Shown here: positions 1 to 64,000 of the stretch, in pieces
Position numbering within the stretch: position 1 is the stretch's first letter
Layout of the letters: each line of letters opens with the position of its first letter
DNA from: Eggerthellaceae bacterium
Lineage (GTDB): Bacteria; Actinomycetota; Coriobacteriia; Coriobacteriales; Eggerthellaceae
Reading direction: 5' to 3'
Assembly (NCBI GenBank): GCA_022644775.1
Contig: JALCHN010000004.1
Span: 18,172 to 82,171, forward strand
Length of the DNA: 64,000 nt
Program-made: the position numbers and the translations under genes
The notes under the pieces: generated by a model
What the model was told of the DNA's origin: nothing
Database searches by the model: none
The model's input: the letters and a program-made list of their open reading frames with translations, nothing else

Positions 1-450
1 TCGACTCCATTTTGGGGATCATGGTTTATCCCCGTCCTTTTTTCAGCGTCAGCGCTCTCTTGTGGTGCTGCGGTAACAACGACTGCTTTAGGCGTTAACG
101 GGATTCGCTGGGATTCGGGAGAACTGTTCCTCGGAATTTTAATTGCGGAGATAGCATTGTTGTTGCTCGAGCTTGTTGTCTCGCTGATTGCTGCATTCCA
201 GGTCTCGTCGAATCCTTCATTGGTATACGAATCCGTTTGGCGATGCTGGCCCTTATACATTGGCGCAGGAATCGTAGCTCCAATTCTTGCTGATTTATAT
301 GTTTTGCTTACTAGAGAGCGCAACCGTTTCAAAAGCTCGCTTGTTGAATTAATTTCCGCACTGTTAGTTGTTTCGGGTGGTGCTGCATTGCGGGCAATTA
401 TTGCTCTCTCGGGCGTTCCTGAGCCCCTGATTGCCTTAATGGGAACCTAG
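1..450 (+). CDS. NrfD/PsrC-type membrane subunit, C-terminal part (5' end outside window)
   Basis: The reading frame is open from base 1 to the stop at 448-450; the ATG at 157 in the ORF track is internal. The translation opens with TPFWGSWFIPVLFSASAL, which resembles the NrfD/polysulfide reductase membrane subunit family. At least three hydrophobic segments follow (about residues 10-30, 45-70 and 80-100), with another near the end. NrfD-type proteins anchor a 4Fe-4S subunit and pass electrons between menaquinol and a molybdopterin or cytochrome partner. The partner genes would lie upstream, outside the window. Family assignment is by eye; only about 149 residues are visible. Confidence 0.7.
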   Translation, partial: STPFWGSWFIPVLFSASALSCGAAVTTTALGVNGIRWDSGELFLGILIAEIALLLLELVVSLIAAFQVSSNPSLVYESVWRCWPLYIGAGIVAPILADLYVLLTRERNRFKSSLVELISALLVVSGGAALRAIIALSGVPEPLIALMGT

Positions 451-503
451 TTATAATAGTTACTGCGTTACTCGCTTTATGCTCTTCCAATAAAGGGGTA
501 TGT

Positions 504-959
504 ATGGCATTTCCATTCAAACCTAATCCACAATCAGATTTGGCCCTGTGGGTTCAGCTCGCTCAGAGGATAGCCTATCTTATTGACACGGGATACTACC
601 GGCCGGGTGATCAGCTGCCAACAGTTCGCGGTCTTGCTGCAGACATCTCAATCAATTACAACACCGTTAATAAGGCGTACACGAGCTTAGCTTCGCAAGG
701 CTATATCAAATCCACAAGGGGAAAGGGCTGTTTTGTATTAAACAGGATGCCCGACGCGACTAGAAACAATTTCGCTGAAGTTGAGAAGTTGATCACCGAT
801 TGTATAAAGTCCTGCAGGGAGCTTGGGCTCTCTATTGATGAGACCACCAGGGCTTTCGAGGATATTGCTAAGAGAATGAAACGTTCCGAAAATACATCAT
901 CAAAAGATTGGAACATCATCAACATTAACGATATTGGACAAGAGAAGAAGATAAATTAG
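504..959 (+). CDS. GntR-family (YtrA-type) transcriptional regulator
   Basis: This 151-residue protein has a typical GntR winged helix-turn-helix at residues 8-75, including YYRPGDQLPTVRGLAADI and NYNTVNKAYTSLASQGY. It ends in a short helical tail instead of a large effector domain, which is the YtrA-subfamily layout. The ribosome site AAAGGGG lies about 6 bases before the ATG. The gene sits 53 bases after the NrfD fragment and 13 bases before a slipin gene, so it probably shares a transcript with them. YtrA-type regulators often control adjacent membrane-protein operons; that role here is inferred. No operator was identified. Confidence 0.85.
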   Translation: MAFPFKPNPQSDLALWVQLAQRIAYLIDTGYYRPGDQLPTVRGLAADISINYNTVNKAYTSLASQGYIKSTRGKGCFVLNRMPDATRNNFAEVEKLITDCIKSCRELGLSIDETTRAFEDIAKRMKRSENTSSKDWNIININDIGQEKKIN

Positions 960-972
960 GACGATTATCATT

Positions 973-1902
973 ATGATGTCACAGAACAATTGCCAAGACA
1001 CCCGTGAGACAAGTGGCGTTAAAGGTCAAGTTGCGGGGTCGAGTGAAAAATCGTCCGAAGCCAGTGTTTACGTAATTCCGCTCACCGTATTCGTTCTGCT
1101 CGTTGCAGCTAGCTTCGGTATCTTGTATGCCGTCCTGGGAACGGTTCACCTTTTATTTGCTCTACTGGCTGTACTTTTCAGCGCTTTGGTAGCTTCTAGC
1201 ATTCACATTGCGCAGGAATGGGAGCGTATTGTAGTCTTGCGTCTTGGTAAATTTAACCGAATCGCGGGTCCTGGCTTATTTCTGACTATTCCGTTTATCG
1301 AGAGCTGTGCAATTCGCGTTGATCAACGTATACGAATTACAAGCCTGAAGGCCGAAGAAACGTTAACTGCTGATTTGGTGCCTGTTGATGTCAATGCAGT
1401 GATGTACTGGATGGTTTGGGGCGTGCGAGAGGCTTGCTTCGAGGTTCTAGATTTCAATCTGGCGGTTGAGAATGCTGGTCAGGCTGCGCTTCGCGATGCA
1501 ATAGGTAGGTCAACTGCTGCCGAAATTGTGCTGCGCCGGGAACAACTTGATAGTCAGCTTCAAGAAAAGCTCGAGAATCAAGTAGATCAATGGGGTGTCA
1601 CAATAATATTAGTTTCCCTTATCGATATCGTTGTCCCGAAATCGTTACAGGATACGATGTCTTCTGAGGCTCAGGCTGAGCAGAGGAGCAAGGCGCGTAT
1701 TGCGCTAGCTGAATCCGAACGTTCAATATTCGATATTCTCGAAGAAGTCGGGACTGGATATAGGGACAACCCCGAGGCTTTGAAGCTCAGAACGATGCAC
1801 TTACTCTACGAGAGTATAAAGGACTCAGGAGGCACGGTAGTCGTGCCCAGCTCGTTTAGCGAGGGGTTTGGCGATATCTTTTCTGATAAGCCAGCAAAGT
1901 AA
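973..1902 (+). CDS. Slipin / SPFH (band 7) membrane protein
   Basis: A 309-residue stomatin/slipin relative. Two adjacent hydrophobic segments (about residues 32-54 and 58-77) form an N-terminal hairpin. The SPFH domain follows from about residue 80, with the signature IVVLRLGKFNRIAGPGLFLT. The C-terminal part is a charged helix (QAEQRSKARIALAESERS) typical of SPFH oligomerisation. The start could be either ATG of the ATGATG at 973; the upstream ribosome site is weak. Family members scaffold membrane domains and often accompany proteases, but no NfeD partner is adjacent here. Its place beside a YtrA regulator and oxidoreductase genes suggests a membrane-stress role, which is inference. Confidence 0.88.
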   Translation: MMSQNNCQDTRETSGVKGQVAGSSEKSSEASVYVIPLTVFVLLVAASFGILYAVLGTVHLLFALLAVLFSALVASSIHIAQEWERIVVLRLGKFNRIAGPGLFLTIPFIESCAIRVDQRIRITSLKAEETLTADLVPVDVNAVMYWMVWGVREACFEVLDFNLAVENAGQAALRDAIGRSTAAEIVLRREQLDSQLQEKLENQVDQWGVTIILVSLIDIVVPKSLQDTMSSEAQAEQRSKARIALAESERSIFDILEEVGTGYRDNPEALKLRTMHLLYESIKDSGGTVVVPSSFSEGFGDIFSDKPAK

Positions 1903-1918
1903 TGGGAACCCTTACCTA

Positions 1919-1932
1919 TGTCGTATGACAAT
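1919..1932 (+). promoter_or_regulatory. Candidate operator half of a repeated dyad (copy 1)
   Basis: TGTCGTATGACAAT contains the dyad TGTC-N4-GACA. The same TATGACAAT core recurs 132 bases downstream in another palindrome. It lies just after the slipin stop. Binding by a regulator is inference. Confidence 0.25.
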
Positions 1933-2048
1933 CCCTAATGTACACCTCTTTACGTAACTCTCTGAATATCAGTTTCTGCCTTATTAACCATATGAGTACC
2001 CCTGGGATATATCTGCTTATCTTTGACATAGAATAATTTAATTCATTG

Positions 2049-2064
2049 ATTATCATATGACAAT
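2049..2064 (+). promoter_or_regulatory. Candidate operator, near-perfect 16-base palindrome (copy 2)
   Basis: ATTATCATATGACAAT is palindromic except for one base pair and shares TATGACAAT with the site at 1919. It lies just downstream of the TTGACA at 2023-2028, the position expected for a repressor or an overlapping -10. The function is not demonstrated. Confidence 0.3.
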
Positions 2065-2211
2065 CGGATACATTGTTTATGCAGGAACTCGGCCGGTTTC
2101 TTGGATTCAACAGCTGCTTTCATTTTGCGGCTCTCGTTGATTGAGGACAGCCAGCTATCGTGACTGTGCGGTAGCGGCTCATTTCGGAAGTTTCGTTATT
2201 GAATCAGGGGG

Positions 2212-4875
2212 ATGAGGTTCTTGAGTAATCGCAGTTGGCTAACAAAGCCGATGTCGCTTTCCAGGCGCAGCTTTGTGGGCGCAGGTTTATCTTTGGCGAG
2301 TGCGGTAGCTGCTGGTGATTTATTGACAGGCTGCAGTAATGCTGTGGTTGAAACCAGCAGTTCAACTGAAGTTCCAACGGGCGAGTGGAAGACTGGTGCT
2401 TGTTGGCATAATTGTGGCGGACGCTGTCTGAACAAAGTGTTCGTTCAGGACGGTGTAGTAATTCGCCAAAAGACGGATGACAATCATGAAGATTCGCCGG
2501 ATTGGCCTCAGCAGCGTGGTTGTCTACGTGGCAGGTCTCAGCGTAAACAAGTATTTGCTGCAGATAGATTGAAATATCCCATGAAGAGGAAGCATTGGCA
2601 ACCTGATCAGCCCAATGGGGAGCTTCGGGGCTCAGATGATTGGGAACGAATCTCTTGGGATGAAGCCCTCGATTACATTGCAGATGGCTTGCAGAGCGCA
2701 AAAGCATCGAGTGGTAATCGATCAATCGTTTTGGACGGTGCTGATGAGTCTGATAATGCGGTAATCGCAAGGACTCTTGGTCTTTTCGGCGGTTATACCG
2801 AAACATGGAACACAAATTCTTTTGGTGGATGGATTAGGACTCCGTTTATCATTGGCTTCCATCATGGAGGTAAGTGGGACCAAACCGTAAACGATCGTTT
2901 CGACCTTAGAAACTGCGAAACTATTGTTATGCTTTCTATGAATCCAAGTTGGTCTGCTCTTGGCAGTCAAACTTTGAATTACTGGGAGGCAAAAAAAGCT
3001 GGGGCAAACTTTATTTGTATCGACCCATTTTATAACGATACGTATGCACTGCTTGATGCGAAATGGCTTCCTGTTCGTCCTGCTACTGACACTGCATTCC
3101 TTCTCGGCTTAGCTTATTCGATGCTTGACCAGGATGGCGATCAGCACCTCATTGATTGGGATTTTTTGAACCGTTGTACTGTCGGGTTCGATTCCGAACA
3201 TATGCCGGCCGATGCAAAGGAAAACATTAACTTCAAGGACTATGTGCTCGGTGCCTATGATGGCGTAGCTAAGACTCCTGAATGGGCGGAGAAGATTTGC
3301 GGAATTCCTGCAGCTGACATTCGCCAACTGGCAACCCAGATGGGTAAAGACCATAAAGTTGCATTCATTTGTGGCATGGCTTCTGCGCGAACCCATAATT
3401 CGGATAGTCTTCCTCAGCTGATTATGACTATCGGTGCTATGGGTGGGCATATGGGAAAATCTGGGCACATGACCGGGTCCACAATGCATGCGACTTCTGG
3501 CAATGGCGGTCCGGCGCTCATTCAAGCTGGTAAAGATGGGGTAGATGCGGTTCCGAACCTTGTCGATGACTCCATTAACGGACAAGAGCTTCCAAAGGCA
3601 ATCATTGAAGGAAAATATACGTGGACTGGTAAGGGCGCGATTTATTTCGACACCCAGATGCAGCCAGGGCAAGAGCGAGATATTGATATAAAGGTTGTTT
3701 ACCATGGTCGTTCTGCAGGTATGCAAACGGTCGATGAGACACCTCTTCAAATCGAGGCGGCAAAAAAGCCCGATATGATTGTTGCCCATGCCCAATTTTT
3801 TACGGCCAATGCTTGCTATTCGGACATCGTTCTCCCTATTACAACTGAATGGGAGAATCATGCCGCGATGACTGGCGGAACTCTGGTTCATTCTTCAAAT
3901 CGCGAAATGATGGTTGTGTACCAGAATATCGTCGCTCCTCTATATGAAGCTAAATCAGAGGGGTGGATCGCAGTCGAGCTGGGCAAGCGTCTGGGTCTTG
4001 CTGAGAGTGACTTGGCTCCGATTAGCGAAGACCAGGCATTTTTCAATAAGCTGGCCAGTATGAAAAAGATCGATTCGGACGGCAAGACTTTAGTTAATGC
4101 CGTCAAGCTTACCAAGCAGGATATTCAGAATCTTGGCGCTGAAGGCAATCCTCAGGACGGCGCTCTGGAGTGGACTGAGCTCGAGAAGGCTGGTGTGTAT
4201 CAGGTAAAACGCCAGCAGGGCGACAACTATGGATACATCGCATTTAAGGATTTCAGAGATGATCCAGATGCGAACCCTCTCGATACGCCATCCGGCAAAT
4301 TGGAAATTTATTGCCAAACACTTGCCGATAAAATCAACGGGATGGGCTTCTCGAAAATCCTTCCAATCCCCTCATACATCGAGGTGGAAGATGGTTACAC
4401 AAAGACATTCGATGATTGGGACAGCCAAGTAAAGGGCGAATTCGATAAGCAGATGATTTGCTTAAAGTATCCCCGTAGAGCTCATACCGTGTTCGATAAC
4501 GTTCCCTGGCTGCGAGAGGCATGGGCGAATCCCGTGTTCTTGTCTCAGCAGGATGCACAAGAGTCGAACATTTCCGATGGTGACACGGTGCTTGTTTCAT
4601 CTCCGTATGGTGGCAAGGTTATTCGGAAGGCCTGCGTTACTGGTCGTCTTCGTCCGGGCGTTGTGGGCGTTCCGCATGGAGCATGGCCCAAGTTTGACGA
4701 AGCTACGGGTATTGATGTAGCGGGCTGTGATAATACTCTGACTCACGCTATTCCTACTGGATGTGGAGTATCGGGGTTCAACTCAAATATTGTAAAGATT
4801 GAAAAATACGATGGTGAGCAGTTGGTTGACGATGTTCAGCAAGCACTTCGTATTCCCCTCAAGGATGGTGAGTGA
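2212..4875 (+). CDS. Molybdopterin oxidoreductase, DMSO reductase family catalytic subunit (DmsA-like), Tat-exported
   Basis: This 887-residue protein has a twin-arginine signal (SRRSFVGAGLSLASAVAAG, about residues 18-36) and a 4Fe-4S motif CWHNCGGRC plus a later Cys in RGCLRGRSQR. The length is usual for DmsA-type bis-MGD enzymes. It probably reduces an oxidised organic or inorganic acceptor outside the membrane with electrons from menaquinol; the substrate cannot be read from sequence. The stop is followed at once by a 4Fe-4S subunit, then a TorD chaperone and a DmsC-like anchor. The ATG at 2212 directly abuts the AGGGGG ribosome site, so the in-frame TTG at 2221 is an equally good start. 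G+C is clearly lower than in the rest of the window. Confidence 0.92.
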   Translation: MRFLSNRSWLTKPMSLSRRSFVGAGLSLASAVAAGDLLTGCSNAVVETSSSTEVPTGEWKTGACWHNCGGRCLNKVFVQDGVVIRQKTDDNHEDSPDWPQQRGCLRGRSQRKQVFAADRLKYPMKRKHWQPDQPNGELRGSDDWERISWDEALDYIADGLQSAKASSGNRSIVLDGADESDNAVIARTLGLFGGYTETWNTNSFGGWIRTPFIIGFHHGGKWDQTVNDRFDLRNCETIVMLSMNPSWSALGSQTLNYWEAKKAGANFICIDPFYNDTYALLDAKWLPVRPATDTAFLLGLAYSMLDQDGDQHLIDWDFLNRCTVGFDSEHMPADAKENINFKDYVLGAYDGVAKTPEWAEKICGIPAADIRQLATQMGKDHKVAFICGMASARTHNSDSLPQLIMTIGAMGGHMGKSGHMTGSTMHATSGNGGPALIQAGKDGVDAVPNLVDDSINGQELPKAIIEGKYTWTGKGAIYFDTQMQPGQERDIDIKVVYHGRSAGMQTVDETPLQIEAAKKPDMIVAHAQFFTANACYSDIVLPITTEWENHAAMTGGTLVHSSNREMMVVYQNIVAPLYEAKSEGWIAVELGKRLGLAESDLAPISEDQAFFNKLASMKKIDSDGKTLVNAVKLTKQDIQNLGAEGNPQDGALEWTELEKAGVYQVKRQQGDNYGYIAFKDFRDDPDANPLDTPSGKLEIYCQTLADKINGMGFSKILPIPSYIEVEDGYTKTFDDWDSQVKGEFDKQMICLKYPRRAHTVFDNVPWLREAWANPVFLSQQDAQESNISDGDTVLVSSPYGGKVIRKACVTGRLRPGVVGVPHGAWPKFDEATGIDVAGCDNTLTHAIPTGCGVSGFNSNIVKIEKYDGEQLVDDVQQALRIPLKDGE

Positions 4876-4877
4876 TA

Positions 4878-5468
4878 ATGGGCGAAAGCGAAAGCCGTAA
4901 GGGCTTCTACTTTAATCAAGAGGCCTGTATAGGTTGCCGTACTTGCCAGATTGCCTGCAAGGATAAAAATGATTTAGATGTAGGTATGTTGTTCAGGCAC
5001 GTATTGAGCTTTGAGGTTGGCAATTATCCGGATACTGGCGTCTACCATCTTTCAATTTCTTGCAACCACTGTTTGGATCCGGCGTGCGTTAAGGTCTGTC
5101 CCACAGGAGCTATGTATATTGACGCAGAAGATGGCACCGTGCAGCACAATGATGATGTATGCATTGGCTGCAGGAGCTGCGTAATGGCCTGTCCCTATGG
5201 GCATCCGAAGTATAACGAAGCAACGCGAACCGTTCATAAATGCGATGCGTGCATTCAATTGCGTGCCGAGGGTGAACAACCTAGCTGTGTCGCCTCTTGC
5301 GTAATGAGAGCCCTTGAATTTGGCGATATTGAGGAATTGAGGTCCGCTCATCCGCAGGCCGTTGATTCTATTGCGGTGCTCGTCGATTCCAGTAAGACAC
5401 ATCCATCGTTGCTAATTGACCCACGAGATAGCGCGGGGTCAGATGAATACAGACAGCTAATGATGTAG
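4878..5468 (+). CDS. 4Fe-4S ferredoxin-type electron-transfer subunit (DmsB-like)
   Basis: About 196 residues with four cysteine clusters of the DmsB/NrfC type: CIGCRTCQIAC, CNHCLDPACVKVC, CIGCRSCVMACPYG and the CDAC...C set near residues 120-140. Such subunits wire the catalytic subunit to a quinol-oxidising membrane anchor. The track begins at a GTG (4872) that overlaps the dmsA stop. I prefer the ATG at 4878, with AAGGA at 4861-4865; both are possible. The gene is coupled to the catalytic subunit. Confidence 0.92.
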   Translation: MGESESRKGFYFNQEACIGCRTCQIACKDKNDLDVGMLFRHVLSFEVGNYPDTGVYHLSISCNHCLDPACVKVCPTGAMYIDAEDGTVQHNDDVCIGCRSCVMACPYGHPKYNEATRTVHKCDACIQLRAEGEQPSCVASCVMRALEFGDIEELRSAHPQAVDSIAVLVDSSKTHPSLLIDPRDSAGSDEYRQLMM

Positions 5469-5582
5469 TCGGTTCTTCTTTGCTGGCGGTTTAACTCCTT
5501 GTACAGCTACTGTGCTGGCTGGTTTCTTCGTCCCGTACTTCTATGCTGTTGAGATATTTCTATTCGAGAGCACTAAATTGAT

Positions 5583-6239
5583 ATGACTAATTCTCACGAA
5601 GTTTATTCGATACTGAGTACAAGGTTTGCTTTGTACACGATTATGAGTCGCATCTTCGACCATGAGCCTGATGAGGAAATCCTTCAATTGGTCGGCGGCG
5701 TTGATTTTGTCTCCGCTTGCTCTTTTCTCGAGCATGGATCTGAGCTTGCGCAGAAAATGTCTTGCTTGGCTCACGACGTGAATGCTCTAGATACTCTTTC
5801 GAATGAATATACAGTTCTGTTCATTGGGCCAAATAAATTACCGGTTCCGCTTTGGGAGTCTGTCTATGTGGACAAAGAGAATCTGCTGTTCACTCAAACA
5901 ACGCTCTCTGTTCGAAATGAATATCGGAAAGCGGGTTATATTCCCAATGGCTATCCTCATGTACCCGATGACTTTATCGCGACAGAATTGTCTTTTCTCG
6001 CTGCTCAGTCGAAAGCTGCTTTAGATTCTTTTTCTTTGGGCGATTCTGAGAAAATGAAAGTATATGTAAGCGTTCAGAAGGAGTTTATCAGCTTGCATAT
6101 TGGTCGTTGGATCGATGTATTCGCACAGCGCTTGGCTTCCAGTGATTTCTATTCTGATTTCTATTCCTCTTCGGCGAATCTCTGCAAGGAGCTCGTTCTT
6201 GCCGATTGCAGCTATGTACTTCCGATGTTGGTCAGTTAG
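5583..6239 (+). CDS. TorD/DmsD-family molybdoenzyme chaperone
   Basis: A 218-residue, mainly helical protein with the TorD-family core LSNEYTVLFIGPNKLPVPLW, then YRKAGY, PDDFIATELSFLA and a C-terminal helical pair. These chaperones bind the Tat signal and apo-form of the matching catalytic subunit until the molybdenum cofactor is inserted. Its position between the iron-sulfur and anchor genes of the operon fits service to the DmsA-like enzyme at 2212. The 114-base gap upstream shows no gene. Confidence 0.85.
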   Translation: MTNSHEVYSILSTRFALYTIMSRIFDHEPDEEILQLVGGVDFVSACSFLEHGSELAQKMSCLAHDVNALDTLSNEYTVLFIGPNKLPVPLWESVYVDKENLLFTQTTLSVRNEYRKAGYIPNGYPHVPDDFIATELSFLAAQSKAALDSFSLGDSEKMKVYVSVQKEFISLHIGRWIDVFAQRLASSDFYSDFYSSSANLCKELVLADCSYVLPMLVS

Positions 6240-6448
6240 TCTGCTTGCATAGGCACTCGTCATCGGCTGCTTAGCTTTATGGCGATTCAGAGAACATCGA
6301 TTTGCTGTGAATTGTCCGGGTCCGGCATTTGCTGGTTTCGCTACGCATCGCAAGCCAAGCAAAGGCTGTGTGGTCGATCGTGATTGTGCCCATTGTCTTG
6401 CTGGCAATTGGATGCTGGTGCCATGTCCTTGAAAGAAGGAAAACGAGA

Positions 6449-7198
6449 ATGATTCAAGAATTCCCTTTGTTCATATTCACTTTACTTGGCGGTGCTGCGG
6501 GCTGTTCTTACGTATTTGCCGCATTGTTTCCGCTTGAAAAGCCGCAAAGGACACGGAAAGTTGCCCTACCTCTTGTGGCGTTAATTCTGTTGGCCGTTTC
6601 TGGGCTTACGTTGCTTACCCATCTGGGGCATCCCGAACGAATGTTTAATGCGTTTGGTAATCCTTCTGCTGGCATTACTCAGGAGGGGGTGGTCATGATT
6701 TGCTTTGGCGTGATTGTTCTTGTTGATTTCGTGATGTGCGCGGTCAAAGATAGGGATATTCGTTGGCTGAAAATAGTTGGCGGAGTATTTGGCCTCCTTC
6801 TTTCTTGCGTGATGGCGAATGCCTACTTTCAAATGCTGGGTAAACCTTGCGCTTCTAATCCGGTAGTGGTACCCATGTTCATTTTTGGAAATCTTGCTAC
6901 TGGTGCTGCTCTGTATTCTTTGTTTATGGCGCGCCCTTTCGACAAGAGTGCATTTAAGTGGTCTGACTTTGTAGTCACTGTTATTGCTGCCTTGACGTTT
7001 TGCGCATTAGTCCCGGTTTTTGAGGCGAACCAATTGAGCGTTGCTCCTTTCGTCATCGCGACAATTGTGGTCCTTGCGGCTGCGGTATGCATGCTTATTG
7101 CTGGAAAATGCGAGAAGTTTGACTTTACGGTTGTTGTCTGCGCGCTTGTATTTATCGGTGTGATGGTTGCGCGTTTTGCCTTCTATTCCGTCATTTAG
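6449..7198 (+). CDS. DmsC-like membrane anchor subunit
   Basis: Starting at ATG 6449, which has AAGGA about 10 bases upstream, the protein has 249 residues and eight predicted hydrophobic segments, the DmsC layout. Characteristic pieces are EFPLFIFTLLGGAAGCSYVF, THLGHPERMFNAFGNPSAGI and GAALYSLFMA. The anchor oxidises menaquinol and feeds the DmsB-like subunit. The track ORF begins at 6329; its extra 40 residues contain a single hydrophobic stretch and lack a ribosome site, so I treat them as non-coding. This is the last gene of the operon; a hairpin follows at 7263. Confidence 0.88.
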   Translation: MIQEFPLFIFTLLGGAAGCSYVFAALFPLEKPQRTRKVALPLVALILLAVSGLTLLTHLGHPERMFNAFGNPSAGITQEGVVMICFGVIVLVDFVMCAVKDRDIRWLKIVGGVFGLLLSCVMANAYFQMLGKPCASNPVVVPMFIFGNLATGAALYSLFMARPFDKSAFKWSDFVVTVIAALTFCALVPVFEANQLSVAPFVIATIVVLAAAVCMLIAGKCEKFDFTVVVCALVFIGVMVARFAFYSVI

Positions 7199-7478
7199 GT
7201 CTCATTGGTAGACATTTGGACCGAGTCGGAAAGCCCTAACATTTATTTTGCCTACAGGCGTTGAACGGCCCCCGCAAAGGGGCCGTTCTCGTGTGGGGAG
7301 AGCGCGTGTTTGCGCAGTACCGTTACGCTGCATAATGCTACAGAGTCTGGATGGCGTTGAGGGTGATCGCTTCCCGAAGGTTGGTGTAAGGCCATTCTGC
7401 GTGGAGGCTCTCCGCAGTGAAAACGGCCATCGCCTAGAATCGTTCAGAGTCCAATTTGGCAGATTCGGAAGAAAAGCA
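7199..7478 (+). other. Intergenic region after the DMSO-reductase-like operon
   Basis: No convincing gene. It contains the strong hairpin at 7263-7288 and then the lead-in to the IS256 remnant. The 106-residue ORF track entry at 7248 crosses the hairpin and, in its last third, reads the frameshifted start of the transposase remnant. Confidence 0.6.
7263..7288 (+). terminator. Strong GC hairpin, probable terminator of the dms-like operon
   Basis: GAACGGCCCC and GGGGCCGTTC form a perfect 10-bp stem around CGCAAA. No T-tract follows, so termination may be inefficient or Rho-assisted. The right arm (GGGGCCGTT) resembles the stem-loop at 9954-9971. Confidence 0.5.
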
Positions 7479-7818
7479 ATGGCCGCAGTAGAAAGTTTAG
7501 GGCAGGAAGGCCTCTGTGCCCGAGATTCCTCTCGCCGACGGGATGGCGAACCTCCAAGAGCGCATTAGGCTCATGGCCGAGGCGCTCGTCAACGAGACAT
7601 GGTCACGCAGGCCGAAACAGCAACGGCCGAAACGGCTACCATCGCCGCTCTCTCATGACGAGCGTGTCCCCATCGAGCTGCGCATATCCAAGCTTAGGAT
7701 GTGGCCTTACCACCTTGGCGACCTTCTGGCAAAGCGCTCGCGCATGGGCCGGGTAGTGATTACCGCAGTGTCGGAGATGGTGACCAACGGCGTGAGTACC
7801 CGTAAGGTCGAGAAGATG
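7479..7818 (+). mobile_element. IS256 (Mutator)-family transposase remnant, N-terminal part, frameshifted
   Basis: The ATG at 7479 begins MAAVESLGQEGL, and the continuing similarity shifts by +1 to the frame of the 7516 ORF. There LQERIRLMAEALVNE and later IELRISKL...GVSTRKVEKM match the N-terminal and middle part of IS256-family transposases (usual form IELRIPKLR...GVSTRR). The stretch between these blocks is shortened and scrambled, and the whole catalytic C-terminus is missing. The remnant is joined in frame to an EcsC-like segment at about 7816-7830. It is inactive. Assignment is from motif memory, without a database search. Confidence 0.65.
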
Positions 7819-8433
7819 GCGTACTATGCGCATGTGCTACGTGTGGTGCAGAAGATCGCCTATCTCTATAGCTGGCCTGGCCTCTTCGATGAGAACGGCG
7901 AGATAGACGACGGCACGAAGAGCATGCTCACGCTGTTCCTTGGGATCATGAGCGGGGTGGAGATGGCAGGTCAGGGCGTGGACAACGTGGCGAAAGGCCT
8001 CGCCGCCGGCGTCGCGAAGAAGCTTCCCCAGAAGGCCCTGACGAAAGGCAACGTATACCCGATAGTGAAGAAAGTGGCCGGGTACCTTGGCGTGCAGATG
8101 TCGAAGCAGACCTTCGCCAAGGGAGTGAGCAAGGCCGTTCCCATTATCGGCGGCGCCGTGTCGGGGAGTCTGACGTTCGCAACGTTTCGCCCTATGTCGG
8201 CGAAGCTGCGCGATTACCTGGCGGGACTTCCGCTGGCGGATCCCGCGAGGCAGGCGGCTGATTCGGCCAGGGATTCGCCTGAGGCAGACACGGTTGTAGA
8301 AGTCGCCGCCGACGTTGTGGACGTCGATCCGGTTGTGCCGGCGGACGCGCCCGAGGATGGGTTGCAGCCGGCGGCGACCGATCAGGCGCGGCGCGACTGT
8401 AGGGTAGGGCCGTTCCCGCGCCGGGCAAGGTAG
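7819..8433 (+). pseudogene. EcsC-family protein, 5'-truncated and fused to the IS256 remnant
   Basis: From LRVVQKIAYLYSWPGLFD onward the frame resembles the C-terminal half of EcsC-family proteins. Shared features are the YxxxxLFxxxGExDD region, a Gly/Ala-rich hydrophobic stretch, VAKKLPQKAL, and the typical SKAVPIIGGAVSGSLTFATF segment. The tail after residue 240 is low-complexity (DVVDVDPVVPADAPED) and reads into the 5' part of a direct repeat. The N-terminal half of an EcsC protein is absent and replaced by transposase sequence, so this is a relic. Whether the 305-codon chimera is translated is unknown; its GTG start has no strong ribosome site. Confidence 0.6.
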
Positions 8434-8492
8434 ATGCGGGTTGAGTCCAATATACGGCCTCGACTGTCGTTCGGGCATACGCGCTCCAACCG
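8407..8492 (+). repeat. Direct repeat DR1 (43-bp exact core at 8450-8492)
   Basis: The core beginning ATATACGGCCTCGACTGTCG and ending CTCCAACCG is identical to 10012-10054. The 43 bases before it align less perfectly, sharing GGGCCGTT and CCGGGCAAGGT. The two copies lie about 1.56 kb apart and bracket the Abi-like gene. Confidence 0.9.
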
Positions 8493-8615
8493 GTCGCACG
8501 TTCGTTATGAATGTCCAGAGAAGGTGCTTGTCGCGGTTGATCTTTCGCCCGATATGCGAAGTTTCGTGGAGATACGACCTTGGCTGCTGCTGAAGGTAAA
8601 TGCAATCTTACGTCG

Positions 8616-8621
8616 TATAAT
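8616..8621 (+). promoter_or_regulatory. Consensus -10 box of the Abi-like gene, near-leaderless
   Basis: TATAAT ends 7 bases before the ATG at 8629, and no ribosome site precedes that ATG. Transcription would start at or next to the initiation codon. No -35 match is visible at normal spacing. Confidence 0.5.
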
Positions 8622-8628
8622 TCCCGAT

Positions 8629-9609
8629 ATGAATACTTCTCAGAACAGTGCAACGCGGAAGCCATGGCTTACTCCTACGGAGCAGGTGGCTCATATGGCG
8701 TCAAAAGGCGTCAAGTTCGACCTGATGTCTAAAGGGGATGCCGCTTCATATCTCGCAAAGAATAACATTTATTTTCGGCTGAGCTCGTATCGAGTGGAGT
8801 TTTCAAAGGTTGAAGAAGGCTCGCGCAGTGGCCAGTATGCCAATCTCGATTTTAAGATGCTTGTGGATATGTCGATTATCGACATGATGTTGCGCAACGA
8901 AATGATCGTTATGGCGCTTGATGTGGAGCATTTCGCTAAAGTCCATTTACTAACGAGGATAGAGCAGGAGGGAGAGGACGGCTATGCCATCGTCTCTGAC
9001 TACCTGCGTTCTTGTGATGTTCGGCATAATGGCCGTGTAGAGAACCGTGTCAAAATCGAGATAAATCGCGGGAAGTCAAGTCCGTATATTAGCGGGCTGC
9101 TGAACAAGTACCCAAATTTCGACTTTCCGGTATGGGCTTTTATGGAAGTTATCTCGTTTGGCACGTTCTGCTACTTTTTACGGTTCTGCGGCGAGCGTTT
9201 CCAGGATAGGGACATGCAAAACATGTTCTATCTTTTGATGGCGGTAAAGAGTCTTAGGAATGCATGCGCTCATAACAACTGCATCTTGAACTTTCTTGGT
9301 ACCGATGGGGGAGAGGTAAAACTTGGGTATGCAGTTGCTCGGGCGCTTGGAGCGGTGCCGGGTATAGGAAAAGGGCAACGAAAAAGCAAGATGAAGAATT
9401 GCCGGCTTCAGCAGATTGTCACCACGCTTTACCTCCATAAACAGTTTGCTTCAGAGGGTGTTGTGAATCATAGGGTTGAATCGCTGCAGGCATTCAAAAG
9501 CAGGATGTTGCTGCATGTCGACTTCTATAATGGGACTGCCCCTCGCATCAGGTCCACCTTTTACTTTTTGGCTGCTGTGATTGATGCGTGGTATCCACTT
9601 GAGTTGTAG
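8629..9609 (+). CDS. Abi_2-type (AbiD/AbiF-like) abortive infection protein with HEPN motif
   Basis: About 326 residues from ATG 8629. The N-terminal KPWLTPTEQVAHMASKGVKF is followed by YLAKNNIYFRLSSYR, the usual Abi_2 opening. The segment SLRNACAHNNCI carries an R-x4-H motif typical of HEPN ribonucleases. Abi_2 proteins are phage-defence or toxin-like proteins that stop growth on infection, probably by cleaving RNA. The track ORF starts at 8434, but its first 65 residues read through the direct repeat and have no family likeness. The base composition is AT-richer than its neighbours and the gene lies between repeats and IS scraps, which points to acquisition. No separate antitoxin ORF is adjacent. 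Confidence 0.8.
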   Translation: MNTSQNSATRKPWLTPTEQVAHMASKGVKFDLMSKGDAASYLAKNNIYFRLSSYRVEFSKVEEGSRSGQYANLDFKMLVDMSIIDMMLRNEMIVMALDVEHFAKVHLLTRIEQEGEDGYAIVSDYLRSCDVRHNGRVENRVKIEINRGKSSPYISGLLNKYPNFDFPVWAFMEVISFGTFCYFLRFCGERFQDRDMQNMFYLLMAVKSLRNACAHNNCILNFLGTDGGEVKLGYAVARALGAVPGIGKGQRKSKMKNCRLQQIVTTLYLHKQFASEGVVNHRVESLQAFKSRMLLHVDFYNGTAPRIRSTFYFLAAVIDAWYPLEL

Positions 9610-9678
9610 GGTAACTCTTGTTATGTGTGTCGTTGATTAGTAGAATATCGCTTACATCAAAAAGCATTGCGCTTTGCA

Positions 9679-9720
9679 AGGGGGCGTCTTCGTAAGAGGA
9701 AACCCCCTAGTTTCTTTTTT
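9679..9720 (+). terminator. Rho-independent terminator of the Abi-like gene
   Basis: AGGGGG pairs with CCCCCT across an imperfect inner stem (CTTCGTAAG), followed by TTTCTTTTTT. Confidence 0.65.
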
Positions 9721-9828
9721 GGGCGAATTCCTACTTCAAGTGCAACGTTGAAATTCAAAGTAGTCGCTCAGATGCGACCTCTGTTGATGCTTGCGGAAAC
9801 AAGCATCGTTGGTGGGGCCATGGACGGT

Positions 9829-9909
9829 TGCAAGCATCTTAGCGATTCGTTCAACCGGAGACCGCGCAAACGCCTAGGGCGGAAGTCCGTCTGGGAGGCT
9901 TTCCGCTCG
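9829..9909 (+). mobile_element. Scrap of an IS30-family transposase C-terminus
   Basis: In the frame of the 9667 ORF, residues 57-80 include FNRRPRKRLGRKSVWEAF. This resembles the well-conserved end of IS30-family transposases (N-x-RPRK-x-LG-x-x-TP-x-E-x-F). No catalytic DDE segment precedes it. This is a small relic identified by eye; the likeness covers about 25 residues only. Confidence 0.45.
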
Positions 9910-9953
9910 TGCCGTTTTTTTCCGAACGCAAGTGCGCCGTCAAACCGACCGAC

Positions 9954-9971
9954 CGGCCCCGAAAGGGGCCG
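9954..9971 (+). other. GAAA-capped GC stem-loop at the left edge of repeat DR2
   Basis: CGGCCCC-GAAA-GGGGCCG is a perfect 7-bp stem with a GNRA-type tetraloop, followed by TTTC. DR1 retains only the right arm (GGGCCGTT). It may be a terminator or the structured end of a mobile segment. Confidence 0.45.
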
Positions 9972-10054
9972 TTTCATGCACCGGGCAAGGTGGGCGTGCG
10001 CGCTGAACGCTATATACGGCCTCGACTGTCGTTCGGGCATACGCGCTCCAACCG
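9966..10054 (+). repeat. Direct repeat DR2 (43-bp exact core at 10012-10054)
   Basis: Second copy of the repeat described at 8407. The core is base-for-base identical and the left flank is similar but diverged. It ends just before the candidate promoter of the surface-protein gene. Confidence 0.9.
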
Positions 10055-10067
10055 CACGTGCGTGCGG

Positions 10068-10073
10068 TATAAT
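10068..10073 (+). promoter_or_regulatory. Candidate -10 box of the surface-protein gene
   Basis: TATAAT lies 88 bases upstream of the ATG at 10162 and 14 bases past repeat DR2. No consensus -35 is seen; the region that would hold it belongs to the repeat. Confidence 0.4.
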
Positions 10074-10161
10074 CCCCTCCGTCATGTGTGTGCGACGCAA
10101 TCCCTGGTCATGGGGCTTTCGAAGGTAATCTTCGAAAGATCGAACAAGGGGATATGCAGAT

Positions 10162-13140
10162 ATGGATGGGCACACTGAATCTCAGCCGTATGTAAACAGG
10201 GGGCGGCGGGCCGTTTGGGCGGCTATCGTCCTTTCTGCGGGGCTGGCCACGGTCCCGAACGCCGCGTGGGCGGCCGAATCGGCTGCTTCTGTTGCGACGG
10301 CGGAATCGAGCGCTACCGTACAGGCGGTCGCGAGCAGCGGGAGCGCCGATCAGGCGCAGCTTGGCCAGGACGCGCGCGAAGCGCAGGCGCAGGAGGCCGC
10401 TTCGAGCGACGCCGCAAACGCTTCTGCTTCCGCAACCGCTTCCGCTTCGATGGCCGCGTCGAGTACGTCGCCGGCGGCTTCTTCCGACGAAGGCACCTAC
10501 CAGCAGGCCGGCCTTCATGCGCTCACTATCAGGTACGTCGACGAAAACGGCACGCAAATCGCCCCAACGCATCGCGAGGCCGTTGCCAACGGCGAATCGT
10601 ATAGTGTGGCGAGCCCTTCGGTGGGCGGCTTTGAACTGGCCGATGCATCGCAGGCCACCGTTGCGGGCACCATGGCCAAAGGCGCCGGCGATGTGTCCGT
10701 TACGGTAGCCTACCGCTCGACGATGGCGACCTACACCGTGGTGCACGAACGCCAGGTGGGGGCGAAGTCGAGCGAGTACCGCGTGGCGCAGACCGAACGC
10801 TTCAAGGCCCCGGCGGGCTCGAAGGTGACAGCCGCGCCCAAGTCCTACGACAACTATACGTGCGCGACCGACCCGAAGGATTTTTCGGCCGAAGTCACGC
10901 CCGACGGCAACACCGTGATCGTGATCAAGTACAACGTGGTCGTGCCCACGTCCGGCATCTACTTCGTGACGAACGGGTCGTACGTTGCGCCGGTGACGGG
11001 GCATGTGGGCGACGTTTTTGCGGCTCCGGCGAGCCCCGAGCGCGCCGGGTATTCGTTTCTGGGCTGGGACACCAACGGCGACGGCACGCCCGACGCGCTT
11101 CCCGTCACGCTGCCCGAAGGCGATGTGACCGCGACTGCGGTGTGGAAGCCCGAGCAGGCAACTTACCTGGTGAACTATTGGGGCGAAGACCAGGACGACG
11201 CAGAGGATACACGCCATTACCACCTGATTAAGACGGATACCCTTTCCGGTACGACCGAATCGACCGTCCCCTTGGCTCCCAAGCTCGACACCGCTAAAGG
11301 CGGCGCGTTCCAATGGTACGTGTATTCCCACGAGGACCAGGGCGCTACCATCGCCGGCGACGGCACGACGGTTCTCAACGTGTATTACGACTGGAAACGC
11401 GTGAAAGTTTACTATCGTGCTCAGCTTGACGGTGTGAGCGACATCTCGAAATACCCGGATGTGGTCGAGCCGTCCATTCAAAAAATGTATGACAATCTTG
11501 ATTGTCCTGCAGGGGATTCGGCGTTGAGCGTTTACAAGTCGAGAGGAGGGGCTAAAGCTCACTTCCTGCAATGGTGGGACCCGAAAAATAGATGGTCCGT
11601 ATCTAACATTTCTGACATCTCGCCGGATACCGTGTTATGGACGAGCGACGGTTCGCTCGAGGAGTACATCGTCGCGCGCTTCACGGACGCCGAAATGGGC
11701 GACCACTATATGATCAAAGTGTTTCAATCTGCCGATGGCTCGACGTATTCCGTCGGGGATGTTGAGAAGAAGAGCGCGGTGCTTCCAAGTAATGCCTGGT
11801 GGACCATGCGCGTACAACGAGAAGGCTTCCAGCTGGTGGCGTGGAGGAACTCGACCAACGTGTGGGACGGGCGTAATCAAGGCGCCATTGCATGGGGTGA
11901 CTGGCATATTGTCTCCAGCAAAGATATCGACGCTAATGGGAGAATTTCGACCGGCAAAATCAATACCTCGCAAGCAAACGTGTTTGAGTTCAAGTATGAC
12001 CGCATTCCCTACGATGTCACCTACTATTCGCAGAGCACGGTCGTGGGTGCGAAGACGCAGCTATTCGGATCGACGGTCGATGTATCTGCCGCTGAGGCTC
12101 CCGAAGCTCCGACAGGCTTGGTCTTCGGCGGATGGTACACGGACCCGAATTTCAAGGGCAATCCGGCGGCTTCGCTCACGGTACCCGTGGGCGGCGTCAA
12201 TTTGTACGCGAAATGGGTTCGCCCCAACGTGAACGTCACGTTCGATTCCGCAGGTGGCACGCCTGTTGGTGCGCAATCGGTAGTTTGGGATGGGAAGGCG
12301 CAGCGCCCTGCCGACCCTGTGCGTGCGGGATACGCGTTCGGCGGCTGGTACTACTTCGGCGTAGATTCCGCAGCGCCGGCGCGCTTCAGCTTCGACATGC
12401 CGCTCGAAGGCGACGTAGCGCTCGTCGCCGCTTGGAAGTCGTTGCAAGAGCCGGTGGCCTATACGGTGCGCCATGTGTCCGCCGACGGCTCGGTGCTTGC
12501 CGAACAGGTGCTTCGCGGCACGGTGGGGCAGACCGTGAGCGCGTTTGCGCTGGCCTCTGACGATGCGCTGCGCCAGGGTTTCGCCTACGTCGATAAGGCG
12601 GGCGAGGCGATCGATCTTGCTTCCGACGCGTCGCAGAACGTCATCGTGTTCACCTATGCGAACGAGCCGCGCCACGCCTTCCGGGTGCATTTGCGGGATG
12701 CGGCGACGGGGCTTCCCGTTGCAGCCGACATCGATTTCGATTCGGTCGACGCGATCCTGAATTTCCGCGCTCCCTCTATTGCGGGCTACCGTGCGGCCCA
12801 CGGCGGGCAGGGTTACTTGACGATGCGCAACGGCGGCCAGGAGCTCACGTTCTGGTACGTGAAGGATGCGGAGCCTTCCGATGACGGCGAGCTTTCGTCG
12901 CATGAGGGCGACGGTGCGGCAAAGACGTTTGCGGCTTTCGTTGGCGAAGAGCCGGGCGAGAGCGCTGCGTCTGCGGCAGCGACGCCGGCGGACGCTGGCG
13001 TAGCGCGCCATGCCGCCAAGGCGGTTCCCGCCACGGGCGACGATGCGGATATTCGGGTGCCGGCGGGCATTGCGGTGGTTTCTGCGGTCGTGGTCGCCTT
13101 GGGCTTCGGCGTGCGCCGCAGGGCAAAGCACGCGCGCTAG
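10162..13140 (+). CDS. Large cell-wall-anchored surface protein with MucBP-like and InlB-type repeats
   Basis: A 992-residue secreted protein. The signal peptide is about residues 1-38 (AAIVLSAGLATVPNAAWA) and an Ala/Ser/Gln-rich stalk follows to about 105. MucBP-like modules begin at ITIRY-type ALTIRYVDENGTQI and again after residue 180. InlB/Listeria-Bacteroides repeats appear at about 265-330 (ERAGYSFLGWDTNGDG) and 615-765 (LVFGGWYTDPNFKG, PVRAGYAFGGWYYFG). The C-terminus has VPATGDD, a hydrophobic segment and RRRAKHAR, an LPxTG-like sortase signal with V in place of L. It probably mediates adhesion to mucus or matrix, which is inference. An AAGGGG ribosome site precedes the ATG. The central part (about residues 410-615) is AT-richer than its flanks and lacks obvious repeats. 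Confidence 0.88.
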   Translation: MDGHTESQPYVNRGRRAVWAAIVLSAGLATVPNAAWAAESAASVATAESSATVQAVASSGSADQAQLGQDAREAQAQEAASSDAANASASATASASMAASSTSPAASSDEGTYQQAGLHALTIRYVDENGTQIAPTHREAVANGESYSVASPSVGGFELADASQATVAGTMAKGAGDVSVTVAYRSTMATYTVVHERQVGAKSSEYRVAQTERFKAPAGSKVTAAPKSYDNYTCATDPKDFSAEVTPDGNTVIVIKYNVVVPTSGIYFVTNGSYVAPVTGHVGDVFAAPASPERAGYSFLGWDTNGDGTPDALPVTLPEGDVTATAVWKPEQATYLVNYWGEDQDDAEDTRHYHLIKTDTLSGTTESTVPLAPKLDTAKGGAFQWYVYSHEDQGATIAGDGTTVLNVYYDWKRVKVYYRAQLDGVSDISKYPDVVEPSIQKMYDNLDCPAGDSALSVYKSRGGAKAHFLQWWDPKNRWSVSNISDISPDTVLWTSDGSLEEYIVARFTDAEMGDHYMIKVFQSADGSTYSVGDVEKKSAVLPSNAWWTMRVQREGFQLVAWRNSTNVWDGRNQGAIAWGDWHIVSSKDIDANGRISTGKINTSQANVFEFKYDRIPYDVTYYSQSTVVGAKTQLFGSTVDVSAAEAPEAPTGLVFGGWYTDPNFKGNPAASLTVPVGGVNLYAKWVRPNVNVTFDSAGGTPVGAQSVVWDGKAQRPADPVRAGYAFGGWYYFGVDSAAPARFSFDMPLEGDVALVAAWKSLQEPVAYTVRHVSADGSVLAEQVLRGTVGQTVSAFALASDDALRQGFAYVDKAGEAIDLASDASQNVIVFTYANEPRHAFRVHLRDAATGLPVAADIDFDSVDAILNFRAPSIAGYRAAHGGQGYLTMRNGGQELTFWYVKDAEPSDDGELSSHEGDGAAKTFAAFVGEEPGESAASAAATPADAGVARHAAKAVPATGDDADIRVPAGIAVVSAVVVALGFGVRRRAKHAR

Positions 13141-13152
13141 CGGCGCAGCAAA

Positions 13153-13191
13153 GCGGCGGGCGGGGTCGTGCGCTGGCCCCGCCCTAGCCGC
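13153..13191 (+). terminator. GC-rich hairpin after the surface-protein gene
   Basis: GCGGC-GGGCGGGG pairs with CCCCGCCC-TA-GCCGC. The 13 paired bases surround an 11-base loop and no T-tract follows. It begins 13 bases after the stop codon. Confidence 0.5.
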
Positions 13192-13275
13192 AGAATTGGC
13201 GCGTGAGAGGACGGCATTTCTGCACCCTTAGCGCACAGTCCGTTTGCTAATTGGAAATGTATATGTCGGTGCGAT

Positions 13276-13389
13276 AGTAACCCAAACGCCGAAAGTCTTG
13301 AGGCCATTCGTGAAGGAGATGGGTTTCTTGCGTCTGGCATGAAGGGACGCTTCACGAACGGTGCTGACCTTATCGCTGCGATGTCTTGA
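13276..13389 (+). pseudogene. RelB/DinJ-family antitoxin, C-terminal remnant
   Basis: In the frame ending at TGA 13387-13389 the translation includes NPNAESLEAIREGDGFLASG and then GRFTNGADLIAAMS. This resembles the C-terminal half of RelB/DinJ antitoxins (PNAET-x-x-AIRE...). The frame is open back to 13207, but the N-terminal ribbon-helix-helix DNA-binding part is missing and there is no start codon. No YafQ/RelE-type toxin ORF follows. It is too short and startless for the ORF track. Confidence 0.55.
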
Positions 13390-13555
13390 AAATCGCAAGG
13401 GGGCAAAGGCTCCATTGCGGCTCTCAAGGACAACTATCGCCGTCGATCGGCCTTCCACACCTTCTTAGCCTTACGCCATCAACTTATTCTGACCTGCGCT
13501 AATGTGAATATCGGCTAGTATGTTATCTGTCTGTTGTTGCGACTGGGGGAACAGC

Positions 13556-14491
13556 ATGAGGCTATTCAGCAAACATGAGCCGATCATCATGAAGGAAGGC
13601 AGTTCGGCGCAGGGCGAGCTCGCGGCGATTGAATCTTTGCGCGGCTCGCTTCCTGCCAAAGCGCAGGCCGAGCTCGATGCCTACGAGCGCTCCGTGAGGG
13701 CGGGCGTCGCCGGCGAGGACCGCATCCTCTACGAGCTGAAGAACTCCCATATGGACATGGTGGTTCTGCAAGACCTGTTCTTGGAGCATAACGGCCTCAC
13801 TGCGCAGATCGATTTCATGGTGCTCACGCGCCAGCGGTACTTCGCGATCGAATGCAAGAACCTCTACGGCAACATTCAGGTCGATGCGCAGGGGAACTTC
13901 ATTCGCTATTTGGGCGGAGGCAGGCGAGAGGGCATTTATTCTCCCATCACGCAGAACCGGCGCCATTTGGAGCTGATTCGCGCGATCCGTCGCGACAACC
14001 ACGGCGTAGCGTTCAATCTGCTTGCCGATCGTACGTTCGACGACCAGTTTCGCAGCCTCGTGGTGCTCGCCAATCCGAAGACGGTGCTCAACGACCGCTA
14101 CGCGCCGGAGGATGTGAAAGCGCAGATCATTCGCGCGGACCAGCTTATCGCGACCATCAAGACGATCAACGATCAGCCGGGAGTGGGGCATAGCAAGATG
14201 TCCCTTTCGGATATGCGTAAGGCAGGGGAAGGCATGCTTTCCCTGAATGCCGAGAATCCGGTCGATTACGTGGAAAAGTTTCGAAAGATAGCCGAAGAGC
14301 ATGCGAAGGAGCAGGTCGCTGCGCCGCCTGCGGCAGCGCCGGCGGCTCAGCCGCAGGCCAAGCCGGGCGTATGCCCGTATTGCGGCTCGCCCTTGGTGTT
14401 GCGCACGGCCAAGCGCGGCGCGCGAGCGGGCAAGAAGTTCTACGGTTGCAGCTCCTACCCGCACTGCCGCTATATAAGGAATATCGATTAG
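13556..14491 (+). CDS. NERD-domain protein with C-terminal topoisomerase-type zinc ribbon
   Basis: From ATG 13556 (ribosome site GGGGGA, 5 bases away) the protein has 311 residues. The NERD nuclease-related domain spans about residues 50-165, with GVAGEDRILYEL, IDFMVLTRQRYFAIECKNLYG and a conserved QNRRHLELI. That pattern carries the E...D...ExK residues expected of the restriction-endonuclease-like fold. An Ala/Pro-rich linker leads to a C-terminal four-cysteine ribbon CPYCGSPLVLRT...FYGCSSYPHC. NERD proteins are thought to process DNA; a cellular role is not established. The 36 extra bases of the track ORF upstream encode a Cys-rich stretch and were left out. Confidence 0.85.
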   Translation: MRLFSKHEPIIMKEGSSAQGELAAIESLRGSLPAKAQAELDAYERSVRAGVAGEDRILYELKNSHMDMVVLQDLFLEHNGLTAQIDFMVLTRQRYFAIECKNLYGNIQVDAQGNFIRYLGGGRREGIYSPITQNRRHLELIRAIRRDNHGVAFNLLADRTFDDQFRSLVVLANPKTVLNDRYAPEDVKAQIIRADQLIATIKTINDQPGVGHSKMSLSDMRKAGEGMLSLNAENPVDYVEKFRKIAEEHAKEQVAAPPAAAPAAQPQAKPGVCPYCGSPLVLRTAKRGARAGKKFYGCSSYPHCRYIRNID

Positions 14492-14729
14492 CGGGGCGTG
14501 TGCGGTGTGACGCGCAGCAGACATGAAGAGACCCGCCGTAGCGGGTCTCTTCATGTCTCAGCTCGTTGCGCCAGGCGCGCTTTTGCTTGGTGCGGTTGTA
14601 CTTCGCGTCGCCGTGAGCTCCCGTTCCGCAGGCGTGCCCGTTGTATCTGGGCATGGCGTCAAGCGTGGCTTCCACGGCGCTGCGGTACCATACCGGCCCG
14701 GTCTTCCGCTTCTTCTTGCTGCTGGACAT
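14166..14729 (-). CDS. Small basic protein of unknown function, antisense, 3' end uncertain
   Basis: On the minus strand AAAGGAGGTGG precedes an ATG (14727-14729) with ideal spacing. The first ~58 residues look coding: SSSKKKRKTGPVWYRSAVEA, then PRYNGHACGTGAHGDAKYNR and TKQKRAWRNEL. After about residue 60 the frame runs through the 16-bp palindrome at 14521-14556 and antisense to the NERD gene, where it becomes Arg/Pro/Ala-rich and looks non-coding. The real protein may end near the palindrome, with the original stop lost. I do not recognise the family. It is convergent with the NERD gene. Confidence 0.45.
   Translation of the reverse strand: MSSSKKKRKTGPVWYRSAVEATLDAMPRYNGHACGTGAHGDAKYNRTKQKRAWRNELRHEETRYGGSLHVCCASHRTRPANRYSLYSGSAGRSCNRRTSCPLARRAWPCATPRASRNTGIRPAWPAAEPPALPQAAQRPAPSHALRLSFETFPRNRPDSRHSGKACLPLPYAYPKGTSCYAPLPADR
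14521..14556. terminator. Perfect 16-bp palindromic hairpin between convergent genes
   Basis: ACATGAAGAGACCCGC-CGTA-GCGGGTCTCTTCATGT is a flawless 16-bp stem with a 4-base loop. It lies 30 bases after the NERD stop and could stop transcription from both directions. There is no long T-tract on either side. Confidence 0.6.
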
Positions 14730-14793
14730 GCGTTCCACCTCCTTTCGCCCGTGTTCGGTACGTGCATTCTATCGCGAATGGGTTCAGGCAACT

Positions 14794-14824
14794 TTGACTT
14801 TGTGGGGCCAAGCTGCGCTATACT
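14794..14824 (+). promoter_or_regulatory. Promoter of tRNA-Met
   Basis: TTGACT and TATACT are separated by 19 bases; the -10 ends 10 bases before the first tRNA base. Confidence 0.55.
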
Positions 14825-14834
14825 ACGCATTCAC

Positions 14835-14909
14835 GGGCCCTTAGCTCAATGGTGGAGCAGGGGACTCATAATCCTTTGGTTGTCGGTTCGAGTCCGGCAG
14901 GGCCCACCA
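14835..14909 (+). tRNA. tRNA-Met (CAT anticodon)
   Basis: A 75-base cloverleaf including the encoded CCA. The acceptor GGGCCCT pairs with AGGGCCC, the anticodon loop is CTCATAA and the T-arm is GTCGG-TTCGAGT-CCGGC. The anticodon stem ends in two G-T pairs. An elongator Met tRNA is most likely, but a CAT anticodon modified to read AUA (tRNA-Ile2) cannot be excluded by sequence alone. It lacks the mismatched first pair expected of an initiator. Confidence 0.93.
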
Positions 14910-14917
14910 GAGAAATC

Positions 14918-14960
14918 CCAGCTCAGGGGCGTGTTTCGCTTCTGGGCTGGTTTCGTTTTT
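14918..14960 (+). terminator. Terminator of tRNA-Met
   Basis: CCAGCTCAG pairs with CTGGGCTGG (one G-T pair), followed by TTTCGTTTTT. Confidence 0.6.
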
Positions 14961-15121
14961 AGCGGTTTTTGCTCGCTCGTCAGTCATTTGGCAGCCACGA
15001 ATCGCCCGCCGTGCTCGCCTCTCGCGGCTCCATTAGCTTTCTTCCGCATCGCTCTCGTCCTTCTTGACGCCTATCAATTCGCCCGTTTCCGTAGGCGCAC
15101 CCAGCTCACGACGGTTACCGC

Positions 15122-15197
15122 CGCGTGTGACGACGGGCGCGCGTGATGTTGTCACAAAAGCGTGTGACAACATCACGCGCCCCTGTTGTCACACGCG
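15122..15197. repeat. Nested palindrome with four TTGTCACA-type half sites
   Basis: The inner arms GCGCGTGATGTTGTCACA (15139-15156) and their exact complement (15163-15180) form an 18-bp stem with a 6-base loop. An outer pair CGCGTGTGAC (15122-15131) and GTCACACGCG (15188-15197) encloses it. The half-site GTTGTCACA/TGTGACAAC occurs three times, and a fourth copy reads GTGTGACGAC. It could be an operator array, a small palindromic mobile element or a transcription barrier. Confidence 0.8.
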
Positions 15198-15231
15198 CGG
15201 GCGTCGTCGAAAAAGTTTTTGAAAAAAGTTC

Positions 15232-15259
15232 TTGCCAATCGTTTCGACTTCCGTATAAT
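15232..15259 (+). promoter_or_regulatory. Promoter of tRNA-Asn (and probably tRNA-Val)
   Basis: TTGCCA, a 16-base spacer and a consensus TATAAT; the tRNA starts 30 bases downstream. Confidence 0.7.
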
Positions 15260-15288
15260 ACTTTCTTGCGCACAGATGAAGCGCACAT

Positions 15289-15363
15289 TCCTCGGTAGCT
15301 CAACGGCAGAGCATCCGGCTGTTAACCGGAGGGTTGTAGGTTCGAATCCTACCCGGGGAGCCA
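15289..15363 (+). tRNA. tRNA-Asn (GTT anticodon)
   Basis: A 75-base cloverleaf with encoded CCA. The acceptor TCCTCGG pairs with CCGGGGA, the anticodon loop is CTGTTAA with anticodon GTT, and the T-arm is GTAGG-TTCGAAT-CCTAC. A good promoter lies upstream. Confidence 0.96.
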
Positions 15364-15400
15364 TTTTTTATTATCCCGGCCGCTCAGGCGGCTCTTTATT

Positions 15401-15475
15401 GGGCGTATGGCGCAGCGGGAGCGCGCTTCCTTCACACGGAAGAGGTCACAGGTTCGAACCCTGTTACGCCCACCA
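15401..15475 (+). tRNA. tRNA-Val (CAC anticodon)
   Basis: A 75-base cloverleaf with encoded CCA. The acceptor GGGCGTA pairs with TACGCCC, and the anticodon arm CTTCC-TTCACAC-GGAAG gives anticodon CAC (GUG codons). It lies 37 bases after tRNA-Asn without its own promoter and is followed by a strong terminator, so the two are probably co-transcribed. Confidence 0.96.
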
Positions 15476-15485
15476 TCGATTTGCG

Positions 15486-15510
15486 AGCCAGCCTTCGGGT
15501 TGGCTTTTTT
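15486..15510 (+). terminator. Rho-independent terminator of the tRNA-Asn/Val unit
   Basis: AGCCAGCC-TTCG-GGTTGGCT followed by T6, a textbook hairpin. Confidence 0.85.
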
Positions 15511-15534
15511 GTTACCTGGATGGAAGGACTTTCG

Positions 15535-17109
15535 GTGGGAGACAGGCTTCTTTCGCGTCGAGCGTTCCTCGCTGGATCGGCCGCCCTTTCCGCTGCCTTC
15601 GCGCTGGGCCTCACCGGTTGCGGGAAGACCGAGCCGCAGGACACGCGTTCGTTCGGCGGCGGCACGATTACCGCCTCGTTCGCCACCACGGCCGATAGCT
15701 TCCATCCCTGCACGGCCACGGCCCCGCTTGCGCGATCGGGCAACTTGCACGTGCTCGAGCCCCTCTACGAATCGAACCCCACGAGCTACGAGGTGTTTCC
15801 GGCCTTGGCCGACGGCTTCCCGCACTTCCAAGACGACGGCACCTGCACGATCCGCATCCGCGACGACGCGCGCTTTTCCACCGGCGCGGCCGTCACGGCC
15901 GCCGACGTCGTGGAATCCTACGAACGCTTCGCCACGCTCAACCCCACGCTGGCCCAGCATCTCGACTTCATCGCCGATATACAGGCCACAGACGACCAAA
16001 GGATCTCGATCACGCTCGCGCGCCCCTTCACCTTCGTGGAAGAGCGCCTGCAGATGGTCAAAGTCTTTCCGGCAGACCAGTCCTACGAAGAGGCCAACGC
16101 CTCGCCCGTTGGGTCGGGCCCCTGGCGCTATGCGTCGTTCGAGAACAAGAAGCTCATCTTCTTGCCCAACGATTCCTATAACGGGCCCCATACGGTGCTC
16201 GACAACGAAATGGACTGGTCGATCATCCCCGACGACGTGAACCGCGTGCGCACCCAGAACGACGGTTGGACCATGGCCATGCAGGACGTTCCCGGCGATT
16301 CCACCGTGCAGCTGAACAACGCCGGCATGGACGTCGACATCACCCAGGGTTTCGACGCGCCCTTCTTCGCCTTCCGCACCGATGCCGGTCCCTTCGTCGA
16401 CGCCCGCGTGCGCCAGGCCGTCTTCTATTCGATCGACACGAACGAGCTCGTCGACATGGCCCTTGCCGGGCGTGCGAGCGTACCCACCTGCTTTTTGCCG
16501 GTGAACCACCCCGACAACGACCATACCGACACCTTTTACTATTACGATCCCTCCCGCGCGAAGGAGCTGCTTTCCGACGCGGGCGTCTCGCAGGTGTCCT
16601 TCACGCTCGATTGCGCCAACGACGCGGTGCTTTCCTCGATCGTGCCGCAGATCAAGGCCAACTTGGAAGCCACGGGCCTGTTTCAGGTCACCCTGCGCCA
16701 GCGCGATGCCCAGGACCTCTACAACGACGTCGACGCCGGCGATTCAGGCGTCGTGGCCATCCTCGACCGTCAGGACCCCTTGGCCTATGCGAGCGACGCC
16801 TGCTTCATCATGGAATGGTGGTACAAGGACCCGCGCTGGATGGGCAAGCGCACGGGCTGGTCGTCGACCGACGAATACGGCCAGCTGCAGGACCTGCTCG
16901 ACGCCGCCGAAGCGGGGGAGGGCGACGACCGGCATGCCGCGATCCTCGATTGCATGAACCTCATCGCCGACCAGGCGGTCATCTACCCGCTGCTGCACCT
17001 GCAGAGCGCTACCGCCTTCAACCGCGCCAAAATAGACGGCGGCGTCGCCATGGGCGGCGACGAGCTCTACCTGCTCGACGCGGCGACCGTTGTGCAGGAG
17101 GACGAATAG
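15535..17109 (+). CDS. ABC transporter substrate-binding protein, family 5 (peptide/nickel type), Tat lipoprotein
   Basis: I start at GTG 15535 because GGAAGGA lies about 6 bases before it; the ATGs upstream fall at the tRNA terminator T-tract. The 524-residue product opens with a twin-arginine lipoprotein signal (SRRAFLAGSAALSAAFALGL, then TGC lipobox). It contains the SBP_bac_5 hallmarks FRTDAGPFVDARVRQAV and YDPSRAKELLSDAG. Such proteins capture oligopeptides, nickel or glycosides for an ABC importer. No permease or ATPase genes are adjacent; the next gene is a ROK kinase. The ligand is not predictable. Confidence 0.88.
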   Translation: MGDRLLSRRAFLAGSAALSAAFALGLTGCGKTEPQDTRSFGGGTITASFATTADSFHPCTATAPLARSGNLHVLEPLYESNPTSYEVFPALADGFPHFQDDGTCTIRIRDDARFSTGAAVTAADVVESYERFATLNPTLAQHLDFIADIQATDDQRISITLARPFTFVEERLQMVKVFPADQSYEEANASPVGSGPWRYASFENKKLIFLPNDSYNGPHTVLDNEMDWSIIPDDVNRVRTQNDGWTMAMQDVPGDSTVQLNNAGMDVDITQGFDAPFFAFRTDAGPFVDARVRQAVFYSIDTNELVDMALAGRASVPTCFLPVNHPDNDHTDTFYYYDPSRAKELLSDAGVSQVSFTLDCANDAVLSSIVPQIKANLEATGLFQVTLRQRDAQDLYNDVDAGDSGVVAILDRQDPLAYASDACFIMEWWYKDPRWMGKRTGWSSTDEYGQLQDLLDAAEAGEGDDRHAAILDCMNLIADQAVIYPLLHLQSATAFNRAKIDGGVAMGGDELYLLDAATVVQEDE

Positions 17110-17112
17110 CGC

Positions 17113-18096
17113 ATGGGAACGGCGAACGCGCGGCCCCAGGCCGCCCTTGCGCTCGACGTGGGCGGCACCAAGCTCGCTGCGGCGGTGGTCGTGGTGGGCG
17201 AAGACGGCCCCCGGGTGCGCTGCAAGGCCCAGGTGCCCACCGAAACCGAAAGGGGCGCGGCCCATGTGATGGCGGCCATGGAGGGGCTCGCGGCCCGCGT
17301 GCTTTCTGACTACCGCGCTCACGGTGCGCCCGTGCCTGTGGAAGCCTGCGGGGCGGCGGCCCTGGGCTGTCCCGATGCGGCGGGCCAGCGCGTGGCCTTC
17401 GGCGCCAACCTCATGGAAGGCTGGACGGGCATGCCGGTGGCGGCCAATATGGCTCGCGCCCTGGGCGTGCCCTGCGTGCTGTTGGGCGACGTGCAGGCGC
17501 ACGCGCTGGGCGAGGCCCGCTGGGGCGCGGCCGCCGGGGCGCAGAGCTGCCTGTGCGTGGCGCCCGGCACCGGCCTGGGCGGCGGCCTGGTGATCGACGG
17601 AAAGCTCGTGCGCGGGGCCCACGGCCTGGCCGGCCACCTGGGCCACATGCAAAGCGCCCACGCCCAGGGCATGCGCTGCTCCTGCGGCAAGCTGGGCCAC
17701 ATCGAAGCCGTGACCTCGGGCGTGGGCATCGGCGCCCTCTACCAAGGGGCCGATATCGCCTCTGCCGACTTCGACCCCGCGATCGACGGGGCCTGGGTGG
17801 CCCGCCGCGCGTCCGAAGGCGACGAGCGCGCCCGCGCGGTGCTCGCGCAATCGGGCTTCGCTCTGGGCAGCGAGATCGGGTCGTGGGCCAACCTGATTGA
17901 CCCCGCGGTCATCGTGATCGGCGGGTCGGTGCGCAAGGCGGGCGCTGTCTGGCGCGAGGCGCTCGTGCGGGGCTATCGCAGCCAGGCGCTCGAGCCCCTG
18001 ATCGACGTGCCCCTGCTCGATGCGGCCCTGGGCGACGACGCGGCCCTGGTGGGCGCCGCCGAATACGCGCTCGACCGCTCCGCGCGCCCGGCCTAA
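17113..18096 (+). CDS. ROK-family sugar kinase (glucokinase-like)
   Basis: The 327-residue protein begins with the phosphate-binding [14 protein letters not shown]. It also has [20 protein letters not shown], the second ATP motif [16 protein letters not shown] and the ROK signature region [12 protein letters not shown]. The zinc-binding motif reads [10 protein letters not shown]; the usual last Cys is His, which could still bind zinc. It probably phosphorylates glucose or a related hexose. It follows the binding-protein gene by 3 bases and is likely translated with it. Assignment as kinase and not repressor rests on the absence of an N-terminal HTH. Confidence 0.85.
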
Positions 18097-18184
18097 TCTG
18101 CACTCCTTGCGGAAACCGACGCCCCCGAGCGCGGTTTTTGCCAGTCTGTACTACCGTTTGACTGTGACGACGGGATGGGTTTCC

Positions 18185-20212
18185 ATGATCCTTCAACTTG
18201 AGCATATTTCGAAATCGTTCGGTGCGCGCACCCTCTTCAGCGACGTGACCTTCAAGCTCGAAGAGCACGACCACCTGGCCTTGGTGGGCCCCAACGGCGC
18301 GGGCAAGACCACCATGCTCAAGATCATCACCGGCCGCGAGGACCCCGACGAGGGCCGCGTGGTCTTCGCCAAGGGCGCCACGCTTGGCTACCTGGAGCAG
18401 GAAGCCATCGAAATGGGCGACAACCCCATTTTCGAAGAGGTCCTGTCGAGCCAGACCGAAGTGCTCGCCGCCGAACGGCGCATGCGCGAGCTCGAAGCGG
18501 CTCTGGGCAAGAACCCCACCGACGACCAGCTCGCTGCCTACGGCAAGGCCCGCGACGCCTACGAGGCCCTGGGCGGCTACCTGATCGAGCCCAAGGTGCG
18601 CAGCGTGCTCTTCGGCCTGGGCTTCGGCGAGGCCGACATGCAGCGCCGTACGACCGACTTTTCGGGCGGCTGGCAGATGCGCATCGCGCTCGCCAAGCTC
18701 CTGGTGCGCAACCCCGACGTCCTTTTGCTCGACGAGCCCACCAACCACCTCGACCTTGAAAGCGTCAAGTGGCTCGAGGGCTTTCTGCGTTCGTATGCCG
18801 GCACGGTGATCGTGGTGAGCCACGACCGCGCCTTCATGGACAACATGGTCGACCGCGTGGCCGAAATCGACAACGGCCAGGTGGTGCTCTACACGGGCAA
18901 CTACTCGGCCTACCTGCGCGAACGCGCCGAGCGCATCGAGATGCTCAAAGACGAGAAGAAGAAGCAGGACGCCGAAATCGCCCACCTGGAAGACTTCATC
19001 GAGAAGTTCCGCTACAAGGCGACCAAGGCCAAGCAGGCGCAGGACCGCCAGAAGAAGCTCGACAAGATCCTGGAGCACCGCATCGTCATTCCCGAAGAGC
19101 GCAAGTCGGTGCACTTCAACTTCGTGCAGCCCCCGCGCACGGGCGACATGGTGGTGAAGCTTTCCGGCGTGACCAAGCACTTCGGCGAAAAGCACGTCTA
19201 CGACAACCAGGACCTCACGCTCTACCGCGGCGACAAGGTGGCGCTCGTGGGCCCCAACGGCGCCGGCAAATCGACCCTGCTCAAAATGGTCGCCGGGGTC
19301 GAAGCGCCCGACGCGGGCAGAATCGAATACGGCACCCACGTGTCGGTGTCCTACTACGCCCAGCACCAGCTCGAAGAGCTCAACGCCGGCAACACGGTCT
19401 TCGAAGAGCTCGACCACGCTGCGCCCGGCTGGTCGATTTCCCAGGTGCGCACCCTCTTGGGCGCCTTCCTGTTCCACGGCGACGCGGTTGAAAAGAAGGT
19501 GAGCGTCCTTTCGGGCGGCGAAAAGGCCCGCTTGGCCCTAGCCAAGATGCTCGTGGCGCCCGCGCCCCTGCTGTGCTTGGACGAACCTACCAACCACCTG
19601 GATATCCAGAGCGCCGACGTGCTCGAGCAGGCCCTGCGCCAGTTCGAGGGCACGATCCTGCTCATCACCCACGATCGCCATCTGATCCGCGGGGTGGCCA
19701 ACAAGATTATCGAGATCAAGCCTGGCCAGCTTACCCGCTTCGACGGCGACTACGACTACTACCTGGACAAGACGGGGCAGACCGACGACGCCTCGATCAC
19801 CGGCGACGAGCGCAATTCCGCCCACAAGGCCCCCGGCCGCCCCTTCGACGCCAAGACCTCGCAGGGGGGCGCGGGCGGCGTGCAGCTCACAGCGGCCCGC
19901 GGCAGCGCGCCCAAGACCAAGGAGCAGAAGCGCCGCGAGGCCCAGGCCCGCAACCGCGCCTACGCCGCCCTGAAGAACCAGCGCAAGCGCATCGCCCAGC
20001 TTGACAAGCAACTCGAAGCCGACAACAAGCGCATGGACGAGATCCTGGCCCTTCTGGCCGACCCCGAGTTCTACACCCACGAAGACGAGAGCAGCGACGT
20101 CATAGCCGAGCACGCCAAGCTCAAGGCCCGCATCAAGGCGGCCGAAGAGGAATGGCTCGAGCTCAACGAAGAGCTCGAAGAGGAAATGAAGCGCCAGCAG
20201 GAACAGGCCTAA
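18185..20212 (+). CDS. ABC-F family ATPase (Uup/YdiF-type)
   Basis: I start at ATG 18185 ([20 protein letters not shown]); the track ORF from 18020 overlaps the ROK gene. The 675-residue protein has two ABC domains with Walker [14 protein letters not shown] and [13 protein letters not shown], signatures [10 protein letters not shown] and [10 protein letters not shown], and Walker [12 protein letters not shown] / [12 protein letters not shown] charged linker (about residues 240-320) and a C-terminal coiled coil (about 575-675) complete the ABC-F plan. There are no membrane segments. Such proteins act on ribosomes to relieve stalling or protect against antibiotics; the exact subtype is uncertain. 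Confidence 0.92.
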
Positions 20213-20221
20213 GGGGCCGCT

Positions 20222-20689
20222 ATGGTCAACGTGGTCCTCTTCGAGCCCGAGATTCCGCAGAACACGGGCAACATCGCGCGCACCTGTGCCTGCACGGGCG
20301 CGCGTCTGCACCTGGTGGAGCCCATGGGCTTCCGCCTCACCGAAAAGCACTTGGGCCGTGCCGCCATGGACTACTGGGATGCGGTCGACATCAAGCGCTG
20401 GACCTGCACGCGGGAGTTCCTGGAAGCCCATGCCGGCTGCGACCTGCATTTCTTCACCGGGCATGCGACCGCCCGCTACGACGCGGCTGCCTACGACGCG
20501 GGCGAGACCTTCCTGGTCTTCGGCCGCGAGAGCCGCGGGATCGACACGGACATCTTGGAGGCCCACCGCGCGCAGTGCGTGCGCATCCCGATGATGCCCG
20601 GCATGCGCAGCTTGAACCTGGCCAATTCCGTCGCCATCGCGGTCTATGAAGTATTGCGTGAACAGGGCTTCGCGGCGCCGCTCGCATAG
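20222..20689 (+). CDS. trmL: tRNA (cytidine(34)-2'-O)-methyltransferase (TrmL)
   Basis: A 155-residue SPOUT methyltransferase of typical TrmL length. It has the start VNVVLFEPEIPQNTGNIART, EPMGFRLTEKHLGRAAMDYW, FGRESRGI and the knot region IPMMPGMRSLNLANSVAIAV. It methylates the wobble ribose of certain tRNA-Leu species. It begins 9 bases after the ABC-F gene. Confidence 0.93.
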   Translation: MVNVVLFEPEIPQNTGNIARTCACTGARLHLVEPMGFRLTEKHLGRAAMDYWDAVDIKRWTCTREFLEAHAGCDLHFFTGHATARYDAAAYDAGETFLVFGRESRGIDTDILEAHRAQCVRIPMMPGMRSLNLANSVAIAVYEVLREQGFAAPLA

Positions 20690-20699
20690 GCCGGGCGGG

Positions 20700-20705
20700 T
20701 ATACT
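20700..20705 (+). promoter_or_regulatory. Candidate -10 box close to the M50 protease start
   Basis: TATACT ends 8 bases before the ATG at 20714, so a transcript from it would be leaderless or nearly so. No clear -35 or ribosome site is present. Confidence 0.4.
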
Positions 20706-20713
20706 CCTAGCTT

Positions 20714-21394
20714 ATGGACGAAACGATCATCTACTACATATGCAGCATCCTTGCCTTCGTGCCCGCCATCGTGCTGCACGAAGTCGCGCACGGCTTCGCC
20801 GCCTACAAGCTGGGCGACCCCACGGCCAAGCAGTCGGGGCGCCTGTCGCTCAACCCGTTGAAGCACGTCGACCCCTTCGGCACGGTGATTCTGCCGCTTT
20901 TGCTCATGGTGGCCCATGCGCCCATCTTCGGCTACGCCAAGCCGGTACCCTACAACCCGGCCTACTTCAAGAACCGCCGCACGGGCGACGTGATCGTGGG
21001 CTTCGCGGGGCCGGCAGCCAACCTGGCCCAGGCCGCGGTGGGCTCGGCGGTGGCCTGGGTTCTTTACCCGGCGGCGCCCCAGCTCGTGCAGACGAGCGAC
21101 GTCTTCGCCTATTTCTATCTGATGTTCCTGCCGCTCTACGTGCTGGTGAACCTCTACTTGATGATGTTCAACATCCTGCCCGTGCCGCCTTTGGACGGCT
21201 CGAGCATCTACGCGGTGCTCATTCCCGAAAAGCACCTGCGCGTCTACTACGAAGTCGAGCGCTACGCGATGCCCGTGCTGCTGATTCTGCTGCTCGTGGT
21301 ACCCTACGTGAGTCCGATCGACCCGATTTCCATCTATATGGATGCCACTGCCGGGAACCTGGCCAACCTCATGTTCCCGATAAAAATCTCGTAA
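20714..21394 (+). CDS. Site-2 protease family (M50) membrane metalloprotease
   Basis: A 226-residue membrane protein with the zinc motif HEVAHGFAAYKLGD (H-E-x-x-H) at residues 20-33. The second motif NILPVPPLDGSSI (N-x-x-P-x-x-x-LDG) lies at about 155-167. Four to five hydrophobic segments and FAGPAANLAQAAVGS fit the short YwhC/YdiL-type rhomboid-like S2P group without a PDZ domain. These enzymes cleave substrates in the membrane; the target is unknown. Confidence 0.88.
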   Translation: MDETIIYYICSILAFVPAIVLHEVAHGFAAYKLGDPTAKQSGRLSLNPLKHVDPFGTVILPLLLMVAHAPIFGYAKPVPYNPAYFKNRRTGDVIVGFAGPAANLAQAAVGSAVAWVLYPAAPQLVQTSDVFAYFYLMFLPLYVLVNLYLMMFNILPVPPLDGSSIYAVLIPEKHLRVYYEVERYAMPVLLILLLVVPYVSPIDPISIYMDATAGNLANLMFPIKIS

Positions 21395-21439
21395 TCGTTT
21401 GAAGCGGGCGCGCACGCGTCCGGGGGAAGGAAGTGCACG

Positions 21440-22576
21440 ATGCCGGAAACGCAGCATCATGAAGAAGACGAGCGCATTGTCGTCGAGCCCAAGGAAAAGG
21501 TCATCCTCACGGGGGACAGGCCCACGGGGCGCTTGCATGTGGGCCACTACGTGGGGTCTCTGCGCGAGCGCGTGCGCCTGCAGAATTCCGGCGAGTTCGA
21601 TAAAATCTTCATCATGATCGCCGACGCCCAGGCCCTCACCGACAACGCCGACAACCCCGAAAAGGTGCGCCAGAACATCGTTGAAGTGGCGCTTGACTAC
21701 CTGTCCTGCGGCATCGATCCCGAAAAGACGACGATCTTCATCCAGTCCCAGGTGCCCCAGCTCTTCGAGCTCACGGCCTACTACGAGAACCTCGTGACCG
21801 TGGCGCGCGTGCAGCGCAACCCCACGGTGAAGAGTGAGATCAAGATGCGCGGCTTCAACGCCGACGTGCCCTGCGGTTTCTTCATGTACCCCATCTCGCA
21901 GGCCTCCGACATCACCGCCTTCAAGGCGACCACGGTGCCGGTGGGCGAAGACCAGCTGCCCATGATCGAGCAGACGCGCGAGATCGTGCGCTCCTTCAAC
22001 CGCACCTACGGCCCCGTGCTCATCGAGCCCGAAGCCCGCATTCCCGAAGGCGAGGCGGCCAAGCGCCTGCCCGGCATCGACGGCAAGGCCAAGATGAGCA
22101 AGTCGCTGGGCAACGGCATCTACCTGTCCGACACGCCCGAAGACGTGGCCAAGAAGATCAAGAGCATGTACACCGACCCCGACCACCTGCGCGTGGTCGA
22201 CCCGGGCAAGGTTGAAGGCAACGCCGTCTTCACCTACCTCGACGCCTTCGCGACCGACGAGCACTTCGCCGAGTACTGGCCCGAATACGCCAACCTGGAA
22301 GAGCTGAAGGACCACTACCGTCGCGGCGGCCTGGGCGACGTGAAGTGCAAGAAGTTCTTGGACAAGGTGATGGAGGAGACCCTCTCGCCCATTCGCGCCC
22401 GCCGTCACGAGCTCGAACAGGACATTCCCGGCGTCTACGAGGTCCTGCGCGCCGGCACCGAGCGCGCCCGCGAGACGGCTGCCCAGACCCTGCACGAGGT
22501 CAAGGACGCCATGCGCATCAACTACTTCGACGACGCGGCGCTCATCGCCGAGCAGGCCGAGCACTACCGGGCGTAA
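21440..22576 (+). CDS. trpS: Tryptophanyl-tRNA synthetase
   Basis: A 378-residue class I synthetase with [18 protein letters not shown] (HIGH-like) near residue 23, [14 protein letters not shown] and the KMSKS loop [17 protein letters not shown]. It charges tRNA-Trp. It is somewhat longer than the ~335-residue norm because of a short N-terminal extension and the C-terminal part. It overlaps nothing; scpA begins 3 bases after its stop. No T-box-like leader was seen in the 45 bases upstream. Confidence 0.95.
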
Positions 22577-22579
22577 TCC

Positions 22580-23371
22580 TTGTCCTACCGCGTCCGCATA
22601 GGCTCTTTCGAAGGCCCCTTCGACCTGCTCTTATACCTGGTGAGCCGCCAGCGCGTCGACATCGGCAGCATTTCGATCACCGAAATCGCCGACCAGTACC
22701 TCGACGAGATCGCGCACATGCAGGAAGTCGACCTCGATGTGGCGAGTGACTTCCTGCTCGTGGCCACCACGCTGCTCGAAATCAAGGCCCAGTCGCTTCT
22801 GCCCAAGCCCGAAGACGACGCGCTCGACGACGTGGAGGAGCTCGCGCCGAGCGAGGCTCGCGACCTGCTCGTCGAGCGCCTGCTCGTCTACAAGCAGTTC
22901 AAGAACGCTGCAGCGGCGCTGGGCCTGCGCGAGGAACGGCAGGCGCGCACCCACCATCGCGCGGCCGGCCCCGACCGCAGCCTGCTCACCCTCATGCCCG
23001 ACTACTTGGACGGCGTGACGCTCGACGGGCTCGCCTTCCTGTGCGCGCGGGCCTTGGGCCGGCGCGACCCCTTCCTGCTCGACAGCGACCACATCGCCTC
23101 GAAGCCCATCCCCGTCGAGGCCCACGTGCGCGGCATCTACGGCCGCTTGCGCACGCGCAAGCATCTGACGTTCAGCGAGCTCGTGGCCGCCGACGCGCCC
23201 GCGCCCATTGTCGTGGTCACCTTCCTGGCCATACTTGAGCTCTACAAGCGCGGGATGGTGACGGTGCGCCAGGACGTGCCCTTCGGCGACATCGACGTCG
23301 ACTACATCGAAGGCGCCGGCGAGCTGGTGCTCGCCGGCGACGACGCGCTCACGAGCGTGGAGGAGGCATAA
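22580..23371 (+). CDS. scpA: Segregation and condensation protein A (kleisin)
   Basis: A 263-residue protein starting at TTG. The start YRVRIGSFEGPFDLLLYLVS and DIGSISITEIADQYLDEIA are the ScpA N-terminal domain. DLDVASDFLLVATTLLEIKA and the C-terminal winged helix (VVVTFLAILELYKRGMV) follow. With ScpB it bridges SMC heads to form condensin for chromosome segregation. It lies 3 bases after trpS and 1 base before scpB. Confidence 0.93.
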   Translation: MSYRVRIGSFEGPFDLLLYLVSRQRVDIGSISITEIADQYLDEIAHMQEVDLDVASDFLLVATTLLEIKAQSLLPKPEDDALDDVEELAPSEARDLLVERLLVYKQFKNAAAALGLREERQARTHHRAAGPDRSLLTLMPDYLDGVTLDGLAFLCARALGRRDPFLLDSDHIASKPIPVEAHVRGIYGRLRTRKHLTFSELVAADAPAPIVVVTFLAILELYKRGMVTVRQDVPFGDIDVDYIEGAGELVLAGDDALTSVEEA

Positions 23372-23372
23372 C

Positions 23373-24134
23373 GTGTTCGGCAATTTGGAAGAAAAGGACC
23401 TGGAAGGGGCCGTGGAGGCCCTCCTGTTCGTGTCGAGTGACCCGGTGTCGACGCTCACGATGGCCGACGCCCTCGAGGTCGAGCCCGCCCAGGTCGAGGC
23501 CGCCTGCGTCGAGATCGCCGCGCGCTTGTCCGAAGACCGCGCGGGCGTGCGCCTGCAGGAGGTGGCGGGCGCCTGGCAGCTGCGCACCGCCCCCGAATAC
23601 CACGAGCTGCTGGAAAGCTACGTGCTCTCGTGGGACACGCGCAGGCTTTCGGCGGCGGCCCTCGAGGTGCTCGCGATCGTGGCCTACACGCAGCCGGTCA
23701 CCCGTCAGGCGGTGGCCAACGTGCGTGGCGTGAATTCCGACAGCTCGATCAACTCGCTGCTGGAAAAGGGCCTTTTGCGCGAGGCGGGCACGAGCGAGGC
23801 CCCGGGCAACCCCGCCCTCTACGGCACGTCGAAGAAGTTCCTGGAAAAGTTCGGCCTGCGGTCCCTGCGCGATCTGCCCGACCTTGGCGAGTTCGCCCCC
23901 GACGACGCGACGCGGGCCTTCATCCGCGAGCGCCTTTCGGCGACGCGGGGCCAGGTGGCGCCGGCGCCTGAAGAAGAGCCTGCGGCGGCCGAAGGCGCGG
24001 ATGTCGCCGCAGACGCAAGCGAGGCGCAGCCGACGCTCGACGCCCTCATGGGCCAGGCCATGAAGGATGCCCTGGCCCAGCAGGCCGGCGTGGTGGAAAA
24101 GATTGATTTCGACGATTTGGAATTCGAGGAGTAG
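23373..24134 (+). CDS. scpB: Segregation and condensation protein B
   Basis: A 253-residue protein starting at GTG. It has the two winged helices typical of ScpB: LEGAVEALLFVSSDPVST at the start, and LSAAALEVLAIVAYTQPVTR plus RGVNSDSSINSLLEKGLL in the second domain. The last ~60 residues are an Ala/Glu-rich acidic tail not found in all homologues. It partners ScpA and SMC. Confidence 0.93.
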   Translation: MFGNLEEKDLEGAVEALLFVSSDPVSTLTMADALEVEPAQVEAACVEIAARLSEDRAGVRLQEVAGAWQLRTAPEYHELLESYVLSWDTRRLSAAALEVLAIVAYTQPVTRQAVANVRGVNSDSSINSLLEKGLLREAGTSEAPGNPALYGTSKKFLEKFGLRSLRDLPDLGEFAPDDATRAFIRERLSATRGQVAPAPEEEPAAAEGADVAADASEAQPTLDALMGQAMKDALAQQAGVVEKIDFDDLEFEE

Positions 24135-24136
24135 GC

Positions 24137-25072
24137 ATGGGAAAGGTGAAACGCGCGCAGGAGCTTGCGAAGGCACAGGCCGAAGCGGCCGAGCGCGACC
24201 GGGCGGCCAAGGCCCAGGCGCGCCCTGACCTGCGCGACCAGCGCGACTACCCCATGCGCCTGCAGAAGTTCCTCGCCCGTGCGGGCGTGGCGAGCCGGCG
24301 GGGGAGCGAATCGCTGATCAGCGCGGGCCGCGTCGAGGTCAACGGCGTCGCCGTCACCGAGCTCGGCACCAAGGTCGACCCCTTGCACGACGAGGTCATG
24401 GTCGACGGCCGCGTCGTTGAATGGGGGAGCAAGCCGGTGGTGCTGGCTTTGAACAAGCCGGCGGGCATCATCACCACCATGAAGGACTACAGCGGCCGCC
24501 GCTGCGTGGCCGACATCATGCCCACCGACGAATTCCCCGGGCTCTTCCCCATAGGCCGGCTCGATATCGACACGACGGGCCTTCTGCTCTTTTCGACCGA
24601 TGGCGATTTGGGCAACCACCTGCTTCATCCGCGCCACCACGTGACCAAGGTCTACCGGGCCACGGTCTGGGGCGACGTGGGGGAGGTGGCCCTGTCGTGG
24701 CTGGCCGACGGCGTCCTTATCGACGATAGGCTCACCGCGCCCGCCAAGGTCAAGGTGATCAAGCGGCTCGAGGGCAAGACGATTCTGGAAATCGCCATCC
24801 ATGAAGGCCGCTACCATCAGGTCAAGCGCATGTGCGAGGAGGTGGGCCATCGGGTCGAGCAGCTCGAGCGCATCGCCTTCGGGCCGGTGAAGCTGGGCAA
24901 CCTGCCCCGCGGGTCCTGGCGCGTGCTCGAAGGCCGCGAGCTCGAAGACCTCTACCACGCGGCCGGCCTGCACACGCCCGACGAGGCGCCGCAAGCGGGT
25001 CCGGGCGTCGCGCGCGCGAATGCTAGAATGAGGGAAATGGCGGGCCGCAAGCCCCTAAAGGAAGAAAGCTAG
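24137..25072 (+). CDS. rluB: 23S rRNA pseudouridine synthase (RluB/RsuA family)
   Basis: The 311-residue protein has a basic N-terminal extension, an S4 RNA-binding domain (MRLQKFLARAGVASRRGSES) and a catalytic domain. The catalytic Asp lies in GRLDIDTTGLLLFSTDGDLG. TKVYRATVWG and HEGRYHQVKRM are family landmarks. It probably modifies 23S rRNA in the peptidyl-transferase region. It often follows scpAB in Gram-positive genomes, as here, with 2 bases between. Confidence 0.92.
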   Translation: MGKVKRAQELAKAQAEAAERDRAAKAQARPDLRDQRDYPMRLQKFLARAGVASRRGSESLISAGRVEVNGVAVTELGTKVDPLHDEVMVDGRVVEWGSKPVVLALNKPAGIITTMKDYSGRRCVADIMPTDEFPGLFPIGRLDIDTTGLLLFSTDGDLGNHLLHPRHHVTKVYRATVWGDVGEVALSWLADGVLIDDRLTAPAKVKVIKRLEGKTILEIAIHEGRYHQVKRMCEEVGHRVEQLERIAFGPVKLGNLPRGSWRVLEGRELEDLYHAAGLHTPDEAPQAGPGVARANARMREMAGRKPLKEES

Positions 25073-25076
25073 GACA

Positions 25077-26207
25077 GTGCAGGCATTCGAAAAGATCGTC
25101 ATCGCAGGTATCGGCCTTATCGGCGGGTCGCTGGCCGGCGCCTACCGCGAGGCCTTCCCCCAGACGCAGATCCTGGGCGTCGACTCCTGCGCCGATTCGC
25201 TCGACACGGCGCTCGCGCGCGGCTGGATCACGGAGGCCTGTGCGCCCGACGACGCCGAGCTCGAGCGCTACGTGGCAGAAGGGTGCGACTTGGTGGTGCT
25301 CGCGGTGCCGGCCCAGTTTTCGGGCGACTACTTTCGCAAGCTCGAAGCCTGGGGCTACGCGGGCCTGATCACAGACACCTGCTCGACCAAGGGCCGCATC
25401 TGCTCTATTGCCGAAGCGACGCTGTCGCATCCCGGCCAGTTTCTGCCGGGCCACCCCATGGCCGGTTCCGAAGTGAACGGCATCGAAGGCGCTCGGTCCG
25501 ACCTCTTCGAGGGCATGCACTGGATCCTGTGCCCCGACGCCCGCACGTCGGGGGAGAGCTACACCCGCCTGCACGACACGCTCACGGCGCTTTCGGCCCG
25601 CGTGGTGTCGCTGCCCCGCGAAGAGCACGACCGCGCCGTCGCCGTGATCAGCCACGTGCCGCACTTCACGGCCGCTTCCCTGGTGGAACTCGCCGTGCGC
25701 CACGCCGACAAGCGCGACGTCCTCTTCCGCCTGGCCGCGGGCGGCTTCAAGGATTCCACCCGTATCGCCGCCGGGTCGCCGGCCCTCTGGTGCGGAATCG
25801 CCTTCGACAACCGCGAAGCGATCGTCGACGGCCTCGCCGAGCTGCGCGGTATCATCGGCCAATTCCAAACGGCGCTCGAAGAGGGCGACCGTGACCGCCT
25901 CACGGCCCTGCTCGAATCGGCCTCGAAGGCCCGTCGGTCCATCCCCAAAAAATGGGTGCCCGCGACGGAGAACATGCTCGAGGTACGCATCCCCATGGAA
26001 AACCGCTCGGGCGTGGTTGCCGAGGTCACGGCCATCGCCAGCAAGGCGGGCTGCAACATCAATTCTATCGAGATCGACCACGTCACGGCCCATACCGCCG
26101 TGCTGTGCATGATCCTTACCGACGAGGGGGATTTCGGCCGCCTGTCGACCGACCTCATCTCTCATGGATTCAAAGTTTCACTGGCCCCACTGAGCGCGAA
26201 GGAGTAA
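25077..26207 (+). CDS. tyrA: Prephenate dehydrogenase with C-terminal ACT domain
   Basis: A 376-residue protein starting at GTG. The NAD-binding motif IAGIGLIGGSLAGAYREAFP begins at residue 9, and GHPMAGSEVNGIEGARSDLF is the prephenate dehydrogenase core. The C-terminal ~75 residues form an ACT domain (VRIPMENRSGVVAEVTAIAS), which suggests tyrosine feedback. It makes 4-hydroxyphenylpyruvate for tyrosine synthesis. It is followed after 3 bases by aroA, so the two aromatic-pathway steps are co-expressed. Confidence 0.92.
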   Translation: MQAFEKIVIAGIGLIGGSLAGAYREAFPQTQILGVDSCADSLDTALARGWITEACAPDDAELERYVAEGCDLVVLAVPAQFSGDYFRKLEAWGYAGLITDTCSTKGRICSIAEATLSHPGQFLPGHPMAGSEVNGIEGARSDLFEGMHWILCPDARTSGESYTRLHDTLTALSARVVSLPREEHDRAVAVISHVPHFTAASLVELAVRHADKRDVLFRLAAGGFKDSTRIAAGSPALWCGIAFDNREAIVDGLAELRGIIGQFQTALEEGDRDRLTALLESASKARRSIPKKWVPATENMLEVRIPMENRSGVVAEVTAIASKAGCNINSIEIDHVTAHTAVLCMILTDEGDFGRLSTDLISHGFKVSLAPLSAKE

Positions 26208-26210
26208 ACG

Positions 26211-27536
26211 ATGGAAGCTAACGACGTCACGTGGATCGAGCCCTTGGGGGCTCCCTTGCATGGATCGGCCCGCGTCCCGGGCGACAAATCTATCTCGCAT
26301 CGCGCCGTGCTCTTCTCCGCGATGGCCGAAGGCACCTCGCGCGTGTCGGGCGTGCTCGACTCGCAGGACGTGCGCTCGACGATCAAGTGCGTGCAGCTGC
26401 TGGGCGCCAAGGTCAACCTGGAAAAACAGGTCGACGGCAGCCTTTCGGGCGGCATCACCGGCTGGGGCGACCGCGGCCCCGAACAGCCCGACCAGGAGCT
26501 TAACTGCGGCAATTCGGGCACGACGGCCCGCCTGCTCATGGGCGTGCTCGCCCCGTGGGACATCCGCGCCACGATCACCGGCGACGCGTCGCTGTGCCGC
26601 CGCCCCATGCGCCGCATCACCGCGCCCCTTATGAAGATGGGCGCCCATTTCGAGCCTGCCGGCCAGGAAACCCTGCCCCTGGTGGAAGAGGGCAACCGCC
26701 ACCTGAAGGCGATCGAATACGATTCGCCGATGGCTTCGGCCCAGCTGAAGACCGCCGTGCTGCTCGCTGGCCTGGGAGCGGTGGGCACCACGACCGTCAA
26801 CGAGCCTTCGGCCTCGCGCAACCACACCGAGCTCATGCTGCCGGAATTCGGCGCCACCACCACGGCGGGCAACCTCACGGCTTCGGTCGAAGGCCCCACT
26901 ACCTTGCAGGCGAGCGAGGTCACCGTTCCGGGCGACCCCTCGAGCGCGGCCTTCCTGGTGTGCGCGGCCATGCTCATTCCCGGTTCCGAAATCCAGATCG
27001 AGCAGGTGAGCCTGAACACCGCCCGCGTGGGCTTCGTGCGCACCTTGGAGCGCATGGGCGCCGAGGTGTCGGTGTCGTCCACGGGGCTTTCGGGCAAGGA
27101 ACCCTACGGCACCATTTCGGCCCTCTACACGGCCGACCTGCACGGCTGCGAGGTCCCGGCCGACAAGATCGCCTCCGAAGTCGACGAGATCCCCGTGCTC
27201 GCCTTGGTCGCCGCCCGCGCAAAGGGCATCACGGTCTTTCGCCAGGTCAGAGAGCTCAAGGTGAAGGAAACCAACCGCCTGGCCGCCGTTATCGAGGGCC
27301 TGGCGCAGATCGGCGTCGACGCTTGGGAAGACGGCGACGACCTCTTCATCGAAGGCCAGCCCGACCTTCAGATTCCCGACGACGTGGTCTTCGATTCCAA
27401 GAAGGACCACCGCCTGGCTATGACCTGGGCGCTCGTGGGGCTGTGCGGCAAGAAACGCGTGGGCGTGAAGAACTTCGATTCCGTGAAGGTGAGCTTTCCG
27501 GCCTTCCTGTCGCAGATCGAGGAGCTGTGCCGATGA
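26211..27536 (+). CDS. aroA: 3-phosphoshikimate 1-carboxyvinyltransferase (EPSP synthase)
   Basis: The 441-residue protein has the substrate-binding PGDKSISHRAVLFSAMAEGT, the NCGNSGTTARLLMG signature and the second signature REYLKVKE-like RELKVKETNRLAAV. It joins shikimate-3-phosphate and PEP in the aromatic pathway. Its stop overlaps the cmk start (ATGA). Confidence 0.95.
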   Translation: MEANDVTWIEPLGAPLHGSARVPGDKSISHRAVLFSAMAEGTSRVSGVLDSQDVRSTIKCVQLLGAKVNLEKQVDGSLSGGITGWGDRGPEQPDQELNCGNSGTTARLLMGVLAPWDIRATITGDASLCRRPMRRITAPLMKMGAHFEPAGQETLPLVEEGNRHLKAIEYDSPMASAQLKTAVLLAGLGAVGTTTVNEPSASRNHTELMLPEFGATTTAGNLTASVEGPTTLQASEVTVPGDPSSAAFLVCAAMLIPGSEIQIEQVSLNTARVGFVRTLERMGAEVSVSSTGLSGKEPYGTISALYTADLHGCEVPADKIASEVDEIPVLALVAARAKGITVFRQVRELKVKETNRLAAVIEGLAQIGVDAWEDGDDLFIEGQPDLQIPDDVVFDSKKDHRLAMTWALVGLCGKKRVGVKNFDSVKVSFPAFLSQIEELCR

Positions 27537-28210
27537 TCGTTGCTATCGACGGGCCTTCGGGCGCCGGAAAATCGTCCGCATCCAAAGCGGTTGCCGCCAA
27601 GCTCGGCTTCGCCTGCCTCGACACGGGCGCCATGTACCGCTCGATCGCCTGGCAGGCCCTGCACGACGGCGTCGCGCTCGACGACGGTGAGGCCCTGGGC
27701 GCCCTTGCGCGCAGCAAGCCGATCGACTTCGCTCCGGGCGAGGCCGGCGGCCCCCAGCGGGTCCTTATCGGCGGCATTGACGTTACGCGGGATATCCGCA
27801 CGGCCGAAATCGACCGGTCGGTGAGCGCCGTGTCGGCCCATCCGCAGGTGCGGGCCGCCCTCGTCGACCAGCAGCGCCGCATCGGTCGCGCGGGCGACTA
27901 CGTGGTCGAGGGCCGCGACATCGGCACGGCGGTCTTCCCCGATGCCGAAGTAAAGGTCTTCCTCACGGCGAGCAACGAAGAACGGGCTCGCCGCCGCGTA
28001 GCCCAAAACGAGGCCCGCGGGGTGGGGTCGACCGATTTCGCGTCCGTCTTGGCCGATATCGAGCTGCGCGACGCGCTCGACTCTTCGCGCGCGGCGTCTC
28101 CCCTGAAGGCGGCAAGCGACGCGGTCGTGATCGATTCGAGCGCTCTGTCCTTCGACGAGGTCGTGTCCGCCATTTGCGACCTCGCCCGCAACCGAAAGGC
28201 GGGCTGCTAG
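27533..28210 (+). CDS. cmk: Cytidylate kinase
   Basis: Starts at ATG 27533 overlapping the aroA stop, giving 225 residues. The P-loop AIDGPSGAGKSSASKAVAAK and LDTGAMYRSIAWQAL are diagnostic; VVEGRDIGTAVFPDAEVK and the RRxxxxEARG region follow. It phosphorylates CMP and dCMP. The aroA-cmk-plsC-ispH-der order is a conserved housekeeping arrangement in several Gram-positive groups. Confidence 0.95.
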   Translation: MIVAIDGPSGAGKSSASKAVAAKLGFACLDTGAMYRSIAWQALHDGVALDDGEALGALARSKPIDFAPGEAGGPQRVLIGGIDVTRDIRTAEIDRSVSAVSAHPQVRAALVDQQRRIGRAGDYVVEGRDIGTAVFPDAEVKVFLTASNEERARRRVAQNEARGVGSTDFASVLADIELRDALDSSRAASPLKAASDAVVIDSSALSFDEVVSAICDLARNRKAGC

Positions 28211-28211
28211 C

Positions 28212-28997
28212 ATGCAGAAGCCCGAGCAGATGTTCGACGAGGCGCTCGGCGGCAACAGGTCGATCCCGCAGATCCCGCATTGGCTGGGCAACATCCTGTG
28301 GGTCGTGGTGTCCTTTCTGTGCAAGGTGGTCACGCGCTATACGGTGCACGGCCGCGAGCACGTGCGCGCCTTCAACAACGAGCGCGGCGCGGTGATCGCC
28401 TGCAATCACAGCTCGTATCTGGACATCCCCTTCATGTACTGCTGTGTGCGTCCCCAGCAGTGGGTGCGCATCATGGCGCGCGACACCCTCTTCAAGCGCA
28501 AGCTGGGCGCCCAGATCCTCGCTCGCTGCGGGGGCTTTCCCGTGGCGCGCGACACCGCCGACCGCACCTCGATCAAGCGCGCGACCCGCATGCTGAAATC
28601 TGGCCAGCTGGTGGGCATCTTCCCCGAAGGCACCCGCCGCGGCAAGACCGGCCGCACGCCCGAAATCCACGGGGGCGCGGCGCTCATCGCCCGCATGGGC
28701 AAGGCGCCGATCGTCCCCATGGCCATCGACGGGTCCGACAAGATCAAGGTCAAGGGCGACTGGCGCATCCATTTCCCCAAGGTCAACGTCTACTACGGGG
28801 CGCCCATCGCCGTGTCGTCGTTCGACTTCCTGCCCAAGGAAGAGCGGCTCGACGGCTGCATGTGGTACGTGATGCGCGAATCGTTTGCGATGAAACTGCG
28901 CATTCCCGCCGAACAGGTTGATATGACCACCTTGTTCCCCGATGCGAAGGACTATAGTGCCATCTTCAAGGAACATCCCATTCCGCGAGAGGACTAG
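28212..28997 (+). CDS. plsC: 1-acyl-sn-glycerol-3-phosphate acyltransferase
   Basis: A 261-residue protein with an N-terminal hydrophobic segment (NILWVVVSFLCKVV), the acyltransferase motif NHSSYLDIPF (NH-x4-D) and motif III FPEGTRRGK. It adds the second acyl chain to make phosphatidic acid at the membrane. plsY and gpsA lie downstream in the same run, so three steps of phospholipid synthesis cluster. Confidence 0.92.
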   Translation: MQKPEQMFDEALGGNRSIPQIPHWLGNILWVVVSFLCKVVTRYTVHGREHVRAFNNERGAVIACNHSSYLDIPFMYCCVRPQQWVRIMARDTLFKRKLGAQILARCGGFPVARDTADRTSIKRATRMLKSGQLVGIFPEGTRRGKTGRTPEIHGGAALIARMGKAPIVPMAIDGSDKIKVKGDWRIHFPKVNVYYGAPIAVSSFDFLPKEERLDGCMWYVMRESFAMKLRIPAEQVDMTTLFPDAKDYSAIFKEHPIPRED

Positions 28998-29000
28998 CAC

Positions 29001-29849
29001 ATGCTCGAGGTAGTGAAGGCCGACTGCGCCGGATCCTGCTACGGCGTCCAACGCGCGCTCACCCTGGCGCGCAAGGCCGCCGACAGCGGCAAGACCGCCC
29101 AAACCCTGGGCCCCCTTATCCACAATCCCCAGGTGGTGCACGAACTGGAAGAGTCGGGCGTCACCGTGGCGGCCGATCCGGCCGACGTGACGGCTGAAAG
29201 CGTGGTCATCCGCAGCCACGGCGTCACGCCCGAAGTACGAGGCGAGGTCGACGCGCTCGGCGTCGACGTGGTCGACGCCACCTGCCCGCACGTGCTGCGC
29301 GCCCAGCGGGCCGCGCGCGACTTGGCGCTCGAGGGCCGCACGGTCATCGTGGTGGGAGAGGAAAGCCACCCCGAAGTGGAGGGCCTGCGCGCCTGGGCCG
29401 AAAAGGCGGGCGGTCGCGTGATCGTTGCCGCGAGCGCCGCCGACCTGCCCGATGAGATCGACGAGCCAGTGGGCATCGTCGTGCAGACCACCCAGCGCCG
29501 CGAGAAGCTCGACGACGTGGTGCGCGCCCTGCGCGAGCGCGGCATCGAGCCCGAAATCGCCGACACCATCTGCAACGCGACCACCTCGCGCCAGGGGGCG
29601 GCGGCCGATCTGGCCTCCCGCGTCGACGCGATGGTCGTGGTGGGCGGCAAGAACTCGTCTAACACCACCCGCCTCTACGAGATCTGCGCCGGCATCGCGC
29701 CGGTGGCCTACCACATCGAAACCTTGGACGACCTGCCCCCGCACGCCTTCGACGGCATGCGCACGGTGGGCGTGACGGCCGGCGCTTCCACGCCCGAAGA
29801 GCAGATCGACGCCGTGATCGACGCGATCCGCAACGGGGAGCGGTCCTAG
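29001..29849 (+). CDS. ispH: 4-hydroxy-3-methylbut-2-enyl diphosphate reductase
   Basis: The 282-residue protein has the three cluster-binding cysteines expected: DCAGSCYGVQRAL near residue 14, VDATCPHVLRAQ near 96 and DTICNATTSRQ near 190. RSHGVTP, EESHPEVEGL and TAGASTPEEQI are also present. It is the last step of the MEP isoprenoid pathway and needs a 4Fe-4S cluster. Confidence 0.95.
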   Translation: MLEVVKADCAGSCYGVQRALTLARKAADSGKTAQTLGPLIHNPQVVHELEESGVTVAADPADVTAESVVIRSHGVTPEVRGEVDALGVDVVDATCPHVLRAQRAARDLALEGRTVIVVGEESHPEVEGLRAWAEKAGGRVIVAASAADLPDEIDEPVGIVVQTTQRREKLDDVVRALRERGIEPEIADTICNATTSRQGAAADLASRVDAMVVVGGKNSSNTTRLYEICAGIAPVAYHIETLDDLPPHAFDGMRTVGVTAGASTPEEQIDAVIDAIRNGERS

Positions 29850-29851
29850 CG

Positions 29852-31228
29852 ATGCAGGCTTACGGAGCCGCCGTCGTCGAATCGGTCGACCCCGAATCGC
29901 CCGCCGACGACGCGGGCTTCACGCCGGGCTGCCAGGTGATCGCGGTCGACGGCCACCCCCTGCGCGACGTCATCGACTGGCGCTGGTACACCGACGGCTA
30001 CGAAATCGACGTGACCTACATCGACACCGACGGCGACGAGGGCACGGTCGCGCTCGAGCGCGAAGACGGCGAGCAGTGGGGCTTCAACTTCACGAAGGCG
30101 ATCTTCGATGACTTGATCCTCTGCCGCAACGCCTGCACCTTCTGCTTCATGCGCCAGCTGCCCGACGACGCGCGCGATTCGCTCACCTTGCGCGACGACG
30201 ACTACCGGCTGAGCTTTTTGCAGGGGACCTTCGTCACCTTCACGAACCTTTCCGACGACGACAAGGACCGCATCGTCGAGCAGCACATCTCGCCTTTGCG
30301 CTGGTCGATGCACTGCGTGACGCCCGAGCTGCGCCGCCGCGTGATCGGGCGTCACGCCCAGCACGGCATCGACGCCGCCGAGTACCTGCTCGCGCACGGG
30401 ATCGAGCTGCATGCCCAGATCGTCCTCATGCCGGGCGTCAACGACGGCGACGAGCTGCGCCGCACGCTCGAATGGGCCTGGGGACACCCGGGCATCCTGT
30501 CAGTGGGCATCGTGCCGTTGGGCTACACCAAGCACCAGACCACCTTCGAGCACAGCTTCAACGCGCCCGAGCAGTCGCAGGCGGTCATCGACTGCATCGA
30601 GCCCTTCCAGAAGCGGGCCATGCAAGAGCGGGACAACGCCTGGGTCTTCGCCTCCGACGAGTTCTACCGCAACGCGTATCCCCGCGACCTGCTCGACCAT
30701 CTGCCGCCCACGGAGTTCTACGGCGATTTCGAGCTCTTCGAGGACGGCATCGGCATCGTGCGGTCCTTCGTCGACGACTGGGAATCCTGCCGCGACGACC
30801 AGCTCGCCGCGGCCCGCGCGCTCGAAGCGCTCGACGCTCGCGTCATGCTCGTGGCCGGCTGCGCGCAGAAGGAGTTCCTCTCGCCCCTTATCGAGGCGAG
30901 CCCGCTCGCGGGCCGCGTGTTGCCCCTTTACGTCAAGAACGACTACTTCGGCGGCAACGTCGACGTCACGGGGCTTTTGTGCGCCTGCGACATGGCGCCC
31001 GCGGTGCGCGCAGAAGCCGAAAGGGGAGCGGCGGCGGGCAGGCCATATGCCTTCGCCGCGGTGCCCGAAGTGGTCTTCAATGCCGACGGGGTCACGCTCG
31101 ACGGGGCCACCTTCGACGAAATGGAGGCCCAGGCGGGCTTTCCGATGTACGTGGTATCCTGTGATGCATCAAGCTATCTTCCGCAGATCGTCGCGCACTG
31201 CCGCGACCTGCGCTCCGGCGCGCAGTAG
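29852..31228 (+). CDS. DUF512 / PDZ-containing radical-SAM-like iron-sulfur protein
   Basis: A 458-residue protein. The first ~65 residues form a PDZ-like domain (VDPESPADDAGFTPGCQVIA). A cysteine motif CRNACTFCFMRQLP (C-x3-C-x2-C) follows at about residue 90, then LSFLQGTFVTFTNL and the DUF512 C-terminal half (FYRNAYP, CAQKEFLSPLIE). The family often sits next to der, as here (24 bases upstream). The radical-SAM-type motif suggests radical chemistry, but the reaction is unknown. Confidence 0.88.
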   Translation: MQAYGAAVVESVDPESPADDAGFTPGCQVIAVDGHPLRDVIDWRWYTDGYEIDVTYIDTDGDEGTVALEREDGEQWGFNFTKAIFDDLILCRNACTFCFMRQLPDDARDSLTLRDDDYRLSFLQGTFVTFTNLSDDDKDRIVEQHISPLRWSMHCVTPELRRRVIGRHAQHGIDAAEYLLAHGIELHAQIVLMPGVNDGDELRRTLEWAWGHPGILSVGIVPLGYTKHQTTFEHSFNAPEQSQAVIDCIEPFQKRAMQERDNAWVFASDEFYRNAYPRDLLDHLPPTEFYGDFELFEDGIGIVRSFVDDWESCRDDQLAAARALEALDARVMLVAGCAQKEFLSPLIEASPLAGRVLPLYVKNDYFGGNVDVTGLLCACDMAPAVRAEAERGAAAGRPYAFAAVPEVVFNADGVTLDGATFDEMEAQAGFPMYVVSCDASSYLPQIVAHCRDLRSGAQ

Positions 31229-31251
31229 CGCCCCAATTCGAAAGGACAGAC

Positions 31252-32565
31252 ATGGGCACTCATCTGGTAGCGGTCGTGGGCCGTCCGAACGTGGGCAAAT
31301 CCACGTTCGTCAACCGCATCGTTCAGAGCGACGAGGCGATCGTGCACAAGATGCGCGGCGTCACGCGCGACCGTTCGTATCATGAAGCCGATTGGAACGG
31401 CGAGCACTTCACCCTCATCGACACGGGCGGCATCGAAATGGGCGACGAAGACGCCTTCCAGACCTCGATCCGCAACCAGGCCTTCACGGCCACGCGCGAA
31501 TGCGACGCAATCCTCTTCCTGGTCGACGGCCAGACGGGCATCAACGCCGACGACGAAGAGGTGGCCCGCATCCTGCGCCGCAGCGACGTGCCGGTGCTGT
31601 TGGTGGTAAACAAGATCGACAACCCCGAGCGCGAAGAGGCCATCTACGAGTTCTACAAGCTGGGCTTGGGCGACCCCTACCCGGTGTCGGCCATCCACGG
31701 CACGGGCACCGGCGACCTGCTCGACGCTCTGGTCGACATCCTGCGTACCATTCCGCCGCGCGAAGAGGTCGAGGAAGAGGCCGTCAACGTGGCCATCATC
31801 GGCCGCCCCAACGCCGGCAAGTCCTCGCTCACCAACATGCTCTCGAACAACGACCGATCGATCGTCAGCGACGTCGCCGGCACCACGCGCGACGCCATCG
31901 ACACGATGGCCTACCACGACGGCAAGGCCTACCGCCTGGTCGACACCGCGGGCCTGCGCCGCAAGAGCCAGATCGACCAGGACGTAGAATATTACGGCTT
32001 CGTGCGCTCGATGCGCGCGATCGATCGCGCCGACGTCGTCCTGCTCGTGGTCGACGGCACCCTGGGCCTCACCGACCAGGACCAGCGCGTGGCCGGTTTC
32101 GCCCTCGAGCGCGGTTGCGCCATGGTCATCGTCCTCAACAAGTGGGACATCGTCGAGGGCCCCGAAGCCAAGGAGCGCGTGCGCGACCGCGTGGCCGAAA
32201 AGCTCCAGTTCGTGAAGTTCGCCCCCGTCGTGGCGGTGTCCGCCCTCACCGGCAAGAACACCCAGCGCATCTGGGGCGCGATCGACACGGCCTTCGAAAA
32301 CTACGGCAAGCACGTCTCCACGAGCAAGCTCAATACCTGGCTCGCCGACATCCGCGAGTTCGGCCATACGGTCACCAGCGGCAAGCGCGTGCTCAAGCTC
32401 AAGTTCGTCACCCAGACCGGCGAATGCCCGCCGCAGTTCACCTTCTTCGCCAACGACCCCGACCTGGTGAACGACAACTACGAGCGCTACCTGGAAAACC
32501 GCCTGCGCAAGACCTTCGATTTCACGGGCACGCCCATCCGCATCAAGTTCAAACGTAAGGAATAG
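31252..32565 (+). CDS. der: Ribosome biogenesis GTPase Der (EngA)
   Basis: The 437-residue protein has two tandem GTPase domains: GRPNVGKSTFVNRI with VNKID, and GRPNAGKSSLTNML with LNKWD. A KH-like C-terminal domain ends FTGTPIRIKFKRKE. It acts in 50S subunit assembly. RBS AAAGGA lies 7 bases before the ATG. Confidence 0.97.
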   Translation: MGTHLVAVVGRPNVGKSTFVNRIVQSDEAIVHKMRGVTRDRSYHEADWNGEHFTLIDTGGIEMGDEDAFQTSIRNQAFTATRECDAILFLVDGQTGINADDEEVARILRRSDVPVLLVVNKIDNPEREEAIYEFYKLGLGDPYPVSAIHGTGTGDLLDALVDILRTIPPREEVEEEAVNVAIIGRPNAGKSSLTNMLSNNDRSIVSDVAGTTRDAIDTMAYHDGKAYRLVDTAGLRRKSQIDQDVEYYGFVRSMRAIDRADVVLLVVDGTLGLTDQDQRVAGFALERGCAMVIVLNKWDIVEGPEAKERVRDRVAEKLQFVKFAPVVAVSALTGKNTQRIWGAIDTAFENYGKHVSTSKLNTWLADIREFGHTVTSGKRVLKLKFVTQTGECPPQFTFFANDPDLVNDNYERYLENRLRKTFDFTGTPIRIKFKRKE

Positions 32566-32571
32566 GCCGGC

Positions 32572-33225
32572 ATGATTTCTGCATCCATCGCCGCTGTCAT
32601 CTTCGTCGTCTCCTTCTTGCTCGGGTCGATCCCCAACGGGGTCATCGTGGGCAAGGTCTTTTACCACACCGACATCCGCACGGTGGGGTCGGGCAACATC
32701 GGAACGACCAACGCGATTCGCGCTCTGGGCAAGAAGGGCGGCTATGCGGTCTTTTTGCTCGACTTCGCCAAGGGCGTCCTGTCGGGCGCGATCGCCCTTG
32801 CGATCATGGGGGCCACCGCTTCCGTCGAGGGCGCCCTCACCTGCGCCGACGGGCTCTGCCTGGCCTTTCTGGGCGCGGGCTTGGGGCATATCTTCAGCCC
32901 CTGGCTCGGCTTCAAGGGCGGCAAGGGCATCGCGGCCTGCGTGGGCGCCATGTTCGTGACCTTCGGGCCGCTTGCGGCGCTTATCGAGCTCGCCCTGTTC
33001 GTCGTCGTGGTGGCGGCGACCAAGTACGTCTCGGCCGGATCGATCGCCGCAGCCGTCCTGTGCCCCTTCATGGCCCTCTGGGTCTTCTGGGGCGATTGGA
33101 CGGCGGTGGTTGTCTGCGCCATCATGGCGGCCGTGGTTATCTGGGCGCACCGCGCCAACATCGCCCGCCTGCGTGCCGGCACCGAGCGCCGCATCGGTTC
33201 GTCGCACGGGAAGGCCAAAGCGTAA
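32572..33225 (+). CDS. plsY: Glycerol-3-phosphate acyltransferase (acyl-phosphate type)
   Basis: A 217-residue polytopic membrane protein with the PlsY motifs LLGSIPNGVIVGK, VGSGNIGTTNAIRALGKKGG and LGHIFSPWLGFKGGKGIA. It transfers an acyl group from acyl-phosphate to glycerol-3-phosphate. Its substrate supplier gpsA begins 16 bases later. Confidence 0.95.
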   Translation: MISASIAAVIFVVSFLLGSIPNGVIVGKVFYHTDIRTVGSGNIGTTNAIRALGKKGGYAVFLLDFAKGVLSGAIALAIMGATASVEGALTCADGLCLAFLGAGLGHIFSPWLGFKGGKGIAACVGAMFVTFGPLAALIELALFVVVVAATKYVSAGSIAAAVLCPFMALWVFWGDWTAVVVCAIMAAVVIWAHRANIARLRAGTERRIGSSHGKAKA

Positions 33226-33241
33226 CGAGGAAAGGGGTCTC

Positions 33242-34246
33242 ATGAAAGTAGGCATCATCGGGGCGGGCTCGTGGGGCACCGCGATCGCCCACATGCTGGG
33301 CACCCACGGGGTCAACGTCAATATCTGGGCGCGCAAGCCCGAAGTCGTGAGCTCGATCAACTGTGACCATGTGAACCCGCGCTACTTTTCCGACGTCGAG
33401 CTGTCTCACAACATCGTGGCCACGGTGGGCTACGAGGACTGCCTGCTCAACGCCGACGCCGTCGCCGTAGTGACGCCGTCGAACCTTCTGCGCGGGGTGG
33501 CGCGCGCCCTTGCCGAATACGCCCCGGCCGATCTGCCCGTCGTCATCTGCAGCAAGGGCGCCGAGCCCAACAGCGGCCTTTTGCCGGTGCAGGTCTTCGA
33601 GCAGGAAATGGGCAACGCCGCCAGGCTCGCCGTGCTTTCGGGCCCCAACCACGCCGAAGAGGTGATCAAGGGGGCGCCGGCCGCCACGGTGGTTGCCTGC
33701 TCCTCGCAGGCCAACGCCGACTTCCTGCAGGGCATCTTCTCCAACGAGAACTTCCGCGTCTACACGAGCACCGACGTCACGGGGGTCGAGGTCTGCGCGG
33801 CCGCCAAGAACGTGATCGCGATCGCCGTGGGCATCTCCTACGGCCTGGGCTTCGAAGAGAACACGGCCGCCGTGCTCATGACGCGCGGCCTGGCCGAAAT
33901 CAGCCGCCTGGTCAACGCTTTGGGCGGGGAAGCGCTCACCTGCATGGGCCTGGCCGGCACGGGCGACCTCATCGCCACCTGCATGTCCCAGCACTCGCGC
34001 AACCGCCGCTTCGGCGAACTCGTGGCCCGCGGGGGCACGCTCGACGAGTTCCGCGCGCAGACCCACATGGTCGTCGAGGGCGCCCTGGCCTGTCAGACGC
34101 TTCTGCCCTTGGCCAAGCGCGCCGGGGTCGACATGCCCATCACCCGCGTGGTGCGCGACATCGTCTGGGAGGGCCTCGACATGAACCAGGCTCGCACCCT
34201 TCTGTTCGAGCGCCCGTTGAAGAGCGAATTCTACGGCCTTGACTAG
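33242..34246 (+). CDS. gpsA: Glycerol-3-phosphate dehydrogenase (NAD(P)+)
   Basis: Starts at ATG 33242 after GAAAGGGG, 334 residues. KVGIIGAGSWGTAIAHMLG is the NAD-binding start; SGPNHAEEVIKGAPAA, CAAAKNVIAIAVGI and GLAGTGDLIATCMSQHSRNR are GpsA motifs. It makes glycerol-3-phosphate for PlsY. The upstream 90 residues of the track ORF read plsY out of frame and are excluded. The end overlaps the next gene by 8 bases. Confidence 0.96.
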   Translation: MKVGIIGAGSWGTAIAHMLGTHGVNVNIWARKPEVVSSINCDHVNPRYFSDVELSHNIVATVGYEDCLLNADAVAVVTPSNLLRGVARALAEYAPADLPVVICSKGAEPNSGLLPVQVFEQEMGNAARLAVLSGPNHAEEVIKGAPAATVVACSSQANADFLQGIFSNENFRVYTSTDVTGVEVCAAAKNVIAIAVGISYGLGFEENTAAVLMTRGLAEISRLVNALGGEALTCMGLAGTGDLIATCMSQHSRNRRFGELVARGGTLDEFRAQTHMVVEGALACQTLLPLAKRAGVDMPITRVVRDIVWEGLDMNQARTLLFERPLKSEFYGLD

Positions 34247-34715
34247 GGCGGCGGGGCATACCTACTACACCTACGCGTCTGAAGCGGGTCCCTTCACGCT
34301 CGCTTCCGACGGCGCCGCCCTGGTGCGCTTCGCCTTCGGGCGCGTGGCCTTCGACGGCGCCTGCGCGCCCAGCGCGCTCACCAACCGTGCCGCCACCGAA
34401 GTGCAGCAGTACCTCTCCGGCCGTCGGCAGGTCTTCGACGTGCCCCTGCGCTTAGAAGGCACGCCTTTCCAGAAGGACGTGTGGGCGGCGATTGCCAACA
34501 TTCCCTACGGGCAGACGCGCACCTACGCCGACGTGGCGGCATCCGCCGGCCACCCGGGCGCTTCGCGGGCCGTGGGCCAGGCCTGCAACGCCAACCCGCT
34601 TGCCGTCTTCGTGCCTTGCCATCGGGTGGTGGGGGCCCACGGGCGGTTGGGCGGCTACGCCTTCGGGCCGGCGCGTAAGGAATTCCTTTTGGAACTGGAA
34701 GGGGCGCGCCGATAG
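34239..34715 (+). CDS. ogt: Methylated-DNA--protein-cysteine methyltransferase
   Basis: A 158-residue protein from a TTG that overlaps the gpsA stop. It has the active-site motif VPCHRVVGAHG and the recognition region YGQTRTYADVAASAGHPGAS plus RAVGQACNANPL. It removes alkyl groups from O6-guanine in a single-use reaction. Only the second (catalytic) half is strongly conserved, as usual. Confidence 0.93.
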   Translation: MTRAAGHTYYTYASEAGPFTLASDGAALVRFAFGRVAFDGACAPSALTNRAATEVQQYLSGRRQVFDVPLRLEGTPFQKDVWAAIANIPYGQTRTYADVAASAGHPGASRAVGQACNANPLAVFVPCHRVVGAHGRLGGYAFGPARKEFLLELEGARR

Positions 34716-34774
34716 CCCCTGCGCCCTGCGTTACAATCGGTGGAAACAGACACGTTTCAGCGAAAGGGCGCTCT

Positions 34775-35467
34775 TTGTTCGAACCTGTGAAGATCTCGCC
34801 TTCCATCCTGTCCGCCGACTTCCTCAACCTCGCCGCCGAAGTGCGCGACGTCGAGGCAGCGGGCGCCGATTGGCTCCACGTCGACGTGATGGACGGTCAT
34901 TTCGTTCCCAACCTCACGATCGGCGTGCCCGTGGAAGCGCAGCTCGCCCGCGCCGCCCAGGCCCCGCTCGACGTGCATCTCATGATCTCGAACCCGCTCG
35001 AGCAGTTGCCCTGGTACCTGGAAGCCAAGCCCCACATGGTCACTGTGCACTGGGAGAGCTTCGATGCGGCGCATCCCTACGACGACGCCGCCCGCGCGCT
35101 CGAGCTCATCCACGATGCCGGCTCGCTTGCCGGCATCGCCCTGAAGCCCGACACGCCCACCACGGTGGTCGAGCCCCTCGTCTCGTCCTGGGACATGGTG
35201 CTCGTCATGAGCGTCTTCCCCGGCTTTTCGGGCCAGAAGTTCATTCCCGAAAGCGCCGAGCGCGTGGCACAGGTGGCCGCCATCGCCCGCGCGGCCGGGT
35301 GCGCCCCGCTCATCCAAGTCGACGGCGGCATCAACGAAACCACGGCCGCCCAGGTCGCCGGGGCAGGGGCCGACGTGCTCGTGGCCGGCAACGGCGTCTT
35401 CAAGGCGCCCGACCGCGCCGCCGCGGTAGCCGCCATCCGCGCTTCCGCCATGGCCGCCCAACGCTAA
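34775..35467 (+). CDS. rpe: Ribulose-phosphate 3-epimerase
   Basis: A 230-residue TIM-barrel starting at TTG. It shows ISPSILSADFLNLAAEV, the metal-site HVDVMDGHFVPNLT, HLMISNP, and VMSVFPGFSGQKFIPES followed by IQVDGGINE. It interconverts ribulose-5-P and xylulose-5-P in the pentose phosphate pathway. A TACAAT box at 34732-34737 may be its -10. Confidence 0.95.
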   Translation: MFEPVKISPSILSADFLNLAAEVRDVEAAGADWLHVDVMDGHFVPNLTIGVPVEAQLARAAQAPLDVHLMISNPLEQLPWYLEAKPHMVTVHWESFDAAHPYDDAARALELIHDAGSLAGIALKPDTPTTVVEPLVSSWDMVLVMSVFPGFSGQKFIPESAERVAQVAAIARAAGCAPLIQVDGGINETTAAQVAGAGADVLVAGNGVFKAPDRAAAVAAIRASAMAAQR

Positions 35468-35497
35468 GCTCACATCCGTTTCGAATCGAGGAATTTC

Positions 35498-36694
35498 GTG
35501 GATAACAGAATATACGCCGACTGGGCGGCCACCGCGCCGCTCTGCGAAGAGGCCGCCGCCGCTATGGCTCCCTTCCAGCAGGGAGGGCCGGCCAACATCG
35601 CGGTGAACGCCAACGCCAATTCGCTCCATTCCGAAGGCCGCGCCGCCTTCGCCGCCATGGAGGCGGCCCGCGACGACCTGGCCCGCACGCTCGGCGCGCG
35701 CCCCGACGAGGTCTACTTCACGAGCGGCGCCACCGAATCCGACAACACCGCCGTTAACGGCATCGTTTCCGCCGTGGCCGCACGGCGCCGCAAGGGCAAC
35801 CCGGGCTTCGTGCCGCACGTGATCACGACGTCGATCGAGCACGACGCGATCATCCAGCCGGCCCATGCCCTCGCGCACCTGGGCGTTGACGTCACCTTCA
35901 TCGATCCCGACGCCAACGGCTACATCGACCCGCAAAAGGTGCGCGACGCGCTTACGCCCAGCACCGTCCTCGTGTCGGTCATGCTCGCCAACAACGAAGT
36001 GGGCACGATCGAACCGGTCGCCGACATCGCGCGCATCGCCCACGAGGCGGGCGCCATTGTGCACACCGACGCGGTGCAGGCCTTCGGCAAGATCCCCGTC
36101 AACGTGCGCGACCTGGGCGTCGACGCCCTGAGCGTTTCGGGCCACAAGATCTGCGGGCCCAAGGGAATAGGCGCCTTCTTCCTGAAGAAGGGCACGCCCT
36201 GCGATCCCTTCCTGCGCGGCGGCGGCCAGGAGTCGGGCTTCCGCAGCGGCACCCAGAACGTGCCCGGCATGGCGGGCTTTGCGGCGGCGGCCAAGGCCGT
36301 CTGCGGCGCGCCCGAGGCGATCGAGGCCGAAGCCGCTCGCCAGCGCGCTCTGCGCGACGAGCTCTACCGCGGCCTGCTCGCCCACGAGGGCGTCGTGCAG
36401 AGCGTTGCCTGCGCGGCCGGCTCTACCGACTACCTGCCCAATATCGCCAACGTCTGCGTGCGCGGGCTCGAAAGCGAGACGATGATTCTGCGCTTCGACC
36501 GCGAGGGCGTGGCCCTTTCGGGCGGGTCGGCCTGCAGCTCGCATTCGCTCGAGCCCAGCCGCGTGCTCACCCGCCTGGGAATCGAGCGCGATCTGGCCCT
36601 GTGCAGCTTGCGCATCTCGATTGGGCGGTATACCACTGAAGAGGACGTGCGCGGCATCTTGGCCGCGTTCGACCGCGTGGTCAACTGGGGCTAG
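35498..36694 (+). CDS. Cysteine desulfurase (NifS/IscS type)
   Basis: A 398-residue protein from GTG with the PLP aminotransferase class V fold. TSGATESDN is a conserved early motif, TSIEHDAI is the stacking His, SVSGHKICGPKGIGAFF carries the PLP lysine, and LSGGSACSSHSLEPS holds the catalytic cysteine. It releases sulfur from cysteine for Fe-S clusters or tRNA thiolation, which fits the iron-sulfur enzymes in this window. No IscU or MnmA gene is adjacent. Confidence 0.93.
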   Translation: MDNRIYADWAATAPLCEEAAAAMAPFQQGGPANIAVNANANSLHSEGRAAFAAMEAARDDLARTLGARPDEVYFTSGATESDNTAVNGIVSAVAARRRKGNPGFVPHVITTSIEHDAIIQPAHALAHLGVDVTFIDPDANGYIDPQKVRDALTPSTVLVSVMLANNEVGTIEPVADIARIAHEAGAIVHTDAVQAFGKIPVNVRDLGVDALSVSGHKICGPKGIGAFFLKKGTPCDPFLRGGGQESGFRSGTQNVPGMAGFAAAAKAVCGAPEAIEAEAARQRALRDELYRGLLAHEGVVQSVACAAGSTDYLPNIANVCVRGLESETMILRFDREGVALSGGSACSSHSLEPSRVLTRLGIERDLALCSLRISIGRYTTEEDVRGILAAFDRVVNWG

Positions 36695-36730
36695 GCCCCG
36701 ATTCGCAATTCTCGCAAGGGGCGATCGAAT

Positions 36731-37636
36731 ATGACTGGTGAAGAAGATTCGCACGGCACCGAAGGCGCGCACGGCATCGCACGCCTGCACTCGGGCAGCA
36801 TGAGCGCGAAGGGCGGCCGCGTGTGGACGGTCGGCGCCCTCGAGCGCGCCCTGCTCGAGCGCTTCCCGGCCGAAGATGCCGAATCCTGGGACCGCACGGG
36901 CCTGCTTGCGGGCGACGCGAGCGCCGGGGTGCGGGGCGTGACAGTGGCGCTCGACCCCACGGTCGAAGCGGTGCGCCAGACGGCTGCCGCCGGCGCCAAC
37001 GTGCTCGTCACCCATCATCCGGCCTTCCTCGACCCGCCTGCGGCCTTCGGGCCCCTCGAAACGGGCGTCACGGGCCCGGGCGCCGTGGTCTACGAAGCCA
37101 TCCACCGCGGCGTGGCCCTTTTGAACTTCCACACCGCCCTCGACGTGAGCGAGCCGGCCGCCCGCATGCTCCCCGGCATGCTCGGGCTCGGCTTGGAATC
37201 CATCCTCGACGTGACCTGCCCTGCAAGCGGCAAGGGCTACGGGCAGGTCTGCTCCTTCGGCGACGCGGCGCCGCTCACCCTGCGTCAGCTCGCGGCCCGG
37301 TGCCTGTCGCTGTTCGGCCGCCCGCCGCGCGTGTGGGGCGACATGGACCGCACGCTCGACCGCGTCGTGACGGCCACCGGGTCGGGTTCCGACCTGCTGC
37401 CGCTCTGCGCCGACCGCGGCATTTCCTGCCTCGTCGCCGGTGAAGTGCGCTATCACGCGGCGCTCGACGCCGCTCAAGCCGGGGTGTGCATCGTCGAACT
37501 CGGACATGACGTGAGCGAGCTGCCGTTATGTGCGATACTTGCCAAGGAAATCGAATCGCTCGGCTTCGGCGACGGCGATATCCGTATACTCGATCAACGC
37601 TCGAACTGGACGGTACCAGAGGCCATTCGGAGGTAA
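36731..37636 (+). CDS. Nif3-like dinuclear metal-centre hexameric protein
   Basis: A 301-residue protein. LERALLERFPAEDAESWDRT and GLLAGDASAGVRGVTVALDP form the Nif3 N-terminal part, with VTHHPAF as the first metal motif. AGEVRYHAALDAAQAGVCIV and ELGHDVSE supply the C-terminal metal ligands. The enzymatic role of the family is debated (a GTP cyclohydrolase link has been proposed). The first ~23 residues are poorly conserved, so an internal ATG (36800) may be the true start. Confidence 0.88.
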   Translation: MTGEEDSHGTEGAHGIARLHSGSMSAKGGRVWTVGALERALLERFPAEDAESWDRTGLLAGDASAGVRGVTVALDPTVEAVRQTAAAGANVLVTHHPAFLDPPAAFGPLETGVTGPGAVVYEAIHRGVALLNFHTALDVSEPAARMLPGMLGLGLESILDVTCPASGKGYGQVCSFGDAAPLTLRQLAARCLSLFGRPPRVWGDMDRTLDRVVTATGSGSDLLPLCADRGISCLVAGEVRYHAALDAAQAGVCIVELGHDVSELPLCAILAKEIESLGFGDGDIRILDQRSNWTVPEAIRR

Positions 37637-37638
37637 TA

Positions 37639-38358
37639 ATGCAGGCAACACCCGAACAGATTCACGCTCTCATCGCGCTTCAGGACATCGACCGCACGCG
37701 GTTGCGCGCGCAGCTCGAACTGAAGAAGCTGCCCCAGCCGGCGCAGATCGACAAGCTGCATGAGCAGAAAGACGGCATCACCGAAAAGCGCGACCAGATC
37801 GCCACGCTGCTCAAACGCGCCGAAGCCCAGCAGATGCGCCTGCATGAAGAGGACGACACGCTCGTGCGCAAGCAGGCGGCCACCCAGGAGCGCATCGAAG
37901 AGCTCAAGGACGACTACCGTTCGGTGACCTCGCTCACGCGCGATTTGGAAGGCATGGCCAAGCGCCGCGAATCGCTCGCCTTCGAGCTCGAGAAGGTCGA
38001 AAAGCGCCTCGCCGAAATCACCCATGCGATCAACGAGGCCGAAAAGGCCCTGTCCGCCATCGCCGACAAAGAGGCCCAGCTGCTCAAGGCCTACCATGCC
38101 CAGGCCGACGATCTGGTGCAGACCGCCCAGGACGCCGAAGCCAAGCGCGGGGACATGGCTGCCCGCGTGCCCGCGGCCCTTTTGCGCACCTATGAAAAGA
38201 CGCTCGCCCGTTGCGGCGGCGTGGCCCTGGCCACGCTGGAAGACGACCATTGCGCCGTCTGCCGCAACGCGATCGAGGCCAACCGTCTGCTGCAGATCAA
38301 GGCCGAAGCCCCCATTTCCGAATGCCCCAACTGCCATAGGATGTTGATCGTCGAATAA
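37639..38358 (+). CDS. Coiled-coil protein with C-terminal C4-type zinc ribbon
   Basis: A 239-residue protein from ATG 37639 (CGGAGG ribosome site). Residues 20-165 form a long charged coiled coil, and the C-terminus carries CAVCRNAIEAN and ECPNCHRML, a zf-RING_7-type ribbon. Homologues commonly sit beside nif3 and RNase H genes in actinobacteria, as here. A nucleic-acid-binding or scaffolding role is likely but unproven. It overlaps the start of the RNase H gene by one base. Confidence 0.85.
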   Translation: MQATPEQIHALIALQDIDRTRLRAQLELKKLPQPAQIDKLHEQKDGITEKRDQIATLLKRAEAQQMRLHEEDDTLVRKQAATQERIEELKDDYRSVTSLTRDLEGMAKRRESLAFELEKVEKRLAEITHAINEAEKALSAIADKEAQLLKAYHAQADDLVQTAQDAEAKRGDMAARVPAALLRTYEKTLARCGGVALATLEDDHCAVCRNAIEANRLLQIKAEAPISECPNCHRMLIVE

Positions 38359-39233
38359 TGGATACCGTTCTCCTCGTCAGCGGCGCGTCGCGCGGCAACC
38401 CGGGGCCGGCCGGCTGCGGGTTCGTCCTCTGCGACGATGCCGGCAACGTGCTCGCCAACGGCGGATGGTACCTTGGCGACGCGACCAACAACATCGCCGA
38501 ATACACGGCCCTGATTTGGGGCCTGCGCAATGCGAGCGCCGCCCATGCCGACGCGGTCGAAGTCTACACCGACTCCCAACTCCTCGTCGCCCAGCTGCGC
38601 GGGTCGTTGAAGGTGCGCACGTCCGACCTGAAGCCGCTCTACCATCGCGCCGAGAAGATGATCGCCGGCCTGAAGGGCTTCACGATCGACTTGGTGCGCA
38701 GGGCCGACAACAAGGACGCCGAAAAGCTCGTCACCGACGCCCTCTACGCCCGCCAGCCGGTGGGCGACTATCTGGTGGGCATGGACGGCCAGCAGGTGTC
38801 GCTGTTCCGCTTGCGCCAGAACGAAGACGAGGCGCCCGCCCAAGCCGAAGACGTGGAAGGCTCGGTGGGCGACTATCTGCACAAGGGCGGCTCCTATGAG
38901 CTCACGGTGAAGAGCCGGCTCGAAATCGTGCGCGACGGCGCGTCCCAGAAGTGGAGCGTCGAGGCGATGGTCGAAGGCCTCGAGCTCGACGGCGAGGGCC
39001 GCATCATCTCGCTCGAGGACCTGCAGTACGACCTGTCCTGCGCAGTGCAGCTCTTCGACGGGCGCGAAATCAAGCACATTGCGCCCTTCAACCGCATCGA
39101 GCCCACGATGGAGCACCTTGCCCGCGTGCTCTACTGGGAGCTCGACAAGATGCTGCCCGACACGGTGCGGCTTGTGCAGGTGGGCATCTGGTCGTCGGCA
39201 GTCGGCGCCAAGATGCTCTATCGCGCGCGGTAG
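38358..39233 (+). CDS. RNase H-like protein with C-terminal extension; first catalytic Asp replaced
   Basis: A 291-residue protein. The N-terminal domain is RNase HI-like: SGASRGNPGPAGCG, NNIAEYTALIWGL and VEVYTDSQLLVAQL, with DNKDAEKLVTDAL near the end. The first DEDD aspartate (usual DGASRGNPGP) is Ser, codon AGC, and the fourth acidic residue appears as Glu or is displaced. The nuclease activity may therefore be weak or lost. Residues ~150-291 form a second domain I do not recognise. It lies between the zinc-ribbon gene and dgt. Confidence 0.85.
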   Translation: MDTVLLVSGASRGNPGPAGCGFVLCDDAGNVLANGGWYLGDATNNIAEYTALIWGLRNASAAHADAVEVYTDSQLLVAQLRGSLKVRTSDLKPLYHRAEKMIAGLKGFTIDLVRRADNKDAEKLVTDALYARQPVGDYLVGMDGQQVSLFRLRQNEDEAPAQAEDVEGSVGDYLHKGGSYELTVKSRLEIVRDGASQKWSVEAMVEGLELDGEGRIISLEDLQYDLSCAVQLFDGREIKHIAPFNRIEPTMEHLARVLYWELDKMLPDTVRLVQVGIWSSAVGAKMLYRAR

Positions 39234-39254
39234 GCGCGCGGGGGAGGGGTTTCC

Positions 39255-40322
39255 ATGTACGTGGTGCACAGGCAAGAGCTCGAGGCGCGCGAACATGAGG
39301 CGCTTTCCCCCGACGCGTCCTTTTCCGAAGACACCGAAGGCCGCATGCACAGCTGCGACCCCGACGATCTGCGCACCGAATACCAGCGCGACCGCGACAA
39401 GATCATCCACTGCAAGGCCTTCCGCCGCCTGTCGCACAAGACCCAGGTGTTCTTGGCGCCCATGGGCGACCACTACCGCACCCGCCTCACGCACACCCTC
39501 GAAGTCGCGCAGATCTCCCGCACGATCGCCCGCGCCCTGGCCCTCAACGAAGACCTCACCGAGGCGATCGCCCTGGGCCACGACCTGGGCCACACGCCCT
39601 TCGGCCATGCGGGCGAAGACGCCCTCTGCGAATGCCTGGCCCGCGTGACCGGCTGGGACGGCACCGGCGAAGCACCCCGGCTCTTCCACCACAACCTGCA
39701 GAGCCTGCGCGTGGTCGAGCGTATCGAAAACGAGGGGCGCGGGCTCAACCTCACCGCCGAGGTGCGCGACGGGATCGCCTGCCATACGGGCGACCAGCGC
39801 GCCGAAACTCTCGAGGGCCGTGTGGTGGCCCTCTCCGACCGCATCGCCTACGTCAACCACGACGTCGACGACGCTATGCGCGCCGGCATGCTGCTTTCGG
39901 GCGACCTGCCTGCCGGCCCCGTGGCGGTGCTGGGGCCCACCCATTCGGCCCGCATCCAGACCATGGTGGAAGACTGCGTGGCGGCTTCGGCCCAGGCGGG
40001 CGACATCGTCATGAGCCCTTCGGTGTGGGACGCGATGATGGAGCTGCGCGCCTTCCTGTTCGACGAGGTGTATCACAGTCCTTCGGTGGCCGGCGAGGTT
40101 CGCAAGGCCCACCATGTCGTGTCGGCCCTGTTCGGCTACTACTTGGACCATGTCGACAGCGTTCCCGCCGAGTACCGCGACCTTTCCGAAGAGTACGACG
40201 TGCGCGCCGTAACCGACTTCATCGCCGGCATGACCGACCGCTACGCCATCCATCTCTACGAGAGCCTCTTCGTCCCGCGGTCCTTCGTGGGCGACGAGAG
40301 CCTCGAAATTTCTGGAAATTAA
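39255..40322 (+). CDS. dgt: dGTP triphosphohydrolase-like HD protein
   Basis: A 355-residue HD-domain protein of the shorter Dgt type. RRLSHKTQVF and RTRLTHTLEVAQISRTIARA lead into the metal motif AIALGHDLGHTPFGHAGEDA. HHNLQSLRVVERIEN and RIAYVNHDVDDAM follow. It hydrolyses dGTP or other dNTPs to the nucleoside and triphosphate, trimming nucleotide pools. RBS GGGGAGGGG lies upstream. Confidence 0.92.
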   Translation: MYVVHRQELEAREHEALSPDASFSEDTEGRMHSCDPDDLRTEYQRDRDKIIHCKAFRRLSHKTQVFLAPMGDHYRTRLTHTLEVAQISRTIARALALNEDLTEAIALGHDLGHTPFGHAGEDALCECLARVTGWDGTGEAPRLFHHNLQSLRVVERIENEGRGLNLTAEVRDGIACHTGDQRAETLEGRVVALSDRIAYVNHDVDDAMRAGMLLSGDLPAGPVAVLGPTHSARIQTMVEDCVAASAQAGDIVMSPSVWDAMMELRAFLFDEVYHSPSVAGEVRKAHHVVSALFGYYLDHVDSVPAEYRDLSEEYDVRAVTDFIAGMTDRYAIHLYESLFVPRSFVGDESLEISGN

Positions 40323-40347
40323 GGGCGCGCGGTTCTGCTGGGGCGCT

Positions 40348-40353
40348 TATAAT
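40348..40353 (+). promoter_or_regulatory. -10 box at the azlC start, leaderless arrangement
   Basis: TATAAT overlaps the first candidate ATG (40352) and lies 7 bases before the second (40361). If used, the RNA would begin at or next to ATG 40361. No -35 is obvious. Confidence 0.45.
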
Positions 40354-40360
40354 GCGCCTC

Positions 40361-41086
40361 ATGTCTAGTTTCGATTCGGTTAAATCTGCACTCGCTGCCG
40401 CGGCGCCCGTCATGGCGGGCTACGTGGCGATCGGCCTGCCCTGCGGGATCATGGAATCCCAGATCGGCCTCAACGCCCTCATGGCCTTCATCGTGAGCGT
40501 GACCTTTTATTCGGGGGCCGGCCAGTTCATGATCGACGGCATGTGGCTCGCCGGGTCGCCCGTTGCCTCGATCGTCGCGAGCGTGTCCTTCGTGAACACC
40601 CGCCAGCTCCTCTATTCGGCCGGCTTCGCCCCCTATTTCGCCAAGACCAAGAAGTGGCTCACCTTCCTCTTTTCGGCTACGGTCACCGACGAGAGCTTCG
40701 GCGTGAACCTCTCCAAGTTCCAGCAGGGGGAGTGGAGCGCCGCCCAGGCCACCTTCGTCAACCTCTTCTGCATGTTCACCTGGGGCGTGGCCAACGCGGC
40801 GGGCGCGCTCATCGGCGACGTGGTCGACATCCCCACGGCGATCGCCTCGTTCGCGATGACGTCGATCTTCATCTGCCTGCTCGTCTCGCAGCGCTTCGAC
40901 CGCACGGCCGTGGTCGTTGTGATCACCACGATGCTCGGCGTCTTCGCCTGCAAGTGCGCAGGTCTCGCCGGCCCGGCCATCCTGCTCGGCGCCGTGATCG
41001 GCATGGTCTGCGGGCTCTTGTTCGACCGCGCGAGCCGTCGCGTCGTCCACCGGGGCGCGCCCGATGCGGGAGGCGAGGCGCGATGA
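40361..41086 (+). CDS. azlC: AzlC-family branched-chain amino-acid export permease
   Basis: From ATG 40361 the protein has 241 residues and about five to six hydrophobic segments. Conserved AzlC pieces are PVMAGYVAIGLPCGIMES, FYSGAGQFMIDGM and VNTRQLLYSAGFAPYF. Paired with AzlD it exports branched-chain amino acids or analogues. The ATG three codons upstream (40352) overlaps a TATAAT box and is less likely. Its stop overlaps the azlD start. Confidence 0.9.
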   Translation: MSSFDSVKSALAAAAPVMAGYVAIGLPCGIMESQIGLNALMAFIVSVTFYSGAGQFMIDGMWLAGSPVASIVASVSFVNTRQLLYSAGFAPYFAKTKKWLTFLFSATVTDESFGVNLSKFQQGEWSAAQATFVNLFCMFTWGVANAAGALIGDVVDIPTAIASFAMTSIFICLLVSQRFDRTAVVVVITTMLGVFACKCAGLAGPAILLGAVIGMVCGLLFDRASRRVVHRGAPDAGGEAR

Positions 41087-41406
41087 GCCTTCAGGACTTC
41101 TTCCTCATCTACGGCATCTGCCTTGTCTGCATGCTCGTGTGCCGCTGCGTGCCCATTTTCGTGCTGAAGGGCCGCGAGCTGCCGGCGGGCGTCCAGCGCG
41201 CCTTGAACCTCATTCCCGTGGCAGCTTTCTCCGCCCTGGTGGCCAACGACCTCTTCACGCCCGGCATGTTCGCCGCGGGCCTGTGGCCGGCCGCCATGCC
41301 CCTGGTGGCGGCGGCGGTGGTCGTGGTGGTTGCATGGAAAACCCGCTCGCTCGTGTGGTGCGCGGTTGCAGGCGTCGTCGTTTATGCCATACTCCTTTTC
41401 TTGTAG
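41083..41406 (+). CDS. azlD: AzlD-family branched-chain amino-acid transport subunit
   Basis: A 107-residue membrane protein from ATG 41083 (ATGA overlap with azlC) with three to four hydrophobic segments. RCVPIFVLKGRELPAGVQRA and NLIPVAAFSALVANDLF match AzlD. It completes the two-part exporter. Confidence 0.9.
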   Translation: MSLQDFFLIYGICLVCMLVCRCVPIFVLKGRELPAGVQRALNLIPVAAFSALVANDLFTPGMFAAGLWPAAMPLVAAAVVVVVAWKTRSLVWCAVAGVVVYAILLFL

Positions 41407-41475
41407 GTTCGTTTCGATCGAGGCTGAAGAGCACGCCACGTCCAGGCTCTCTGTTTGCGCATTCGATTCGGGCTC

Positions 41476-41504
41476 TTGCAGCCATGGCGTGCGGACGTTA
41501 TAAT
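41476..41504 (+). promoter_or_regulatory. Promoter of rplS
   Basis: TTGCAG, a 17-base spacer and TATAAT; the rplS start is 62 bases downstream of the -10. Confidence 0.75.
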
Positions 41505-41566
41505 GTCCAATCGCGTCTTTCACCAGACCACTTGGTTATGAGTTAGATATAGAAGGAATTCGAACA

Positions 41567-41914
41567 ATGGATTACATCCGCGCTATCGAACAGCAGCAAA
41601 TGAAGCAGGACATCCCCGAGTTTGGCGTGGGCGACACGGTGAAGGTGCACTACCGCATCACCGAAGGCAACCGCGAGCGCATCCAGGTGTTCCAGGGCGA
41701 CGTCATCCGTCGCGCCGGTTCCACCAACCGCGAGACGTTCACGGTCCGCAAGATCAGCTTCTCCATCGGCGTCGAGCGCACCTTCCCGGTGCACTCCCCG
41801 AAGATCGACCACATCGAGGTCGTTCGTCGTGGCGACGTCCGTCGCGCCAAGCTCTACTACCTGCGCGACAAGGTCGGCAAAGCCGCCAAGATCAAGGAAA
41901 AGTCCTTCAAGTAA
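41567..41914 (+). CDS. rplS: 50S ribosomal protein L19
   Basis: A 115-residue protein of normal L19 length. [48 protein letters not shown] and the C-terminal [20 protein letters not shown] are characteristic. It has its own good promoter and the ribosome site AGAAGGA. It is followed by a T-tailed terminator, so it is mostly monocistronic. Confidence 0.98.
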
Positions 41915-41935
41915 GATTCGTTTTCCGCTTGTTAG

Positions 41936-41963
41936 AAGAGGCCCGCTATCGGGCCTCTTTTCA
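41936..41963 (+). terminator. Rho-independent terminator of rplS
   Basis: AAGAGGCCCG-CTAT-CGGGCCTCTT followed by TTC; the stem carries an A/T foot that acts as the T-tract. Confidence 0.8.
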
Positions 41964-41977
41964 TATAGGGGTGGCTT

Positions 41978-42766
41978 GTGAAACAGAACTTCCATACCGC
42001 GCAGGAAATCGCAGACCGCCTGCGCAACGCCGACGCCGAAGAGTTCGCCGTGCTCGAACGGTCGCTGGCGGCCGATACGCGCAAAACGGTGCGGCGCGCG
42101 GTCGAGGCGACCCGCCGCCGTCTTGCGGCCGAGGCCGCCGAAGCCGAGCGCCTGGAGCGGCTCTACGCCTTCCAAGACGAAATCGCCGGCGGCAAGCTGG
42201 CCGTGGGCCTCGACGAGGTGGGGCGCGGGCCGCTTGCCGGGCCGGTCTCGGTGGGGGCCGTGGTCCTGCCGCCCAAGCCGCATATCGCCGGCCTCAACGA
42301 TTCCAAACAGCTCTCTCCCGAACGGCGCGAAGAGATCGCCGTCCAGATCAAGCAGGCGGCCCTTGCCTGGACGGTCGTGCACGTCGAGCCCAAGCTCATC
42401 GACGAGAAGGGGATCGTCGCCTGCCTGAAGCATGCCTTCGGCCAGGCGGTCGCGGAAATCGAGGCGGCGGGCATCGTGCCCGAGGTCGTCTTGCTCGACG
42501 GCAATCCGCTTCATTTCGATCCGCGCGAGGTCAACATCGTGAAGGGCGATGCCCGCTGCGCGAGCATTTCGGCCGCTTCGATCGTGGCCAAGGTCGAGCG
42601 CGACGCTCTCATGTGCGAGCTCGACCGGGCCTATCCCGGCTACGGATTCGCCCACAACAAGGGCTACGGGTCGGCCGATCATATTGCCGCCATCAAGGAG
42701 ATGGGCCTGTCTTCCGTGCACCGCGTGAGCTTCTGCACGGCCTTCACTCAGGACAGTTTGTTCTAG
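41978..42766 (+). CDS. rnhB: Ribonuclease HII
   Basis: A 262-residue protein starting at GTG. After a ~70-residue N-terminal helical region come the catalytic motifs VGLDEVGRGPLAGPV, LLDGNPLHF and KGDARCASISAASIVAKVER. DRAYPGYGFAHNKGYGS and TAEH-like VHRVSFCTAF close the protein. It excises ribonucleotides from DNA and RNA primers. The extended N-terminus is found in Gram-positive RnhB proteins. Confidence 0.95.
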   Translation: MKQNFHTAQEIADRLRNADAEEFAVLERSLAADTRKTVRRAVEATRRRLAAEAAEAERLERLYAFQDEIAGGKLAVGLDEVGRGPLAGPVSVGAVVLPPKPHIAGLNDSKQLSPERREEIAVQIKQAALAWTVVHVEPKLIDEKGIVACLKHAFGQAVAEIEAAGIVPEVVLLDGNPLHFDPREVNIVKGDARCASISAASIVAKVERDALMCELDRAYPGYGFAHNKGYGSADHIAAIKEMGLSSVHRVSFCTAFTQDSLF

Positions 42767-43080
42767 CGCGCGGTGCGCGTTCGGGGCGCGGCCGGTTCCC
42801 GGACGCGCCGCTCTGCGCCGAGGATCGAGAGTGCACGACGGGGGCTGCCTCGCCCTCTTCGCGTGCCATCCCTTGCGCGCGTGCGCGCTTGTGCGGCCCT
42901 GCCCGGCCGCACATATGCGCGCTGTTGGGTTTCCGGCGGCGTTTTGCGCCGTTCGGGTGCGGCATCCGTGCGCATCGCGCGGCCTTTCCGCGCCGTTTCT
43001 TCTCGGTCGCGCGCGACCGTTTACGTAGCGCTTCGCGAGATGCGGTGCGTATCGTGGCTCCTATCGAGAAAGGGGATGCC
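42767..43080 (+). other. GC-rich intergenic region between rnhB and yraN
   Basis: These 314 bases carry no frame with recognisable protein content; the ORFs here are Arg/Ala-rich shadows. The RBS GAAAGGGG for yraN lies at its end. No promoter or hairpin stood out. Confidence 0.5.
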
Positions 43081-43704
43081 ATGGAAGAATTAGACCGCAT
43101 CGAATCCGAAGACCGCCCGCAACCTACCGAAGGCGACGCTGCGCCTGCAGAGCCGCCTTGCGATGAAGCCGCCCCGCAGACAGCGCCCGCACCGCAGGCG
43201 GGCGCGGGAGCCGCGTACGCGGCGGGCGCCGTTCCTGCCGCAGAGGGCTGCCCGCCCGGGCCGGAGCGTGCGGCCGGGGAAGCTGCTCCGGTCGGCGACG
43301 GCTGCGCTTCGGCCTACGACACCCACCACAACAAGGATTTGGGTGCCCGCGGGGAAGAGGCCGCCTGCGCCTTCCTCATACGGCGCGGCTTCGACGTCCT
43401 CGAGCGCAACTGGGTGTGCGCGGCGGGGGAGGCCGACATCATCGCCCTCGAAGAGGACACCCTTCATTTCATCGAGGTGAAGACCCGCATGAGCGATGCG
43501 CGCGGTTTTCCGGCCGAAGCGGTCGACACCGCGAAGCGCGCACGCTACGAGCGCATCGCCGAGCTCTACCTGCGCTCGATCGAGGACGGCGACGACGTGT
43601 GCGTCACCTTCGACGTCATTTCCATCATCGTGACCGGGGAGCACCGCGCCTTCTTGCGCTTCCATCGCAACGTGCTCGCAGGCGACTGCAGGCCGTGCGC
43701 GTGA
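43081..43704 (+). CDS. YraN-family (UPF0102) endonuclease-like protein with N-terminal extension
   Basis: From ATG 43081 the protein has 207 residues. Residues 1-80 are an Ala/Pro/Glu-rich, probably disordered extension. The YraN fold follows: NKDLGARGEEAACAFLIRRG, NWVCAAGEADIIALEEDT and LHFIEVKTRMSDARG, carrying the D...E-x-K nuclease-like residues. Normal family length is about 115-130. It overlaps comM by 4 bases, in a yraN-comM-dprA group often found together. Its function is not well defined. Confidence 0.88.
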   Translation: MEELDRIESEDRPQPTEGDAAPAEPPCDEAAPQTAPAPQAGAGAAYAAGAVPAAEGCPPGPERAAGEAAPVGDGCASAYDTHHNKDLGARGEEAACAFLIRRGFDVLERNWVCAAGEADIIALEEDTLHFIEVKTRMSDARGFPAEAVDTAKRARYERIAELYLRSIEDGDDVCVTFDVISIIVTGEHRAFLRFHRNVLAGDCRPCA

Positions 43705-45200
43705 GTGGCAAGTGCACCGTGCAGAGCGCGACGATAGTCGGCGTGCGAGCCCTGCCGGTTTCGGTCGAAGTCGCCATCACCAACGGTATGCCGGCGTTCT
43801 CAATCGTGGGGATGCCCGACGCCTCGATCCAGGAGGCGCGCGAGCGCGTGCGGGCGGCGATTCGCTTCTGCGGCTTCCAGATGCCGCCCGACAAGGTGGT
43901 CGTGAACTTGGCGCCGGGGTCCTTGCGCAAATCGGGGTCGGGCTTCGACTTTCCCATCGCCGCCGCCATTCTCGCCGCCTCGCGGCAGATCGACCCGGAT
44001 CTGGTGACGGAATCCTTCCTCGTAGGGGAACTCTCGCTCGAAGGCGAGGTCAAGCCGGTGCACGGGATGCTCGCCCACTGCCGCTGCGCAATCGAAAACG
44101 GCTTGGACATCGTCTGCGCCCCGTCGGAGGAATGCGCATACGTGGCCGACGAGCTCGCCGTGCATCCGGTCGAGCGCCTGTCCTCCCTGCGTGCGGGCGG
44201 TTTCGGCCGCATGGCGCCCCTGCGCGTGCCTCCTACGGCGCCCGCACAGCTCGACTACGGGGACGTGGGCGGGCACGAAGTGGCCAAGCGGGCGATGCAG
44301 ATCGCCGCAGCGGGCAACCATGGAATCCTTATGATGGGGCCGCCTGGGTCGGGCAAGACCATGCTCGCCTCCCGCTTGCCATCGATCCTGCCGCCGCTCG
44401 ACGAGGCTCAGCGGCTTGAGACCGCCTGCATCCATTCGATCGTCGACGACGACGTGGAAAGCCTGCTCGCGGGCGTGCGGCCCTTCCGCGCCCCTCATCA
44501 TTCGGCCACGATGGCCGGGCTTCTGGGCGGCGGCAACCCCGTGCGGCCCGGCGAGCTCACGCTCGCCCATAACGGGGTGCTCTTCCTCGACGAGCTGGCG
44601 GAATTCTCGCCGCACGTGCTGCAGGGCATTCGCCAGCCGCTCGAATCGGGCAAGATCGCGATCACGCGCGCGGCGGGCAACGTCGTGATGCCGGCGCGGT
44701 TCATGTTCGTTGCGGCCAGCAACCCTTGTCCCTGCGGGTACCACGGCGACCCTAAAATTCCCTGCACCTGTTCGGCCGCCCAGGTCAACGCCTATCAGAA
44801 CCGCATCGGCGGCCCCTTGATCGACCGTATCGACATGTGTATCGACGTGGGGCGCAGCGAAGTCGACGAGGTGCTCGATTGCCGGGGCGGCACCGATTCG
44901 GCCACGCTGGCGGCGGGCGTGGCGGCGGCGCGCGCGTTTGCCTTCGAGCGCTATCGGCGCTGCGACCACAGAACCGTGCGCACGGTCCCCGACATGATCG
45001 AAGTCTGCCAGATGAGCGACGAAGCCGCCTCGCTGCTGCGCGCGATGGGCAAGGCCTTCAACCTGAGCGGGCGGGGCATCATGAAAGTGCTCGGAGTGGC
45101 CCGCACGGTGGCCGACCTGGGCCAGCACGAACAAGTGGGAGAAGAAGACGTGGCCGAAGCGCTCAACCTGCGCTTGCGCCATACGGGAGGGGAGTCCTAA
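43701..45200 (+). CDS. YifB/ComM-family Mg chelatase-like AAA+ ATPase
   Basis: From GTG 43701 (overlapping the yraN stop) there are 499 residues. The N-terminal part has VEVAITNGMPAFSIVGMPD and PDKVVVNLAPGSLRKSGSGF. The AAA+ core has Walker A GPPGSGKTMLASRLPSILPP and Walker B GVLFLDELAEFSPHVLQGIR. A zinc-finger-like CPCGYHGDPKIPCTC follows. The family includes the ComM helicase that promotes branch migration in transformation, which fits the dprA neighbour. The track start (43416) reads yraN out of frame. Confidence 0.92.
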   Translation: MSGKCTVQSATIVGVRALPVSVEVAITNGMPAFSIVGMPDASIQEARERVRAAIRFCGFQMPPDKVVVNLAPGSLRKSGSGFDFPIAAAILAASRQIDPDLVTESFLVGELSLEGEVKPVHGMLAHCRCAIENGLDIVCAPSEECAYVADELAVHPVERLSSLRAGGFGRMAPLRVPPTAPAQLDYGDVGGHEVAKRAMQIAAAGNHGILMMGPPGSGKTMLASRLPSILPPLDEAQRLETACIHSIVDDDVESLLAGVRPFRAPHHSATMAGLLGGGNPVRPGELTLAHNGVLFLDELAEFSPHVLQGIRQPLESGKIAITRAAGNVVMPARFMFVAASNPCPCGYHGDPKIPCTCSAAQVNAYQNRIGGPLIDRIDMCIDVGRSEVDEVLDCRGGTDSATLAAGVAAARAFAFERYRRCDHRTVRTVPDMIEVCQMSDEAASLLRAMGKAFNLSGRGIMKVLGVARTVADLGQHEQVGEEDVAEALNLRLRHTGGES

Positions 45201-46166
45201 ATGATCGAACCTACGACCGAAGAGGCGAAGGGGGCCCAGAAGGCCATGGGTTTCCGCTCGTACACGGGCCCCTTGCTCGAAGGCCCGCGCACGGTCATCG
45301 ATGCCGGATCGGATGCCTTTCCCGAAGCGCTCGGGGCCATTCCCCATCCGCCCGAGCGGCTCTACGTGGTGGGCGACCCCGCCGCCCTCTGCGAGGGGCT
45401 TGCCGTCATCGGGGCGCGCAACGCCACTCCCTACGGTCTGGCCTGTGCCCGACGGTTCGCAGGGCGCGCCGCCGAGCGGGGCATCGTCGTGATCTCGGGC
45501 GGGGCGCGGGGCTGCGACGGTCAGGCCCATCGGGCGGCCCTCGAAGCGGGCGCGCCCACGGTGGTCTTTCTGGGCGGCGGATGCGATCAGATCTACCCGG
45601 CGAGCAACTTCGGCCTTTTCCAGCAGGTGGTCGACGGGGGAGGGGCGGTGGTGTCGGAACACGAATGGGATTTCCCGGCCCTGCCCTACACCTTCCGCAA
45701 GCGCAACCGGCTTATCGCCGGCCTGGCGCGGGCCGTCCTCATCGTCGAAGCGGGCCTGCCGTCGGGCACCTTCTCCACGGCCGACGAGGCGCTCGAGGCC
45801 AACAAGGACGTGCTCGTGGTACCGGGCGCCATCTCCTCGGCTACCTCGGCCGGGTCGAACCGCCTGCTCTACCAGGGCGCCACGCCCATCGTCGACGACG
45901 AGACATTCGACGACGCCCTCCATGCCCTTTTCGGCACGCTCAAGCAGGAGTCGGTGCAGGAGGGGGCGGGGCCTTCGCGCGACGTCCTGCTCGAAGCCCT
46001 GCGCGCCGAGCCCATGCGACTTGACCGCATCATGGAAACGGTTCTGCCCCGCATGCGCGCGGCCGATCGCACGCCCGCCCGCGTGCAGCTGCGCCTGGCC
46101 AAGCTCGAGCAGGCGGGTCTTATCGGCCGCTACCCCGACGGCCGCTTCGGCCCCCTTACCGTGTGA
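45201..46166 (+). CDS. dprA: DNA-processing protein DprA
   Basis: The 321-residue protein has the DprA Rossmann core: VIGARNATPYGLACARRFAG, GIVVISGGARGCDGQAHRAA and VFLGGGCDQIYP, with RKRNRLIAGLARAVLIVEAG and a C-terminal winged helix. The usual GxARGID-x-x-AH reads GGARGCDGQAH. DprA loads RecA on incoming single-stranded DNA during natural transformation. ComM and DprA together suggest uptake-linked recombination, although no competence pilus genes are visible here. Confidence 0.92.
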   Translation: MIEPTTEEAKGAQKAMGFRSYTGPLLEGPRTVIDAGSDAFPEALGAIPHPPERLYVVGDPAALCEGLAVIGARNATPYGLACARRFAGRAAERGIVVISGGARGCDGQAHRAALEAGAPTVVFLGGGCDQIYPASNFGLFQQVVDGGGAVVSEHEWDFPALPYTFRKRNRLIAGLARAVLIVEAGLPSGTFSTADEALEANKDVLVVPGAISSATSAGSNRLLYQGATPIVDDETFDDALHALFGTLKQESVQEGAGPSRDVLLEALRAEPMRLDRIMETVLPRMRAADRTPARVQLRLAKLEQAGLIGRYPDGRFGPLTV

Positions 46167-46182
46167 CGCGCGGGGCATCTGG

Positions 46183-46188
46183 TAGACT
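46183..46188 (+). promoter_or_regulatory. Candidate -10 box close to the trmFO start
   Basis: TAGACT ends 7 bases before ATG 46196, and no ribosome site precedes that ATG. This is the same spacing as the TATAAT boxes at 8616 and 40348. Confidence 0.35.
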
Positions 46189-46195
46189 TACGCTC

Positions 46196-47632
46196 ATGGA
46201 ACAGACAGTGAACATCATCGGCGCCGGCCTCGCGGGATCCGAAGCTGCCCTGCAGCTTGCGGACGCGGGCTTTCGCGTCAACCTCTTCGAAATGCGCCCT
46301 GTGTTCTCCACCGAGGTGCACCATACCGATAGCTGTGCCGAGCTCGTGTGCTCGAACTCGCTCAAGAGCATGAAGGAGGCGAGCGCCGCGGGCATGCTCA
46401 AGCACGAGCTCGACGCCTTGGGCTCGGTTCTCTACCGCGCCGCGCTCGCCTGCCGCGTGCCTGCGGGCGGCGCCCTCGCCGTCGATCGCGACGCGTTCGC
46501 CTCGGCGGTGACCGAGCTCGTGGAAGGCAACCCGCGCATTTCGCTCGTGCGCGGCCGCGTCGACCGCATCCTGCCTCACGGCGACGTGCTCGTGGCGAAC
46601 GGCGCGGGCGAGGTGCGCCCGGCGCGCCTTCCCGCTGCGGCCGTGCTCGTCGCCACCGGCCCCCTTACCGCCGCCGACCTTTCGGCCGACATCTCCTGGC
46701 TGGTGGGCGCGGACAGCCTGGCCTTCTTCGATGCGGCCGCGCCGATCGTCATGGCCGATTCTCTCGACGAATCGATTCTCTTCCGTCAGAGCCGCTACGA
46801 GGAAGAGGGCCTGGGCGACTATCTGAACGCCCCCTTCTCGAAGGACGAATACGAGCGGTTCATTTCGGAGCTCCTGTCCGCCGAACGGGTCATTCGCCGC
46901 GATTTCGAAACCAAGGACCTCTTCCAGGCCTGCCAGCCCATCGAGGAAATAGCCCGCAAGGGTGTAGACGCTCCGCGCTTCGGGCCCCTGAAGCCGGTGG
47001 GCCTCGTCGACCCGCGCACGGGGCGCAGGCCCTGGGCGGCCCTGCAGCTGCGCGCCGAAAACCGCGAGGCCACGAGCTACAACCTGGTGGGCTTCCAGAC
47101 CAACCTCACCTTCCCCGAGCAGAAGCGCGTCTTTCGCATGATCCCGGGTCTCGAGCATGCCGAGTTCGCCCGTTTCGGCGTCATGCACCGCAATACCTTC
47201 GTCGACGCGCCCCATGCCCTCGACGCGCACGGCCGTTTCGTCCGCGTGCGGGAGGCGGGCTTCTCGGTGCCGGTCTTCGCTGCCGGTCAGGTGTCGGGCA
47301 CCGAAGGCTACTGCGAGGCCATCCGTTCGGGCCTGCAGGCTGCGATCTCCGTGGCGAGCGAGCTTTCGGGCGCCGCCGCTCCCGCGCTCCCGCGCGATAC
47401 CGCCTACGGGGCGCTGTGGGCGTACGCGACCGATCCCGAAACCACCGGCTACCAGCCCATGCACGTGAACTTCGGCATCATGCCGCCTCTGCCCCAGCGC
47501 ATCAAGAACAAGGGCGAGCGGTACGCCGCCTACGTCCGCCGCGGGGAAGAGGCCCTCACGGGCTATGTTGACGCCCTCAAGGCTTCGGGCGTGCCCTACG
47601 CCTTCGGCGGCGCCGCTGCGGAAGGGGAGTGA
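46196..47632 (+). CDS. trmFO: Methylenetetrahydrofolate--tRNA-(uracil-5-)-methyltransferase TrmFO
   Basis: I start at ATG 46196 (MEQTVNIIGAGLAGSEAALQ), the usual TrmFO start; the track ORF from 46163 adds 11 unlikely residues. The 478-residue protein has the FAD-binding GAGLAGSEAA, HHTDSCAELVCSNSLKSM, GVDAPRFGPLKPVGL and CGQ-type VFAAGQVSGTEGYCEAIRSG. It makes ribothymidine at position 54 of tRNA using folate. Confidence 0.95.
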   Translation: MEQTVNIIGAGLAGSEAALQLADAGFRVNLFEMRPVFSTEVHHTDSCAELVCSNSLKSMKEASAAGMLKHELDALGSVLYRAALACRVPAGGALAVDRDAFASAVTELVEGNPRISLVRGRVDRILPHGDVLVANGAGEVRPARLPAAAVLVATGPLTAADLSADISWLVGADSLAFFDAAAPIVMADSLDESILFRQSRYEEEGLGDYLNAPFSKDEYERFISELLSAERVIRRDFETKDLFQACQPIEEIARKGVDAPRFGPLKPVGLVDPRTGRRPWAALQLRAENREATSYNLVGFQTNLTFPEQKRVFRMIPGLEHAEFARFGVMHRNTFVDAPHALDAHGRFVRVREAGFSVPVFAAGQVSGTEGYCEAIRSGLQAAISVASELSGAAAPALPRDTAYGALWAYATDPETTGYQPMHVNFGIMPPLPQRIKNKGERYAAYVRRGEEALTGYVDALKASGVPYAFGGAAAEGE

Positions 47633-47637
47633 CTGCC

Positions 47638-48591
47638 GTGGCGCGTGCGGCACGCGAGCGCGCCGTCGACGCGCGCTTCGCCGAAGACGTCGACCGCTAC
47701 CTGGCCGACCTCACGGCCCAGCGGCGCTTTTCGGCCCATACGGTGCGCAACTACGGCAACGACCTGCGCGACTGGGGCCGGTGGTGCGCTCGCAAGAAGG
47801 TGGACCCCTACGCGCCCACCCATCGCGACCTGCGCCTCTACCTGGCCGATTTGGCGGCAGCCCAGTACGCGCCCGCCACGGTCAACCGCCGCCTGAGCTC
47901 TCTGCGCGCCTGCTTTCGTTGGCTTGTGATCGAGGGGAAGGCCCCGTCCAACCCCGCCGAGGTCATGCAGTCCCTGAAGAAGCCCCAGCGCCTTCCGCAC
48001 CGCATCTCTCCCGAAGAGATGGTGCGCATCCTTTCCGTCAACGGGCCGCTCGCCCCCGACGGCTCCCTGCGCGAACAGACCAACGAGCAGCTGCGCGACC
48101 AAGCCCTGCTCGAGTTCCTCTACGCCTGCGGCGCCCGTATCTCGGAAGCCTCCAACCTCAAGTGCGCCGACGTCGATTTCGCGAACCTGCAGGTCAAGGT
48201 CGTGGGCAAAGGCGACAAGCAGCGAATCATCCCCATTCACGAGCTCGCGGTCGAGGCCATGCGCGCCTACGCCGACATCGCTCGCCCCGCCTTCCTGGCG
48301 GGCAAGCCCCCCGTGTCCGAATTCTTCGTGTCGACGCGGGGCAACAAGATGTCCACCGACGCCATGCGCAAGATGTTCAAGGCCACGCTCGCCAAAGCGG
48401 GCGTTTCCAAGGCCTATTCGCCCCACGACATGCGCCACACCTTCGCGAGCGACCTGCTCGAGGGCGGGGCCGACCTGCGCAGCGTGCAGGAAATGCTCGG
48501 CCACAGCAGCCTGTCGACCACGCAGATCTACACGCATCTGTCCGTCGACCAGCTGAGCTGGGTCCACAAGCAGGCCCATCCGCGAGGGTAG
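47638..48591 (+). CDS. Tyrosine recombinase (XerC/XerD type)
   Basis: From GTG 47638, about 8 bases after GGAAGGGGAG, there are 317 residues; the track GTG at 47629 overlaps the trmFO stop. The N-terminal SAM-like domain includes LAAAQYAPATVNRRLSSLR. The catalytic domain has YACGARISEA (Arg), KGDKQRIIPI (Lys), HDMRHTFASDLL (H-x-x-R), LGHSSLSTTQIYTHLS (His/Trp position and Tyr). It probably resolves chromosome dimers at dif. The trmFO-xerC order is conserved in Gram-positive bacteria, which favours XerC-like naming. Confidence 0.92.
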   Translation: MARAARERAVDARFAEDVDRYLADLTAQRRFSAHTVRNYGNDLRDWGRWCARKKVDPYAPTHRDLRLYLADLAAAQYAPATVNRRLSSLRACFRWLVIEGKAPSNPAEVMQSLKKPQRLPHRISPEEMVRILSVNGPLAPDGSLREQTNEQLRDQALLEFLYACGARISEASNLKCADVDFANLQVKVVGKGDKQRIIPIHELAVEAMRAYADIARPAFLAGKPPVSEFFVSTRGNKMSTDAMRKMFKATLAKAGVSKAYSPHDMRHTFASDLLEGGADLRSVQEMLGHSSLSTTQIYTHLSVDQLSWVHKQAHPRG

Positions 48592-48915
48592 GGGACGGGC
48601 TAAAGCACCCGGTTAGCGGATTGCCAGAATGCAGCCCATTCGAGGGGGGGTGGGGCCGGGCGGTTCGCCCCGTCCGCCTTTGGGGCGCGTGGCGCGTCCA
48701 TCCGCGGGGCGGGTCCCGTCGCGTCCGCGGCTTCCAGCCCGTCGCCGCTTCGTCTGCAGGCGCTCTACTGCGCTGCCCGTCTTTCGTGCGCGGTGACGGC
48801 TATTGTGCGAATTGCGCGGGCGGCCTGCACGGCGCGGGCGCGGGAGGCTATGATGGAGAACCGAATGCACCTATTCCGCCCCGGCAGTGGGACGGTATTT
48901 CGAAAGCGACGGCAC
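48592..48915 (+). other. GC-rich intergenic region before uvrA
   Basis: No gene recognised. GGGAGG at 48842-48847 followed by ATGATG offers an alternative uvrA start 22 codons upstream, but that extension lacks family likeness. No LexA-type operator was found by eye. Confidence 0.5.
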
Positions 48916-51761
<2,846 letters not shown>

Positions 51762-51765
<4 letters not shown>

Positions 51766-52403
51766 ACCAGGAGTCGCGCGAACGCATAGCCCTTGTGGTC
51801 TTTCTCCTGCTCGTCGTCGCGGTCCTCACCGCAGGCGTCGTCTACATCACCGTGGGGCACAGCTGGAATACGGCCGCCACGACGATCGACGACGCGGCGG
51901 GCTCGCTCGACGGCTACACCGTGATCGTCTACGACGGCGTTAAGGTGCCCGCCTCTTTCGACGACAAGGCCGAAACCTCGCACGACATCACCTCCAAGGT
52001 GTCCCTGGCCAAAAGCTACGAGGAAAAGCGGGCCAACGTGATCACTTTGCACACCACGAACCTCGGCTTCTACCGCGAAGGCGTCATCCTCAAGGCGGGG
52101 GACAAGCGCGTGGGGGTCTTTTCGGTCTCTTCGACGGAAGACGCGAGCCGCTACCAGAACATCGTCGGCGCGCTCAAGAGCCAGGGGGTCGACTACACGG
52201 TCTGCATCGCCTCCGACACCTCGCTGCTCGTGGCGGCTCACGGCACGCGCGACATCGACGTCGTGATTGACCTCGGCCTCGATGCCGACCACGACGCCTC
52301 GGTCACCAGCGGCACCTACCTGGTCACGGCGCCGTCGGTGGGCAAGATCGGCTCGATCCTCGTGTCTCCCACCAACGTGGTGTCCGACAAATCCACTTCC
52401 TAA
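51762..52403 (+). CDS. Membrane-anchored protein of unknown function between uvrA and uvrC
   Basis: A 213-residue protein whose ATG overlaps the uvrA stop. It has a single N-terminal hydrophobic segment ([20 protein letters not shown], residues 9-28) and a predicted extracytoplasmic domain. The domain has an alternating strand-like pattern ([44 protein letters not shown]). I do not recognise a family. Some pieces recall metallophosphatase-like folds ([13 protein letters not shown]), but the metal motifs are not clear. Its tight coupling to uvrA and uvrC is notable. Confidence 0.8.
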
Positions 52404-52421
52404 CGTGCCCCGAAAGGCGTT

Positions 52422-54374
52422 ATGGCTGACCAAGAGAAAATCGACCGCATCAAGCGCGAGCTCAACAACGTGCCCACCGAGCCGGGCGTCTACCTGTGGA
52501 AGGACAAGACGGGCCAGGTCATCTACGTGGGCAAGGCCAAGCAGTTGCGCGCCCGCATGCGCCAGTACGTCAACTTCCAAGACGACCGCGCCAAGATCCC
52601 CCTGCTCGTCGACCAGATCGACACCTTCGAATACATCGTGGTCAACAACGAGTACGAAAGCCTCGTGCTCGAAAAGAACCTCATCAACCAGTATTCCCCC
52701 TTCTTCAACGCCGACTTCAAAGACGACAAGAGCTACCCCTTCATCGCGGTCACCGAAACCGACACCTTCCCGGCGATAAAGTTCACGCGCGAGAAGCACA
52801 AGAAGGGCACGTCGTACTTCGGCCCCTATACCGACAGCCGCGCCGCGCGCAACCTCATCGACATCGCCCGCAAGGTCGTGCCCCTCTGCTCGACCCGCTG
52901 CCCCGACTGGCGCCAGATGACGCGCGAGATCGAAAAGAAGGGCTACAAAACCTACGCGAGCGAGTCCCACAAACAATGCTTCGACTGCCATGTGGGCATC
53001 GGCCCGGGCGCCTGCTGCTGCGCGATCGCGCCGGAAGACTACAAGGCCAACGTGGAAAAGGTGAAGCGGTTCTTGCGCGGCAACCATCGCGAGTTCGTCG
53101 ACGAGCTCACTGCCGACATGCAGGAAGCGGCCGCCAACCTCGAATTCGAACGGGCGGCGCGACTGAAGGGCCGCATCGATCTGATCGGCAAGCTCACCGA
53201 CCGCCAGCATGCGGTGGTGTCGAGCGACATGAACGCCGACGTGATCGGCTTTTACCGCGAGGAGACGATCGCCGGCGTCCACGTGCTCATGGTGCGCGAG
53301 GGACGCGTGATCAACGGCAACGAATTCGTCCTCAACAAGGGCAAGGACGTGCCCGACACCGACCTGGTGCACAACTTCATGCTGCGCTACTACGACGCCA
53401 CTACCTCGATCCCGCGCCAGGTGATCTGCGCGACCCTGCCCGAAGACGCCGCGTCGATGGAGGAGTGGCTCACCAAGAAGCTCGACAACAAGTACGGGGC
53501 CCGCGTGCGCATCGTCGAGCCCGAGCGCGGCGAAAAGCACGACCTGCTCGACATGGCCCAGGTCAACGCCCGCCACACCCTCATGCGCTACAAGGTGCGC
53601 ACCAACTACGAGGACAAGCGGATCAACGAAGCCCTGCTTCAGCTGGAGAGCGCGCTCGCACTCGACAAGCCGCCCCTGCGCATCGAATGCTTCGACATCT
53701 CCACCCTGCACGGGGCCTACACGGTGGCGTCGATGGTCGTCTTCACCGACGGCAAGCCCGACAAGGGCCAGTATCGCCGCTTCAAGATCCGCGCCGACCT
53801 CGACGAGGCCAACGACTTCGTGAGCATGCAGGAGGTCCTGGGCCGCCGCTACGCCCCCGAGCGCATGGCCGACGAGCGCTTCGGCCGCAAGCCCGACCTG
53901 CTCATTCTCGACGGCGGCAAGCCCCAGCTTTCGGCCGCGATCGAGCAGCTGGGCTCCATGGGCGTCGACATCCCTATGGCGGGCCTGGCCAAGCGCGACG
54001 AGGAGCTCTTCGTTCCCTGGCAGGAGTCGGGCCCCGTGGTGCTCCCCAGCGGGTCAGCCTCGCTCTACCTGGTCAAGCGCGTGCGCGACGAATCCCACCG
54101 GTTCGCGATCACCTTCCACCGCGAGCTGCGCCAGAAGGGGATGACGGCGAGTATCCTCGACGAGGTCGACGGCGTCGGGCCCAAGCGCAAGAAGGCCCTC
54201 ATAAAGCACTTCAAGAGCTTCAAGCGTCTGCGCGAAGCCTCGCTCGAAGAGATCGTCGACGCCCACGTGGTGCCCGAGGCCGTGGCACGCGACGTGTACG
54301 CGGTGCTCGCGCAGTATAATGAGCTGCGAAACGACAGCGATGAGAATGCGACGGGGGATTCCGATGGCCGATAA
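52422..54374 (+). CDS. uvrC: Excinuclease ABC subunit UvrC
   Basis: The 650-residue protein has an N-terminal GIY-YIG nuclease domain (PGVYLWKDKTGQVIYVGKAK). NASYPFIAVTE-like KSYPFIAVTETDTFPAIKFT is next, then a Cys-rich insert CFDCHVGIGPGACCC and a UVR motif (about 200-235). The RNase H-like second nuclease domain (IECFDISTLHGAYTVASMVV, LLILDGGKPQLSAA) and C-terminal HhH (LDEVDGVGPKRKKALIKHF) follow. It makes both incisions in nucleotide-excision repair. It overlaps rapZ by 11 bases. Confidence 0.97.
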   Translation: MADQEKIDRIKRELNNVPTEPGVYLWKDKTGQVIYVGKAKQLRARMRQYVNFQDDRAKIPLLVDQIDTFEYIVVNNEYESLVLEKNLINQYSPFFNADFKDDKSYPFIAVTETDTFPAIKFTREKHKKGTSYFGPYTDSRAARNLIDIARKVVPLCSTRCPDWRQMTREIEKKGYKTYASESHKQCFDCHVGIGPGACCCAIAPEDYKANVEKVKRFLRGNHREFVDELTADMQEAAANLEFERAARLKGRIDLIGKLTDRQHAVVSSDMNADVIGFYREETIAGVHVLMVREGRVINGNEFVLNKGKDVPDTDLVHNFMLRYYDATTSIPRQVICATLPEDAASMEEWLTKKLDNKYGARVRIVEPERGEKHDLLDMAQVNARHTLMRYKVRTNYEDKRINEALLQLESALALDKPPLRIECFDISTLHGAYTVASMVVFTDGKPDKGQYRRFKIRADLDEANDFVSMQEVLGRRYAPERMADERFGRKPDLLILDGGKPQLSAAIEQLGSMGVDIPMAGLAKRDEELFVPWQESGPVVLPSGSASLYLVKRVRDESHRFAITFHRELRQKGMTASILDEVDGVGPKRKKALIKHFKSFKRLREASLEEIVDAHVVPEAVARDVYAVLAQYNELRNDSDENATGDSDGR

Positions 54375-55326
54375 GACCGATCCGCACGCGAGCGCGGCGC
54401 AACCGGAAGATGACGGCGCCCAGCCCGACCTGGTGATCATCACCGGCATGAGCGGGGCGGGGCGCACCGAGGCCATGCACACCTTCGAGGACCTGGGCTT
54501 CTTCTGCATCGACAACCTGCCGCCCTCGCTGCTCGTGTCGCTCGTCACCTCCGACAGCATCCCCGGCGCCGCCGCCGACGGCCGCCGCCGGCTCGCCGTG
54601 GTCTGCGACGCCCGCAACCGCTCCTACTTCCGCGAGCTCGCCCACGAGCTTTCCAAGCTCAAGGACAACGGGATCACCTACCGCATCATCTTCATGGATG
54701 CGGCCGACGACGCCTTGCTCGCCCGCTACAAGGCGAGCCGTCGCCGCCACCCCATGTGCACCGACAACCATATGACCATCGCCCAGGGCATTCGCAAGGA
54801 GCGCGCGATGCTCTCAGAGCTGCGCGAGATCGCCAACATGGTGATCGACACCACCAATCTGCGCCCCATCGAGCTGCGCCGCACGATCGCCCACGCCTTC
54901 GAAGGCGGGTCGGCCCAAGACGGGCTCGGCGTGGTCGTCTACTCCTTCGGCTTCAAGCACGGTGCCGCCACCGACGCCGACATCGTGATCGACGTGCGCT
55001 TTTTGCCCAACCCCTACTACGACCCCGAGCTGCGCCATCTCACCGGGCTCGACGCCCCCGTGCGCGACTTCGTCATGGGCCGCCCCGAAACCCAGGAGTT
55101 CATGAAGCGCTGGAAGGCCCTGCTCGACTGCGTGATGCCCGGCTACGTGGCGGAAGGCAAGCAGCAGCTCGCGATCGCGGTGGGCTGCACGGGCGGCCAG
55201 CACCGCAGCGTGGCGATCGCCGAGGCCACGGGGGCCTACCTGAAGAACCAGGGCTACCGCGTGCACGTGAGCCATCGCGACCTGTCCCGCGCCGACATCG
55301 AAAAGCGTCCCGAAGGAGGCCGGTAG
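54364..55326 (+). CDS. rapZ: RNase adapter RapZ / YvcJ-type nucleotide-binding protein
   Basis: From ATG 54364 (within the uvrC end) there are 320 residues. The P-loop is GMSGAGRTEAMHTFEDLGFF with Arg in place of Lys, as is common in actinobacteria, followed by CIDNLPPSLL. VVVYSFGFKHGAATDADIVI and VGCTGGQHRSVAIAE are C-terminal landmarks. It binds nucleotides and RNA. Its exact job in actinobacteria is unclear, but rapZ-yvcK-whiA is a strongly conserved trio, complete here. Confidence 0.95.
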   Translation: MADKTDPHASAAQPEDDGAQPDLVIITGMSGAGRTEAMHTFEDLGFFCIDNLPPSLLVSLVTSDSIPGAAADGRRRLAVVCDARNRSYFRELAHELSKLKDNGITYRIIFMDAADDALLARYKASRRRHPMCTDNHMTIAQGIRKERAMLSELREIANMVIDTTNLRPIELRRTIAHAFEGGSAQDGLGVVVYSFGFKHGAATDADIVIDVRFLPNPYYDPELRHLTGLDAPVRDFVMGRPETQEFMKRWKALLDCVMPGYVAEGKQQLAIAVGCTGGQHRSVAIAEATGAYLKNQGYRVHVSHRDLSRADIEKRPEGGR

Positions 55327-55327
55327 C

Positions 55328-56443
55328 ATGAACCCCGCATTCAAGCAGGATCCTTCTGCGACCACGTCCTTCTCCCGCATCAAGAACGCCGCCCCGGTCG
55401 TGGGCCGCTCGAAGCCCCTGCGCGCCGTGGTCATCGGCGGCGGCACGGGCGCGCCCGTGTCGATTAAGACGCTCGTTTCGCTCGGCGTGGAAACCTCCGC
55501 CGTGGTCGCCATGGCCGACGACGGCGGCTCCACCGGCAAGCTGCGCGAAAAGGCCAACGTGACGCCCCCGGGCGACGTGCGCAAATGCCTCGTGGCCTTC
55601 GCCGCCGACCCCGACGACCCGCTCACCCAGGCATTCAAGTACCGGTTCGAATTCGCCGACAACCACACTCTGGGCAACCTCATGCTCTCCGCCCTTGAAG
55701 ACGCAACGGGGTCTTTCCCCGAAGCGGTGCGCATTTGCGAAGGGCTCCTTCACGCCCAGGGGCACGTCTACCCCTCGACGCTCGACAACATCGTGCTCTG
55801 CGGCGAGACCCGCGACGGCCGCACCATCGAAGGCCAGGCCCTGCTGTCGCATTCGCGCACGGCCCTGAAGCGCGTCTGGCTCAAGGGCCCGCACTTGGGC
55901 ACGCCCTATCCCGAGGCGATCAAGGCCATCTGCGAGGCCGACCTCATCGTGCTGGGGCCGGGGTCGCTCTTCACCTCGATCATCCCCAACCTACTCGTGC
56001 CCGGCGTGCTCGATGCCATCCGCTCGTCGCGCGCCAAGACCCTCTTCGTGTGCGGCCTGGCCGACATGCAGGGAGAGACCTGGGGCCTTTCGGCCGAAGA
56101 GCACGTCCAGGCCCTTCAGGCCCACGGCATGCAGGGCCTGCTCGACTACGTTCTCATCAGCACGCCCATGCGCCTGCGCCCGGGCGGCTTCGAGGCGGGC
56201 AACTTCGCATCGGTCGTCGAAGGTCCCGAAGCGGCCGGCGTCCCCCACGGCTGGGGCGAGGCCACCGGACGCGTGCGCCCCGTGTCGGTGAGCTACGATG
56301 CCGTCCAGCGCATCCAGCAATCGGGCCCCATGGTCATCACCAAGAACCTCGCCGACTCGCAGCATCCCACCTGGCACGACCCGGTTGCCCTGCGCGAAGC
56401 CTTTACGGGGGTGCTCAAGCTGTGTCGTTCACCGCAGATGTAA
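55328..56443 (+). CDS. yvcK: YvcK-family gluconeogenesis factor
   Basis: A 371-residue protein. VVIGGGTGAPVSIKTLVSLG, VAMADDGGSTGKLRE and PPGDVRKCLVAFA are the signature motifs; LVLGPGSL-like IVLGPGSLFTSIIPNLLVPG follows. It belongs to the CofD/YvcK family and binds UDP-sugars in other bacteria, influencing carbon flow and cell-wall synthesis. The last 22 bases overlap whiA. Confidence 0.95.
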   Translation: MNPAFKQDPSATTSFSRIKNAAPVVGRSKPLRAVVIGGGTGAPVSIKTLVSLGVETSAVVAMADDGGSTGKLREKANVTPPGDVRKCLVAFAADPDDPLTQAFKYRFEFADNHTLGNLMLSALEDATGSFPEAVRICEGLLHAQGHVYPSTLDNIVLCGETRDGRTIEGQALLSHSRTALKRVWLKGPHLGTPYPEAIKAICEADLIVLGPGSLFTSIIPNLLVPGVLDAIRSSRAKTLFVCGLADMQGETWGLSAEEHVQALQAHGMQGLLDYVLISTPMRLRPGGFEAGNFASVVEGPEAAGVPHGWGEATGRVRPVSVSYDAVQRIQQSGPMVITKNLADSQHPTWHDPVALREAFTGVLKLCRSPQM

Positions 56444-57351
56444 AAGAGGAGCTTTCGCGCGTCGAGCCCGTGTGCTCCCACTGCGAGCGCGCCACGCTCG
56501 CGGCCCTGGTGCACCTGGAAGGCTCGCTGCGCCTCACCGGCCAGGGCCGCATGTCGCTCGAAGTCGACACCGACTCGCCGAGCGTTGCCCGCCTCATGGT
56601 CAAGCTCCTCCATTCCATTTACGGACTGCGCACCGAGCTCACCGTGCGCCGCAGCGTGCTGCACAAGACGCCGAACTACCTCATCTCGGTGCCCATGCAG
56701 CCGGCCCTTTCCGATTCCCTGCACGACATGGGCGTCCTTTCCGACGCCGGCCTCGACGCGGGCATCGACCCGGCCATCGTCTCCAAGCGCTGCTGCCGGG
56801 CGGCCTACTTGCGCGGCGCCTTCCTGGCGAGCGGCTTCATCGCGAGCCCCAAAGGCGACTTCCACTTCGAGATCACCGTGCAGAACGAGCATCTGGCCCA
56901 GGACCTCTGCAAGCTCATGGATGAAGCGGGCGTGCACGCCAAAATCATGCAGCGCCGCAGCAACTACATCGTCTACATGAAGAGCGGGTCGTCCATTTCC
57001 GAATTCCTCGCTCTCGTGGGCGCCCACCATTGCGCCCTCGCTATGGAAAACGTCCGCGTGATCAAAAGCGTGCGCAACGACGTCAACCGTTGCGTCAACG
57101 CCGAGCTCGCCAACCAGCAGAAGGCCAGCGACGCGAGCGTCGAGCAGATCATGGCGATTCGCCGCGTGGTCGACAAGGTGGGCAAGGAAAACCTCCCGCC
57201 CGCCCTGCAGGAATTCATTCGCCTGCGGGTGGCCCATCCCGACGCCACCCTCAAGGAACTGGGGCAATACGCCGACCCTCCGCTCTCCAAATCCGCCGTT
57301 TACCATCGCGTTAGACGAATTGAAGAGCTTGATGGGCGTTCCAACGAATGA
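56422..57351 (+). CDS. whiA: Sporulation/cell-division regulator WhiA
   Basis: From GTG 56422, inside the end of yvcK, the protein has 309 residues. SFTADVKEELSRVEP is the typical start; SKRCCRAAYLRGAFLASGFI and HFEITVQNEHLAQDLCKLMD are the LAGLIDADG-like part. The C-terminal HTH includes LRVAHPDATLKELGQYADPP and KSAVYHRVRRIEEL. It is a DNA-binding protein that supports cell division in non-sporulating relatives. A hairpin follows the stop. Confidence 0.96.
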   Translation: MSFTADVKEELSRVEPVCSHCERATLAALVHLEGSLRLTGQGRMSLEVDTDSPSVARLMVKLLHSIYGLRTELTVRRSVLHKTPNYLISVPMQPALSDSLHDMGVLSDAGLDAGIDPAIVSKRCCRAAYLRGAFLASGFIASPKGDFHFEITVQNEHLAQDLCKLMDEAGVHAKIMQRRSNYIVYMKSGSSISEFLALVGAHHCALAMENVRVIKSVRNDVNRCVNAELANQQKASDASVEQIMAIRRVVDKVGKENLPPALQEFIRLRVAHPDATLKELGQYADPPLSKSAVYHRVRRIEELDGRSNE

Positions 57352-57374
57352 ATGCGATAGACTTTTCTGCGTAA

Positions 57375-58445
<1,071 letters not shown>

Positions 58446-58460
58446 CAACCGTTTCGCTCG

Positions 58461-58488
58461 GCCGCCCGTATCGATCGATGCGGGCGGC
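58461..58488 (+). other. Intercistronic palindrome between gap and pgk
   Basis: GCCGCCCGTATCGATCGATG plus the following CGGGCGGC form a 28-base near-perfect palindrome (one G-T pair). There is no T-tract, so it looks like an RNA stability or processing hairpin that sets gap above pgk, not a full terminator. Confidence 0.5.
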
Positions 58489-58508
58489 TTTGCGTGGAAG
58501 GAGTTCTT

Positions 58509-59699
58509 TTGGCTTCCGTGAAGAAACTTCAGGATGCACCCGTAGAAGGTAAGCGCGTGCTCGTGCGCGTCGATTTCAACGTGCCGCTCGACGGTGACAC
58601 GGTTACCGACGACACCCGCATTCGCGCCGCGCTGCCCACCATTCAGTATCTCGTCGACCATAAGGCCAAGGTCGTGCTCATGAGCCATCTGGGCCGTCCG
58701 GCGGGGGAGGGCTTCGAGGAAAAGTTCTCGCTCGCGCCCGCAGCCGCGCGCCTGGCCGAGCTCGTCGACGCGCCCGTGGCCTTCGCCGCCGATACGGTGG
58801 GTCCCGAAGCCCACAAGCTCGTCGACGCCTTGGGCGACGGCGAAATCGTCCTGCTCGAGAACCTCCGCTTTGACAAGGGCGAGAAGAAGAACGACCCCGA
58901 ATTCCGCAAGAAGCTCGCCGAGCTGGGCGACCTCTACGTCAACGACGCCTTCGGTACCGCGCACCGCGCCCATGCCTCCACGGCGGGCGTGGCGGCCCTT
59001 CTGCCCGCCTTTGCCGGCTTCCTCATGCAGAAGGAAGTCGAGACCCTTTCGGGTATGCTTGATCATCCGCGCCGTCCCTTCGTCGCCATCTTGGGCGGTT
59101 CGAAGGTCTCCGACAAGGTGGGCGTGATCGATGCACTCATCGACAAGGCCGACACGATCATCATCGGCGGCGGCATGTGCTACACCTTCCTGCTCGCCCA
59201 GGGCAAGCAGGTCGGCACCAGCCTGAAGGAAGAGGACTGGGTCGACCGCGCCGCGCAGATGCTTTCCAAAGCCGAAAGCAAGGGCGTCAAGATCCTGCTG
59301 CCCGTCGACACGGTGGTGGCCGACGCCTTCGCGCCCGACGCCCGCACCGAAACGGTGTCCTGCGACGCCATTCCCGCCGACATGATGGGCCTCGACATCG
59401 GCCCCGAAACCGAAAAGATCTACGCCGCGGCCATCGCCCGGGGCAAGACGGTCTTCTGGAACGGCCCTATGGGCGTCTTCGAAATGGACGCTTTCGCGCA
59501 CGGCACCAAGGCCGTGGCCGAAGCCGTGGCCGCCAACAAGGACGCCGCCACGATCATCGGCGGCGGCGATTCGGTCGCCGCGGTCAACAAGTTCGGCCTG
59601 GCCGACCAGATGACCTTCATCTCCACCGGCGGCGGCGCCTCGATGGAACTCGTGCAGGGGCTGCCCCTGCCCGGTGTGGTCGCTCTCGAGGAGGATTAG
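58509..59699 (+). CDS. pgk: Phosphoglycerate kinase
   Basis: From TTG 58509, which has GGAAGGAG 5 bases upstream, the protein has 396 residues. KRVLVRVDFNVPLDGDTVTD is the PGK signature; MSHLGRPAGEGFEEKFSLAP, NLRFDKGEKKND and the C-terminal FISTGGGASMEL follow. The track start GTG 58494 lies within the ribosome site. It makes ATP from 1,3-bisphosphoglycerate. Confidence 0.97.
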   Translation: MASVKKLQDAPVEGKRVLVRVDFNVPLDGDTVTDDTRIRAALPTIQYLVDHKAKVVLMSHLGRPAGEGFEEKFSLAPAAARLAELVDAPVAFAADTVGPEAHKLVDALGDGEIVLLENLRFDKGEKKNDPEFRKKLAELGDLYVNDAFGTAHRAHASTAGVAALLPAFAGFLMQKEVETLSGMLDHPRRPFVAILGGSKVSDKVGVIDALIDKADTIIIGGGMCYTFLLAQGKQVGTSLKEEDWVDRAAQMLSKAESKGVKILLPVDTVVADAFAPDARTETVSCDAIPADMMGLDIGPETEKIYAAAIARGKTVFWNGPMGVFEMDAFAHGTKAVAEAVAANKDAATIIGGGDSVAAVNKFGLADQMTFISTGGGASMELVQGLPLPGVVALEED

Positions 59700-59700
59700 C

Positions 59701-60465
59701 ATGCGCAAACCTATGATCGCCGGCAACTGGAAGATGAACAAGACCTGGTCGGAGGCCGTGGTGCTCGCCCAGGGCATCAGCAACCGCTACAAGAGCCAGT
59801 GGGACGGCGTCGACGTCGTGCTCTGCCCGCCCACGGTTGACCTGAAGGCGGTTCATTCGGTGCTCGAATTCGACCGCAGCCCCATTCACGTGGGCGCGCA
59901 GAACGTGTTCTGGGAGCCTTCGGGCGCCTACACGGGCGAGACGAGCGTGGCCATGCTCGACGAGGTGGGCGTCAGCCACTGCATCGTGGGCCATTCCGAG
60001 CGCCGCACGTATTTCGCCGAAACCGACGAAATGGTCAACAAGAAGGTGTCCGCCCTCATCGCCGGCGGCCTCGTGCCGATCGTCTGCGTGGGGGAGAGCC
60101 TTGCCGTCCGCGATGCCCAAACCTACCTCGATTTCGTCACCAAGCAGGTGCACGCCGCATTCGCCGGGCTCGATCCCGAACAGGTGGCCCGCTGCGTGGT
60201 GGCCTACGAGCCCATCTGGGCCATCGGCACCGGTCGCACCGCCACGCCCGAAGAGGCGCAGGAGGTGTGCCTCGGCATCCGCAACCAGATCGTTGCCGAT
60301 TTCGGCGCCGACGCTGCAAATGCCGTCCGCGTCCTCTACGGCGGCTCGATGAAGCCCGAAAACGTCGAGGGCCTCATCGCCGAACCCGACATAGACGGCG
60401 GCCTGATCGGAGGGGCGGCGCTCAAGGCCGAATCCTTCGTCCAGCTCATCAAAGCATGCGTATAA
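59701..60465 (+). CDS. tpiA: Triosephosphate isomerase
   Basis: From ATG 59701, one base after the pgk stop, 254 residues. MIAGNWKMNKTWSEAV, the catalytic His region CIVGHSERRTYFAETD and the signature AYEPIWAIGTGRTATPEEAQ are all present, with the phosphate loop LYGGSMKPEN. It interconverts DHAP and GAP. Confidence 0.98.
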   Translation: MRKPMIAGNWKMNKTWSEAVVLAQGISNRYKSQWDGVDVVLCPPTVDLKAVHSVLEFDRSPIHVGAQNVFWEPSGAYTGETSVAMLDEVGVSHCIVGHSERRTYFAETDEMVNKKVSALIAGGLVPIVCVGESLAVRDAQTYLDFVTKQVHAAFAGLDPEQVARCVVAYEPIWAIGTGRTATPEEAQEVCLGIRNQIVADFGADAANAVRVLYGGSMKPENVEGLIAEPDIDGGLIGGAALKAESFVQLIKACV

Positions 60466-60466
60466 T
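60461..60466 (+). promoter_or_regulatory. TATAAT box at the tpiA stop, weak candidate for gpmI
   Basis: A consensus -10 overlaps the tpiA stop codon, but the operon terminator lies between it and gpmI and no -35 is visible, so it may be chance. Confidence 0.2.
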
Positions 60467-60473
60467 GCATCTG

Positions 60474-60498
60474 GCGGGCGCTCCGGCGCCCGCTTTTT
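60474..60498 (+). terminator. Terminator of the gap-pgk-tpiA operon
   Basis: GCGGGCGC-TCCG-GCGCCCGC followed by T5, 8 bases after the tpiA stop. Confidence 0.8.
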
Positions 60499-60540
60499 AT
60501 TTCACCGAACGTATCTCATAGAAAGCGAGTTGTTCTTCCG

Positions 60541-62097
60541 ATGAGCGACAAGCACTATCATCTGCCGGCGGCTCTCATCATCATGGACGGGTTCGGTATC
60601 GCACCGGCCGGTCCCGGCAACGCGATCTCCCAGGCGCGCACGCCTCATATCGACGCTCTCTGGCAGCGGTTCCCCCACATGCAGATCCAGGCTTCCTGCG
60701 AGCCGGTGGGCCTGCCCGCGGGCCAGATGGGTAATTCCGAAGTAGGGCACCTTAATATCGGCGCCGGCCGCGTGGTCTTCCAGGAGCTCACCCGCATCAA
60801 CAACGCTTGCCGCGACGGGAGCATCGAGGATAATCCGGCCTTCGTCGAGGCCATGGACGCGGCGAGCGCGCCGGGCGCGGTCCTGCACATCATGGGCCTG
60901 CTGTCCGACGGCGGCGTGCATTCGAGCAACGAGCATCTTTACGCCTTGCTCGCGATGGCTGCCAAGCGCAAGGTGCCCCAGGTGTTCGTGCACTGCTTCA
61001 TGGACGGCCGCGACGTGCCGCCCACGAGCGGCAAGGGCTTCGTCGAAGAGCTCGAAGGCAAGATCGCCGCACTTTCAAGCGATGATTGCCGCATCCGCAT
61101 CGCGTCCATTTCGGGTCGCTACTACGCCATGGACCGCGACACCAACTGGGACCGCGTGCAGAAGGCCTACGACGCCATGGTGCGGTGCGCGCCTCAGGCT
61201 GGCTGCGATCCGGTAGCCTTCATGCAGGCGTCTTACGACAACGACGTGACCGACGAGTTCGTCGTGCCGGCATCCTTCGTCGACCGCGGCATCGAAAGCC
61301 GCGACGCGGCCATCTTCTTCAACTTCCGTCCCGACCGGGCCCGTCAGATGGCGCGCGCCCTCACCGACCGCGACTTCGCCGGCTTCGAGCGCCCCGATGT
61401 CTTCCCGCATTTCGTGTGCTGCACCGAATACGATCCCTCTATCGACGCAACGGTGGCTTTCCCCAAGGAGTTTCCCGAACACGTGCTGGCCGATGTCATC
61501 GCCCAGGCGGGCCTGCGCCAGTACCATATCGCCGAGACCGAAAAGTACGCGCACGTCACCTTCTTCATCAACGGCGGCAGGGAAGAGCCCAAGCAAGGCG
61601 AGGTGCGCAAGCTCATTCCCAGCCCCAAAGTTGCCACCTACGACTTGCAGCCGGAGATGAGCGAGCCCGCGGTGGCCGATGCTCTGGCGGCCGCGATCGA
61701 TAACGACGAGGCGGATTTCTACATCGTCAACTTCGCCAACTGCGACATGGTAGGACACACGGGGTCGATTCCCGCCGCCATCAAGGCCGTGGAAGCGGTC
61801 GACGAAGGCGTGGGAAAGGTCGTTGCGGCTCTGGAGCGCAAGCACGGCCTGGCGCTGCTCACGGCCGACCACGGAAACGCCGACGTTATGGTGTCCGATG
61901 CGGGCGAGCCCTTCACGCAGCACACCACCAATCCGGTGCCGCTTGTCATGATCGACTTTTCGGGCCAGGACTGCACGTTCGCCGACGTGCCGGAAGGAGA
62001 GGTACCGGCGCTCAGCAACCTGGCGCCCACGCTGCTCGACATGGCGGGCCTGCGTGTGCCGGCGGAGATGACCGCTCCATCGCTTCTGCGTAAATAA
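60541..62097 (+). CDS. gpmI: Phosphoglycerate mutase, cofactor-independent
   Basis: A 518-residue alkaline-phosphatase-fold enzyme. ALIIMDGFGIAPAGPGNAI starts it, QMGNSEVGHLNIGAGRVVFQ contains the catalytic Ser, and FHCFMDGRD-like VHCFMDGRDVPPTSGKGFVE follows. NFRPDRARQM, FANCDMVGHTGSI and LTADHGNADVM supply the metal ligands. It converts 3-PGA to 2-PGA and needs manganese. Confidence 0.97.
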   Translation: MSDKHYHLPAALIIMDGFGIAPAGPGNAISQARTPHIDALWQRFPHMQIQASCEPVGLPAGQMGNSEVGHLNIGAGRVVFQELTRINNACRDGSIEDNPAFVEAMDAASAPGAVLHIMGLLSDGGVHSSNEHLYALLAMAAKRKVPQVFVHCFMDGRDVPPTSGKGFVEELEGKIAALSSDDCRIRIASISGRYYAMDRDTNWDRVQKAYDAMVRCAPQAGCDPVAFMQASYDNDVTDEFVVPASFVDRGIESRDAAIFFNFRPDRARQMARALTDRDFAGFERPDVFPHFVCCTEYDPSIDATVAFPKEFPEHVLADVIAQAGLRQYHIAETEKYAHVTFFINGGREEPKQGEVRKLIPSPKVATYDLQPEMSEPAVADALAAAIDNDEADFYIVNFANCDMVGHTGSIPAAIKAVEAVDEGVGKVVAALERKHGLALLTADHGNADVMVSDAGEPFTQHTTNPVPLVMIDFSGQDCTFADVPEGEVPALSNLAPTLLDMAGLRVPAEMTAPSLLRK

Positions 62098-62125
62098 TTG
62101 CGATTGAGGGGCAATCCGCTATAAT
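62098..62125 (+). promoter_or_regulatory. Promoter of secG
   Basis: TTGCGA, a 16-base spacer and TATAAT; the -10 lies 56 bases before the GTG of secG. Confidence 0.65.
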
Positions 62126-62181
62126 ATGTGCTTCGTGCGCACAGGTCGCACGCGAATGACAATTCTAGAAAGAGAACTATC

Positions 62182-62433
62182 GTGACTCCTTTGCTCATCA
62201 TCTTCCTGATTCTGCTCGTCGTGTCCGGCGCCGGCTTGATCGTGTTCATCATGCTGCATTCCGGCAAGGGCACCGGCATCTCCGATGCCATCGCCAGCTC
62301 GCTCTACAACTCGAGCAACGGCACGAGCATCGTCGAGAAGAACCTCGACCGTTTCACGATCGCCTTCGCGATCATTTTCCTCGTGTCTCTGATCGTGCTC
62401 ATGATTATTTATCCCCAGGGAACAATTAATTAA
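62182..62433 (+). CDS. secG: Preprotein translocase subunit SecG
   Basis: From GTG 62182 (AGAAAGAGAA upstream) there are 83 residues. Two hydrophobic segments (PLLIIFLILLVVSGAGLIVF and FAIIFLVSLIVLMIIYP) flank a loop with the SecG-type MLHSGKGTGISDAI. It assists the SecYE channel. The track ORF adds 18 residues upstream that overlap the promoter. Confidence 0.93.
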   Translation: MTPLLIIFLILLVVSGAGLIVFIMLHSGKGTGISDAIASSLYNSSNGTSIVEKNLDRFTIAFAIIFLVSLIVLMIIYPQGTIN

Positions 62434-62443
62434 AAATTTCCCT

Positions 62444-62471
62444 TTGCAAACGGGGAAGGTTCTGCTAAAGT
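62444..62471 (+). promoter_or_regulatory. Promoter of tRNA-Leu
   Basis: TTGCAA, a 16-base spacer and TAAAGT; the tRNA begins 23 bases after the -10. Confidence 0.6.
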
Positions 62472-62493
62472 ATTCTTCGTTGTCATTCAACAC

Positions 62494-62585
62494 GTCGGAG
62501 TGGCGGAATTGGCAGACGCGCTAGCTTGAGGTGCTAGTGCCTAACTTAAACGGGCATACGGGTTCAAGTCCCGTCTCCGACACCA
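62494..62585 (+). tRNA. tRNA-Leu (GAG anticodon)
   Basis: A 92-base class II tRNA with encoded CCA. The acceptor GTCGGAG pairs with CTCCGAC and the anticodon loop CTTGAGG gives GAG. A long variable arm (TGCCTAACTTAAACGGGCA) and the T-arm ACGGG-TTCAAGT-CCCGT follow. A promoter and a T-tailed terminator flank it. Confidence 0.96.
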
Positions 62586-62595
62586 TAGCCCAAAG

Positions 62596-62622
62596 AAAGG
62601 TCCTCTTCGGAGGGCCTTTTTT
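62596..62622 (+). terminator. Terminator of tRNA-Leu
   Basis: AAAGGTCCTC-TTCG-GAGGGCCTTT followed by further Ts (six in a row in total). Confidence 0.8.
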
Positions 62623-62973
62623 GTTGCCCGGAATCCTTCGCTCGTGCGTTCGTGATCTTCGCTGCTCTCCTCGGAGGGGGTTATAGGCCAAAATGTGTAC
62701 CCCAAAAGCATGCATCGCGCCTGATGAATCCAGGAAAATCCTCCGGAAATTTCCAACGCCCCTGGTGCTTCGCCTTCCGACGGAATCGTCCCACCTTCGT
62801 CTGCCGCTGCCTCCGCAGTTGCGGCTGTGCTTGTGCCGGGGGCTCTACGGGGCAGGGGCAGACGGCCATCCGGAGGCGACTCATCGGCGGCCCCTTGGGG
62901 CTTCTCTCACTTTAAGGCAGCCTACCGACTCTGGCATCCCAGTGGGATGCTACGGAAAACTGTAATGGGGCAG

Positions 62974-63055
62974 AAGGTTTCGCCGCTCGCTGGCACGAAT
63001 CGGGCGTTGTGCGGTATATTTCGCCTCTCGCTGGCACGAATCGGGCGTTGTGTAG
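62974..63055 (+). repeat. Two tandem copies of a 41-bp repeat (plus-strand orientation)
   Basis: Units 62974-63014 and 63015-63055 share CTCGCTGGCACGAATCGGGC and the following GTTGTG without mismatch. The reverse complement of the pair at 63172-63253 has the same length and the same conserved positions. Confidence 0.85.
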
Positions 63056-63171
63056 TATGCGCAGACCGACTTCTCACGGGGCAGAGATTGTGAGCCAAGC
63101 TCTGACCTGGTGCTTTGCAAAGGCAAACGCCATCAACGGGCTGGATTCGCACTATTCGCCCCGATTGGATG

Positions 63172-63253
63172 CTACATAACGGCACATCTCTGCCAGCGAC
63201 CCTCGAAATCGACTGCACAACGGCCCATCTCTGCCAGTGTCTCTCGATGTCAG
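63172..63253 (-). repeat. Two tandem copies of the 41-bp repeat (inverted orientation)
   Basis: Units 63172-63212 and 63213-63253 share ACAACGGC-type starts and CATCTCTGCCAG. Compared with the reverse complement of the 62974 pair, the pattern CTRCAYAACGSC...TGCCAGCGA...CGAAA is kept in most units. Confidence 0.75.
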
Positions 63254-63480
63254 CTACGCATTGATATAACCGTGTCGGTTCTCGGGCCTGTGCGCGGGGC
63301 GTGCCTCGGTTCCCGTAGATGTTGTTGCTTGGCGCGGACAATAAGGCGAGTCGTCCGTTTCTCGGCCTGTGGCGTCAAGATCCTACAGGCGGGAGAGGGG
63401 CACGGCTCTCTGCTGCACGCTTCTGTGTTTCCAAGAGAACTGGCTCGCCGACACACAACTGTCCGCGCATTGTGCCGCAC

Positions 63481-63887
63481 TTTGCATAAACATGATGAAA
63501 GCTTGCATATCCTGCGATTCGATATGCACCAAACATTTGCATGGATCGGGGCCGAAGCGCCCATGGGGCAGGATACAGCGCTTGGTTTATGCAATGAATT
63601 GGATAGAATTTGCATATTGACAATGAATAGAATATGCAGTGTTGCGAAAAACCCCAGGTCAGGACACAAATGATACGTTGTATATTCTTGAAAAATCGGT
63701 GTATACAGAAAGCGATTTTAAAAACAAGTACCACCCACGTACACAACTATGCCGTTAACCGACATTAGCGTTTAACAGAATGTTCATAATTGCTTTTACC
63801 GGCGCGCAGAGTAAAGTGTGCGGTATCGGAAGTTCGACCGTGCGAGCGCGGTCGACATCCACTACCTGGAGACTTGCATATTTTTGC
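63481..63887 (+). promoter_or_regulatory. Cluster of TGCATA/TATGCA sites in the arcA leader
   Basis: At least seven matches: TTTGCATA (63481), TTGCATAT (63503), ATATGCA (63522), TTTGCAT (63536), TTATGCAA (63587), TTTGCATATT (63609), AATATGCA (63631) and TTGCATAT (63874). Several form inverted pairs, for example 63503/63522 and 63609/63631. TGCATA half-sites resemble ARG boxes bound by ArgR/AhrC in actinobacteria, which would fit an arginine catabolic gene. The link is inferred. Confidence 0.45.
63790..63817 (+). promoter_or_regulatory. Candidate promoter of arcA
   Basis: TTGCTT, a 16-base spacer and TAAAGT, the same -10 as the tRNA-Leu promoter. It lies 88 bases before the arcA start. Confidence 0.45.
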
Positions 63888-63905
63888 AAAGAAAGGGGAG
63901 TTTAC

Positions 63906-64000
63906 ATGACCGGAGTCAACGTCAAGAGCGAGATCGGACCGCTCAAGAAGGTCATCCTCCACCGTCCCGGAAACGAGCTTCTGAACCTCACGCCCGACAC
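63906..64000 (+). CDS. arcA: Arginine deiminase, N-terminal start only (cut by window end)
   Basis: ATG 63906 follows AAAGGGGAG by 6 bases. The visible 31 residues include [20 protein letters not shown] and ELLNLTPD, the conserved opening of arginine deiminase (usual form SEIGKLKKVLLHRPG-E-L-NL-P). The enzyme converts arginine to citrulline and ammonia, the first step of the ADI pathway that yields ATP anaerobically. arcB and arcC would be expected downstream. The long leader upstream carries repeated candidate operator sites. Confidence 0.85.

Follow-up and report, generated by a model that had tools for sequence, protein, structure and literature searches.

A palindrome between tRNA genes of an Eggerthellaceae bacterium is probably one copy of a REP-like repeat family spread by a Y1 transposase

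Results and discussion

A REPIN-like doublet upstream of a tRNA-Asn promoter

The palindrome at positions 15122-15197 of the window (the whole 64,000-nt stretch of DNA that was analysed, to which all coordinates refer unless a contig or locus is named) is probably a member of a dispersed family of non-autonomous REP-like repeats spread by a Y1 transposase. The family, its architecture, the covariation of its loops and the presence of units of the same architecture around the Y1 gene of a sister species are directly observed, while mobilisation by such an enzyme would follow the example of better-known repeat systems. In the following, G000 denotes the window's own genome and G001 that of the sister species.

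A previous sequence-only reading had described a nested 76-base palindrome with an 18-bp inner stem, a 10-bp outer repeat and four half sites, and all of these are present. An inverted-repeat search delimited two 35-nt arms (15122-15156 and 15163-15197), 91% complementary and separated by 6 nt, which include a perfect inner stem of 18 bp (15139-15156 and 15163-15180) and an outer repeat of 10 bp (15122-15131 and 15188-15197). The four boxes alternate in orientation; three are exact, and the remaining one, GTGACGAC at 15127-15134, carries a mismatch. Together they define two inverted 29-bp units, each consisting of GTGACAAC, a 13-bp core and GTTGTCAC, placed 8 bp apart. Unit 1 (GTGACGAC-GGGCGCGCGTGAT-GTTGTCAC, 15127-15155, forward strand) is followed by the 8-nt spacer or loop AAAAGCGT (15156-15163), whose sequence varies among copies, and by the inverted unit 2 (GTGACAAC-AGGGGCGCGTGAT-GTTGTCAC, 15164-15192, reverse strand). 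With five outer paired bases on each side, the arms, the fold and the dispersed homologues characterise the whole palindrome as a REPIN-like inverted doublet. Folded as RNA, 15110-15235 reached -79 kcal/mol, whereas shuffled sequences averaged -43.4 (z = -9.5). Next to the doublet, the 17 nt at 15192-15208 (reverse strand; reverse complement GACGACGCCCGCGCGTG) are 88% complementary to 15129-15145, and this inverted pair suggests that they are probably a truncated third unit. Another box lies within 25 bp of 11 of the 25 complete doublets in the regions fetched for comparison, against a background of 6%.

The placement of the palindrome between tRNA genes and upstream of the tRNA-Asn promoter was borne out by the window annotation (tRNA-Met, 14835-14909; tRNA-Asn, 15289-15363; tRNA-Val, 15401-15475) and by a promoter-like TTGCCA-16-TATAAT at 15232-15259 on the forward strand, downstream of and outside the palindrome. 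The order is tRNA-Met, a terminator-like hairpin, the palindrome and the promoter. In an Rfam search, only the tRNAs reached the gathering score, and matches of the hairpin to eukaryotic miRNA families were sub-threshold. Elsewhere in the window, a 992-residue open reading frame (10162-13140) resembles, by eye, a surface protein anchored to the cell wall, its domains being repeated and its C-terminus bearing a VPATGD-type sorting motif.

This location had also suggested an operator of the tRNA pair, in which a dimeric regulator bound to the alternating half sites would govern the tRNA-Asn/Val promoter. The half sites are indeed symmetric, and some 35 bp separate them from the -35 box downstream, but G001 keeps both the tRNA-Asn promoter and the cluster of tRNA-Met, tRNA-Asn and tRNA-Val genes, with 91% identity over window positions 15212-15700, and alignment of this syntenic locus revealed no palindrome. 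The unaligned intergenic stretch measures 105 nt in G001 vs. 258 nt in G000; this empty-site comparison shows absence rather than exact boundaries, since the left intergenic part is unalignable. Moreover, dozens of unit copies sit at unrelated genes, and units are found also as direct tandems. An operator is therefore not supported, appears scarcely credible, and can be dropped as a reading of the tRNA locus.

A dispersed repeat family with covarying loops

Genome-wide copies, a search for which had been proposed as a check on the palindrome, proved numerous. A DNA search of the 1.96-Mb draft genome G000 returned about 40 homologous places, and a pattern search identified 90 exact GTGACAAC-N(8-18)-GTTGTCAC units vs. 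0 for the reversed-pattern control, so that the family occupies roughly 40 or more places. Because the unit recurs to this extent, chance is excluded as the origin of the palindrome, and dispersal over dozens of sites needs no tRNA-linked integration event. Many G000 contigs start or stop within a unit, and since the repeat breaks the assembly in this way, the unit count is a lower bound. Among 399 genomes of the order, the consensus doublet matched only G000 and, weakly, G001, and no further genome carried the unit sequence of the window in number, a result that weighs against our explanation.

Units occur as inverted doublets, direct tandems and singles, and inverted neighbours point the G-rich end of their cores outward. 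In a comparison set of 83 units with ≤3 mismatches, drawn from the window and 37 further fetched G000 regions, 31 of the 35 pairs of neighbouring units had a gap of exactly 8 bp. The commonest cores were GGGGGCGCGTGAT (41 units) and AGGGGCGCGTGAT (18 units), the former being asymmetric, 13 bp long and enclosed by the inverted 8-bp boxes GTGACAAC and GTTGTCAC. By a rough composition rule, about 65% of bases are predicted as coding, yet such sequence held only 11 of 81 units.

The 8-nt loops of inverted doublets are highly variable (27 distinct among 31), and their two halves nevertheless tend to pair: 53 positions were paired vs. 34.3 ± 3.6 after shuffling (maximum 49 in 10,000), in a shuffle that permutes halves and ignores relatedness among copies. 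Arms likewise differ at 1.0 position within one doublet vs. 2.5 positions between random units. Variation of the loop with preserved length and pairing is the pattern described for the REPINs of Pseudomonas (PMC3116915). Four loops are each common to two doublets, as could result if whole doublets were copied, although the numbers are small and some of these four loops are self-complementary. If REP/RAYT and TIR/TIRYT systems are taken as a model, two inverted copies of the basic 29-bp unit and their 8-nt loop would fold into one long hairpin, the REPIN-like doublet, which may be copied in single-stranded form and inserted at new sites, mostly between genes. The copying enzyme would be a Y1 (HUH) transposase whose gene has its own units on either side.

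Alternatively, the hairpin could be retained for a cellular function, as a transcript end, an mRNA stability element or a site for gyrase or a nucleoid protein, with no mobility of its own. Such secondary roles are documented for REPs elsewhere (PMC6006769), and the intergenic bias, the very stable hairpin and the loop covariation would all be expected, the last also from selection on the hairpin. However, the window copy is followed by no T tract and was not scored as a terminator in the terminator scan, direct tandems form no long hairpin, and units flank transposase genes in relatives. The unit sequence is also nearly absent from G001, which has a different family, and turnover must therefore be fast. 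Taken together, a purely cellular role seems unlikely, and we retain the REP-like repeat spread by a Y1 transposase as the preferred explanation.

Y1 transposase genes and their flanking repeats

G000 and G001 each encode one Y1_Tnp gene, and the two proteins are 44% identical. Both match the NCBIfam RAYT model with scores under its cut-off, and both carry a C-terminal extension, LSVRQIERLTGISRGII, that looks helix-turn-helix-like by eye; there, Pfam gave Y1_Tnp only, plus a sub-cut-off match. Relatives of these transposases are mostly from Coriobacteriia. The G001 gene has GTGACGAC-GGGGACGGAGGGT-GTCGTC units on both flanks, and such units are dispersed, with about 42 in G001 and 3 in G000. 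This G001 family and the window family share the same architecture and differ in sequence, the window unit being nearly absent from G001. The two genomes are a sister pair whose repeats differ in sequence along with their transposases. The pattern of another family, GGGGGACGGTTCT, had one match in G000 and 0 in G001.

The sole Y1 gene of the G000 assembly (L084:1087-1941, reverse strand, contig C10) was considered as the partner of the window units and rejected, as its flanks carry a third palindromic family of their own, CTGACAAAT...ATTTGTCAG. This third family has 16 exact copies in G000, several of them clustered on contig C11, and none in G001. That the only assembled G000 gene is flanked by another unit family speaks against our explanation, in which the link between the window family and a gene is indirect. 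In G000, the locus syntenic to the G001 transposase is a contig break: on the ferritin side, contig C39 stops in a window-type unit that bears an insertion sequence (IS) end, and on the NrfD-like side, contig C20 starts inside a window-type unit in the opposite orientation. Most simply, this assembly gap would hold the cognate Y1 gene of the window family; alternatively, the gene may have been lost.

An association of Y1 genes with inverted repeats extends beyond these two genomes. We compared the flanks of 79 Y1 genes for which these were usable (77 from relatives plus the G000 and G001 genes), a set that includes near-duplicate Collinsella genomes and whose cases are thus not all independent. 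Inverted repeats of ≥18 nt across the gene, within 500-bp flanks, were found for 37 of the 79 vs. 1 of 132 shifted control intervals, and the motif GGGGWSAS occurred on both flanks of 14 of the 79 vs. 0 of the 132. Many of these inverted repeats have a GGGGAC core, and one of them, CGTGACAAGGGGACAGGTCATTTGTCACG (L096), is built, like the window unit, as box, core and box.

These features best place the family next to the TIR repeats of TIRYTs (TnpA-Y1 subclass 2.1), with an arrangement like that of REPINs; the kind of element is already known, and the bacterial group is little studied. TIRs of TIRYTs, or 'TIRtrons', were described by Di Nocera and colleagues as carrying the motif GGGGWSAS in some or most cases, not all, and as being dispersed in part as dimers or clusters (PMC3733652). 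A G-rich core near GGGGWSAS and dispersed singles, dimers and clusters are shared with our family. Inverted repeats on both sides of a Y1 gene are a likeness seen in the G001 family of the same architecture, and the C-terminal extension of the Y1 proteins, helix-turn-helix-like by eye, may correspond to the C-terminal helix-turn-helix domain of TIRYT transposases. Unlike these TIRs, the commonest core GGGGGCGCGTGAT departs from GGGGWSAS, and the exact motif is likewise absent from the window cores GGGCGCGCGTGAT and AGGGGCGCGTGAT. Further differences are the high copy number for a 2-Mb genome, the doublets with an 8-nt covarying loop, and the absence of the cognate gene of the window family from the assembly, a flanking Y1 gene being seen for the G001 family.

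With REPINs, REPs and their RAYTs (PMC3116915, PMC2817692), the family shares palindromic units of 20-40 bp, inverted hairpin doublets, mostly extragenic positions, a spacer whose length is kept with compensatory changes, and one family per transposase. In contrast to these, its boxes enclose the asymmetric G-rich core, and its Y1 genes score under the NCBIfam RAYT cut-off. The GT[AG]G foot usual beside canonical REP hairpins is not evident in the unit, and among the unit flanks that were listed no GT[AG]G recurs constantly, which also weighs against our explanation. A literature search, in which subscription papers were thinly covered, returned nothing relevant joining REP/RAYT to Eggerthella.

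Insertion of an IS3-like element in repeat units

Nine ends of one IS were detected in G000, all at contig ends (L169-L177, on contigs C47, C1, C38, C56, C15, C43, C17, C39 and C24), vs. 0 in G001. The body of the element is apparently unassembled, and one type of IS end only is present in the assembly. Its encoded C-terminus matches integrase-core models, rve_2 above cut-off, consistent with membership of the IS3 family. All 9 ends adjoin repeat-unit sequence at one fixed core position: in window-type units, the junction is GGGGG^CGC^GTGAT, with the IS in both orientations, and in other units it is GGGGA^CGG^TTCT or a close variant. The 3-bp overlap between both orientations suggests a 3-bp target duplication, as judged from a single IS end.

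The sequence-only reading had proposed a palindromic element, REP- or MITE-like, and these junctions help to separate the two. The REP-like part stands on the dispersed copies, the doublets, the covarying loops and the units of the same architecture at the G001 Y1 gene. A MITE that arose from a DDE insertion sequence and moved via terminal inverted repeats with target duplication would account for a short, dispersed palindrome in a genome with an IS3-like element. However, the ends of this element (…GTCCGCACGTCC) join the repeat in mid-unit at a fixed position, and the units are therefore its target and not its own end. Singles, tandems and doublets all exist, and an unsystematic look noticed no consistent flanking duplication beside units. 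A DDE-derived MITE is thus very unlikely, and the REP-like repeat spread by a Y1 transposase remains preferred.

Specific insertion into REP units is known for IS1397 and ISKpn1, both of the IS3 family (PMC1525189), and our element resembles these in having an integrase-core IS end at one fixed unit position in both orientations. It differs in that the units it targets are TIR-type, belong to more than one family and lie in a Coriobacteriia-type genome, and in that only one of its ends is assembled, so that the IS family and the 3-bp duplication are inferred from this end. Repeats that form hairpins and receive IS copies explain the breaks of the draft assembly at hairpins and at IS copies inside them. 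More tentatively, and with slightly more doubt than belief on our part, TIRYT-type Y1 transposases may here maintain true REPIN-like satellites, i.e., doublets with a fixed 8-nt covarying loop, in families that are replaced between sister species and that offer a targeted landing site to an IS3-like element. One little-studied group would then combine the TIR/TIRYT branch of Y1 transposases with repeats organised like REPINs. In a later classification, most TIRYTs belong to subclass 2.1, near which no REP-like sequences were found (PMC6006769), and such satellites, if real, would depart from that report.

One of the IS-carrying units, at the end of contig C43 (L174), is part of an inverted doublet from a different family, GTGTCAGGGGGACGGTTCTCTTTGACAC, whose 8-nt loop is ACCGCGGT, and a repeat similar to GTGTCAGGGGGACGGTTCTCTTTGACAC flanks a Y1 gene in L144.
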